From: a virus
Length of the DNA: 38,898 nucleotides
IMG/VR virus record: IMGVR_UViG_3300044858_002126
Location: 1 to 38,898 of that record
Strand: one strand, 5' to 3'
In this document: in pieces, positions 1 to 38,898 of the stretch
How positions within the stretch are numbered: the stretch's first letter is position 1
Layout: the number at the start of each line of letters is the position of its first letter
The notes under the pieces: model-generated
What the model saw: only the letters and a program-made list of their open reading frames with translations
Databases searched by the model: none
Told to the model about the DNA's origin: nothing
Position numbers and translations under genes: made by a program

Positions 1-126
1 CCAAATCTCTCCGTCGGCAGGGGCGAGAAACTCCCCGTGTCGAAGGGCGCGGGGCTGACGGCCAAGGGCCGCGCCCGCTACAACCGCGCCACGGGCAGCA
101 AGTTGCAGGCCCCGACCAAGGACAAG
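1..126. repeat. Left copy of terminal direct repeat
   Basis: Bases 1-126 are identical to 38753-38878. In the next 20 bases the two copies differ at five positions (127, 130, 132, 135 and 143 of the left copy). This is the overlap expected of a circular or terminally redundant genome, but with sequence variation at its edge. Confidence 0.9.
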
Positions 127-216
127 GACAACCCGCGCCACAAGTCCTTCTGCGCCCGCAGCCGTTCGTGGAAGGGCGAGCGAGGCAAGGCGGCACGGGC
201 AAGGTGGGGGTGCTGA
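1..216 (+). CDS. DUF6321-like small basic protein (3' part; 5' part at right end of window)
   Basis: The frame is open from base 1 and stops at TGA 214-216, ending in RARWGC. Its start is not here: the same codons occur at the right edge, where ATG 38735 precedes the CCA codon that equals base 1. Joined, the protein is about 77 residues, begins MARKRGPNLSVGRGEK and is rich in Lys, Arg and Gly. The GAGLTAKGRARYNRATGS segment, followed by a Cys-containing basic part (SFCARS), resembles phage proteins annotated DUF6321. The molecular function is unknown; the basic character suggests nucleic-acid binding or a virion-associated role (inference). It heads a run of five tiny genes with overlapping or 1-base junctions that leads into the portal gene. 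Confidence 0.75.
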   Translation, partial: PNLSVGRGEKLPVSKGAGLTAKGRARYNRATGSKLQAPTKDKDNPRHKSFCARSRSWKGERGKAARARWGC

Positions 217-217
217 C

Positions 218-346
218 ATGGCGAGGAACTCGCTGGTCGGGAACATCAACAGGCGCAAAAGGCTTGGGATCTCGCGCCCCAAGTCGAAGTCGACGGTCAG
301 CGCGAAGTCATATGCCGCCATGAAGCGCGGCTGGAAGGGCAAGTGA
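218..346 (+). CDS. Small basic protein, 42 aa, unknown function
   Basis: ATG 218 lies one base after the preceding stop and the frame ends at TGA 344-346, giving MARNSLVGNINRRKRLGISR and a Lys/Ser-rich remainder ending in KRGWKGK. No catalytic motif or membrane segment is seen. Small proteins with a similar NSLVGNIN..RK start occur in uncultured tailed phages next to terminase and portal genes (recollection, not checked). The stop overlaps the next start (TGATG), so translation is probably coupled. A DNA-packaging or virion-associated role is only a guess from position. Confidence 0.6.
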   Translation: MARNSLVGNINRRKRLGISRPKSKSTVSAKSYAAMKRGWKGK

Positions 347-456
347 TGCCGAAGGTCGGAAAGAAGTCGTTCCCCTACACGAAGATGGGCAAGATGCAGG
401 CCGCCTCCTACGCCAAGAAGTCCGGCAAGCCGATGAAAAAGGCGAAGAGGAAGTAA
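346..456 (+). CDS. Small Lys-rich protein, 36 aa, unknown function
   Basis: ATG 346 overlaps the upstream TGA, and the TAA at 454-456 shares a base with the next ATG. The product is MPKVGKKSFPYTKMGKMQAA followed by a Lys-rich tail (KKAKRK). It is very basic, with no cysteines and no hydrophobic segment. The coupled start/stop arrangement matches its neighbours and supports it being translated despite its size. It may bind nucleic acid or coat an acidic surface, but nothing in the sequence decides this. Confidence 0.55.
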   Translation: MPKVGKKSFPYTKMGKMQAASYAKKSGKPMKKAKRK

Positions 457-590
457 TGCCGTTCAAGTCGAAGGCACAGCAGGGGTACATGTTCGCGCAG
501 CACCCGCGGATGGCGAAGGAGATGGCTTCCAAGACGAAGTCCATGAAGAGCCTTCCAGCCCGCGCCAAGAAGAAGAAGGGTCGCAAGTGA
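456..590 (+). CDS. Small basic protein of the MPFKSxAQQ type, 44 aa
   Basis: ATG 456 overlaps the preceding TAA; TGA is at 588-590. The start MPFKSKAQQGYMFAQHPRMA matches a pattern very common in short phage proteins (MPFKS..Q..MFA...P.MA.E), followed by a Lys-rich end. That family is widespread near packaging and head genes but has no established function. No Shine-Dalgarno of its own is obvious, so coupling to the upstream gene is likely. Confidence 0.65.
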   Translation: MPFKSKAQQGYMFAQHPRMAKEMASKTKSMKSLPARAKKKKGRK

Positions 591-709
591 TCGAGAACAT
601 CGCGGTTCTGGTGTCAGCGTTCGTCCTCGGCGGGTTCGGGGGCATTGCCCTCTGCCGAAAGTTCGGCTGCCGCCTTCCCAAGCCAAAGGCCAAGGGGAAG
701 AAGCGGTGA
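587..709 (+). CDS. Tiny single-pass membrane protein, 40 aa
   Basis: A GTG start at 587 overlaps the upstream TGA (GTGA) and the frame ends at TGA 707-709. Residues about 5-23 (IAVLVSAFVLGGFGGIA) form one hydrophobic helix, followed by a Cys pair region and a very basic C-terminal tail (PKPKAKGKKR), suggesting N-out/C-in topology by the positive-inside rule. The next gene starts with GTG at 706, overlapping the stop in the same way. The role is unknown; a holin-like or membrane-anchoring function is possible but unsupported. Confidence 0.55.
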   Translation: MIENIAVLVSAFVLGGFGGIALCRKFGCRLPKPKAKGKKR

Positions 710-1002
710 ACTTCGTCAAGGTGCGCATGACGCATTTCCCGGTCGACGCGATCGACCAGATCGACGAGATCGGCGGGCGCGTGCGCGTCTCACTCTCGAA
801 CGGAATCAAGATCGACCTTGACCCGATCGAGGGTGAGAAGGTCCTGAAGCAGGTGTCCGCGTTCGGATCCCCGCCTGCTACCGTCCCGCAGCAGGACCAT
901 TCGACGGTCATCGCGCTCATGGCGCGGGTGGCCGCGCTTGAGGCGAGGGTCGCCTCCCTGTCCGACCGTGCGCCGAAGGCGAGGGCGAAGGCGAATGCTT
1001 GA
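706..1002 (+). CDS. Unknown 98-aa protein with C-terminal coiled coil
   Basis: A GTG start at 706 overlaps the upstream stop; TGA is at 1000-1002. The N-terminal ~55 residues look like a small beta-rich domain (GGRVRVSLSNGIKIDLDP). Residues about 68-88 (ALMARVAALEARVASLSD) have heptad-like Leu/Ala/Val spacing typical of a short oligomerising coiled coil, and the end is basic. It overlaps the portal start by 8 bases. Position between packaging genes and portal suggests a head or packaging accessory protein (inference). Confidence 0.6.
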   Translation: MNFVKVRMTHFPVDAIDQIDEIGGRVRVSLSNGIKIDLDPIEGEKVLKQVSAFGSPPATVPQQDHSTVIALMARVAALEARVASLSDRAPKARAKANA

Positions 1003-2770
1003 CTTCACGAACATCTCCGCCATCCGCGACGAGATCGACCGTGCGGAGTGGTTCCGCGACCAGCACTTCCAGACCCCGAAGGAACTGCGCGAGTGGTTCT
1101 GCGGGCAGGGCTACCGCGACGGGTACGGGGTGAACCATCCCGAGAACGCCGTCCACGCCTACGTCAGCATGGTGCTGCCGCGCATCATCCACGACAACCC
1201 CAAGGTGCGCGTGACGAGCGCGAGGCCGCATGTCCAGCGGACGGCCTGCGTCGCGATGAAGGCGGCGCTCAACAGGTGGTCGCGCATGGTTCGCCTGCGC
1301 GGCACGATCGAGCGCATCGCCACCGACATGCTGCTCGGATGGGGCGTCGCGCTCGTCGTCAACGAGCCGAAGGGCGCGGAGCGCAAGTGGGACTCCTCCG
1401 GCCCGTACCTCCCGCGCGCCTACCGAATCGACCCCGCGAGGTTCGTGATCGACCCCGCGGCGATGCACTGGGAGGAAGCCCGGTGGATGGGCCACGTCTG
1501 GGTCTGCGACAAGGAGGACCTCCTCCGCCGCGCGGAGTTCGACGAGACGTGGAACCGCGAGGAGATCGAGCGCCTCGCCACGAACAACGGCGTGGACGAG
1601 TTGCGCGACAATCGCGACGTTCCCGAGCGCCGCGAGGTGGCGATCTACGAGATCTGGGTCCCCGAACTGCACGAAGCGGCCGCGGAACTCCTCGACGAGG
1701 CGACCGACGATGCCCTGTACAACGGCACGATCTACACGGTCGCCAAGTACCAAGGCGGCTCCGGCGACTGCGTCTGCGAGTTCATCCGCAGGCCCCTGCC
1801 CTACTACGGCCCGCCTTCCGGCCCGTACACGGTCTTCGGTGCCTTCAGCGTCCCGAACGACCCGTACCCGCTGTCCCCGATCGTCGCCTGCCGCGACCAG
1901 ATCCAGTACGCGAACGACCTCGCGACGAGCCAGCAGGAGAACCAGAAGCGGTACAAGCGGATCCTCGTCGGGGACGCCAAGAACCCGAAGTTCCTTCAGG
2001 ACGTGGTGAACGCACCAGACCTGTACGTCTTCGCGGAGGCGGGTCTCGACGCCCGCAGCCTCCAGCCCGTCGAGGTCGGCGGCAGCACGAACCAGCACAT
2101 CCAGTCCGTCGAGGTCGCGAAGGATCGGCTCGACCGCGCCCTCGGCATGTCGGACGCCATGCGCGGGAACGTCGCCGGGAGCGCGAGCGCCACGGAGGTC
2201 GCCGTCGCGGAGAGCGCCAGCACCATGCGGATCGCCCACCTCAAGCGGGCGTTTCAGGACTCGGTGGACACGGTGTTCCGCAACATCGGCTGGTACATGT
2301 TCCACGACGAGCGCATCGTCATCCCGGTCGGCGGCGAGGACGCCCGCGAGGCTGGAATGCAGGATCCCGTGTTTCAGGGCGGCCTGAAGGTCGGCGCTTG
2401 GGAGGACATGCAGGTCGACGTGGACGCCTACAGCATGGAGCGCACCTCCGAGATGCTCGCCCAGAAGCGTGCCGTCGAGGTGTTTCAGGTCATCACGTCC
2501 GCCGGGCAGGCGATCCCCGCCATGCCTTGGATCAAGTGGCGCGACCTGCTCTCGTTCCTCGGTGACGCGCAGAACGTCCCGCAGATGCAGGATTTCATCG
2601 ACGAGGAGGTCATCCGCAAGATGCAGGGCGGCATGCCCGGTCCCGGAATCCCGTCCCCGGCGCAGGGGGGTGTTCCCGCTTCCGGCCCGGCACCTTCTCC
2701 TACTGGCGAGGCCCCGGCCGTCCCTGCCCGTGCGCAGGCGGCGATCGCGGCGGCAGCAGCGAGGGCATGA
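995..2770 (+). CDS. Portal protein
   Basis: The portal forms the dodecameric ring at the capsid vertex through which DNA is packaged and ejected. ATG 995 gives MLDFTNISAIRDEIDRAEWF, 591 residues, a usual size for podovirus portals. The frame is open further upstream, but ATG 995 is preferred because it makes the 8-base overlap with the previous gene normal here. Support: an alpha-helical N-terminal domain; a beta-rich middle with RIDPARFVIDPAA and an aromatic, Pro-rich stretch (YYGPPSGPYTVFG); a helical C-terminal domain with SDAMRGNVAGSASATEVAVA, a pattern typical of P22/T7-type portals; and a Pro/Ala-rich tail. It lies upstream of scaffold and capsid genes. The family assignment is confident; the closest relative is not determined. 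Confidence 0.88.
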   Translation: MLDFTNISAIRDEIDRAEWFRDQHFQTPKELREWFCGQGYRDGYGVNHPENAVHAYVSMVLPRIIHDNPKVRVTSARPHVQRTACVAMKAALNRWSRMVRLRGTIERIATDMLLGWGVALVVNEPKGAERKWDSSGPYLPRAYRIDPARFVIDPAAMHWEEARWMGHVWVCDKEDLLRRAEFDETWNREEIERLATNNGVDELRDNRDVPERREVAIYEIWVPELHEAAAELLDEATDDALYNGTIYTVAKYQGGSGDCVCEFIRRPLPYYGPPSGPYTVFGAFSVPNDPYPLSPIVACRDQIQYANDLATSQQENQKRYKRILVGDAKNPKFLQDVVNAPDLYVFAEAGLDARSLQPVEVGGSTNQHIQSVEVAKDRLDRALGMSDAMRGNVAGSASATEVAVAESASTMRIAHLKRAFQDSVDTVFRNIGWYMFHDERIVIPVGGEDAREAGMQDPVFQGGLKVGAWEDMQVDVDAYSMERTSEMLAQKRAVEVFQVITSAGQAIPAMPWIKWRDLLSFLGDAQNVPQMQDFIDEEVIRKMQGGMPGPGIPSPAQGGVPASGPAPSPTGEAPAVPARAQAAIAAAAARA

Positions 2771-3072
2771 TGCCGAGTTACGAGTTCGAGACGAAGGACG
2801 GGAAGGTCATCGAGTGCGTCTTCGCGATGCGCGACGTACCCGCCATCGGCTCGTCGTTCGAGCATCCGCTGTTCGGCACCGTCGTCCGCGTCCCGAGCGG
2901 CACGCAGGTCAGCCCGAACTTCACAACTTCGGCCTATCCGTACGTCAGCCGGGCGCTTCCGCGGAACCTCGCGGGCGTCAAGTGCGACGCGAACGGGCAT
3001 CCGATCATCCACAGTCGCCGTGAGGAACGCAACGTAGCGTCCCGCCACGGCTACGTCAGGGCAGAGGACTGA
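2767..3072 (+). CDS. Small protein with FmdB-like N-terminal start, 101 aa
   Basis: Two adjacent ATGs (2767 and 2770) are possible starts. The second gives MPSYEFETKDG and has better spacing from the GAGGG upstream. The opening resembles FmdB-type zinc ribbons (MPTYEYEC), but the Cys residues of that ribbon are not present, so it is at best a degenerate relative. The rest includes a short beta-rich region and a basic C terminus (HSRREERNVASRHGY). It overlaps the portal stop and sits directly before the scaffold-like gene. Function is unknown; a head-assembly role is inferred from position. Confidence 0.6.
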   Translation: MMPSYEFETKDGKVIECVFAMRDVPAIGSSFEHPLFGTVVRVPSGTQVSPNFTTSAYPYVSRALPRNLAGVKCDANGHPIIHSRREERNVASRHGYVRAED

Positions 3073-3074
3073 AC

Positions 3075-3980
3075 ATGGACAGCAATGCTGAACCCATCGT
3101 GCAGGCCGACACGCCGTCCGACGGGACGGCGGAGCAGGTCGTGCAGGACACCGCGCAGGTCACGGAAGCCGTCGAGGCCAACTCCGATGACGACGACGCA
3201 ATCCTCGCGAGGCTGCTCGACAGCATCGAGACGGAGGACGACAAGGAGGCAGACGTGGATTCGTCCGCTGCTCCCTCCGAGCCAGCCCCCGCACCCGATG
3301 CCCCGTCATTCGACCGTGACGCGGTCGCCAAGGTCCTGAAAAGGGACGGCGTACCCGACGAGGTCATCGCCTCGGCTTCTCCCGAGATCCTCTCCAAGTG
3401 GGCGGAATCGGCGGCGAAGCGGCAGAAGGACGTTGACTCGTACGGCGGTCGTCTGAAGCAGTTGGAGGAGCAGGTGTCGAAGGGCGCGCAGCAGAATCCA
3501 CAGGTGCAGGACAACACGCCTGTTCCGTCGGAAACGCCTGCGGCGGCCGATCCCTTCGCGCAGATGGCGGCGGTGTACGGCGACGATGTCGTCAGTCCCG
3601 TCCGCATGGCCTTCCAGCAGCAGCAAGCGCAGATGCAGGAGCAACTGCTGCTTGCGCAGGCCCGTGCTGCCGATGTCTCGCTCCGCGTCCAGTACGGGGC
3701 CAAGGCCCCCGCCTACGACGCGGTCCTCGCGAAGATGTCGGAACTCGGGGCTGCGAAGCCGGGTGGGTACGCAAGCGTCGACGAACTCGCCGCCGCCGCC
3801 TACTCGGCCATCGTTGGATCGAGGCCGTCAGCGCCTCCGAACGTGCGTGCCAGCCAGCCGACGGCCCCCAAGGGGACCACGGCCCCGGTGAAGCCGCCGC
3901 CTCGGGACGCGGACGACGAGATCCTTGACCAGATCATGTCGGGCGGGGGCATCCGCCTCCGATCCGCTTCAAGAAAGTAA
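3075..3980 (+). CDS. Scaffolding-like protein
   Basis: A 301-residue protein starting MDSNAEPIVQADTPSDG with GAGGA upstream of the ATG. The first ~85 residues are strongly acidic (a run of Asp near residue 38), followed by helical Gln-rich and Lys/Glu-rich segments, a QQQQAQMQEQLLLAQARAAD coiled-coil stretch, and a basic C-terminal end. Acidic, helix-rich and low-complexity composition between portal and major capsid genes is the usual signature of capsid scaffolding proteins, which direct procapsid assembly and then leave. No catalytic motif is visible. The call rests on composition and gene order rather than on a sequence motif. Confidence 0.75.
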   Translation: MDSNAEPIVQADTPSDGTAEQVVQDTAQVTEAVEANSDDDDAILARLLDSIETEDDKEADVDSSAAPSEPAPAPDAPSFDRDAVAKVLKRDGVPDEVIASASPEILSKWAESAAKRQKDVDSYGGRLKQLEEQVSKGAQQNPQVQDNTPVPSETPAAADPFAQMAAVYGDDVVSPVRMAFQQQQAQMQEQLLLAQARAADVSLRVQYGAKAPAYDAVLAKMSELGAAKPGGYASVDELAAAAYSAIVGSRPSAPPNVRASQPTAPKGTTAPVKPPPRDADDEILDQIMSGGGIRLRSASRK

Positions 3981-3992
3981 GGAGCAAGGCAA

Positions 3993-5243
3993 ATGCCTTC
4001 GATTACCCAGTTCAACGACTTCATGCAGTCCACCGGGCCTGCGTACCTGAAGTCCGCCGATGCAGTCATCAACGAGGCCGTCAAGAACAACTACGTCCTC
4101 TCCCGTCTTCTCAAGGAGAAGGCCAGCGAGACGCTCGTTCAGGGCGGTACGTCCATCAAGGACGTGATCGTCTTCGACGACGCCTCGACCTACCAGAAGT
4201 ACCAGCCCAACGACACGTTCACTTGGAACAACCCGCAGGTCACGGACACGCTGACCGCTCCGTGGCGGTTCTCGATGGACTACATGTCGTGGACCGATCA
4301 GGAGGTCGAACTCAACGACGGCGACGCCAAGACCATGTACAAGCGCCTCAAGCGCATCAAGGAGATGCGCATGTGGACCTCCATGCTGAACGGCATGGAG
4401 AACGACCTCTGGGCGCCGTACATGGGCAACTACGGCAACATGGAGACGGGCGGCAAGGAGCCTTACGGCCTCCCTGCGTTCATCACCGAGATCATTAACA
4501 GCGTCACCACCTTCGGTGAGCGCGGCGGCGCTCCGACCGGATGGACGAACGTGCTCGGCATCAACCCCACCACGGACGCCCGTTGGTCGAACCAGATCTC
4601 GTTCTACGACCGTGCGCTCGACCACAACGCGACCCCGGCTTCGTTCACCTACTCGAACCACAACGCCGGAACTCGTCAGGTCGGTGGTCTGTTCACCGCG
4701 ATGGACGAGATGTACCTGAAGGTGCAGTTTAAGGCTCCGCTGACGCAGCGTCAGTACTTCGAGGAGACGAACTTCCAGCGCCAGATGATCCTCGCGTCCC
4801 GTCTCGGCGTGAACACCTACAAGCGCGCCCTCCGTGCGTCGAACGACATGCTCGTCAGCCCGCAGGACAGCGCCTACAACACCCCGACGTTCTCGGGCAT
4901 CCCGGTCGAGTACTGCTCGAACCTCGATGACGCTGCGATCTTCCCCGCTGCCGGATCCTCCGTCACCGACAGCAAGTCCGGTCGCGATGGTGCGACCCTG
5001 TCCACGACGGTCACTCTGTCGGAGACGGCGGCCAACACCATCGACAAGGGGCCGCGCTTCTGGTTCGTCAACGGCCAGTACCTCACGCCGATCTTCCACA
5101 GCACCCGCTACATGAAGAAGCACGACGTGATGCGTCACCCGAACCAGCCGTTCACTTGGGTGCAGCCCGTCGATTGCTGGTGGAACCTGTTCTGCAACAG
5201 CCGCCAGCGTCACGGCATCGTCGCCCCGGTCAAGACCACCTGA
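3993..5243 (+). CDS. Major capsid protein
   Basis: A 416-residue protein beginning MPSITQFNDFMQSTGPAYLK, with a strong Shine-Dalgarno (TAAGGAG overlapping the upstream stop). It follows portal and scaffold, has the length of an HK97-fold capsid subunit, and contains the expected alternation of an N-terminal arm, a long helix (LKRIKEMRMWTSMLNGMEND) and beta-rich domains. The C-terminal half is rich in aromatic and Asn/Thr residues. It is followed immediately by a strong hairpin (5253-5276), as often seen after highly expressed capsid genes. The fold assignment is inferred from order, length and pattern. Confidence 0.85.
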   Translation: MPSITQFNDFMQSTGPAYLKSADAVINEAVKNNYVLSRLLKEKASETLVQGGTSIKDVIVFDDASTYQKYQPNDTFTWNNPQVTDTLTAPWRFSMDYMSWTDQEVELNDGDAKTMYKRLKRIKEMRMWTSMLNGMENDLWAPYMGNYGNMETGGKEPYGLPAFITEIINSVTTFGERGGAPTGWTNVLGINPTTDARWSNQISFYDRALDHNATPASFTYSNHNAGTRQVGGLFTAMDEMYLKVQFKAPLTQRQYFEETNFQRQMILASRLGVNTYKRALRASNDMLVSPQDSAYNTPTFSGIPVEYCSNLDDAAIFPAAGSSVTDSKSGRDGATLSTTVTLSETAANTIDKGPRFWFVNGQYLTPIFHSTRYMKKHDVMRHPNQPFTWVQPVDCWWNLFCNSRQRHGIVAPVKTT

Positions 5244-5252
5244 TGAAGCAAC

Positions 5253-5276
5253 GGGGGCGGGAGCGATCCCGCCCCC
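5253..5276 (+). terminator. Strong GC hairpin after the capsid gene
   Basis: Perfect 10-bp stem GGGGGCGGGA / TCCCGCCCCC with a GCGA (GNRA) loop, starting nine bases after the capsid stop and followed by TCTACC. The T-tract is weak, so it could be a partial terminator or a 3'-end stabilising hairpin that lets some transcription continue into the next gene. Confidence 0.7.
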
Positions 5277-5303
5277 TCTACCACACAAGGAAGGACACAC
5301 ACA

Positions 5304-5849
5304 ATGATTCTTGCTCCTAACAACGGTGCGCTCGGGATCCAGCCCGCTGGCACCTCCGCGCGCTGCATCAACCGCGATTCCACGGCAGTCGTCGTCGGAA
5401 ACGTCGTCATCACGTCGTTCAACCACAGCAGCGTCATCTATCCTCCCGCGGAAACCGTCGCGAGTTTTGAACTCTCGCCGTTCTCCTGCGTGAAGTTGGC
5501 TGAAGGCGATGTCAATGCATCGTCCGGTGACGGCTCGCACTCGAACGCCGGATACATCGGCGTCGTCACCTCCCTTCCGTCCGGTTCGGGCGCGCAGGGT
5601 CAGGTGGTCAACGTGCAGTTCGGCGGCATCGCCACCGCTCTCGTTCGCGCCACGACCAACAACGTCGTCGTCGGCAGCAAGTTGTTCCTGTCCGATACGG
5701 CTGGTCGTTTCGGCAACGAGGCCGATTCGGCAAACCCGGACACGACCGTCGCGATCTCGCTTGGCGCCGTGACGGCTGCGGCGTCTGCGAACATCCCCGT
5801 TCTGCTGTTCAACGGCCCGATTGATGGCACGGCTACGGCCCTGACCTGA
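5304..5849 (+). CDS. Capsid decoration-like protein
   Basis: A 181-residue protein starting MILAPNNGALGIQPAGTSAR, with AAGGAAGG about nine bases upstream of the ATG. It is almost entirely beta-type, with many Val, Thr, Ser and Gly residues, and contains patterns such as GYIGVVTSLPSG and NNVVVGSKLFLSDTAG seen in small capsid cement proteins. It lies right after the capsid gene and is flanked on both sides by strong hairpins. Cement proteins bind the capsid exterior and stabilise it against internal DNA pressure. The assignment is by context and composition; a head-fibre role is an alternative. Confidence 0.6.
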   Translation: MILAPNNGALGIQPAGTSARCINRDSTAVVVGNVVITSFNHSSVIYPPAETVASFELSPFSCVKLAEGDVNASSGDGSHSNAGYIGVVTSLPSGSGAQGQVVNVQFGGIATALVRATTNNVVVGSKLFLSDTAGRFGNEADSANPDTTVAISLGAVTAAASANIPVLLFNGPIDGTATALT

Positions 5850-5866
5850 TCTGACGCAACCATTCA

Positions 5867-5894
5867 CCACTGGCCGGGGAAACCCGGCCAGTGG
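5867..5894 (+). terminator. Perfect 12-bp hairpin with GAAA tetraloop
   Basis: CCACTGGCCGGG pairs exactly with CCCGGCCAGTGG around a GAAA loop. It lies between the decoration-like gene and the gp11-like gene, ending only eight bases before ATG 5903. No T-tract follows, so it may be an RNA-stability or processing element, or a translational control hairpin, rather than a classical terminator. Confidence 0.65.
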
Positions 5895-5902
5895 AATTAC
5901 CG

Positions 5903-6634
5903 ATGCTCACATACCTCGACCTGAAGAACCACGTCCTCCTCGCCATCGGCGGTCGTCCATCGACGGCATCCGGGCAGACGGTCGCGCAGCGACAGGCCGA
6001 AATCGTGAACATCGCCGGGGAACACCTGTTCACCCACCCGTGGCGGTTCCGCGAGGCTTCGTCGAACGTCTCCACCGTGGTTTCGCAGTCGTATGTCTCG
6101 CTGCCATCGGACTTTGCAGAACTGACGCAGGCTTGGAAGGAGGACTACGTCCTCTGGATCCAGTCCCCGGAGGAGGTCGAGGCCGCCCGGCAGTCGAACT
6201 ACCCGGACCTGACGTGGCGGGCCTACGTCAAGGAGTACGTCCCGACCGGGGACACGGCTGGCGTCTCCACGACCGCTTCCTACAGGCTCGAACTCTACCC
6301 GACCCCCACCTCCGTCGAGACGCTCAAGATCCTGTACCGCAAGGGCTGGCAGGGGGTATCCGCTTCCACGGCCGATACGAGGATCATCGAGATCCCGCGG
6401 CACGTCGAGGCGACGCTGATCGCCTATGTCCGGGCCGTCGCGGAGTCGTACGAGGACGGGCAGCAGAGCCAGCGGTTCGCGGAGATCGAGGCTGGCCCGA
6501 TCTTCGGGGCTGCGAAGCAGAAGGACGGGATGGTGCAAGGCACCTTCGGACAGTTGCCGCCGAACCTCTGGCGGTCAGGAACACGGAACGGGCCGGGATT
6601 CGTCATCCTCAACCCCGTGAACAACCCATCGTAA
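5903..6634 (+). CDS. Tail tubular protein A / adaptor-like (T7 gp11 type)
   Basis: ATG 5903 gives MLTYLDLKNHVLLAIGGRPS, 243 residues. The in-frame GTG at 5891 lies inside the right arm of the hairpin and is less likely to be the start. The N-terminal helices, the NIAGEHLFTHPWRFRE segment and a SQSYVSLPSDFAEL strand region resemble the gp11-type adaptor that connects the portal to the tail nozzle in podoviruses. Length is close to the T7 protein. Gene order (capsid, decoration, adaptor) fits. There is no individually diagnostic catalytic residue, so the call rests on fold-type pattern and synteny. Confidence 0.7.
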   Translation: MLTYLDLKNHVLLAIGGRPSTASGQTVAQRQAEIVNIAGEHLFTHPWRFREASSNVSTVVSQSYVSLPSDFAELTQAWKEDYVLWIQSPEEVEAARQSNYPDLTWRAYVKEYVPTGDTAGVSTTASYRLELYPTPTSVETLKILYRKGWQGVSASTADTRIIEIPRHVEATLIAYVRAVAESYEDGQQSQRFAEIEAGPIFGAAKQKDGMVQGTFGQLPPNLWRSGTRNGPGFVILNPVNNPS

Positions 6635-6643
6635 GGAACGACC

Positions 6644-7165
6644 ATGAGCCTCATCGGACTGAATCCAACGATCACCGCCACCCGGACGCTGACTGCCCCT
6701 ATGGAGGTGGCGTCTCCGTCCAACCTGACCCTTCCGTCCTCGCTTACGGTTCGCAATGGTACGACGACGACGCCAGTGACGGTTACGTCCGGCACTACGG
6801 CGGGGATTGTGCTTGGCGCGCGCCTGAACTACGCCAAGATCCAGACGGCGTCAAGCGCGTCTGGCGGATCTGTCGTCCTGCACGTCATCGGCTGGAACCG
6901 TGGCGACGACGGTTTCTGGCGTCCGCAGTTGCTTACGACCTGCACCGTTACCGCTGGTGCTGCCACGACCTCGGTAAACGGAGCAAACCAGTACCTCGGC
7001 CTTACCTACGTCAAGAACTTCGGTGACTGCAAGGTCTACAACGGCAACATCGCTGCCGTGTACGGCGGGTTCATCATCGTCGATCTGTGTGGCGCGGAAC
7101 TGGTCGAGATCGCCATGACCGCTTCCAGCACTCCGACCGCCAACGCCCTCGTCGGGTTCATCTGA
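6644..7165 (+). CDS. Beta-rich structural protein, 173 aa, unknown
   Basis: Begins MSLIGLNPTITATRTLTAPM with AAGGA upstream. The sequence is dominated by Thr, Ser, Val and Gly strands, ends hydrophobically (TANALVGFI), and has a few aromatic positions. The composition suits a virion surface or tail protein. It lies between the adaptor and the spike/fibre gene, and its stop overlaps the next ATG (TGATG). No family is recognised; head fibre, decoration or tail-associated roles are all possible. Confidence 0.6.
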   Translation: MSLIGLNPTITATRTLTAPMEVASPSNLTLPSSLTVRNGTTTTPVTVTSGTTAGIVLGARLNYAKIQTASSASGGSVVLHVIGWNRGDDGFWRPQLLTTCTVTAGAATTSVNGANQYLGLTYVKNFGDCKVYNGNIAAVYGGFIIVDLCGAELVEIAMTASSTPTANALVGFI

Positions 7166-8457
7166 TGCACGCACGCAACCGGACATGGCTGCTCGGCTCT
7201 GACCCGGTCGAGCGTTGTAGGCAGCGCACGCTCCCGGTGGAGGGCGGCGACGGCTCCACGCTCTCGCTCGACTTCACCACGGGCGTCCTCGACCCGCGCC
7301 TGACGTTCACGCGCAGCACGACCGGCACGTTTACTAATGCGAGTGGTCTTGTTGCAAGCGCGGCAATTAACACCCCCCGCTTCGACTACGACCCGTCCAC
7401 GCTCCAGCCTCGCGGGCTGCTGATTGAGGGAAGCGCGAGCAATCTGTGGACATATTCGCAGGATCAGTCGCAATGGGCGGTGAGCAATGTGACCGTGAAC
7501 ACCGGAACGCAAGCCACCGCACCGGATGGAACTACATCGCTGTTTCCTGTCCTGACGAACACGACATCGTCGGTGCAATACTTCGTTCGACAAAGGTCTG
7601 CGGACAGCATTACCGCTACGACTGGACAGGTCTACACCTATTCCATGTTCGTCAAGAAAGGCACTCATCGCTATGTGCAAATGTTTGCGAGCGCAACCAC
7701 GATCTTTACTAATGCGGCACAAGCAAACTTTGACCTTGACGATGGCACAACTGGAAATGTGACAAACTGCACGCCGACTGCCGTGGCGTATGGGAACGGG
7801 TGGTGGCGGTTGTCAATCGCTGTGACCGCAAATGCATCCGCAACGCAATCGCAACCGTTCCTGTTGTATTTGGTGAGCAGTAAAACAGCCACAAGAGCCG
7901 AAAACCTGTCGCTATCGTCGCAGTCAATCTATGTCTGGGGCGCACAGGTCGAACTCGGCTCCGGCGCATCCTCGTACATCCCCACGGGCGCGAGTCAGGG
8001 GACGAGGAATGTGGACAACTGCGAACTCCTCAACCTCACGACGATGGGATTCAATGCCAGCGCGGGGACGATCTATGTTGATACGGGAACCAGAATTGGA
8101 ACTGGCGGCCGTTCGTATTCGTTCATGCCAACCAGCGGAATCAACGATCAGATATTTGAGGGTGGTGGATTCCTGCTGAATGTGTATTCGTCTGGAACAT
8201 TTGTCGCGCAGATCGGAACGGGAACGGCAAGTGCAGCGAAGATCGCTGCTGCGTATGCGGTGAACGATTACGCGGTCAGCGTCAATGGCGGCGCACCATC
8301 GACAGATACCGCTGGTGCGTTGCCGACAACCATTGCGAAACTCACCATCGGAGCGCGTGATTCATCGAGCGTAACGCAGATGAATGGTTGCATCCGCGTG
8401 TTCAAGTACTGGCCGACCCGCCTTCCCAACGCCCAACTCCAGAGCATCACCACATGA
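7165..8457 (+). CDS. Spike/fibre protein with lectin-like domain
   Basis: ATG 7165 overlaps the previous stop and gives a 430-residue product. Residues about 35-75 contain LDFTTGVLDPRLTFTRSTTG, then TPRFDYDPSTLQPRGLLIEG and SNLW: a pattern common in phage fibre and head-spike proteins that precedes carbohydrate-binding, jelly-roll-like domains. The middle (YTYSMFVKKGTHRYVQMF) and the end (PNAQLQSITT) match the same arrangement. A host-surface binding role is likely (family knowledge plus position). The stretch from about 7340 to 8400 is visibly more AT-rich than its neighbours, suggesting exchange with other phages. Confidence 0.75.
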   Translation: MHARNRTWLLGSDPVERCRQRTLPVEGGDGSTLSLDFTTGVLDPRLTFTRSTTGTFTNASGLVASAAINTPRFDYDPSTLQPRGLLIEGSASNLWTYSQDQSQWAVSNVTVNTGTQATAPDGTTSLFPVLTNTTSSVQYFVRQRSADSITATTGQVYTYSMFVKKGTHRYVQMFASATTIFTNAAQANFDLDDGTTGNVTNCTPTAVAYGNGWWRLSIAVTANASATQSQPFLLYLVSSKTATRAENLSLSSQSIYVWGAQVELGSGASSYIPTGASQGTRNVDNCELLNLTTMGFNASAGTIYVDTGTRIGTGGRSYSFMPTSGINDQIFEGGGFLLNVYSSGTFVAQIGTGTASAAKIAAAYAVNDYAVSVNGGAPSTDTAGALPTTIAKLTIGARDSSSVTQMNGCIRVFKYWPTRLPNAQLQSITT

Positions 8458-8759
8458 CCGACTACATGCTCCGCACCGACACCGAGGCGCAGATGGACGA
8501 TGCGCTGGAAGCCGCAGGACTGCTGGTCGAGGTCGATCAGGGCGAGGGCGAGATCGCGCTCATGCCCGTCCCGGGCTGCTATGTGGACCGCATCGGGCCG
8601 ATCCCCGCCAAACTCGACCCCGAGGGCGAGGTCATCCGGCCAAGCGACAACCGCTACCACGCCAACATCCGGGTGACCTTCGAGTTGACCGAGGAGCAGG
8701 TCGAGGCGCTGCCGACGTTCACCCCGACGCCGGGGATTCCATACAGGGTGTTTGCGTGA
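8454..8759 (+). CDS. Small fibre-associated protein, 101 aa, unknown
   Basis: ATG 8454 overlaps the spike gene stop (ATGA). The product starts MTDYMLRTDTEAQMDDALEA and is acidic, with short predicted strands and a Pro-rich end (TPTPGIPYRVFA). Small genes directly after fibre genes often encode fibre-assembly or tail-linked proteins, but no family signature is visible here. The end overlaps a possible GTG start of the next gene. Confidence 0.6.
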   Translation: MTDYMLRTDTEAQMDDALEAAGLLVEVDQGEGEIALMPVPGCYVDRIGPIPAKLDPEGEVIRPSDNRYHANIRVTFELTEEQVEALPTFTPTPGIPYRVFA

Positions 8760-8770
8760 GAAGCAGAGCC

Positions 8771-8977
8771 ATGACCATCGAGAAGACCCAGACCACCGTT
8801 CGCCTGTCCGCCCGAGACTGGATCGCCATTGTCGGCATCACCATCACCGTCCTCGCTGGCGTCCTTGCCGCCTTCATCCACCACGACAGGCTTCTGATGC
8901 GGGTCGTCACGCAGCAGGAGATGATGTCCGACAGACTCCACAAGATCGAGAGCAAACTTGAGGCTGATCGCCGCTAA
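8771..8977 (+). CDS. Small membrane protein with coiled-coil tail (i-spanin or holin-like)
   Basis: 68 residues from ATG 8771 (GTG 8756, overlapping the upstream stop, is an alternative start adding five residues). Residues about 18-36 form a single transmembrane helix, preceded by a basic N terminus and followed by a charged helical segment (QQEMMSDRLHKIESKLEA). That topology, N-in with a coiled coil outside, is what inner-membrane spanins show, though the protein is short for the class. The next gene starts inside its 3' end in another frame, as in Rz/Rz1 pairs. A holin is the main alternative. Confidence 0.55.
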   Translation: MTIEKTQTTVRLSARDWIAIVGITITVLAGVLAAFIHHDRLLMRVVTQQEMMSDRLHKIESKLEADRR

Positions 8978-9452
8978 CCTCCTCCTGTTCGGCTGCTCCG
9001 CGTCGGAGCGGATCGCATCGAACGCCAGCGCCATCCAGCGCGAGGCGAAGGACCTGTCCGCCATCGGGCGCGACTCGGGAGATATGCGCGTCATCTCCCA
9101 TTCGGAGACGATCTATGGGCTGGCGGCCGACATCCACTCGGAACTCCCGAAGGTCGAGGACCAGATCCCGGCATGGATGAGCATGATGGGGCTCGGGTTC
9201 CTCGCGCTGATCGTCGTCGCCGTGGCCTTCATCCTGTGGAACACCGGGATCGGGACGGCCATCAGGGTCGCTATCGGGTGGATTCCACGCAGGAAGGTCC
9301 GCGAGGCGGAGATGGCCGCCGACATGCTTTCCGATGCGTCGTCGGAGAATCCACGCGAGTTCATCGCGTCGAAGCGCGGGTCGGACCCGATGTTCGACGC
9401 CGCTTTCAAGAAGGCTTGGTCAAAGAGAAAGGCCCAGACAGATGCTTGCTGA
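8958..9452 (+). CDS. Putative lipoprotein with internal transmembrane helix (o- or u-spanin-like)
   Basis: A TTG start at 8958, 20 bases inside the upstream gene, gives MRLIAANLLLFGCSASER. LFGC with Cys13 is a plausible lipobox after a short signal sequence. Residues 14-70 are hydrophilic, residues about 74-95 form a strong transmembrane helix, and the last ~65 residues are charged and probably cytoplasmic. A lipoprotein that is also anchored in the inner membrane recalls unimolecular spanins, which join inner and outer membranes to complete lysis; here the cytoplasmic tail is unusually long. The start codon choice is uncertain, since no good ATG lies nearby. Confidence 0.5.
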   Translation: MRLIAANLLLFGCSASERIASNASAIQREAKDLSAIGRDSGDMRVISHSETIYGLAADIHSELPKVEDQIPAWMSMMGLGFLALIVVAVAFILWNTGIGTAIRVAIGWIPRRKVREAEMAADMLSDASSENPREFIASKRGSDPMFDAAFKKAWSKRKAQTDAC

Positions 9453-9549
9453 CTTCTCCTCGTTTCTCGGTTCTCTGTTCTTCTCGCTGCTGTGCGGTGC
9501 CGTCGGCTTCGTCGCCGGGTACGTCATCCGGTCCAAGAAGCAGTTCTGA
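9442..9549 (+). CDS. Tiny membrane protein, 35 aa
   Basis: ATG 9442 overlaps the end of the upstream gene and the frame stops at TGA 9547-9549. The product, MLADFSSFLGSLFFSLLCGA continuing into GYVIRSKKQF, is one hydrophobic helix with a basic C terminus. Its position directly after two other membrane proteins suggests a shared lysis or membrane function (inference). It is too short for a family call. Confidence 0.5.
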   Translation: MLADFSSFLGSLFFSLLCGAVGFVAGYVIRSKKQF

Positions 9550-9563
9550 AAGGGACATAGGCA

Positions 9564-11261
9564 ATGGCAATCAAGTTGCAGATTCGGCGCGGCACGGCGG
9601 CTGACTGGGCCGCCGGAACCGCCAACCCGACCCTCCTCGAGGGGGAGATCGGGTACGAGACGGACACCGGGAACTTTAAGGTCGGTGACGGCACCCGTGC
9701 GTGGAACGACCTCCCGTACCAGATGCCGTACTTCACCGGGACGAAGCCGACCACCAACACCTCGACCACGCGGTCGCGCATCGTCGTCGACCAGACCAAC
9801 GACCGCGTCGGCATCGGCACGTCGACCCCGCTCGACAAGTTGCATATCGAGGGATCGAGCCCGATCATCCGTCTGCGCGACACGGATTCCGGTGCAGGAA
9901 TCTACTCGCAGATCAACGCGAACGCGACGGACGGAACTCTCGTCATCTCCGCTGACGCGAACAATGCCAGCGGAACAACGGGTGCGTCGAAGATCCAGTT
10001 CGCGGTCGACAACACGACGCAGGTGACGGTGACGAAGGACACACAGGTCGGTATCGGGACACCGTCACCTGCCTCGTCACTGCACATCGTCTCCCCGACC
10101 ACGACCGCGGACATCAACCTCGTCAACAGCGGAACGACGGGCGGAAGCGGCGGGCTCGTCGTCAAGTCCACGAACAACGATGCATTCATCACGAACGTCG
10201 AGAACGCCGATCTGCGGCTCGGGACGAACAACACGGATCGCGTGACCATTGACTCGGCGGGCGAGGTCGGAATCGGGACGACCACCCCACTGTCGTTGCT
10301 CCATCTCGAAAGCACTGCACCAGTTATCCGCTTCAGGGACACCGCATCGGCGGCAAGCACGCACTCGACGATCAGCGCGGACAACGCCGACGGGACAATC
10401 ACGATCAACGCCGATGCCGGAAACAACACGGGAACATCAAACGTATCGAAGATCCAGTTCGTTGTCGACGGCACGACCACGGCCACGGTGCTTCCGAACG
10501 AGTTCGGCATCGGTACGGCAAACCCGCTCGCGGAACTCCACGTCGAGTCCTCGGCCCCGTCAATCATCATCCGCGACAGCGACGGCGCGGCGACTGCTTA
10601 CGGAGAGATCAGTTCGGACAATACGGGGCGCGTCACGATTGCTGCGGATCCGAACAACGTCGCAGGATCGTCGTCCGTTCGGCTGTCCGTAGACAACACG
10701 ACGCGCATCGAGGCGACTGCCTCCGGCGCGACGATTACCGGGACATGCACGGCGACGACGTTCAGCGGTTCCGGCGCGAGCCTGACGGCGGACACGATCC
10801 CGCTTGCCTCGCTCATCGACATCGCGACGGCAGGCGGCGCGCTGCTCGGCAGGACGACCACGGGCGCGGTTCAGGAAGTGTCGAAGACGAACGTGTCGAC
10901 GTGGCTCGCGCTCGGCAGCATTGCTTCCGAGACGAAGACGGATTACTACTCCGAAATCAATCAGATCGGATGCCTGACATTCGGTTGGGCGCAAGACAAC
11001 AGCACAACAGAGTTTGATTTTCTGAATCTGCTTGAGACAGTCGCGATAACGTCAGGAGGAACAAGTTACTACCTGCGCCCGAAATCGGCAACTGGCGGAA
11101 CGTGGACGCTGATCCGTGCCGGAACAAACACATCTGGAGACTTTACTGTTACGGACTCGCCCGGAATCACCTCAAGTACAGCGAATAATAATAATTTGAC
11201 TGGAAACAACAACGGTTACTTTCTGGGCCGCTTTCTGTTCATCGCAATCAGGACTGCCTGA
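9564..11261 (+). CDS. Tail fibre with Mtd-like N-terminal domain and repeated modules
   Basis: 565 residues, AAAGGGA upstream of the ATG. The first ~50 residues (LQIRRGTAADWAAG, GEIGYETDTGNFKVGDGTRAW) match the N-terminal domain of the Mtd type found at the start of many phage fibres. Four similar modules follow, each opening with GIGT.(T/S)P....LH(I/V/L) at about residues 83, 163, 236 and 315, spaced 73-80 residues, which would form a repetitive beta shaft. The C-terminal ~110 residues are different in composition and encoded by AT-richer DNA (about 10930-11240), as expected of an exchangeable receptor-binding tip. No reverse transcriptase gene accompanies it, so it is not a diversity-generating-retroelement target here. 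Confidence 0.8.
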   Translation: MAIKLQIRRGTAADWAAGTANPTLLEGEIGYETDTGNFKVGDGTRAWNDLPYQMPYFTGTKPTTNTSTTRSRIVVDQTNDRVGIGTSTPLDKLHIEGSSPIIRLRDTDSGAGIYSQINANATDGTLVISADANNASGTTGASKIQFAVDNTTQVTVTKDTQVGIGTPSPASSLHIVSPTTTADINLVNSGTTGGSGGLVVKSTNNDAFITNVENADLRLGTNNTDRVTIDSAGEVGIGTTTPLSLLHLESTAPVIRFRDTASAASTHSTISADNADGTITINADAGNNTGTSNVSKIQFVVDGTTTATVLPNEFGIGTANPLAELHVESSAPSIIIRDSDGAATAYGEISSDNTGRVTIAADPNNVAGSSSVRLSVDNTTRIEATASGATITGTCTATTFSGSGASLTADTIPLASLIDIATAGGALLGRTTTGAVQEVSKTNVSTWLALGSIASETKTDYYSEINQIGCLTFGWAQDNSTTEFDFLNLLETVAITSGGTSYYLRPKSATGGTWTLIRAGTNTSGDFTVTDSPGITSSTANNNNLTGNNNGYFLGRFLFIAIRTA

Positions 11262-13438
11262 TGCCATACGTTCCCGTCACGCTCCCGTACCGAGGCATCA
11301 ACGTGGACAGCGCGTTCTCCGCGCTCCCGTCGGGCTTCACGTTCGACGCGATGAACGTCGTCCCGTACGACACCTACAAGGGAAAGTTGCGGCTCGGGCA
11401 GCGCAGACCGCTGCTCGGCGCGTTCGAGTTTAATGACACGTCACCAGCCGTCACCCGCGAGGTGCAGGCGATCGTGCGTGCCGATGCCTACGTCGGTGGC
11501 ACGCTGAAGCAGCGGTGCTTCGTCATCGCAGGTGGGCAGGTGTACCTCATCGACCCCGGCAGCACCAGCCCGACCCTGCTCACGCAGACGCCGACCAAGA
11601 AACTGAAGACGACAGGGTACGTCGGGACGGCGGTGTTTGGGCAGTACCTCTACATCGCTGACGGGTTCTGCTACCGCAAGTTGGACGTGACCGCTGCGAC
11701 GCCGACCGTCGTGTTGTGGGCTGGTGCCGAGCAGGACGTGAAGCCATCAAGCGGCGCAGGAAGTCCCGGAAACGAGTCAGGCAACCGTGCGAACCTGCTC
11801 GTCAGGTTCGGTGGACGCCTTGCCTTGAGCGGATGGAAAGATTCTCCTACCAACTGGTTCCTGTGCCACATCAACGACCCGGAGGACTGGAACCCAACGT
11901 CGTCTTCATCGCACGATGCCTTGGCAGGATCGTCCTCGACGCGGTTCGGGCTGGTCGGAGATCCGATCATCGCGTTGATTCCAGTCGGTGAAAGCGGGCT
12001 GATGCTCGCCACCCGGCACGGATCGACGTACCTCACGGCGGATCCGGTGGTGGACTCCGCACGGATGATAGAACTTTCTCGGACGGTCGGCGTCGTCTCC
12101 GCACGGGCTTGGTGTTCGAGCGACTCGCAGGTCATCTACATGATGTCGCAGGACGGGCTCTACCGGGTCGTACCGAACGAGTTCCAGATCACCAAGAGCG
12201 GGAGGGTGACGAGCGGGAAACTCGACTCGTACTTCCAGCGGCAGGACTTCGACGACCTGAACTGCGTTCTCGGCTACGACGCCGAGGCACAGAACATCTA
12301 CTGCATGATGTCGCGCATCGACATGCCCGACACCAGCATTCACCTGCTCTACAACCAGCCGACCGACTCGTTCTGGCCGATCCAGACCGGGTGGCCCATC
12401 TTCCGCGCCCCGACATGCTGCGGCGAGTTCCCGACCGGAGAGGCTCGGGCCTCGATCCTCGCGTTCGGCAGCAGCGGCGGTTACATGGGCTGGTTCGACC
12501 GCGACCTGACATCAGGCGTGGACGGGCAGTCCGCTACCGGGTACAAGTCGGTCGGACTGAATCCGAGCAATCAGGATGCCGCGACGCAGCGGATCAACAC
12601 CAGCCTCACCTTCGGACCAGTTCTCCAGCCGAATCTCGCGGAAGTGATGATGCGGGACATCCGGCTGGAAATGTCGATGGACGAGCCGCAGGAGGAGACT
12701 GCGTTCAACACCCCGCAGGTCATGCTTACCGGGCCGTTCCTGTCCGTCCGTTCCGGCGAGACGGCGGAGGACGCTATCGGGCAGAGCCTCGTCGGCGTCA
12801 ACGTCATCGAGGACCCTGACTACCCGATCGTCGTCCTTCAGGGCGGCGGTCCTGCCGCATTCACCTCCGACCCGGTGGCGGGATACGACTTCGGGTTGCA
12901 GACGGGCAGCACGAACCCGTCCTTCACCAAGTACCTCGACCTGTTCTGGGAGACGCCCATTCCGGGGACGTACACGACCGCGGACACCCTGATTCAGGAT
13001 CCGGGGGCGCGGACCTACACCAAGGGCCGGAACCGGGTGTACAACCAAGACACGGCGAACATCGACTGGGCCATCGAGCATACGAACGACGGGACCATGT
13101 ACCGCCGGGACGAGACGCTTCCGGGCGCGACGACGCAGGCCCCGAGCGGGACGTATACCTACGACAGTTCGCAGGGAACGGCGTCCGATCTGCCGACCCT
13201 TCCGGCCAACGTCTACGCCCCGAGGTACAGGATCGGCGGGGCGATCTACTCGTCTGCCGTGGTTACGGACTTCGCGGACGAACTGCTTCCGGGCCGGAAC
13301 GACTCCCTGCGGTGCAGGATCAGGGGTCAGGCCATCTATCTGCAAATCAACAGTTATGGCGTACCGTGGGCTCTTGAGCGCATGGCGGTGCTGATCGACC
13401 CGGTCAGCCATACGAACAACGTGAAGGGAACCTACTGA
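11261..13438 (+). CDS. Tail nozzle-like protein (tail tubular protein B type)
   Basis: 725 residues, start ATG 11261 overlapping the fibre stop. It opens MPYVPVTLPYRGINVDSAFS and is beta-rich throughout, with propeller-like repeats (RCFVIAGGQVYLIDPG, FGQYLYIADGFCYRKLDV, GESGLMLATRHGSTYL, DSQVIYMMSQDGLYRVVPNE). Length and position next to internal virion proteins fit the hexameric nozzle of T7-type tails (T7 gp12 is about 800 residues). The sequence similarity cannot be measured here, so a large tail spike is a remaining alternative. Confidence 0.65.
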   Translation: MPYVPVTLPYRGINVDSAFSALPSGFTFDAMNVVPYDTYKGKLRLGQRRPLLGAFEFNDTSPAVTREVQAIVRADAYVGGTLKQRCFVIAGGQVYLIDPGSTSPTLLTQTPTKKLKTTGYVGTAVFGQYLYIADGFCYRKLDVTAATPTVVLWAGAEQDVKPSSGAGSPGNESGNRANLLVRFGGRLALSGWKDSPTNWFLCHINDPEDWNPTSSSSHDALAGSSSTRFGLVGDPIIALIPVGESGLMLATRHGSTYLTADPVVDSARMIELSRTVGVVSARAWCSSDSQVIYMMSQDGLYRVVPNEFQITKSGRVTSGKLDSYFQRQDFDDLNCVLGYDAEAQNIYCMMSRIDMPDTSIHLLYNQPTDSFWPIQTGWPIFRAPTCCGEFPTGEARASILAFGSSGGYMGWFDRDLTSGVDGQSATGYKSVGLNPSNQDAATQRINTSLTFGPVLQPNLAEVMMRDIRLEMSMDEPQEETAFNTPQVMLTGPFLSVRSGETAEDAIGQSLVGVNVIEDPDYPIVVLQGGGPAAFTSDPVAGYDFGLQTGSTNPSFTKYLDLFWETPIPGTYTTADTLIQDPGARTYTKGRNRVYNQDTANIDWAIEHTNDGTMYRRDETLPGATTQAPSGTYTYDSSQGTASDLPTLPANVYAPRYRIGGAIYSSAVVTDFADELLPGRNDSLRCRIRGQAIYLQINSYGVPWALERMAVLIDPVSHTNNVKGTY

Positions 13439-14508
13439 TGGGACTGTTCAGTAACCTTTTCGGCGGCAGGAAGTCGTACACGGAGGCCATCAAGAGGATG
13501 GAGCGTGGCTACGGCGAGGCCCGCACGTTCGCCAGCACCGAGTACAAGGACCTGATCGACTCCTTCCTCAAGGAGCGCACCGCCAACGCGGAGGTCTACA
13601 GCAAGGCGTTCTCCGACACGATGACGAAGTACGCGACGGAGATGCAGCGCACCCGTCAGGAACTCGCGTCGCGTGCGGGAATCGACCTGTCGAAGTTCGA
13701 GGCGCGTGCCGCTGGTATCCGCGGAGCGTTCGGCAGGGAGATGGGCGGCGCGGTGTCGAACTACGAGAAGATGCTCGCCGCATCGCAGGCGGAGTTCCGC
13801 AAGGCCGGGGCGGAGGCGTACAAGACGCTCGAAGCGGGACGCGAATCGACGCTTGCCCTTCTTCGCCAGCAGACGGAGGCTTCCGTCGCGAAGACCACGG
13901 CATCGAGCGTACTGACCGGGCTCTCGAACACGACCTTCGGCCAGAGCGCGATCAACGCCGTGGCCGCGCAGGGAGCGTTGCAGGCCGGGGCCGTTCAGGA
14001 GCAGTACGCGCAGACCCTCTACGCGGCGCAGCAGGCGCAGGCAAACGCTCTCGCGAACATGCAGTCACAGCAGGCGCAGGGCCTCCTCGCGGCCCGCGGA
14101 GGCATGGCGCAGATGCTCGCTGGCATGGACCAGCAGACGGCGCAGGCGGCGTTCGCCTCGCAGACGGGGCTTACGGCGAACCTCGCGAACCTTCAGGCGC
14201 AGCAGGCGCAGTCGCAGTTCGGGGCGGGGCTTACTGGTTCGCAGTACCAGAGCGGACAGTACCAGCAGTACACGGCCGCCGCACAGGCGGCACGGGCGGC
14301 GGCGCTCCAGTCGCAACTCGGGTTGATGACGCGCCCGATCGAGGCACGCTACGCGGCGGAGACGCAGAAGGCGATGATGGACATGCAGGCCGGGAACCAG
14401 TTGGGCGGCGCATTGCTCGGGGCGGGAATCGGCGCCATCGCGGAGGGCGTCGGGCAGGGCGTCGGCAACATCATCTCCCCGTTCGGACAGGCATTCCAGC
14501 AGCGTTGA
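13438..14508 (+). CDS. Internal virion/ejection protein, coiled-coil and Gln/Ala-rich
   Basis: 356 residues, starting MGLFSNLFGGRKSYTEAIKR. Residues 15-160 are helical and charged; residues 170-320 are a Gln/Ala-rich series (LYAAQQAQANALANMQSQQA and similar), and the C terminus is Gly/Ala-rich and hydrophobic (GNQLGGALLGAGIGAIAEG). Podovirus ejection proteins of gp14 type have this composition and are released into the host envelope to make a DNA channel. Gene order, directly after the nozzle and before three more virion-type genes, supports it. The start overlaps the nozzle stop. Confidence 0.65.
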   Translation: MGLFSNLFGGRKSYTEAIKRMERGYGEARTFASTEYKDLIDSFLKERTANAEVYSKAFSDTMTKYATEMQRTRQELASRAGIDLSKFEARAAGIRGAFGREMGGAVSNYEKMLAASQAEFRKAGAEAYKTLEAGRESTLALLRQQTEASVAKTTASSVLTGLSNTTFGQSAINAVAAQGALQAGAVQEQYAQTLYAAQQAQANALANMQSQQAQGLLAARGGMAQMLAGMDQQTAQAAFASQTGLTANLANLQAQQAQSQFGAGLTGSQYQSGQYQQYTAAAQAARAAALQSQLGLMTRPIEARYAAETQKAMMDMQAGNQLGGALLGAGIGAIAEGVGQGVGNIISPFGQAFQQR

Positions 14509-14517
14509 GGAACACAC

Positions 14518-15054
14518 ATGGCAGCCAACAGGACAGCGACAAGCGACTACGAGTTCGACGCCCCGGCAAGCAAGCCGTCCGGGTGGGATGGTTTCCTCTC
14601 CGGTGCGGCGAGGTTCAGCGCGAACTTCCTCACGGGGCTCGGTGCCGGATTGCAGTCGTACAACCCGCAGAACCCGTATGCATCGCTCGGCGCGGCCATG
14701 ACTGCCGCCATGCCGGGAGTCTCCGCCGGGATCAAGCGCGAGCAGCGTGCGCTCGACGTTGCGGCTGCGCAGGAGCAGGACGAGGAGGCTTTGCTCGGTC
14801 GCGCAAAGACCCTCAAGGAAATTGAGGATTTGGGCCGTCCGACCACCATGCAGGCTGCCGCAGCCTCCATTATTCCCGGCGGGGAGGCCATTGCCCGTCC
14901 CGTGTCCGGAATCGCCGCTGGCGTCGCCAAGCCTTCCCGCGCAGTCTCGGCCCCTGAACTGTTCGACATCAAGGTTGGCGGATACCCGTCCCCGCTGCTT
15001 CCGCCGTCCATGACGGCCGCGGAGCGCGTGATGTTCATGGGAGGCTCCCGATGA
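14518..15054 (+). CDS. Putative internal virion protein, 178 aa
   Basis: ATG 14518 with GAGGA upstream; begins MAANRTATSDYEFDAPASKP. A Gly/Ala-rich, weakly hydrophobic segment (ARFSANFLTGLGAGLQSYNP) is followed by a short charged helix and a Pro/Ala-rich end. No known motif. It is placed between two ejection-type proteins and overlaps the next ATG, so a virion role is inferred from context. Confidence 0.55.
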   Translation: MAANRTATSDYEFDAPASKPSGWDGFLSGAARFSANFLTGLGAGLQSYNPQNPYASLGAAMTAAMPGVSAGIKREQRALDVAAAQEQDEEALLGRAKTLKEIEDLGRPTTMQAAAASIIPGGEAIARPVSGIAAGVAKPSRAVSAPELFDIKVGGYPSPLLPPSMTAAERVMFMGGSR

Positions 15055-16682
15055 GCGCGTTCCCGACGCCGGATCAGCCGACGGACTTCTCGAAGCAGGC
15101 GCCGCTCACGCTGAACGAGGGATTCGTCCGTCCGCAGGAGCAGGCGCAGGCCATCGACCCGCTCGACGACGACGAGATGATCGCGCAGTCCGCGATGGAC
15201 GCGAGGGGATCACGGCAGATCGCCCCGTACGCCACGTTCGACGTGGTGCAGCAGGCGCTTGAGAACGGGTACTACACCGGGCTTGAGGCGATGGACTTCG
15301 GGACGCTACCGGACGGCACCCCTGCCGCGCTGTTCACCGACCAGAACGGGATGCGTCAGGCCGTCCGCATGGCACCGGACAGGTGGTTCGCGGCCATCCG
15401 CGAGCGTGCGGACGCCCGCGTCTCGATGGCGAAGAAGGCGCGCAACGCACGCGACGCGAAGCGGCTTCGTCCCGCGATCGCGGACATGGCGAAGGAGATC
15501 GAGGCAATCGCTCCCGGCTTCATGGAGTTTGCGGACATCGGGCTGGAGGAGAACGCCCCGCAGACCTACGCGACCGTGCAGGACGTGTACCGCCGACTTC
15601 AGGAGAAGGACGAGACGGAGTTGCGGAAGTTGCAGGCGGAACTTCAGGGCGCAATCAACGGCCGCCAGATGCAGACCATTCAGGGCTTGGCCGACAACTT
15701 CGTCCAGAACACCGTGGACGAGATGGATCTTCGCGCCGAGGGCTTCATGTCGAACCAGTCGATCCCGGAGGAGGTCCGCATGATGCGTGCGCTAGACCTC
15801 CGACGCCAGCAGGAGAGCGTGAAGCGGTTCGGATACCTCATTCCGCCTGCCTCGCAGGTTGCCCGCACCGCGAGTTTCCCGTCCTTCTACTTCTCGCAGG
15901 GCAATCCCGGTGCGCTCGACGATCTCGCGGACATGTCCGTGCAGACGCTCGGGTACGACAACCTGACGGCCATGCCGCAGCAGCAGCGCGTCCCGATGCT
16001 CATGCAGCAGGCGCAGACATTGGCCCGTAACATCGGGTGGTCGCTTCCGTTCAACGAGGCGGACATCCAGATCATGTCGCAGGTGATGACCGACAGGCTC
16101 CTGCGCCTGAACAGGCCGATCATGGCACCGACCGGGGAGAGCGAGGCCGTCGCAGGAGGTCTCGCCCGCGTCCGTGCGTCCCGTGCGGAGCAGGAACTTT
16201 CCCGGCAGGAGCGCGAGGCGAAGATCCAGTCGGAGCGAGCAAGGGGCATTTCGTCGCTCGCCTCCGCGGAGCGTGCGACGGCATCCGCCGAGCGGACGCG
16301 CATGATGACACCGTCGGAGATCGCGAAGATCGACGCCTTCACGGAGCGGATGAGCATGATGGCTCCCGCGGAGCGTGAGCGCGTCCTCGCGCAGATCGAG
16401 AAGATGCAGTCGGAGACGGAGCGCACCGAGGCGTCCACGCAGCAGACCCGTGCCGAGACGCAGATCATGCGAGGCGAGCAGCCGACCGCGCAGATCACCC
16501 GTTCGCAGGACGACGAACTCCGTTCCCGCGCATCGGAGATGGGTCTGAACGTACCGGAGGGAGTTCCGATTCTCGACTTCCTCGTCGATGAGTCAAGAAG
16601 GCTCGCGAAAGCAAGAGATCCGCAGTCGGTGGCGAAGTTGCGCGAGATTCACAGGATCGTGTACGAACTCCAGACCCGGTGA
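15051..16682 (+). CDS. Internal virion/ejection protein, 543 aa
   Basis: ATG 15051 with GGGAGG upstream; begins MSAFPTPDQPTDFSKQAPLT. It is largely helical, with a long charged coiled-coil region rich in Arg, Glu and Gln from about residue 375 onward (SRAEQELSRQEREAKIQSER and on). It sits where T7-like phages carry gp15, between a gp14-like gene and a giant gp16-like gene. No enzymatic motif is seen. The assignment rests on order, helical content and size. Confidence 0.6.
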   Translation: MSAFPTPDQPTDFSKQAPLTLNEGFVRPQEQAQAIDPLDDDEMIAQSAMDARGSRQIAPYATFDVVQQALENGYYTGLEAMDFGTLPDGTPAALFTDQNGMRQAVRMAPDRWFAAIRERADARVSMAKKARNARDAKRLRPAIADMAKEIEAIAPGFMEFADIGLEENAPQTYATVQDVYRRLQEKDETELRKLQAELQGAINGRQMQTIQGLADNFVQNTVDEMDLRAEGFMSNQSIPEEVRMMRALDLRRQQESVKRFGYLIPPASQVARTASFPSFYFSQGNPGALDDLADMSVQTLGYDNLTAMPQQQRVPMLMQQAQTLARNIGWSLPFNEADIQIMSQVMTDRLLRLNRPIMAPTGESEAVAGGLARVRASRAEQELSRQEREAKIQSERARGISSLASAERATASAERTRMMTPSEIAKIDAFTERMSMMAPAERERVLAQIEKMQSETERTEASTQQTRAETQIMRGEQPTAQITRSQDDELRSRASEMGLNVPEGVPILDFLVDESRRLAKARDPQSVAKLREIHRIVYELQTR

Positions 16683-16685
16683 GCC

Positions 16686-19600
16686 ATGTCATCATTCCAG
16701 ACCGCGCTTGACGAAATCAGGAAGGCAGCGGAGTCCGCTGGTGCATTCGGAGGCACCAACGACATCGCATCCGCATTGTCAGATATCTCTGCCTCGATGG
16801 CATCAATCGAGCCGGGCGCCGCGCCGGGCATGGCTGCCGGGGAACAGGACCTCATGGGCATCGCCGCCCGCGAGTACGAGGACCAGTTGGTGGTCCCGAA
16901 GGTCCTGCCGATGCTCCCGGAGGCGGTTCGGTTCCCGTCGATTCAGGCCGAGCCGCAGGAGGTTGAGCGCGGCCTGCGGACGATGATGACGCAGGCGGCG
17001 CAGGCAATCGCGACGCCGGGCATGCGTGCCAAGTTCCTCGAATCCGTGCTGGACCCGCTGCTCGCGGTCACGGTCGGCACGGCTGCGCGGCCAGCCGCCC
17101 CGATGATGGCACAGGCCATTTCGCAGGCGCTTGAGCCGTCCGGGAGCGGCCTGACGGTCCAAGACCTGCGGACGGAGCAGATCGCCGCACGGGGCGCGCA
17201 GGCTGGAATGGCGGCCGGGCAGCAGGAGGGCGTCATGGGCGACATCGCCCGCGGCGTCGGGCAGAGCCTCCCGCAGTTCGCTGGCATGGCTGGCGCGGTC
17301 GTGACGGGCAACATCCCCGTGGCCGCGGCCATCGCCGCGCAGGCCGCGATCCCGCTGTCGTCCTATACGGCGGGGCAACTCGCCTACATGGACGAACTCG
17401 ACGCCAAGCGGGCGCGTGAGGCGCTCGAAGGGCGCGAACTGTCGGACTTCGACATGAACGCCATGCAGCGCCGCGCCACGGCAGCGGCCGTGGTCGAGAC
17501 GGGCGTGGAGGTGATCGGTGCTGCGACCGGAGCGAGGTTCGTCGGCAAGGCCGCGAAGGCCATCACGGCGACCCGTCCGGGCCGGGCGGTCGTCTCGACG
17601 CTCTCGAACGCTGGTCAGCCAGCCGTGAGCAGGATCCTCGCGTCGAAGGCCGGGCAGGCCGGGGCGCAGGCGTTCGCACGGGCCACGAACGGGACCGGGA
17701 GGATCGCCAGCGGGTTCATGGGCAACGCATCGCGGATCGTGCTTGCGTCGTCCGCGGAGGAGGGCGTGGAGGAACTGTCGTCCGCGGTCCTCCAGTCCCC
17801 GTTCACCGAGGCACCGCTGTCGAAGGACCTGACGGATGGGCTGTACTCGGCGTTCATCGGCGCGGCGGCTGGTGGCGTCGGCGGCGTCGGCGGCGTGACC
17901 GCGGCTGTCGGGCGCAAGGCGTACCTCAACAGGCAGGATGCGTTCCGCCCGGAGAGCGACGCCGAGGTCGTCATGCGGAACAGGCACGACGATGCCATGA
18001 AGGCCCGCACGAACTGGACGGAGGAACTCGACGAGACGCAGGCGGCGGAGGTGTCCGTCATCCTGAACAGCCTGAACGGGATGTCCCCGCAGGAGCGCGG
18101 GATCGCGCTTCGTGAACTGTCCGACGAGCGTGCCGACATCGAGAAGAAGGTGGACATCCTGCTGTCCTACAGGCAGGAACTCAACGCTGCGCTCGTCGGC
18201 GCACGCCAGTCGCAGGCGACCTACGAGACTGGCGCTTCCGAGCGTGCGGCAAAGGAAACGCTCGTTTCCGAGACGCAGGCCGCGCTCGACAAGGCGAACG
18301 CCGACTATCAGGCCGCACGCGACGCGCTCGCGGAGATGGAACTCGCGGCCGATACGGCTCGCCCGGCGCGTGTTGCCCGTCCCGGAAGGAAGGTCGTCAC
18401 GGTCGAGGATCGCCAGCAAGCGGTGACCGATGCGCAGAAGATGGCCACGGACGCGAAAGCCGCGCTCGACGCCGCGACCAAGGACGCGCTCGCAGCAGAG
18501 GGACTTGAGATCGCTCCGGGTCTGCGGATCGACCCTTCGAGTACGGTCGAGTCGCTCAATCAGGAGATCGGGCAGGTTGACGCGGAACTGCGTCTTGCCG
18601 TCACGGACAGCATGCTCGCAGGCGCGAAGTACGCCGCTGCCCGCGAGAAGATCGCGGACATGCCGATGGAGTTCAGGCAGCAGGAGCCCGTGCAGGTCCT
18701 CGACGCGGTCGGCAAGGCGTCAGGTGTGCAGATCGCGGAGGCAAAGGCCCCGAAGCGCGGAGGCCGCATCACGAAGGAACTTGAGGCGCTCGGCATCCGT
18801 GCCGTGTGGTTCCGCGCCCCGAATGGCAAGTTCGGCAGTCCCGCGTTCCACAGCATGGAGTCACGGGGCGTCGTTTACCTGAACGCGGACGCTGACATGT
18901 CGCAGGTCCGCGCCAAGGCGCTGCATGAGGTGTTCCACGACATCCAGATGTTCCGCCCGGAGATCGCGAAGGCGTATGCCGACCGCGTCGGCGTCGCTCC
19001 CGTGTATGCGGCCGGGGCGCAGTATGCGCGTGGCCGTGCGGAGTCCGCGCAGAAGGCGCGCCTCGACGCGCTTGCCCGCATACAGGACGCCGCGCTCCGC
19101 GCCGGGGTCGAGTTGCCGCAGGCAGCGGGACGCGCTGGCGCTGCACGCCTTGAGCAGGAGGGTCAGGCGGAGGTGTTCGGCGCGACCGCCGCCCGCGTGA
19201 CCGGGCGCGGGATCATCAACCCATTCGTGCAGTTCGCTGCCCGGCGCGGGCTCATGGGCCGCGATGTTGCCGCCGCTATGGCGGTCATCGACACGATGGC
19301 TCGCGCCGCCGCGGTCGAGCGCGTTCAGGGCGTGAAGCCAGTCGCGACGCTGTCCCCGCTCGCGAGGACGCTGCTCTGGTCGGAGGACATGGCGCTCGAT
19401 ATCGCATCGGAGATCGAGCAGGCTTCCGGCATGCCGCTCGCCGCGGAGCGTCCCGCCCCGGCAAAGCCAGCGCCCGGCGTGTCGATGGCCCGCGCCTCCG
19501 ACGCCGACTACCTCGCGGCGGTCGAGCGCAACGACATGGCGACGGCGCAGCGCATGGTGGACGAGGCGGCGATGGAGGCTGGATACACAGTTCGCGCGAA

Positions 19601-22600
19601 GCACGGTTCGCAAATTGCTGGTCTCACCAAATTTGATTTGACCCAGCGGCGGTTTGACCGATCCGAACGTGGCGTTGCGTGGTTTAGCGATAACGACAAC
19701 ACCGTCGGCAGATACGCACATACTGGCAATTACATTAATGTTCAACGGTTTATTGACACACTACAGGAAGACATGAAATCACCGCCACAAGGCGGCGTGT
19801 ATTTGCAAGACGAAAACGGCAAACAAGTTGGGCCATTTTATTCGTACAGCGTGGCGTCAGATAGATTGGGCGTGTTTTACATTCCCAATGATTCAGAGTT
19901 TGAACCGGGCTATTACGCATACACGCTTGGTACTGGAGATCCTGATGTTCACATCGGAATGACTCCAGACGAAGCCGTTTCCGGGTTGCGAAATTTTGTT
20001 GCCAATCAAACAAGCATGAGGCCGCCAGTAACAATGGCGGATGTCATTTACGACTCGTATTTGAAGTTGGAAAATCCGCTTGTTGTTGACATGGAAGGCA
20101 AGCAGAAGACCGAGCCGTGGAGCGAGTTGGTCGAACGCGCAAAGGCAGAGGGTCGAGATGGCATCATTGTCAAAAATGTCATTGACATTCCCGGTTCGCT
20201 GTTTGGATCCATGCCAGAGAACATCGAAGACTTCGCGGGAACTGTTTATGGAGTCTTCAGCCCAGAGCAAATCAAGTCCGCCGACCCCGTCACCCGCGAC
20301 GAGCAGGGCAACGTCGTCCCGCTGTCCAAGCGGTTCGACGTTACTACGCCGCTCATCTCGTTCTCCCGCGAAGGCGATGCCGAAGCGGCCAGCCTGCGCG
20401 AACAGATCGCCGTCCTTCAGCGCCAGATCCGCGACGTGCAGAACGTCACCGCGGCGCAGCGCACCAATGCCATCCGCGAGGTTCGTATCCTCGAACGCCG
20501 CCTGCTGACCGCGGAGCGCGTTGCGGAGCAGAAGACGTTGCAGGCGACCCGCGCCAAGATGCGCGTGGAACTGGAGCGCGAGGCGGCGAAGGAGGACATG
20601 GCCACTGCCGACGCGCAGATCGCCAAGTTGCAGACCCGGCTCGATGCGGCGAAGGCATCCGTGCAGTCGCTCAAGCAGGAAGTGTCGTCGCTTCGTCGCG
20701 GCGAGAATCTTGAGCAGCGACTTGCGGATGCGGAGGAGACGGCGCAGCGTGCCATCGACTTCGCGTATGCCATCGGTCGGCGCGAGGGCTTGGTGGCCGG
20801 GCAGGTCGAGGGCCAGAGGCAGGAGCGCCGCGTCGTTCGCAAACTGTCCGAGCGGCTCGCCACCGTCGAGGAGCGGCTGGACAAGGCCGTGCCTGCCCTG
20901 CGCGAGGCGAGGACGCAGATCAAGCAGGACGCGGCCGCTGCGCAGCGTGCGATCGACTTCGCATACGGGATGGGGCTGGCGAAGGGCCGCGTTCAGGGCG
21001 TGATGGAAGGCCGTCGGCAGGTCCTCAAGAAGATGGCGCAGCGCGAGGACACGCTCCAGCGACAGTTGTTCGAGTTGCGAGAGATATCGCGGATGCGCGC
21101 CGACCAGAAGGAGCAGGTCGCGGACGCCATCAGGCGCATCGCCACCGATGCCGTGCGGATGCTGCCCGAGCGCCTGCGCGGCCCGCTTGCCGTGCGCGTC
21201 GCCAACGCCAAGACGCTGGCGCAGGCGAACAGGGTGGCTGTCGAGGCCGTGAAGGTCGCCGCGAACAACGAGATCGCGCAGTCCATCGAGGCGATCAGGA
21301 AGTTGCGCAAGACGCTGAACAAGCGCGGCATGACGTACTCGGCCCGGACAGGCATCGGGTCGCTGCTCGATCAGGCAGAGGATGGGCTGCGTACCGCGAC
21401 CGGGCGACGCCTTCGCGCCGCCGTGCAGGTGCAGCGCGGCGCTGCTCCTGCGCTCGTCAATGCGGTCGAGGTGTATGCGGCGGTCGTGAACGCTTCCGCG
21501 CTCGTCGAGCAGGCCGTCCTGCGGTATCAGGTGGACAGGCAGCAGTACCTCGCGCAGCGTGCCGCCCGCATCGCCCGCTACGACGCGCTTCGTCAGGGAC
21601 TTGTCCAGAACATGGCCGGGCGACCGACGCTTGCGGAGTCGGAGCGCGCAGACAGGGCCGCGACGATCCCGTTCTACCGCCGCGTCAGCCGTGCGAACAG
21701 CGACATCTACACGATGATGCTCGAACTGGAGGGAACGGACGCCGGGGTAATCAACGACCTGCTCTCGGCAGCGCAGGCAGGGAAGGGCGAGTCGTCGCTT
21801 GAGCATGCGTCCATCCTTCGGCAGGTCGTCCCGGTTCTTCAGGCGGCCGGGTACGAGGACATCAACGACTACGCGCTGAAGAACGGCCTGCTCGGAGACG
21901 CATCCGCGAACCTCCGCACGGTGCAGATGGGCGGTCAGGACGTGACGCTCCCGGTCGGGACGATCCTGTCGATCGCCGCGATGGACGACGAGACGCTAGC
22001 GCTGTTCCCGGACAAGCCGGGCGTCGTCGGTCAGGGGGTCACGTTCGCCGGGGCCACGACCACGAAGGTCTTCTACCCGTCGCGTCAGGACATCGAGGCA
22101 ATCCGGTCGAGTCTTTCCGCGGAGGAGCGGGGGATCGTGACCGCCATGAAGGGCGTCCTCGAAACGCAGATCCGCGACCGCGTGATGGATGCGGTGTTCG
22201 CGGTCGAGGGCGACCAGCCCCCGGTGGTGCAGAACTACTGGCCACGCGTGCGGCAGTCGAGGCAGAAGTCTGACGCGAGCATCCTGAACGCGAGCGCCGG
22301 GAACCTCGTCCGCGGCGCGCTCACGAACGTCGGGTTCGCGCAGGCGCGCACTGGCGGGTCGGAGCCGCTCATCTACCGCGACGCCTTCCAGACTTGGGAG
22401 CGCCACGTTCAGGTTGCGCTCGACATGATCCACATGGCGCAGCCGTACCGCGACGCGGCCACGGTCCTGACCGATCCGGCGGTCGTCTCCGGGATCGACA
22501 GGCAGTTCGGTGAGGGGACGGCGGAGCGAGTCCTCGCCGTGTTCTCGAACGGCGTCGGTGCCACCGCCCGCAGCAACCCGACGATCATCGACAAGTTGAC

Positions 22601-23843
22601 GAACAACGTGACCGGAGCGGTCCTCGCGCTGCGTCCGCGGACGCTCGCGAAGGTCCTGATCGGCGGCCAGTTGCGCCTCGCGAGCGAGATCCCGCTCGGG
22701 TACTGGTCGAAGGGAGTCGCCCGTGCCGCGTCGCGCCTGCGCAGTCCGGCGGCGTGGGACGCCCGCGTCGAGGAGATCCACTCCGTCAACGGGTACTTCA
22801 GCAGACGCCACCAGTTGCACATGCGCTCGATCATCAGCGGGTCGCTGTCGGACTCCGACCGCGTGACGCTCTCGACGGCATGGCAGTCGATGATCGACTC
22901 CTTCCGTGCGGCAGGGCAGAACCTCGCCGCGGCGCAGTTGACTGATGCGGCCGGGCGTTTCAAGGACGCGAGCAACGGCGCGAACATGATGATCGCCTCG
23001 GTGGTGGACATGCTCCGTTACATGGACGAGCAGATCATGCTCGCCGCGGTCGAGGCCCGTCTCGCGGAGATCGAGGACGAGGGGGTGCTGACCGGGCAGG
23101 ACGCGCTGCGCGAGGCCGCGCTCCGCGCCGAGCGCGACTTCCGCAGGACGCAGAACGCGAGCGACGAGTTTGACGACAGCCTGTTGTCCGCGCACAATCG
23201 CGTCAAGGGCGCGTCCGGGTGGCGCATCTTCTTCCCGTTCAGCAGCGACCCGGTCAAGGCACGCAACCAGATCCGGCGGGCCTACCTGTCGGGCGAGAGG
23301 CGGCTGGAGACGGGGCTTGCCATCGGCTCGAACATGGCGGCCAGCACGATCATCGGTGCCGCGTCGACAGCAACCGTCGGGTACATGGTGTCTGTCCTCG
23401 CCGGGCTTCTCGGCGGAGACGGCCCGAGCGACGAGGAGGAGAAGAAGGCGATGGAGGAGGCCAAGCGCCTGCCCGTCGCGGTCGCGAACGAGGCCATGTC
23501 GTCCTCGCTCGGCTACCTCGGAATCGTCCTCGGATGGGTGACGAGCGCGTTCCAGTACCGCCGTGCGCCGTTCACGCCCATTGCCGTTCGTCCGCTGGAG
23601 CAGGTCGTGCGCGAGACGACCGGGCCGAAGCCGATTCCCGAGCGCGTGGTGGCCGCGATGCTCGCCGCCTCGCAGTTCGCCGGGTTCCCGATGTACGGGC
23701 TGTACCAGTTCGTGCGCGACTTCTTCCCGAAGCCGCATTCCGAGCGCGAGTCGCAGACTCCTGCCGAGCGCCTGCGCGAGCGCATGACGCCAGAGGCGGT
23801 ACGCGAGCGCATCAGGCGGCGCATGGAGCAGTTGCGGCCCTAG
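16686..23843 (+). CDS. Giant internal virion protein with HExxH and ADP-ribosyltransferase-like domains
   Basis: 2385 residues, the largest gene. Visible parts in order: helical, hydrophobic N-terminal third; HEVFH at residues 747-751 (HExxH zinc-protease motif) in KALHEVFHD; an ADP-ribosyltransferase-like segment, residues about 960-1215, opening with KHG (His973) and closing with FSPEQIKSA and PVTRDEQGNVVPLS, as in the ART domains of phage polyvalent proteins; long coiled coils about 1240-1500 with a duplicated AQRAIDFAY unit near residues 1353 and 1419; and C-terminal hydrophobic segments about 2212-2245. Polyvalent proteins of this kind are packaged and delivered with the DNA, where they can protect it or modify host proteins. 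The DNA of the ART part is lower in GC than its surroundings. The stop TAG overlaps the stop of the converging gene. Confidence 0.8.
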   Translation: MSSFQTALDEIRKAAESAGAFGGTNDIASALSDISASMASIEPGAAPGMAAGEQDLMGIAAREYEDQLVVPKVLPMLPEAVRFPSIQAEPQEVERGLRTMMTQAAQAIATPGMRAKFLESVLDPLLAVTVGTAARPAAPMMAQAISQALEPSGSGLTVQDLRTEQIAARGAQAGMAAGQQEGVMGDIARGVGQSLPQFAGMAGAVVTGNIPVAAAIAAQAAIPLSSYTAGQLAYMDELDAKRAREALEGRELSDFDMNAMQRRATAAAVVETGVEVIGAATGARFVGKAAKAITATRPGRAVVSTLSNAGQPAVSRILASKAGQAGAQAFARATNGTGRIASGFMGNASRIVLASSAEEGVEELSSAVLQSPFTEAPLSKDLTDGLYSAFIGAAAGGVGGVGGVTAAVGRKAYLNRQDAFRPESDAEVVMRNRHDDAMKARTNWTEELDETQAAEVSVILNSLNGMSPQERGIALRELSDERADIEKKVDILLSYRQELNAALVGARQSQATYETGASERAAKETLVSETQAALDKANADYQAARDALAEMELAADTARPARVARPGRKVVTVEDRQQAVTDAQKMATDAKAALDAATKDALAAEGLEIAPGLRIDPSSTVESLNQEIGQVDAELRLAVTDSMLAGAKYAAAREKIADMPMEFRQQEPVQVLDAVGKASGVQIAEAKAPKRGGRITKELEALGIRAVWFRAPNGKFGSPAFHSMESRGVVYLNADADMSQVRAKALHEVFHDIQMFRPEIAKAYADRVGVAPVYAAGAQYARGRAESAQKARLDALARIQDAALRAGVELPQAAGRAGAARLEQEGQAEVFGATAARVTGRGIINPFVQFAARRGLMGRDVAAAMAVIDTMARAAAVERVQGVKPVATLSPLARTLLWSEDMALDIASEIEQASGMPLAAERPAPAKPAPGVSMARASDADYLAAVERNDMATAQRMVDEAAMEAGYTVRAKHGSQIAGLTKFDLTQRRFDRSERGVAWFSDNDNTVGRYAHTGNYINVQRFIDTLQEDMKSPPQGGVYLQDENGKQVGPFYSYSVASDRLGVFYIPNDSEFEPGYYAYTLGTGDPDVHIGMTPDEAVSGLRNFVANQTSMRPPVTMADVIYDSYLKLENPLVVDMEGKQKTEPWSELVERAKAEGRDGIIVKNVIDIPGSLFGSMPENIEDFAGTVYGVFSPEQIKSADPVTRDEQGNVVPLSKRFDVTTPLISFSREGDAEAASLREQIAVLQRQIRDVQNVTAAQRTNAIREVRILERRLLTAERVAEQKTLQATRAKMRVELEREAAKEDMATADAQIAKLQTRLDAAKASVQSLKQEVSSLRRGENLEQRLADAEETAQRAIDFAYAIGRREGLVAGQVEGQRQERRVVRKLSERLATVEERLDKAVPALREARTQIKQDAAAAQRAIDFAYGMGLAKGRVQGVMEGRRQVLKKMAQREDTLQRQLFELREISRMRADQKEQVADAIRRIATDAVRMLPERLRGPLAVRVANAKTLAQANRVAVEAVKVAANNEIAQSIEAIRKLRKTLNKRGMTYSARTGIGSLLDQAEDGLRTATGRRLRAAVQVQRGAAPALVNAVEVYAAVVNASALVEQAVLRYQVDRQQYLAQRAARIARYDALRQGLVQNMAGRPTLAESERADRAATIPFYRRVSRANSDIYTMMLELEGTDAGVINDLLSAAQAGKGESSLEHASILRQVVPVLQAAGYEDINDYALKNGLLGDASANLRTVQMGGQDVTLPVGTILSIAAMDDETLALFPDKPGVVGQGVTFAGATTTKVFYPSRQDIEAIRSSLSAEERGIVTAMKGVLETQIRDRVMDAVFAVEGDQPPVVQNYWPRVRQSRQKSDASILNASAGNLVRGALTNVGFAQARTGGSEPLIYRDAFQTWERHVQVALDMIHMAQPYRDAATVLTDPAVVSGIDRQFGEGTAERVLAVFSNGVGATARSNPTIIDKLTNNVTGAVLALRPRTLAKVLIGGQLRLASEIPLGYWSKGVARAASRLRSPAAWDARVEEIHSVNGYFSRRHQLHMRSIISGSLSDSDRVTLSTAWQSMIDSFRAAGQNLAAAQLTDAAGRFKDASNGANMMIASVVDMLRYMDEQIMLAAVEARLAEIEDEGVLTGQDALREAALRAERDFRRTQNASDEFDDSLLSAHNRVKGASGWRIFFPFSSDPVKARNQIRRAYLSGERRLETGLAIGSNMAASTIIGAASTATVGYMVSVLAGLLGGDGPSDEEEKKAMEEAKRLPVAVANEAMSSSLGYLGIVLGWVTSAFQYRRAPFTPIAVRPLEQVVRETTGPKPIPERVVAAMLAASQFAGFPMYGLYQFVRDFFPKPHSERESQTPAERLRERMTPEAVRERIRRRMEQLRP
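19590..20275 (+). other. Lower-GC insert encoding the ART-like domain
   Basis: Within the giant gene this block is close to half GC by eye, against roughly two thirds on both sides, and codon choice changes with it (more AAA, TTT, AAT and TTG). The change is abrupt at both ends, after GGATACACAG and before GTCCGCCGACCCCGTC. It coincides with the ADP-ribosyltransferase-like segment, which suggests the domain was acquired separately. Confidence 0.65.
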
Positions 23844-24676
23844 GCGGCAGCCCGCTTCTTCCACACGGCGACGTGGTTTCGGATCGACTTGTCCGCGAGT
23901 TCCGCCGATAGGGAGTTCTTCGGGCGGACGCCCGTGGTCGCCCATTTCGCGAACCAGCCTTCCCATATCCGCAGCGCCTCGCGGCCCGTAAGTCCCTTGT
24001 TGCAGAGGACCCGCATCACGTCGGTCAGTTCCTCGACGATCGCCTTGTGCGCCATGTCCCGTGCGTCGGCCATGACCTGCTCGGCGCTGACCGCCTTGCG
24101 GGTTCCGTCGAGTTCACGGGCGAACAGGTCGCCGCTCCTCGCCCGTTCGAGCCGGGTCGCGATGGTCGGGTTGGACCGTGCGATCCTGTCGAGTTGGTCG
24201 GTCGGAGGCTTCCAGTCGAACTCCTCCACCACCTCCCCCCGCTTGCGGGGGGTAGGGGGGTTGTTTGTGGTTGTGGTTGTGGTTGTAGTGGGCATGCTTG
24301 ACGCATGCTCGTCGCATTCGTCCGGCATGCTCGGAGCATCGCGCTTGCCCTTCCATCTGCTCTTGGCGGCGACGGTCGCACGCTCGGAAGCCCTTGCCCT
24401 GCGGTCGGTTGCGCTGTTTCGCTCCTGTTCGAGGCGCGGATGGGACAGCATCCCGTCCTTTTCGAGGACGAAACGGGCGCGAAGAACGGCCCAGTCCTCG
24501 CTGGTGATGTCGCACCGGGTCATGCGTGCGCATGTCTCTCGGTTGTCAGGAATGCCGCCGTTCGTCCACGCATACATGAGCAGTTGGGTGTACGCCCACC
24601 CCTGCACCGCGGTCAGGGTGGCGGTGCTGACGAGAAAGTCGGTCGGATACATCGAGAACCACGGAAGATTCGGCAT
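23840..24676 (-). CDS. DUF1376-family replication protein
   Basis: ATG at 24676 with GGAGG seven bases upstream gives MPNLPWFSMYPTDFLVSTAT, about 278 residues. The PWF..YPTDFL start, the LMYAWTNGGIP and ITSEDWAVL segments and a DGMLSHPRLEQER helix match DUF1376 (YdaU-like) proteins, many of which lie where replication initiators or helicase loaders do. A Thr-rich, Pro-rich linker follows about residue 132, then a C-terminal helical domain (EALRIWEGWFAKWATTG). The gene is alone on the minus strand, has its own promoter and a structured leader, and carries repeat DNA inside it (24232-24346), as lambda O carries ori. A replication role is inferred from family and context. Confidence 0.75.
   Translation of the reverse strand: MPNLPWFSMYPTDFLVSTATLTAVQGWAYTQLLMYAWTNGGIPDNRETCARMTRCDITSEDWAVLRARFVLEKDGMLSHPRLEQERNSATDRRARASERATVAAKSRWKGKRDAPSMPDECDEHASSMPTTTTTTTTNNPPTPRKRGEVVEEFDWKPPTDQLDRIARSNPTIATRLERARSGDLFARELDGTRKAVSAEQVMADARDMAHKAIVEELTDVMRVLCNKGLTGREALRIWEGWFAKWATTGVRPKNSLSAELADKSIRNHVAVWKKRAAA
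24232..24291 (-). repeat. C-rich hairpin and ACAACC tract, copy 1 of a dispersed element
   Basis: Read on the minus strand: GCCCACTACAACCACAACCA, more ACAACC units, CCCCCCTACCCCCC, then a perfect CCCCCCGC/GCGGGGGG hairpin. A homologous order of the same blocks lies in the terminase gene at 36601-36690. Both copies follow AAGCATGC-type repeats. Confidence 0.8.
24292..24346. repeat. Five 11-bp iteron-like repeats
   Basis: GCATG or GCAT(T/C) recurs exactly every 11 bases: GCATGCTTGAC (24292), GCATGCTCGTC (24303), GCATTCGTCCG (24314), GCATGCTCGGA (24325) and GCATCGCGCTT (24336, degenerate). One-helical-turn spacing inside a replication gene is typical of initiator-binding iterons. Confidence 0.6.
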
Positions 24677-24696
24677 GGAGCCTCCAATAAACCGGG

Positions 24697-24770
24697 GTGG
24701 CGCGGGGAGCAGGTGCAAGCGTACCCGCGCCACGCCCGGCATCAGGATGTCGAGAGGGTTGCACCTGCTC
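24697..24770 (-). promoter_or_regulatory. Crossing inverted repeats (possible pseudoknot) in the DUF1376 leader
   Basis: Two perfect stems interleave. Stem A pairs GTGGCGCGGG (24697-24706) with CCCGCGCCAC (24724-24733). Stem B pairs GAGCAGGTGCAA (24707-24718) with TTGCACCTGCTC (24759-24770). The order A-B-A'-B' is that of an H-type pseudoknot, or of two mutually exclusive folds. It ends 20 bases upstream of the DUF1376 start, next to its GGAGG. A DNA operator is an alternative. Confidence 0.6.
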
Positions 24771-24780
24771 TCGGGCGGGA

Positions 24781-24808
24781 ATCATACAGCCATTCCTTGA
24801 CAGGTCAA
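24781..24808 (-). promoter_or_regulatory. Sigma-70 promoter for the DUF1376 gene
   Basis: On the minus strand TTGACC (24808-24803), a 16-bp spacer and TATGAT (24786-24781). It would give a leader of about 95 bases containing the crossing inverted repeats. Its -35 box sits in the palindrome shared with the divergent promoter. Confidence 0.65.
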
Positions 24809-24809
24809 G
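24796..24809. promoter_or_regulatory. Palindrome CTTGAC-AG-GTCAAG across both -35 boxes
   Basis: A 6+2+6 inverted repeat that contains the -35 hexamers of the two divergent promoters, TTGACA on plus and TTGACC on minus. A repressor bound here, or polymerase at one promoter, would block the other. Confidence 0.6.
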
Positions 24810-24824
24810 CGGCGGGTGTATATT
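24797..24824 (+). promoter_or_regulatory. Strong sigma-70 promoter for the rightward early operon
   Basis: TTGACA (24797-24802), a 16-bp spacer and TATATT (24819-24824). It faces the metallophosphoesterase gene, with a terminator-like hairpin in its leader. Confidence 0.8.
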
Positions 24825-24830
24825 TCCTCC

Positions 24831-24920
24831 GCCACATGTCGGACGGTCTGCCGACTGCTGGCTTTCCTTGCCCCCGGAAGCAGCACCCGTGCATCCAAAC
24901 GCCGGGTGCTGTTCTTTCCT
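24831..24920 (+). ncRNA. Short structured leader RNA ending in a terminator
   Basis: From the predicted start near 24831 the RNA would hold a small GTCGG/CCGAC hairpin (24838-24855) and then the terminator hairpin at 24881-24911. It could be an attenuated leader or a free RNA of about 85 bases. A 33-codon frame (ATG 24836 to TAG 24935) also crosses the terminator, starting MSDGLPTAGFPCPRKQH, but has no Shine-Dalgarno. Confidence 0.4.
24881..24920 (+). terminator. Intrinsic terminator in the early leader
   Basis: CAGCACCCG (24881-24889) pairs perfectly with CGGGTGCTG (24903-24911) around a 13-base loop, and TTCTTTCCTT follows. It lies between the early promoter and the first early gene (24949), so an antitermination or attenuation step may control the operon. 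Confidence 0.65.
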
Positions 24921-24948
24921 TGATGGTCGGACTGTAGGGTGTGGTGCC

Positions 24949-25845
24949 ATGAAGACCTCATGGTCCGTGACAGCAGCGGCTCGAAACATCCACATCGTTG
25001 ACCTCAAGGCCGACAGTGTCACGGACTCATGGGTCTTCCTGCTCCGAGGGGACGCACATCACGACAACCCGCTGTCGAATCACGAACTTGAGCGCAAGCA
25101 CCTCGACAGGATCCAGAAGATCGGCGGCGGGTGGATCGACGTAGGCGACTTGTTCTGCGTGATGGGCGGCAGGGCGGATCCGCGGCGCAGCCGCGTCGGA
25201 GTCCGCGAGGAGGACGCCACCGCGCCAGACTACTTCGACTCGGTGGTCAAGCATGCGGCGGAGTTCTACGCCCCCTACGCGAAGTCATGCGTCGTGATCG
25301 GGCGCGGCAATCACGAAACCGCGATCCTCAAGAATCAGGAGACGGACCTGACCGAGCGGCTGTGCGAGCGCATGAGCCACCTGTCGAGCCATCGCGTGTA
25401 TCCCGGAGGCTACGGCGGGTGGGTTCTGTTCCGCTGCGCGGTCGGGACGCACAGGTACTCCATGAACCTGAAGTATTTCCACGGCAGCGGCGGTGCCGCG
25501 CTCATGTCGTTCGACACCCTCAAGGTGCGGCGGCAGGCGGCGGTCATCCCGGACGCGGATGTCGTCGTGCAGGGACACGTCCACAAGCAGTGGGTCATGC
25601 CGCTTGCGAGGGAGAGGATCGTCTGCGACAAGGGCGGTCCCCGCGTCGTCCACGACATCCAGCACCACGTCCGGGTCGGGACGTACAAGGACGAGTTCGC
25701 GGACGGCTACATGGGGTTCCACGTCGAGCAGGGGCGCACCCCGGAGATCATCGGCGCGGTCGAGATGAAGTTGTCGCTTCACTGCAACATCGTGAACAAG
25801 CAGACCCGCTACCAGTTGAGGCCCGAGTTCTTCCCGGCGCACTGA
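24949..25845 (+). CDS. Calcineurin-like metallophosphoesterase
   Basis: 298 residues from ATG 24949. The metal-binding motifs of the family are present: GDAHH (Asp35, His37), DVGDLF (Asp67), GRGNHE (Asn121, His122) and GHVH (His210, His212), with YFHGSGG before the last. The family uses two metal ions to hydrolyse phosphomono- or phosphodiesters; phage members may act on DNA ends, nucleotides or RNA, and the substrate cannot be told from sequence. It is the first gene of the rightward early operon and is followed one base later by the SprT-like gene. A DNA-processing role is suggested by the recombination genes downstream. Confidence 0.85.
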   Translation: MKTSWSVTAAARNIHIVDLKADSVTDSWVFLLRGDAHHDNPLSNHELERKHLDRIQKIGGGWIDVGDLFCVMGGRADPRRSRVGVREEDATAPDYFDSVVKHAAEFYAPYAKSCVVIGRGNHETAILKNQETDLTERLCERMSHLSSHRVYPGGYGGWVLFRCAVGTHRYSMNLKYFHGSGGAALMSFDTLKVRRQAAVIPDADVVVQGHVHKQWVMPLARERIVCDKGGPRVVHDIQHHVRVGTYKDEFADGYMGFHVEQGRTPEIIGAVEMKLSLHCNIVNKQTRYQLRPEFFPAH

Positions 25846-25846
25846 C

Positions 25847-26116
25847 ATGCGCGTCAAACTCAACAACAAGTGGTGGAACCTGCGCTTCGTCCCGCAGTTG
25901 AGGGACTACGGCGACATGGTCGATCCGGGCAAGGCGGAAGGCCGCCGCATCCGCATCGGGACATGGCAGGGCGATGAGGAGATGCTGGACACCCTTATCC
26001 ACGAATTGCTGCATTGCATCGAGCCTTCGTGGACCGAGGAGAAAGTGACCGAGGCCAGCAAGGAGATGAGCAGGGTGCTGTGGCGATGCGGCTACAGGCG
26101 CACCCCCGAAAAATAA
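25847..26116 (+). CDS. Small SprT-like HELLH protein
   Basis: 89 residues beginning MRVKLNNKWWNLRFVPQLRD. HELLH at residues 52-56 in the context TLIHELLHCIEP is a zinc metallopeptidase active-site motif of the HExxH type, as in SprT-like proteins and other small phage metallopeptidases. The third zinc ligand might be the Glu in the following helix (EEKVTEASKEM). No signal peptide is visible, so it should act in the cytoplasm. Targets are unknown. It starts one base after the phosphoesterase stop. Confidence 0.75.
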   Translation: MRVKLNNKWWNLRFVPQLRDYGDMVDPGKAEGRRIRIGTWQGDEEMLDTLIHELLHCIEPSWTEEKVTEASKEMSRVLWRCGYRRTPEK

Positions 26117-26141
26117 ACTTGCCATTTTCCTGCCGACGCCC

Positions 26142-26169
26142 TTGACGGGCGTGAATGACTATCTACCAT
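26142..26169 (+). promoter_or_regulatory. Internal early promoter
   Basis: TTGACG (26142-26147), 16 bp, TACCAT (26164-26169). A CGCCC/GGGCG dyad (26137-26151) surrounds the -35 box. Downstream come a GC-rich hairpin-like segment and the shared AACTGGAG leader of the exonuclease-like gene. Confidence 0.6.
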
Positions 26170-26213
26170 ACACCGCGCACGGCAATTCCGCCGCGCACAA
26201 CTGGAGCCTGCAC

Positions 26214-27032
26214 ATGAAGATCCTGAAAGGCATTCCCGAGAGGGAGTACCACGCTTGGAACCTGATGAGCGCGTCCGCGCTCAAGACGCTCGACAAGTCC
26301 ACGCCGCTGCACCTGCTTGCCGACCGCGAGAACGACGAGGACACCCCTGCGTTCCGCATCGGCCGCGCCCTGCACAGCCTGCTGCTGACCCCGGCCGCGT
26401 ACGAACTCGACTTCGTCACCGCCCCGGACTGCGACCGCCGCACCAAGGCTGGCAAGGAGGAGTTCGAGAAGTTCAAGGAGGTCGCGGAGGGTCGCACCAT
26501 CCTCACGAAGGACGAGTCGAACCTCGTCGAGGAGATGCGCGGCGGAGTCATGTCCAACCAGTCCGCACGACAACTGCTTGCCGCCTGCGGAGACAACGTC
26601 GAGATCACGCTCAAGGGCGAGATGTTCGGAATCCCGATGAAGGCCCGCATCGACGGCTGGATCGAGTCCACCGGGACGATCATCGACATCAAATCCACTG
26701 GCGGGCTGGCCTCGCCGCAAGCATGTGCGAAGGCTGCATGGGACTTCGGGTACTGGACGCAATTCGCCTTCTACCGGGAGGCGCTGCGCCTCGCAGGGCA
26801 TGAAGTGTCGAGCGTGGTGCTGATCTTCGTGGAGAAGAACCCGCCTCACGCCTGCTCCTGCGTCGCCCTGAACTCCGAGGACCTCGACATCGCGGACGCT
26901 CGCCTCGTCGCTCTATCCGACTTATACCGTCGATTCATGGACGAGCCGGGACGCGGATGGAGCGAGGACATCGTGGAGATCCGCATTCCCGCCTACGCCA
27001 AGACCGAACTTCTCGCCCCTACTGGAGACTGA
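26214..27032 (+). CDS. PD-(D/E)XK exonuclease-like protein (exodeoxyribonuclease VIII type)
   Basis: ATG 26214, after AACTGGAG, gives MKILKGIPEREYHAWNLMSA, 272 residues. The SASALKTLDKSTPLHL start, the FRIGRALHSLLLTP helix and the core GIPMKARIDGWI followed by IIDIKSTGG (Asp-x(n)-Asp-x-Lys) match the PDDEXK domain of RecE-like exonucleases associated with phage recombinases; YWTQFAFYREAL is the conserved Gln/Tyr helix. It would resect double-stranded ends to make single strands for the ERF protein encoded just downstream. The frame is open further upstream, but the shared leader and Shine-Dalgarno fix this start. Confidence 0.85.
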   Translation: MKILKGIPEREYHAWNLMSASALKTLDKSTPLHLLADRENDEDTPAFRIGRALHSLLLTPAAYELDFVTAPDCDRRTKAGKEEFEKFKEVAEGRTILTKDESNLVEEMRGGVMSNQSARQLLAACGDNVEITLKGEMFGIPMKARIDGWIESTGTIIDIKSTGGLASPQACAKAAWDFGYWTQFAFYREALRLAGHEVSSVVLIFVEKNPPHACSCVALNSEDLDIADARLVALSDLYRRFMDEPGRGWSEDIVEIRIPAYAKTELLAPTGD

Positions 27033-27036
27033 ACCA

Positions 27037-27840
27037 ATGAAGCGCACCGATACCGTCGGAGAACTGGCTGCGGCGCTCGCCAAGGCCAATCTGGAAATCC
27101 GCAACGCGGAACTCGACCGCATCAACCCGCATTTCAAGAACCGCTACGCCACGCTCGGCAGCATCCTGAACGCCGTGCGCGTCCCCCTCGCCAAGCACGG
27201 GATCGCAACGGTGCAGACCGTGAGCATGCAGGAGGGGATGGTGACGGTCACGACCTCGCTGATCCACTCGTCGGGCCAGTGCATCGAGGACACGGCCATG
27301 TTCCCGCTGCCCGACAAGGCGACCGTGCAGCAGATGGGCAGCGCCATCACCTACCTGCGCCGCTACGCGCTGGCCGCGATCTGCGGCATCGTGGGCGACG
27401 AGGACGATGACGGAGAGAACGACCGGACGCAGCGCACCGAGCCGCGCCGGGAGACGTTCAAGCCGCAGGAGGCACGCGGTTCCGCGCCAGTGGCCGAGCG
27501 CCCCGCGCCCAAGCAGGTCGCTCCGGCCCCGAGGCAGGAGTCCGTCGCTGCTGCCGAAGGTGAGTGGATCGAGGTCGTGCCGAAGTTCATCGACGAGGGC
27601 GTCGCCGGGAAGAACCAGTCCCCGTACGTCAAGATCAAGGACTCGAACGGTGACTCGTTCTTCGTGTGGGACACCGCGCTGTTCGGCGTCGTGAAGGCAT
27701 CGAAGGGTGCGCCCCTGTGGGTCATCACCGAGGCGTCCAAGAAGGAGGGCGCGCCGCCCCGCATCGTGCAGGTGCGGACATCGCCACCGGCGGAGCCGGG
27801 TTCGATCCCCTCGCTCGATGACGACGGGATTCCGTTTTGA
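27037..27840 (+). CDS. erf: ERF-family single-strand annealing protein with SSB-like C-terminal tail
   Basis: 267 residues from ATG 27037, preceded by ACTGGAGACTGAACCA. Residues 1-130 have the ERF pattern: LAKANLEIRNAELDRINPHF with the KNRYATLGSILNAVR block and the conserved QQMGSAITYLRRYALAAICG helix. ERF proteins bind single-stranded DNA and anneal complementary strands. After an Arg/Pro/Ala-rich linker (about 135-175), a second domain (GEWIEVVPKFIDEG and following) looks beta-rich, and the protein ends SLDDDGIPF, which closely resembles the acidic tip of bacterial SSB (DDDIPF). Such a tip recruits SSB-interacting host proteins. Whether the C-terminal domain is an OB fold is not decided by eye. 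Confidence 0.85.
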   Translation: MKRTDTVGELAAALAKANLEIRNAELDRINPHFKNRYATLGSILNAVRVPLAKHGIATVQTVSMQEGMVTVTTSLIHSSGQCIEDTAMFPLPDKATVQQMGSAITYLRRYALAAICGIVGDEDDDGENDRTQRTEPRRETFKPQEARGSAPVAERPAPKQVAPAPRQESVAAAEGEWIEVVPKFIDEGVAGKNQSPYVKIKDSNGDSFFVWDTALFGVVKASKGAPLWVITEASKKEGAPPRIVQVRTSPPAEPGSIPSLDDDGIPF

Positions 27841-28184
27841 GCAGGCCGAAGGCAAAGGCTCGCACCTGCCCGGTCACCGGGTACTCATGCAACTATGCGT
27901 ACAAGCATGCCCGGTGCAGGTGCGAGCAATGCGTGGACGCGCTCCGCGAAAGGTGCTACACGACGATCCAGCGGGCGCTCCTCCGCGCCCATGCGTCGAA
28001 GCGTGTGTCGAACAAGAACACGAAGCGGTGCATGTTCCCCGAGAACAAGCCGTACACGGGATACCAGTACGGGTGCCGATGCCTCCGCTGCGCGGCGGGT
28101 CAGGCTGCGGCGGTCGCAAGGTACAGGAAACGCCGAAAGGAGAGGCAGCAGCATGGAAGCGCACAAGGACGGAACGACGTGTGA
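27837..28184 (+). CDS. Zinc-ribbon-like protein with two CRCxxC motifs
   Basis: A TTG start at 27837 overlaps the ERF stop. 115 residues, strongly basic. Two similar units are visible: ARCRCEQC (about residue 27) and YGCRCLRC (about residue 80), each followed by a basic helix, with extra Cys near the start (TCPVTGYSC) and in the middle (TKRCMFPEN). The same GCRCxxC unit occurs at the start of the HNH protein at 30478. Zinc binding and DNA binding are inferred. The 3' end overlaps the next gene by 32 bases. Confidence 0.65.
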   Translation: MSRPKAKARTCPVTGYSCNYAYKHARCRCEQCVDALRERCYTTIQRALLRAHASKRVSNKNTKRCMFPENKPYTGYQYGCRCLRCAAGQAAAVARYRKRRKERQQHGSAQGRNDV

Positions 28185-28539
28185 GCATGGAGCATGCGAT
28201 GACGAGTCGAGGTGCAGCGCGTGTCGCACGAAGTACGCGGATGACATTCTCGTTAGGCTTGCGGCGGTCGATTCGATATCGCAGCGTGACCGAGCGACGA
28301 TCAGGGATGCCATGTCCACGATTGCCGATCTCCGGGAAGCAGATGCCAGCATGAGGAGGCGGCTGTCGGAGTATGCGATGCGGGAACTGTCCCGCCTCGA
28401 CGAGGGTGAAGCGCCGGATTCGGAGATCGCCCGTCTCCGCGCCGAGCGCGACGAGGCGAACAAGGCGCTCGCCGTGTACCGGGAGTTCATCGGGGACGAG
28501 ATGATGGAGGCCGCGAAGCGACGGGCTGGCCGTGGCTGA
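28153..28539 (+). CDS. Small Cys-cluster and coiled-coil protein, 128 aa
   Basis: ATG 28153 with AGAGG upstream gives MEAHKDGTTCEHGACDDESR. A Cys/His cluster (CEHGAC, CSAC) in the first 27 residues could bind zinc, and residues 35-120 are a charged helical region (RDRATIRDAMSTIADLREAD and on) typical of a coiled coil. Function is unknown. It overlaps both neighbours. Confidence 0.6.
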   Translation: MEAHKDGTTCEHGACDDESRCSACRTKYADDILVRLAAVDSISQRDRATIRDAMSTIADLREADASMRRRLSEYAMRELSRLDEGEAPDSEIARLRAERDEANKALAVYREFIGDEMMEAAKRRAGRG

Positions 28540-29107
28540 CAAGGGAACCCCGATGCCCGTCGAGGCCGTGCTTCGGATACGGGCGGCGGTCATGCAGGGC
28601 ATGAAATACAGGCAGGTGTCCGAGATGTTCGGATGCACCAAGACGACGGTATCGAACATCCACCTTCGGAGGACGCATGCACGGATCGCAGACGACGGAA
28701 CTCTTGTTGGCCCGCCTCGCACGGGCGGCGCGGAACGACGATCTCGCGGCGGAGGCGGAGACGACGATCCGCAGGCTGCTGCTCGACCTGACGAAGGAGT
28801 CGGCCGCGGCCGACCTGCTCGCCCAACGGAACGCCGCTCTCGTCACCGAGATCGACTCGCTGCGGCAGTTGGTGGAGTATCGGGGGACTGGCTGATGGAA
28901 CGCAAGAAGGGACGTTGGCATCGGCGGCACCGAGCGGTGTGGCTCGACGCCGACCTGATGGAACTGGTGGACGCGGCGGCCAAGAGGAACTGGCTGTCGA
29001 TTCGTGAGCAGGTCGAACTGCTCGTCGCGCTCGGTCTTTCGCAGGATGCGGACCAAGTCAGTGCCAAGGGAGGCAAGCAAGGTGCAATACAGCAAGAAGG
29101 AACTTGA
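28532..29107 (+). CDS. Helix-turn-helix protein with long read-through frame
   Basis: A GTG start at 28532 overlaps the upstream stop; ATG 28553 with AAGGGA upstream is equally good. Residues 8-45 (VEAVLRIRAAVMQGMKYRQV, SEMFGCTKTTVSNI) form a clear helix-turn-helix like those of small phage DNA-binding proteins, which usually end soon after. Here no stop follows: the frame stays open through 29107, with a Gly/Arg/Asp-rich middle that overlaps another likely gene (28677-28895), and then reads in frame into an RHH-like protein. It may be a stop-loss fusion, or the HTH may be translated only in part. Probably a regulator of the early operon (inference). Confidence 0.5.
   Translation: MADKGTPMPVEAVLRIRAAVMQGMKYRQVSEMFGCTKTTVSNIHLRRTHARIADDGTLVGPPRTGGAERRSRGGGGDDDPQAAARPDEGVGRGRPARPTERRSRHRDRLAAAVGGVSGDWLMERKKGRWHRRHRAVWLDADLMELVDAAAKRNWLSIREQVELLVALGLSQDADQVSAKGGKQGAIQQEGT
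28677..28895 (+). CDS. Small helical protein, 72 aa, overlapping the HTH frame
   Basis: ATG 28677 follows a strong Shine-Dalgarno (GGAGGACGC), and the stop overlaps the next ATG (TGATG). MHGSQTTELLLARLARAARN is followed by charged helices with Leu/Ala heptads (DLLAQRNAALVTEIDSLRQL), a probable coiled coil. It lies entirely within the HTH frame in another reading frame. The ribosome-binding site and coupled stop argue it is real. Confidence 0.6.
   Translation: MHGSQTTELLLARLARAARNDDLAAEAETTIRRLLLDLTKESAAADLLAQRNAALVTEIDSLRQLVEYRGTG
28895..29107 (+). CDS. Ribbon-helix-helix-like small protein, 70 aa (internal start)
   Basis: ATG 28895 overlaps the TGA of the upstream gene and gives MERKKGRWHRRHRAVWLDAD. 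A basic N terminus is followed by a strand-helix-helix pattern (VWLDADLMELVDAAAKR, then IREQVELLVALGL) like Arc-type ribbon-helix-helix DNA-binding proteins. It is in frame with the HTH gene, so it can be made as a separate protein or as the C-terminal part of a fusion. A transcriptional regulator is likely but its target is unknown. Confidence 0.55.
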   Translation: MERKKGRWHRRHRAVWLDADLMELVDAAAKRNWLSIREQVELLVALGLSQDADQVSAKGGKQGAIQQEGT

Positions 29108-29399
29108 AGAGAACCTCCAGTTGCAGATGCGACTGCGGTTCAGGTCGGAGGAGAGGGAGTCGCAAGCCCACTCGGTCGCGGCCGCGCTCGACGAGGTGCT
29201 TACGCTCCTCCTCATGGCGCTCGCACAGGCGGCGGAGACTCCGAGAGGGATGCAGGCTCGTCGTGCGAGGAGGCTCCTCGCGAACTTCAAGAATTACAGG
29301 CTCGACGCACTCGACGGCAAGAGCGTGTGTCGCAACACCAAGAAAGTGATGGAGGCCGATGAAACCGCGTTGGAACATACGGATCGACTGGTTCGTTGA
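29082..29399 (+). CDS. Unknown helical protein, 105 aa
   Basis: GTG 29082 follows GGGAGG by eight bases, a good Shine-Dalgarno. The product starts MQYSKKELEENLQLQMRLRF, is rich in Arg, Glu and Leu and almost wholly helical, with a basic central part (ARRARRLLANFKNYRLD). No family is recognised. It overlaps the RHH-like gene by 26 bases and the next gene by 41. Confidence 0.6.
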   Translation: MQYSKKELEENLQLQMRLRFRSEERESQAHSVAAALDEVLTLLLMALAQAAETPRGMQARRARRLLANFKNYRLDALDGKSVCRNTKKVMEADETALEHTDRLVR

Positions 29400-29706
29400 C
29401 GATCAGCGGGTGCTGCACGGCGTCTCGGAGTTCGACGCCGACCAAGCATGCCCGGAGGTGCGGGCGTTCTTCGTGGCCCGCGCCCTTCAGGAGACGAACC
29501 GCAAGGGCATGGCCGCGCTCGCGAGGATCGCGGATACATGGGAGTGGAGGCAGACGACGATCACTCTCATAAGTGACCAGCGGACTAGGTCAATCACGGT
29601 GAAGGACACCAAGATGGCGATGTCCGAGAAGGAGGCAACGGAATGCACCGAACGGATCATGGAATGGCTGGACGCGGACGAGACGACGGAACTGCTGACG
29701 GCCTGA
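29359..29706 (+). CDS. Unknown protein, 115 aa
   Basis: ATG 29359 gives MKPRWNIRIDWFVDDQRVLH. An alpha/beta pattern is seen, with a strand-rich second part (TTITLISDQRTRSITVKD) and an acidic C-terminal helix (TERIMEWLDADETTELL). It has no cysteine cluster or catalytic motif that can be named. Its 3' end overlaps the RusA gene by 64 bases. Function unknown; likely part of the recombination/regulation operon. Confidence 0.55.
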   Translation: MKPRWNIRIDWFVDDQRVLHGVSEFDADQACPEVRAFFVARALQETNRKGMAALARIADTWEWRQTTITLISDQRTRSITVKDTKMAMSEKEATECTERIMEWLDADETTELLTA

Positions 29707-30062
29707 CCCTGACGCTGCCGCCGCCGACGATGCCGGGTGCGAACTCCCGCTGCCATTGGCGGGTGAGGCACAAGGCTGCGCGACACGACCGCTACGTTGC
29801 GGCGACGCTCGCGCTCGCGGAGATGCGGAAGTCCGCGTCGTGGCAGCGCATGGAGGGAGCCTCCCTGACCGTGACATGGCGCGGTCGGGGAAGGCTCCCC
29901 GATCCCGACAACATCGGCGGGCGCACCAAGGCGTACATCGACGGCCTGACCGACGCCGGAGTGTGGGCCGACGACTCGGTGGTGCGGTCGATCACCTTCC
30001 GCACCGAGCGGGCGGAGCGCATGTGCGACCGCTGCGTCATCATCGAGGCGAGGCGAACATGA
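29643..30062 (+). CDS. rusA: RusA-like Holliday-junction resolvase
   Basis: 139 residues. ATG 29643 is favoured by an AAGGAGG seven bases upstream; later starts (29664, 29730) are possible. The family motif is clear: DPDN (residues 87-90), Lys96, Asp100 in KAYIDGLTDAG and a final ADDS (Asp110, Asp111). In RusA these acidic residues bind the metal that cleaves four-way junctions symmetrically, and the conserved Lys assists. It would resolve branched DNA made by the exonuclease/ERF pathway before packaging. The protein is close in length to E. coli RusA (about 120 residues). Confidence 0.88.
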   Translation: MHRTDHGMAGRGRDDGTADGLTLTLPPPTMPGANSRCHWRVRHKAARHDRYVAATLALAEMRKSASWQRMEGASLTVTWRGRGRLPDPDNIGGRTKAYIDGLTDAGVWADDSVVRSITFRTERAERMCDRCVIIEARRT

Positions 30063-30478
30063 GGCCGAGGTACGAGACTCCCTACGACCGCGTGCAGCAG
30101 CGGCGGGCAATCTCCGCCTTCTGCGAGGCGTTCAGGTGCGAGGCGACGGCCACCCCGGAACTGGCCGCATGGGACTACGACATCGTGCGGGACGGCAGGA
30201 CCGTCGCCGTGGTCGAGGTCAAGTGCCGCCTCTGCAAGCACGACACCTACCCGACCTACATGATCGGGCTTCGCAAGATGGAGCGACTCCGGGAGGCCGC
30301 GTCCGATGGTGTCGCCGCCATCCTGCTCGTCGCGTGGCAGGACCGGATGGGGTTCGTCCACGCGGACACGGCCATCTCGACCGGGATGAAGGCGCACGGC
30401 GGGCGCACCGACCGGGGCGACCCGCTCGATACCGAGGTCGTGCTGCACATACCGATTGATAGGTTCAGGATGGTCTGA
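30059..30478 (+). CDS. PD-(D/E)XK nuclease-like protein, 139 aa
   Basis: ATG 30059 overlaps the RusA stop and gives MRPRYETPYDRVQQRRAISA. AAWDYDIVRDG (Asp39, Asp41) followed by VAVVEVKCR (Glu53, Lys55) is the D-x(n)-E-x-K active-site arrangement of restriction-like nuclease folds, and TYMIGLRKMERLREAA forms the following helix. The later DRMGFVHAD segment may be the end of the core sheet. It resembles small endonuclease-like proteins in phage operons. The substrate is unknown; it is coupled to the HNH gene by TGATG. Confidence 0.7.
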   Translation: MRPRYETPYDRVQQRRAISAFCEAFRCEATATPELAAWDYDIVRDGRTVAVVEVKCRLCKHDTYPTYMIGLRKMERLREAASDGVAAILLVAWQDRMGFVHADTAISTGMKAHGGRTDRGDPLDTEVVLHIPIDRFRMV

Positions 30479-30936
30479 TGCCCTGCTCGTACCCCAAGAA
30501 CACCGTTCTCGTCTCGTACCGGAAGGGCTGTCGCTGCGACAGGTGCAGGTCGGGATATGCCGAGAGGCACCGCCAGTATTCGCGCTCGTACGTCGAGCGT
30601 CACCGGGAACGCAGGAGGGAATCCGTACGCCGATGGCAGGAGGCAAACGTCGAGAGGCACCGCCTGAACAGGCGGGCAAGTCAAGCCAAGCGGCGGGCAG
30701 CGGTACGGGGATCGGCTGCGAAGGAGGCGGTCGCCACGCTCGTTGCCGCCATCTACCGGGCATGCCCGCCGGGGCATGAGGTCGATCACATCCTGCCCCT
30801 GTCGAGGGGCGGGAAACACTGCCCGTCGAACCTCCAATACCTGACCCGCGAGGAGAACATGCGCAAGGGTGCGCGTGTCGGGCATGTCCCGCCGCCGGGG
30901 ACGGTCATCGACTGGCGGTCAGTTCTCGGAAAGTAA
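30478..30936 (+). CDS. HNH endonuclease with CRCxxC N terminus
   Basis: 152 residues. The N-terminal zinc-finger-like unit GCRCDRC at about residue 18 is followed by an Arg-rich helix (AERHRQYSRSYVERHRERRR) that should bind DNA. The C-terminal part has the HNH core: EVDHILPLSRGG (Asp103, His104), PSNLQYL and the final helix RGG/EENMRKG. HNH enzymes nick or cut DNA; in phages they are either homing endonucleases or packaging helpers. Being far from terminase and not interrupting a gene, its job is unclear. It is the last gene of the rightward early operon. Confidence 0.8.
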   Translation: MPCSYPKNTVLVSYRKGCRCDRCRSGYAERHRQYSRSYVERHRERRRESVRRWQEANVERHRLNRRASQAKRRAAVRGSAAKEAVATLVAAIYRACPPGHEVDHILPLSRGGKHCPSNLQYLTREENMRKGARVGHVPPPGTVIDWRSVLGK

Positions 30937-30945
30937 ATCTCCACT

Positions 30946-30962
30946 TGTAAGAAACTCTTACA
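30946..30962. promoter_or_regulatory. Inverted repeat TGTAAGA-AAC-TCTTACA
   Basis: A perfect 7-bp dyad just after the HNH stop, AT-richer than its surroundings and followed by a CT-rich stretch (TTCTCCTTTCC). It may be a weak terminator of the early operon or a protein-binding site. Confidence 0.5.
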
Positions 30963-31018
30963 CGTTCTCCTTTCCGCTGACGGGGTAGCGTCCGGTCGCC
31001 GAAACGCATACGGATCGG

Positions 31019-31036
31019 TTGACCGATATCGGTCAA
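31019..31036. promoter_or_regulatory. 18-bp perfect palindrome TTGACCGATATCGGTCAA
   Basis: Perfectly self-complementary, with TTGAC/GTCAA outer arms like the palindrome at 24796-24809. No matching -10 hexamer is seen at normal spacing in either direction. It looks like an operator, origin or recombination site rather than a promoter. Confidence 0.6.
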
Positions 31037-31087
31037 TCCGGATCGTGTACGAGCCATCGACAGGTCCGGATAAGCGGTACGAAAGTG

Positions 31088-31109
31088 CCACACTTTTCGA
31101 CAAGTGTGG
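31088..31109. promoter_or_regulatory. Inverted repeat CCACACTT-TTCGAC-AAGTGTGG
   Basis: Perfect 8-bp arms around six bases, 51 bases beyond the 18-bp palindrome. It could be another protein-binding site or an RNA hairpin. No T-tract follows. Confidence 0.5.
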
Positions 31110-31340
31110 TGTTCTCGCTCCGCACCCGTGCCGACCGACATTTCCGCACATGGAACAGCGCACGGCTTCGCCTATGCCTGTTCCTTGGCGGCATGCTCTC
31201 CCTACACCAATGGTTGCGCCGCACCGGGCCGTCCCTCGCGGGCTTTCTGCCGATGCCCATGCGGGTGTTAGGCCCTCCGACGAGCCGCAGTCCCGCGCCT
31301 CCGCGCCAGTAGGGTACACGGCTGCCCCCCGAATGAAACA

Positions 31341-31366
31341 CCCCCCGCCTCTGCCGGGGCGGGGGG
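31341..31366 (-). terminator. Strong terminator for the leftward operon
   Basis: CCCCCCGCC (31341-31349) pairs with GGCGGGGGG (31358-31366) around an 8-base loop. On the minus strand it is followed by TGTTTCATTC, suiting termination after the last leftward gene. It could act in both directions. Confidence 0.7.
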
Positions 31367-31370
31367 CGCG

Positions 31371-31390
31371 AACTGGAGACTCTGCCAAGA
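31371..31390 (+). repeat. Orphan copy of the AACTGGAGA leader in plus orientation
   Basis: AACTGGAGACTCTGCCAAGA matches the minus-strand leaders but is reversed, and the ATG position is changed to AAG. No coding frame follows. It may be the remnant of a lost rightward gene. Confidence 0.45.
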
Positions 31391-31403
31391 GTCACCGGAG
31401 AGT

Positions 31404-31736
31404 TTACACGGGGTCGATCACGAACGGCACCGACTCGCCGTTCACGCGCAGCGTACCCCTGATCCGGGCGCGCCGTTCGCGGGGAGGCGGTGGCGGCGGT
31501 TCCGGGGCGGCGGCAGGAGGCACGACGATCACGCGCTCCGCTGCCTGTCGCTCCTCGCGCACCTGCACGGGGTCCCACGGTGGGCTGTAGCCGGGGAAGC
31601 GATGCCACCCCGACCCGACCCACCCGTTCGCCGTCCGCACTGCGGAGCCGCCGTCCCACACGAACCCGCCCGGAATCTCTAGGAGCATGTCGCCGTGCGC
31701 CGACGCGCACAGGAACAGGGGGATGAGGTATCTCAC
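31404..31736 (-). CDS. Secreted Pro-rich protein, 110 aa
   Basis: Starts at 31736 with MRYLIPLFLCASAHGDMLLE. Residues 1-14 look like a signal peptide with a cleavage site near Ala/Gly. An aromatic region follows (GGFVWDGG, GWHRFPGYSPPWDP), then a Pro run (PAAAPEPPPPPPRERRAR) and a short strand-rich end. It may act in the envelope. The last gene of the leftward operon, overlapping the next by four bases; it lacks the standard leader. Function unknown. Confidence 0.6.
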   Translation of the reverse strand: MRYLIPLFLCASAHGDMLLEIPGGFVWDGGSAVRTANGWVGSGWHRFPGYSPPWDPVQVREERQAAERVIVVPPAAAPEPPPPPPRERRARIRGTLRVNGESVPFVIDPV

Positions 31737-31969
31737 ATCTCCACCTCCGTATTCCCGTGAACGTCGCGGAAGGTTGCCTCCGCCTGTTCGTATGCGTCGG
31801 CTGCTCGCATGTACGAGGCTTCGTCATCGGGGTCGGCGCGGAACAGTTCGTACGCCGCATGGCGCAGGGCGTTCGATGCCGACGAGTCGATGAACTGCGT
31901 CAGCACGACGGGGGTGATGCGTGGATTCTTGAGCCAGTCGGTCACGGTCATCGTCTTCAGGTCGCGCAT
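31733..31969 (-). CDS. Small helical protein, 78 aa
   Basis: Starts at 31969 with MRDLKTMTVTDWLKNPRITP. Helical and acidic (SASNALRHAAYELFRADPDD), without Cys. The leader is a degenerate form of the shared one (AACTGAAGGAGACACC before ATG). It overlaps the secreted protein gene. Function unknown. Confidence 0.6.
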   Translation of the reverse strand: MRDLKTMTVTDWLKNPRITPVVLTQFIDSSASNALRHAAYELFRADPDDEASYMRAADAYEQAEATFRDVHGNTEVEM

Positions 31970-31979
31970 GGTGTCTCCT

Positions 31980-32408
31980 TCAGTTGGTGAGGTTATTCGC
32001 GTTCATGAACGCACGGTGCGCATCGCCTGATTCGTCGCTCATGGTCATCTTCTCGATGATGCACCCGGTAAGCATGTGTCCGACATGGACGAGGTGAAAC
32101 GGGATTCCCGTCTCTCCCCGCAGGATGGCGGATATCCCGTCTCGCACCGTCTCGATGAGCAGGTCGTTGTCGTACTCGTCGGGATGCTCGACCGCGACTA
32201 GATCACGCGCAACGATAACGGCACGGGCAACGGAGCGGGCGAGGGATGCGCCGATGCACCCGGTCGAGTCGGAATCGTTGAACGTGACGGTGACTCCCGC
32301 GTTCGGCGCGTTCGGGTCGGTCACGGTCATCGTCCCGTCCCTCTTGATGCTGACGAGCAGCCGGATGTTGGTGTCGGTCGTGAGGTCGATGTAGGTGGTG
32401 TCGTACAT
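31980..32408 (-). CDS. Unknown protein, 142 aa
   Basis: Starts at 32408 with MYDTTYIDLTTDTNIRLLVS. The N-terminal part is beta-rich with ordered Val/Ile/Asp strands; from about residue 58 there is a helix (SLARSVARAVIVARDLVAVE), then a mixed C-terminal part. It follows the leader variant TAACCGGAGACTGCC, in which the upstream gene's stop is part of the motif. No family recognised. Confidence 0.6.
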   Translation of the reverse strand: MYDTTYIDLTTDTNIRLLVSIKRDGTMTVTDPNAPNAGVTVTFNDSDSTGCIGASLARSVARAVIVARDLVAVEHPDEYDNDLLIETVRDGISAILRGETGIPFHLVHVGHMLTGCIIEKMTMSDESGDAHRAFMNANNLTN

Positions 32409-32420
32409 GGCAGTCTCCGG

Positions 32421-32756
32421 TTAGGCGTTGTCGTGACGGGGGCAGTCGGAGTCTCCGCACTGGGATTCTCCGGGTTCGCAGTCGCGCCCGCAGTGCGGGC
32501 AGTCGCAGTCTTCAATCTCTTCCGCCGAAATGATCTCGTAATCCCCGAGCATTGGATTGTCAAAGACACCATCGGCGACCTCGCCCCATTCGATGGCGGC
32601 AAGTGACGGCGGAACACTTCCGCCCTGTGACGACATTTCTAGTTGGTGTTGCAGTTGTCCACTTGCATCGTCGGAATCCACGGCTTCGATCAGTGCCTCG
32701 GCCTGAAGTCGGACGGTTCGGATTACGATGACGCGGTGTAGTTTGTTGTGTGGCAT
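32421..32756 (-). CDS. Unknown protein with C-terminal Cys cluster, 111 aa
   Basis: Starts at 32756 with MPHNKLHRVIVIRTVRLQAE. The last ~30 residues contain CDCPHCGRDCEPGESQCGDS followed by DCPRH, suited to bind one or two zinc ions. The first half is a strand-helix region (VIVIRTVRLQAEALIEAVDS). It is the first gene after promoter 32802-32830. Protein or nucleic-acid binding is possible; no family is recognised. Confidence 0.6.
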   Translation of the reverse strand: MPHNKLHRVIVIRTVRLQAEALIEAVDSDDASGQLQHQLEMSSQGGSVPPSLAAIEWGEVADGVFDNPMLGDYEIISAEEIEDCDCPHCGRDCEPGESQCGDSDCPRHDNA

Positions 32757-32801
32757 GGCAGTGTCTCCAGTTGCGCCGGGGTTCCGGCTATGTGTGTGTG
32801 T

Positions 32802-32830
32802 AGCGTATCAACCAATCGGTGCGGTGTCAA
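32802..32830 (-). promoter_or_regulatory. Leftward sigma-70 promoter 2
   Basis: On the minus strand TTGACA (32830-32825), 17 bp, TACGCT (32807-32802), followed by ACACACACAC, a GCCGG-AACC-CCGGC hairpin and GCGCAACTGGAG before the ATG at 32756. It overlaps the 3' end of the upstream gene. Confidence 0.75.
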
Positions 32831-33110
32831 GCGATGCGCTTCCGAATACGGCGAGGTGGCGGTCGCGCTTCGCGTTCTCGTACCCGGTGATGACGGCGTG
32901 GATCAGGTCGTACAGGGCGGGCTTGCTGACGTACCCGGAGGTGACGGACTCGCATCCGCCCGATGGGTGTACGCGCTGAAGTTTCCAACCGCCGTATGCG
33001 CCTTGCAAGCAGTACGCGCCGGGTGTGTTCGGTTCGTGCGGCATCTCGGCGGTGTCATTGAGGCGGCGGACAGCGGCGTAAAGGTCGGACTCGGTGATTC
33101 GTCGGGGCAT
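32808..33110 (-). CDS. Unknown protein of a common phage family, 100 aa
   Basis: Start at 33110 after the shared leader: MPRRITESDLYAAVRRLNDT. A helix is followed by a strand region with LQGAYGGWKLQRVHPSGGCE and then YVSKPALYDLIHAVITGYEN. A similar layout (ITESDL...RLN, AYGG..L..V...GG, S...L...I.A...G) is found in many small hypothetical proteins of phages. No function is known. The -35/-10 of the next promoter lie within its 3' end. Confidence 0.65.
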   Translation of the reverse strand: MPRRITESDLYAAVRRLNDTAEMPHEPNTPGAYCLQGAYGGWKLQRVHPSGGCESVTSGYVSKPALYDLIHAVITGYENAKRDRHLAVFGSASLDTAPIG

Positions 33111-33138
33111 GGCAGTGTTCTCCAGTTGGTGGTGCGGG

Positions 33139-33369
33139 TCAGAGGCCGCAACGCGCGGCGCAGGAATCTTCGTACATCCGGTCGAGGTCGAACCCGCCAT
33201 CGGCGGGCGCGGCGGCGGCGACCAGTTCGTCCACCCGTGCGGGGTTCGCGGTCAGTACGCGCCGGGTAGTGCGGCACCACGCGATGCGGTCGCCGCGGCG
33301 GACGCGGGTGCCGTCCGCCGCCTTTCCGGGGTAGCGGGCGACGATGACGGTAACGGTGGGCAGGGTCAT
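33139..33369 (-). CDS. Unknown protein, 76 aa
   Basis: Start at 33369 after the leader AACTGGAGAACCTGCC: MTLPTVTVIVARYPGKAADG. Short beta-rich N-terminal part with a GDRIAWCRTTRR segment, then an Ala-rich helix and a Cys-containing end (EDSCAARCGL). No family recognised. The frame is open further upstream, but the leader fixes the start. Confidence 0.55.
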   Translation of the reverse strand: MTLPTVTVIVARYPGKAADGTRVRRGDRIAWCRTTRRVLTANPARVDELVAAAAPADGGFDLDRMYEDSCAARCGL

Positions 33370-33394
33370 GGCAGGTTCTCCAGTTGGGGTGCGG

Positions 33395-33682
33395 TCAGCG
33401 AGACAGTTCGGACAGTGCCAGTTCCTCGACGCGCCGATCCTCGTCGCGCCGCTGCATGGAGTTGGCGATGCGCTCCAGTGCAAGCGCAACGCGGGCGGGG
33501 TCGGGTTCAACGAACGGAACGCGGGTAGCCGCATCCTCGTACTCCATGTCGTCGTTGTGTTCCTCTTCCATGCGGTCGCAGATGTCGCTCACGGTCACGA
33601 TGAGGACGGCCATCGGCTCGTCGGGCGGCAGCATTCGGTCGAGGTCGGCGGTCAGTTCGGCACGGGTGCAGAATCGAATCAT
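33395..33682 (-). CDS. Unknown protein, 95 aa, MIRFC start
   Basis: Start at 33682: MIRFCTRAELTADLDRMLPP. Acidic and helical in the middle (SDICDRMEEEHNDDMEYEDA) and at the end (ALALERIANSMQRRDEDRRV). The first five residues MIRFC and their codons are identical to those of the gene starting at 35410, along with the leader, although the rest differs. Function unknown. Confidence 0.55.
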   Translation of the reverse strand: MIRFCTRAELTADLDRMLPPDEPMAVLIVTVSDICDRMEEEHNDDMEYEDAATRVPFVEPDPARVALALERIANSMQRRDEDRRVEELALSELSR

Positions 33683-33708
33683 GGCAGTCTCCAGTTTGGG
33701 GGTGCGGG

Positions 33709-34062
33709 TCAGCGGGTGATGCACTCGACGTAATCAGGTGCGAACGGGTCGAACACTTCCCACGCGTCCCCGGTCCATCGTGCATCGAGGTTCTGAATCA
33801 GTCCGGCATCTTGGTCGTAGCAGTAGAGGTCGAGCGTGAAACCCGGCGCGATGTCCTCGCTGATGTCGCGCAGTTCCGGCTGTAGGTCGATCAAGTCAGC
33901 ATCCTCATGCCACCGGGCGGAGTTGACGGTGAGCGCACCGCTCTCGTCCCGGCGCATCCCGGCTTCGATCACGGCGCTACGTTTGCCAAGCCAACTACGG
34001 GCGGCCCTGCGGACGGCGGCGGCATCGTGGCGGTCGAACTTTCGTACAGTCGTGGCAGTCAT
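33709..34062 (-). CDS. Unknown protein, 117 aa
   Basis: Start at 34062: MTATTVRKFDRHDAAAVRRA. A basic N-terminal helix (ARSWLGKRSAVIEAG) is followed by acidic and aromatic strand segments (GFTLDLYCYDQDAGLIQN, WEVFDPFAPDYVE). The shared leader precedes it. No family recognised. Confidence 0.55.
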   Translation of the reverse strand: MTATTVRKFDRHDAAAVRRAARSWLGKRSAVIEAGMRRDESGALTVNSARWHEDADLIDLQPELRDISEDIAPGFTLDLYCYDQDAGLIQNLDARWTGDAWEVFDPFAPDYVECITR

Positions 34063-34087
34063 GGCAGTTCTCCAGTTTGGGGTGCGG

Positions 34088-34282
34088 TTAGATCACGTTG
34101 TCCTGAACGCGGACGTTGTAGTCGCCCGCATCCATGCAATACTCCTGCATGAAGCACAGCGCATCGTCGTGCGAGTTGGTGCGGTACACCACGCGATCCT
34201 CGCCGTAGGTACTGCGGACGATTACCCAATAGGCGGCGCGGTTGTTGCGGGTACGGGGCTTGTCGCTGATGTAGTGCGGCAT
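34088..34282 (-). CDS. Unknown protein, 64 aa
   Basis: Start at 34282, the first gene after promoter 34332-34360: MPHYISDKPRTRNNRAAYWV. A strand-turn-strand N-terminal part (AAYWVIVRSTYGEDRVVYR) leads into an acidic, aromatic C-terminal end (DAGDYNVRVQDNVI). No family recognised. Confidence 0.55.
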   Translation of the reverse strand: MPHYISDKPRTRNNRAAYWVIVRSTYGEDRVVYRTNSHDDALCFMQEYCMDAGDYNVRVQDNVI

Positions 34283-34331
34283 GGCAGGTTCTCCAGTTGT
34301 TGCGCCGGGTTGTCCGGCTAGGTGTGCGTGT

Positions 34332-34360
34332 AGTGTATCGACAATTCGGGAAGGTGTCAA
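34332..34360 (-). promoter_or_regulatory. Leftward sigma-70 promoter 1
   Basis: TTGACA (34360-34355), 17 bp, TACACT (34337-34332) on the minus strand. Downstream come a run of CA steps, a GCCGG-ACAAC-CCGGC hairpin and GCGCAACAACTGGAG before ATG 34282. It closely resembles promoter 2. Confidence 0.8.
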
Positions 34361-34396
34361 GAGCAAATCCCGGAATATTTCCAAGAAAGTTGTAAG

Positions 34397-34642
34397 TCAC
34401 TGTTCTGTAAAGGTTTGCGGCAGTTCCGCCATCGCATCGGAAAGCGTCCGATAACGCGGTCCCATCCCTTCGTCGATCACCGCGTCCCGCATGGCATCGG
34501 GGTACGGGTGGCCGATGGCGGTGGCGAGGATGCGCGCCATCCCGTCCTCCGCTGCGGTCAGTTCGGCACGGGCGCGCATGATCCGGCGGTAGGTGCGGGC
34601 GTAGCGCGCTTCCAGTTGCGGCATGGTCGGTCGGCTTGGCAT
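34397..34642 (-). CDS. Unknown helical protein, 81 aa
   Basis: Start at 34642: MPSRPTMPQLEARYARTYRR. Basic helical N-terminal half (IMRARAELTAAEDGMARILA) and a mixed C-terminal half. The leader is the CTACCGGAGACTGCC variant, after a GGCAC-G-GTGCC palindrome. No family recognised. The end of this gene is followed by promoter 1. Confidence 0.55.
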   Translation of the reverse strand: MPSRPTMPQLEARYARTYRRIMRARAELTAAEDGMARILATAIGHPYPDAMRDAVIDEGMGPRYRTLSDAMAELPQTFTEQ

Positions 34643-34669
34643 GGCAGTCTCCGGTAGGTGGCGATGGGT

Positions 34670-34680
34670 GGCACGGTGCC
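34670..34680. promoter_or_regulatory. GGCACGGTGCC palindrome, copy 1
   Basis: GGCAC-G-GTGCC in the leader of the gene at 34642. An extended copy (GCGGCACGGTGCCGC) lies at 35434-35448, also in a leader. It may be an operator or RNA hairpin. Confidence 0.45.
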
Positions 34681-34733
34681 GCCCGTTCGCCCCCCGATGC
34701 AAGCGCACCGGGAGGACGACGGGGGGTACCGCG

Positions 34734-35114
34734 TTATTCGGCGGTCCCGTACTCCGCGCCCGTCACCGGGCAAGCGTCGGACGGGGGGTAGGGGGTGAAC
34801 GTCACCGCCGGGACGGGGCGCACTGGGGGCAGCGCGTCCGCCATCGGCGTAGCGGGGCCGTATGACTCATAACAGAATGGGTCCGCCATGTCGAACCGGG
34901 CGACGATGGACCCGGCACCGATGCGCCCGCCCGTATGGGGGTTGCCGACGCGCTCGACGGTCACGATGTCGCGCCCGTCTACGTTGCGGATGCTGACGCG
35001 CACCCCACCTTCGGCGGTCAGAACTTCGGCGGCGATGCCCGTGGAACGGTGGCCCCGTGCGGTGGCGATGGTGCGGCGGGCGGACGTTGGGATGCGGGCG
35101 TAGTAGTGGCTCAT
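34734..35114 (-). CDS. Unknown protein, 126 aa
   Basis: Start at 35114: MSHYYARIPTSARRTIATAR. The first two thirds are beta-rich (GIAAEVLTAEGGVRVSIRNV, GRDIVTVERVGNP), and the end is Pro-rich (PPVRPVPAVTFTPYPPSDAC). A strand pattern like that could be a small barrel. It follows the variant leader AACTGGAGCCATCGCC. No family recognised. A GGGGGGTAGGGGG tract lies within its 3' part. Confidence 0.55.
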   Translation of the reverse strand: MSHYYARIPTSARRTIATARGHRSTGIAAEVLTAEGGVRVSIRNVDGRDIVTVERVGNPHTGGRIGAGSIVARFDMADPFCYESYGPATPMADALPPVRPVPAVTFTPYPPSDACPVTGAEYGTAE

Positions 35115-35140
35115 GGCGATGGCTCCAGTTAGGGGTGCGG

Positions 35141-35410
35141 TTAGCGGGTGCGGGTGGACGGGGTGGCGGTGACGCGCTCGACCCGTGCGCCAGTTAGACC
35201 GGACGCAACGCGGGCGGCGGCGCGGTGGGACTTGAACCGGAACGCATGGGCGCGGGGGCCGTGTTCCGGGCCGGACTTGCGCGGGCAGGTGCCGTCGCGG
35301 TAGACGGTGCCGTCCGAATAGCGCAGGGCGTACCCGGGCGGGGCGACAACCGAATCCCCGGCGGGGAGGGTGACGATGTAGGCGGACGGTGGCGGGCAGA
35401 ATCGAATCAT
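35141..35410 (-). CDS. Unknown protein, 89 aa, MIRFC start
   Basis: Start at 35410: MIRFCPPPSAYIVTLPAGDS. A strand-rich, Gly/Pro-rich N-terminal half with GYALRYSDGTVYRDGT, then a basic helix (RAHAFRFKSHRAAARVASG) that could bind nucleic acid. It is the first gene of the leftward array. The leader CTACCGGAGACTGCC plus the first codons duplicate those at 33682. No family recognised. Confidence 0.55.
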   Translation of the reverse strand: MIRFCPPPSAYIVTLPAGDSVVAPPGYALRYSDGTVYRDGTCPRKSGPEHGPRAHAFRFKSHRAAARVASGLTGARVERVTATPSTRTR

Positions 35411-35551
35411 GGCAGTCTCCGGTAGGGGGTGAAGCGGCACGGTGCCGCAGATTGATGATACCCTACACTTCGGCGCAAGGGAAGGGGTTGCAAGAGACTA
35501 AATCGACGGATTTCCGCAAATTGCGCGTTTCCAGTTGGGAAAGTGTGCGGA
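35411..35551. promoter_or_regulatory. Divergent intergenic region between the array and the small terminase gene
   Basis: Contains the GCGGCACGGTGCCGC palindrome (35434-35448) and a CGCAA-A-TTGCG dyad (35515-35525). A leftward -10 TATCAT (35460-35455) has only a poor -35 (TTCCCT, 17 bp away). No convincing sigma-70 promoter is seen for the rightward late operon, which may depend on a phage activator or on readthrough. Confidence 0.4.
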
Positions 35552-36058
35552 GTGAGTGATGCGCCAACGGAGTACGGGACCAAATTGGGGGACTTGCAGC
35601 GGCGTTTCCTGCAAGAATGGGTGCGCATCGGATTCGTTGCAGCGTGCGATGCGGTGGGCATTTGCAGGGAAACGCCCGCCAAGTGGACGGAAGCCGATCC
35701 CGCGTTCGCATCGGAGCGTGAGCGGGTCGAGCAGGCCATCGCGGACGGGCATGAGGCGACGCTTGACCGCATCGCCGCCGGGATAGAACCGGGGAGCGCG
35801 GTGCAGTTGAAGGCGATTGAACTTCGGCTACGCGCCTTGCGGCCGCACCGCTACCGCGATTCGGCGCAGCGGGTGGAGTTGACCGGGGCTAACGGGGGCG
35901 CGGTGCGGGTCGAGGACGGGAACGCCTCCCGTGCGTTGGAGTTCCTTGCTCGCTACGCGGCTACAAGGCGCGTAGACGCGTCCGCCGCTTCCGGTGCGCT
36001 TCCACCCCCACCCGACGACGCGGACGCTTCTGTGGGAATCGTAGAGGCTCCGGCGTGA
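35552..36058 (+). CDS. Small terminase subunit (TerS-like)
   Basis: GTG 35552 with GGGA eleven bases upstream gives MSDAPTEYGTKLGDLQRRFL, 168 residues; GTG 35543 is an alternative start. The N-terminal region (LQRRFLQEWVRIGFVAACDA then VGICRETPAKW) is a helix-turn-helix with the sequence style of TerS DNA-binding domains. A central helical part (ASERERVEQAIADGHEATLD, LKAIELRLRALRPHRYRDS) should form the oligomerisation core, and the C terminus is acidic and Pro-rich. TerS recognises the packaging site and regulates the large subunit, encoded directly downstream with a GTGA overlap. Confidence 0.8.
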   Translation: MSDAPTEYGTKLGDLQRRFLQEWVRIGFVAACDAVGICRETPAKWTEADPAFASERERVEQAIADGHEATLDRIAAGIEPGSAVQLKAIELRLRALRPHRYRDSAQRVELTGANGGAVRVEDGNASRALEFLARYAATRRVDASAASGALPPPPDDADASVGIVEAPA

Positions 36059-38451
36059 GGCGGAACCTACCCGGCATGGATGAGGCATGGCGGCAGGTCC
36101 GCGCCGCCGCGCTCAAGGCGGGCGGCGAGACATGGCGGGCGTGGATCGACGCGCACCCCGGCGGGGTGCCGACACTCGCGGAGATAGGCGCGTCGGTCAT
36201 GCGCAAGCGCGAGGCGATGGACGCGAGGCGGGCAGCGCACAAGGCGCGCAAGGCAGCAGCCAAGCCGCCCCGCCCCGGTGGGGGGGTGGCAGGGGGACGC
36301 CGGGGTAGGGGGGGTGGGGTTCCGCAGTCCGGATCCCCCGGCCCTGCCGCGGCGTCGGAGTCCCACTCCGCTCTGCCTAACCCCTCCGCTCTGCCTAGCC
36401 CCTCCGATGCAGACGCATCGCAAGCACGGCCCTTCCTGCCGCCCGCCAAGCGCCCTCCTCCGAGTGGACCCGATAACCCGATTCTTGCGACTGGATTGAA
36501 GTATGTGCCTAAATCCAAGTCTGACAAGCCCTTGAAGAAAAAGCGTATGCTTGGAGCATGCGACAAGCATGCGTCAAGCAATGCGTCAAGCAATCAGCAA
36601 GCAATGCTTGTTGAATGCCCTCTACAACCACAACCACAACTACCCCCCCTACCCCCCCGAAGCGGGGGTGGGGGAGGGGAGGGGTTTGGAAATGGATCCC
36701 CCGGCACTTCCCTTGGTACGGATCCCCTTGGGGTCCCATCGTGGCCGACGGAGTTGGGTGCGCTGATGGAGTTGCGGGAGTTCATCCTGACGGCTGCGAG
36801 CGTTCAGGAGCGTTCGGACTTGGAGGCGTTGTTCCGGGAGGATCCTGCTGCGTGGCTGGCGTTGACGGCGTGGACCTACCGGGTGAAGGAGACTGGTCCT
36901 GACGGCAGGGAGCGTCCTGCGGCCGTCCGTGACGTTCCGTTCGTTCCGTGGCCCGTGCAGGTGTCCTCGATCCGCCGGATCGCTGCCTGCGTGCGTGACG
37001 GGCGTGACGTGGTGATCCGCAAGAGCCGTGACATGGGTGCGTCGTGGCTGGTGGTGGGGCTGGCTGCGTGGGGGTGGTTGTTTCACGGGTGGCAGAGTTT
37101 GCTCGTCAGCCGCGTGGAGGACAATGTCGACCGGACGGGTGACCCTGACTCGTTGTTCTGGAAGGTCGATTACATCCTTGCGAGCCAGCCGTCGTGGCTG
37201 TTGCCCTGTCCGGTGGACCAGATGCGCAAGGGCGGTTCCTTCCGGCAGCACATGGTCCTTCGGCATCCGACCAGCGGTGCCACGATCGCGGGACAGGCGA
37301 GCGGTGCGCATATCGGGCGCGGCGGTCGTCGGACGTTCGTGCTGTTCGACGAGTTCGCGGCGCTGGAGGACGACGAGGCTGCGTGGCGGTCGGCTTCGGA
37401 CACCACATCCTGCCGCATCGCGCTGTCGACCCCGATCGGTTACGGGACGCGGTACGACAAGTTGGTGCAGGAGGCGCGTGGCACGGGGAACCCCGAACTG
37501 GTCGAGATGCTGTACTGGCACCACCCCGAGAAGGCCAAGGGCGCGGAGACGAAGGTGGACTTCGACGGCACCGTAACGGGCGTCACCGGGGGAACTTACG
37601 TCTGGACGCCTTGGCTCGGGGACCAGTTGCGCAAGCGCGACAAGGTCGACTTGGCGCAGAACGTGTTCGCGGAGGCGATGGGTGCGGGTGCCGCGTTCTT
37701 CCCGAGCGTGGCGGTGACGGCCCACAGGCGGGAGTTCGGCAGGGAGCCGCGTCGGGCGAACTGGGTGAGCGGTCGGTGGGTGGACAGCCCGACCGGGCGG
37801 TGGCGTCTGTGGGGCGACCCGGAGGTGTCCTCGTACTCGGTGGGGATCGACCCCGCCTACGGGACGGGAAACCACGCCAGCGCGGTGGCGGTGCTGGACG
37901 CCTCGACCCGCAGGATGGTCGCCATGATGGTCGATGCCAACATCACGCCCGCGGACCTTGCCGCGGAGGTGGCTGACGTGTGCCGCGGCTGCTTCCGCGA
38001 GGCGGTGGTGGCGTGGGAGGTGAACGGCCCCGGCCAGAGCCTCCAGCGCGACTTCGAGGCGCAGCGGTTCCACCGCGTCTGGAAGCCCCGCAGGGAGGGG
38101 AAGTCGACCCACGGGATCGTCGACAGGATCGGGTGGGTGTCGAGCGAGCAGTCCAAGCGCCTCCTCCTCGGGAACCTCTCGCGTGCGGTGCAGCAGGGGG
38201 AGGTCGTCGTCCCCTGCACGGGAACCCTCGACGAGATGCTCGCCTACGTCCTCGACGGCAACGGCCGCGTCATCCCCGGCCGCCTGCGCGATGAGTCCAC
38301 GGGCGCGAGGGAGAACCACGGCGACCGCGTCATCGCCCTCGCCTTGGCATGGCTCGCCGCCGACGACGCACCCGTTCCCGGTCAGGAGGACGAGGTGTAC
38401 GCTGATGGCTCGGCTGGTGATCTCCTCAAGCACTGGGAGGTATTCCGATGA
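36055..38451 (+). CDS. Large terminase subunit with long N-terminal extension
   Basis: 798 residues from GTG 36055. The ATPase-nuclease core is clear: Walker-A-like RKSRDMGASW (322-331), Walker B VLFDEF (Asp432, Glu433), the ALSTPIG coupling segment, then nuclease acidic residues Asp599 (GIDPAYG), Glu655 (AWEVNGPG) and Asp757 (NHGDRV). It drives DNA translocation into the procapsid and cuts the concatemer. The first ~237 residues are unusual: a helical basic start, a Gly/Arg- and Pro/Ser-rich disordered part, then HASSNASSNQQ and LQPQPQLPPLPP encoded by the repeat element. ATG 36766 (MELREFIL) would give a normal-sized terminase, so the extension may be a separate protein or a fusion. Confidence 0.88.
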   Translation: MRRNLPGMDEAWRQVRAAALKAGGETWRAWIDAHPGGVPTLAEIGASVMRKREAMDARRAAHKARKAAAKPPRPGGGVAGGRRGRGGGVPQSGSPGPAAASESHSALPNPSALPSPSDADASQARPFLPPAKRPPPSGPDNPILATGLKYVPKSKSDKPLKKKRMLGACDKHASSNASSNQQAMLVECPLQPQPQLPPLPPRSGGGGGEGFGNGSPGTSLGTDPLGVPSWPTELGALMELREFILTAASVQERSDLEALFREDPAAWLALTAWTYRVKETGPDGRERPAAVRDVPFVPWPVQVSSIRRIAACVRDGRDVVIRKSRDMGASWLVVGLAAWGWLFHGWQSLLVSRVEDNVDRTGDPDSLFWKVDYILASQPSWLLPCPVDQMRKGGSFRQHMVLRHPTSGATIAGQASGAHIGRGGRRTFVLFDEFAALEDDEAAWRSASDTTSCRIALSTPIGYGTRYDKLVQEARGTGNPELVEMLYWHHPEKAKGAETKVDFDGTVTGVTGGTYVWTPWLGDQLRKRDKVDLAQNVFAEAMGAGAAFFPSVAVTAHRREFGREPRRANWVSGRWVDSPTGRWRLWGDPEVSSYSVGIDPAYGTGNHASAVAVLDASTRRMVAMMVDANITPADLAAEVADVCRGCFREAVVAWEVNGPGQSLQRDFEAQRFHRVWKPRREGKSTHGIVDRIGWVSSEQSKRLLLGNLSRAVQQGEVVVPCTGTLDEMLAYVLDGNGRVIPGRLRDESTGARENHGDRVIALALAWLAADDAPVPGQEDEVYADGSAGDLLKHWEVFR
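36278..36319 (+). repeat. G-run tract (possible G-quadruplex)
   Basis: At least five runs of four or more G separated by 1-5 bases, including GGGGTAGGGGGGGTGGGG, inside the terminase extension. A four-tetrad quadruplex could form on the plus strand. Confidence 0.6.
36545..36690 (+). repeat. Iteron/ACAACC/C-rich element, copy 2, in the terminase gene
   Basis: GCATGC-type units at 36556 and 36567, GCAATGC at 36578, then GCAATC and GCAATGC units at shorter spacing; followed by CTACAACCACAACCACAACT, CCCCCCCTACCCCCCC and a G-rich arm AGCGGGGGTGGGGGAGGGG. Order and sequence match the minus strand of 24232-24302. Confidence 0.8.
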
Positions 38452-38735
38452 TCGCGAACGCGGACAGGGTCAGGGATTGGGTCGACGAGCAGGGCATCAC
38501 GACGCTGTTCGCGGACGGGCTCGACGACGCGGTGATCGGAATAACGCGGGATTTGTCCTCCGGTGCCTACCGGGTCGTCTATGACACCCATCGCGTGGTC
38601 AACGTGCTGATGAACGAACACGGCATGGACTACGACGAGGCCGTGGAGCATCTGGAATGCAACATCGTGTCCGCGTACGTCGGGAACTCGACCCCCGTGT
38701 GGTCGTTCCTCCCGATCGCGGACGAGGACGAGTGA
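38448..38735 (+). CDS. Conserved small phage protein, 95 aa, unknown
   Basis: ATG 38448 overlaps the terminase stop. MIANADRVRDWVDEQGITTL is followed by FADGLDDAVIGITRDL, RVVYDTHRVVNVLMNEHGMD, YDEAVEHLECNIVSAYVG and TPVW. A similar layout, with L.DG.DDAIIG, a Y(D) strand and then EAxEFxEFNI, is widespread in small hypothetical proteins of many phages next to terminase. No function is known. The TGATG overlap couples it to the DUF6321-like gene. Confidence 0.65.
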   Translation: MIANADRVRDWVDEQGITTLFADGLDDAVIGITRDLSSGAYRVVYDTHRVVNVLMNEHGMDYDEAVEHLECNIVSAYVGNSTPVWSFLPIADEDE

Positions 38736-38898
38736 TGGCGAGGAAGCGCGGACCAAATCTCTCCGTCGGCAGGGGCGAGAAACTCCCCGTGTCGAAGGGC
38801 GCGGGGCTGACGGCCAAGGGCCGCGCCCGCTACAACCGCGCCACGGGCAGCAAGTTGCAGGCCCCGACCAAGGACAAGAACGATCCCCGCCACAGGTC
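38735..38898 (+). CDS. DUF6321-like small basic protein (5' part; continues at base 1)
   Basis: ATG 38735 overlaps the preceding TGA and opens MARKRGPNLSVGRGEK. The frame is cut by the end of the window. From 38753 on it repeats the left end, so the full gene is read by joining to 1-216. The last codons differ from the left copy (AAG AAC GAT CCC CGC against AAG GAC AAC CCG CGC), giving Asn-Asp in place of Asp-Asn. See the left-end entry for the protein. Confidence 0.75.
   Translation, partial: MARKRGPNLSVGRGEKLPVSKGAGLTAKGRARYNRATGSKLQAPTKDKNDPRHR
38753..38898. repeat. Right copy of terminal direct repeat
   Basis: 146 bases that repeat 1-146; 126 are identical and the last 20 contain five substitutions. 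Shows that the genome was assembled as a circle or has terminal redundancy. Confidence 0.9.

Follow-up and report, generated by a model that had tools for sequence, protein, structure and literature searches.

In the Bacillus phage SPP1, the replication origin oriL lies within gene 38 and a second origin, oriR, is located 12-13 kb away. Both are bound by gp38, which at oriR is thought to block replication forks and to trigger concatemer synthesis (PMC6316719, PMC3485210). The lambda-type origin lies inside gene O (PMC7466680). Here we analysed a window of 38,898 bases, comprising positions 1 to 38,898 of the virus record IMGVR_UViG_3300044858_002126 (G000). In this window, one DNA module occurs both in a DUF1376 gene and in the gene of the terminase large subunit. 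We propose that the copy in the DUF1376 gene is a replication origin with DUF1376 as its initiator, and that its counterpart in the terminase gene serves as a second origin, an initiator-binding site or a roadblock; we consider this reading probable.

Results

The ends of the window (1-146 and 38753-38898) overlap with 96.6% identity, which suggests that the genome is circular or permuted, with a length of about 38.75 kb. About 18% of this genome is taken up by a single gene (16686-23843, plus strand) encoding a protein of 2385 residues, whose counterpart in the related genome G011 comprises 3812 residues. In a region of small minus-strand reading frames, repeated stretches of 80-92% identity were found at 32744-32831 and 34270-34361 as well as at 33668-33704, 34640-34682 and 35396-35448, possibly representing shared leaders or promoters.

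One copy of the module is located at 24235-24340 on the minus strand, within the DUF1376 gene, and the other lies 12.4 kb away in opposite orientation, at 36546-36684 on the plus strand, within the gene of the terminase large subunit. Along the coding direction, both genes display the same order of blocks: GCATGC-type direct repeats, an ACAACC tract, two C runs with TA between them and a G-rich arm. The initial annotation had described such a shared element, and every block was recovered where it had been placed. CTACAACCACAACCACAAC and CCCCCCTACCCCCC are exact in both genes, preceded by the GCATGC-type repeats and followed by the G-rich arm. Within the 38.9 kb searched, ACAACCACAACC and CCCCCCTACCCCCC are each confined to these two copies. 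When the module was compared with its own genome by BLAST, the other copy was found at E = 9e-14 (79% identity over 78 columns, spanning tract and runs), and the repeat arrays alone gave a separate 23-bp match (96%, E = 4e-5) that is not of low complexity. Counting repeats within the genome is weak by itself, as the 18 units found genome-wide (versus about 4 expected) include several scattered ones. The features of both genes are:

23840-24742, minus strand: DUF1376 gene, proposed replication initiator (PF07120, E 1.6e-9; phrog_3992, E 1.6e-16)
24292-24340, minus strand: direct-repeat (iteron-like) array of a type also present in the DUF1376 gene of the relative G001; units GAGCATGC (24325-24332 and 24303-24310) and AAGCATGC (24292-24299), plus degenerate copies
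24261-24289, minus strand: A/C-rich tract ACTACAACCACAACCACAACCACAAACAA, candidate unwinding element, read in the Thr-run frame
24235-24260, minus strand: two C runs CCCCCCTACCCCCC and G arm, hairpin CCCCCCGC-AA-GCGGGGGG (from the fold of L090, identical in sequence)
36055-38451, plus strand: terminase large-subunit gene with a poorly conserved N-terminal part of about 230 residues (phrog_2, E 2.9e-17, and relatives)
36331-36338, plus strand: GGATCCCC block ahead of the terminase copy, distinct from the module and a candidate packaging signal
36546-36618, plus strand: second direct-repeat array, mostly with 11-12 bp spacing; units at 36554, 36565, 36576, 36588 and 36599, partial units at 36546 and 36613
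36624-36641, plus strand: second ACAACC tract, read as Gln-Pro here and as Asn-His in G001
36643-36684, plus strand: C7-TA-C7 and G-rich arm, which can pair with both C runs (fold of L093, -15.6 kcal/mol with DNA parameters)
36694-36701, plus strand: second GGATCCCC block, immediately following the terminase copy
36720, plus strand: third GGATCCCC block

The terminase copy comprises about six repeats, more than the DUF1376 copy with its three full and otherwise degenerate units. Iteron plasmids use handcuffing or copy control, and the larger array would suit a terminase copy that only titrates or regulates the initiator in such a way and starts no replication itself. For this purpose the repeats alone would suffice, yet the tract and the C and G runs are kept as well, and we regard mere titration as very unlikely.

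As the initial annotation had read it, the tract is translated as a Thr run in DUF1376 and as Gln-Pro in the terminase. Among 32 distinct modules, the DUF1376 genes use the Thr frame in 25 cases and Gln-Pro in 4, and the terminase genes contribute two Gln-Pro versions and one Asn-His version. With all three frames in use, a function at the DNA level, previously suggested as an alternative to one at the RNA level, is strongly supported. In the DUF1376 gene of L099 (reverse strand), an identical 12-bp repeat even encodes MATP in the first of two clusters and NGNP in the other; about 120 bases separate the clusters, of which the first lies close to where the DUF1376 domain ends. The transcribed tract is C-rich, G-poor and followed by a hairpin, as might be expected of a rho site, an attenuator or a translational control element. 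But no U run follows this hairpin, and the repeat array is a constant companion of the tract that varies as whole units by lineage, like protein-binding sites, which renders an RNA-level element highly improbable.

We scanned 2.9 million viral contigs with sequence patterns; the collections are incomplete and many of the relatives are fragments. The pattern applied to IMG/VR, the tract followed by the double C run, returned 59 stretches, each of which belongs to a DUF1376 gene or to a terminase gene from the clade of the window, with the exception of L234, a low-complexity protein matched by chance in the wide scan. The L103 gene was confirmed as PF07120, and L252 represents the end of a DUF1376-like gene that is truncated by the contig boundary. 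The same layout was also found when the search started from the DUF1376 protein itself, that is, without selection on the tract. Since the wide pattern scans select for C runs, the constancy of these runs is based on the unselected set of DUF1376 proteins. The repeats in front of the tract vary by DUF1376 lineage (GCATGC, AATGGCNACCCC, GGGTGGCTCAAGCAACCC, GGTGACCGT or GCGATCCCAAGT), and the tract and C runs are constant, as would be expected if a diverging DNA-binding domain reads the repeats and a common machinery the rest.

The tracts are simple, and with L234 one chance match did occur, which raises the question of convergence of low-complexity sequence. The initial annotation had named independent origin of the two tracts as the finding that would speak against a shared element. 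Instead, repeats, tract and C runs keep their specific order, the repeat match of 96% over 23 bp is not simple, the relative G001 carries both copies in the same places, and the link to one gene family is nearly exclusive among the 2.9 million contigs. Against this family-wide pattern, we consider the probability of chance convergence negligible. A mobile repeat is disfavoured too, as the scans revealed no copies dispersed over other genes. In bacterial genomes, the strict pattern gave two matches, neither of them an evident module. A broad scan for AGCATGC plus ACAACNACAAC gave at least 112 matches, and among the matches listed only known modules kept the full layout. The hairpin is common among the modules and absent in one DUF1376 group; it is not essential there, so we rejected it as a conserved core.

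The relative G001 (IMGVR_UViG_3300044986_000457) encodes a terminase and a DUF1376 protein that are 78% and 58% identical to those of the window, respectively. Both of its genes carry the module, 13.6 kb apart by the short way round, and its terminase copy sits at the same linker position in the Asn-His frame. The terminase copy is known from one clade only, consisting of the window, near-identical fragments and G001, and a second copy of the module was found in none of six cultured DUF1376 phages. This limitation to one clade, together with the fast-evolving, tolerant linker, would fit a functionless fossil, a piece of a DUF1376 gene that recombined passively into the terminase gene. Flanking G-rich blocks could have guided such a recombination, and a G-rich block of the terminase gene itself (self-match to 36296-36348) is similar to the G-rich arm of the terminase copy as well. 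However, the G001 copy retains its position despite 78% identical terminases and a change of frame, with repeats, tract and C runs intact, and DNA that is kept while the frame changes is unexpected for a decaying insert. We judge a fossil unlikely.

A TerS-like gene (phrog_4044) ends about 490 bp before the terminase copy, which itself lies within the terminase gene, and the pac site of SPP1 is likewise found within a terminase gene. The copy may hence serve packaging as a pac or cos site to which the terminase small subunit binds, its likeness to the DUF1376 linker being secondary. Against this, terminase relatives with 77-84% identity over the conserved part and a covered linker (e.g. L041, L042, L047 and L049) are without the module, and phages with unrelated terminases carry it in DUF1376. 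In two further terminase relatives, G011 (42.6 kb) and G012 (39.3 kb), no DUF1376 homologue was detected, and the terminase gene is devoid of the module; a 123-base end repeat suggests that G011 is a complete genome. Because close terminase relatives without DUF1376 are also without the module, it belongs, as judged from these sequence comparisons, to the putative initiator DUF1376 and not to packaging or the terminase. In addition, GGATCCCCC recurs in the terminase linkers of close relatives and brackets the module in the window (36331 and 36694) and in G001, and would be the better packaging-signal candidate. A terminase copy that is itself the packaging signal is accordingly quite unlikely. 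The GGATCCCC blocks in the terminase linkers of close relatives keep the same codons.

DUF1376 is listed in Pfam as a family of unknown function, and several DUF1376 families are annotated as 'primosomal protein' in PHROGs. Among cultured phages, the gene directly precedes a DnaB-type helicase gene in Acinetobacter phage RM_A2, Vibrio phage 1.003 and Plectonema phage yong2, lies downstream of CII in Xanthomonas phage Rb1 and is found beside a DnaA-like gene in a Rhizobium phage. In the DUF1376 neighbourhood of the window, no DnaB or loader was identified, and the recognised neighbours are nuclease and Erf genes. Most DUF1376 linkers of cultured phages contain direct repeats followed by A/C-rich tracts. 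Their repeat content exceeded that of all 200 codon shuffles in 7 of 10 genes, and the DUF1376 gene of G001 was not outstanding in this analysis. The DUF1376 repeats of cyanophage yong2 match the terminase array of the window at 42 of 52 positions without gaps, with about 32% identity between the two DUF1376 proteins over the matched part.

AlphaFold predicted two ordered parts for the window's DUF1376 protein, with a disordered linker between them (residues 132-172, pLDDT below 50). The DUF1376 copy of the module falls in this low-confidence linker and the other copy in the linker-coding part of the terminase gene, in agreement with the earlier placement of both in linkers. Foldseek matched other DUF1376 proteins, Lin1244/Lin1753-like domains and one 'replication protein', along with a weak viral 'replisome organizer' match. 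The fold search against solved structures returned nothing below E 1 for DUF1376, and a profile search of PDB sequences found none with DUF1376. The Erf-like annealing protein of the window (27037-27840, plus strand) ends in DDDGIPF, like the C-terminal tip of bacterial SSB, and NWVPF or SLPF forms the C-terminus of several short DUF1376 proteins from relatives.

The GC skew of the window has its extremes at 11.4 and 38.6 kb, which match neither copy and differ from those of G001. The lowest skew of three cultured phages falls about 1 to 4 kb away from DUF1376, a proximity that is confounded by gene direction.

Discussion

From the functions offered initially (origin, pac site, protein-binding array or mobile repeat), an origin or protein-binding array fits the module best, whereas the pac site and the mobile repeat are disfavoured. 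Its layout would correspond to that of lambda O, with repeats for an initiator to bind, a strand-asymmetric tract that opens readily and C/G runs able to form a hairpin, although the tract lacks the classical A/T-richness, a point against this reading. The primary origin would be embedded in the stretch of its own initiator gene, DUF1376, that encodes the linker, and the initiator probably binds both arrays. Theta replication may start at the DUF1376 copy, and the terminase copy could act as a second or late origin. Alternatively, the terminase copy might be a roadblock that, once bound by the initiator, switches replication to recombination-dependent concatemer synthesis, as proposed for oriL and oriR of SPP1. 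We base the proposal of a DUF1376 initiator and a two-copy origin on the SPP1 precedent, on the spacing of 12.4 and 13.6 kb and on the Erf, RecE-like exonuclease and RusA proteins encoded in the window. Located between two GGATCCCC packaging-signal candidates, the terminase copy may further couple replication to packaging: the bound initiator would stall forks and start concatemers, so that the switch of mode and the first packaging cut occur in one place. We put this extension forward as speculative and rather doubtful.

If the proposed role is true, DUF1376 gains a testable function as an origin-binding initiator, and the origin of many uncultured phages could be read from the linker of their own DUF1376 gene. 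The copy in the terminase gene would then provide another case of the two-origin arrangement known from SPP1, and it would allow a direct test of how a phage moves from theta replication to concatemers. A start signal that appears to be present twice would point to replication beginning at two sites, or to an inherent coupling of genome copying with packaging.

Compared with phage pac sites in terminase genes, the likeness is one of location; the module differs from them in being absent from close terminase relatives and in occurring elsewhere in DUF1376 genes. As in lambda, repeats are followed by an unwinding region (a candidate here) in the middle of the initiator gene (the putative initiator DUF1376 here), and in several cultured phages DUF1376 takes the O position beside the helicase gene. 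However, the window protein matches only PF07120 in Pfam and not the lambda O family, that is, it would work like O without being a member. Moreover, the opening region is A/T-rich in lambda but an A/C-rich tract with C and G runs in the window, and lambda has one such origin. In SPP1, as proposed here, one origin lies in the initiator gene and a similar second one about 12-13 kb off, with direct repeats and an unwinding region (again a candidate in our case), and in both G000 and G001 a second copy of the module is present elsewhere in the genome. SPP1 also uses recombination genes for its concatemers, and Erf, the RecE-like exonuclease and RusA match roles in that pathway. In contrast, the SPP1 origins are A/T-rich, and the second copy of the window is inverted relative to the first and placed inside the coding sequence of the terminase large subunit. 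Both the lambda and the SPP1 comparison concern layout. The kind of system is known, and its initiator family and location look new.
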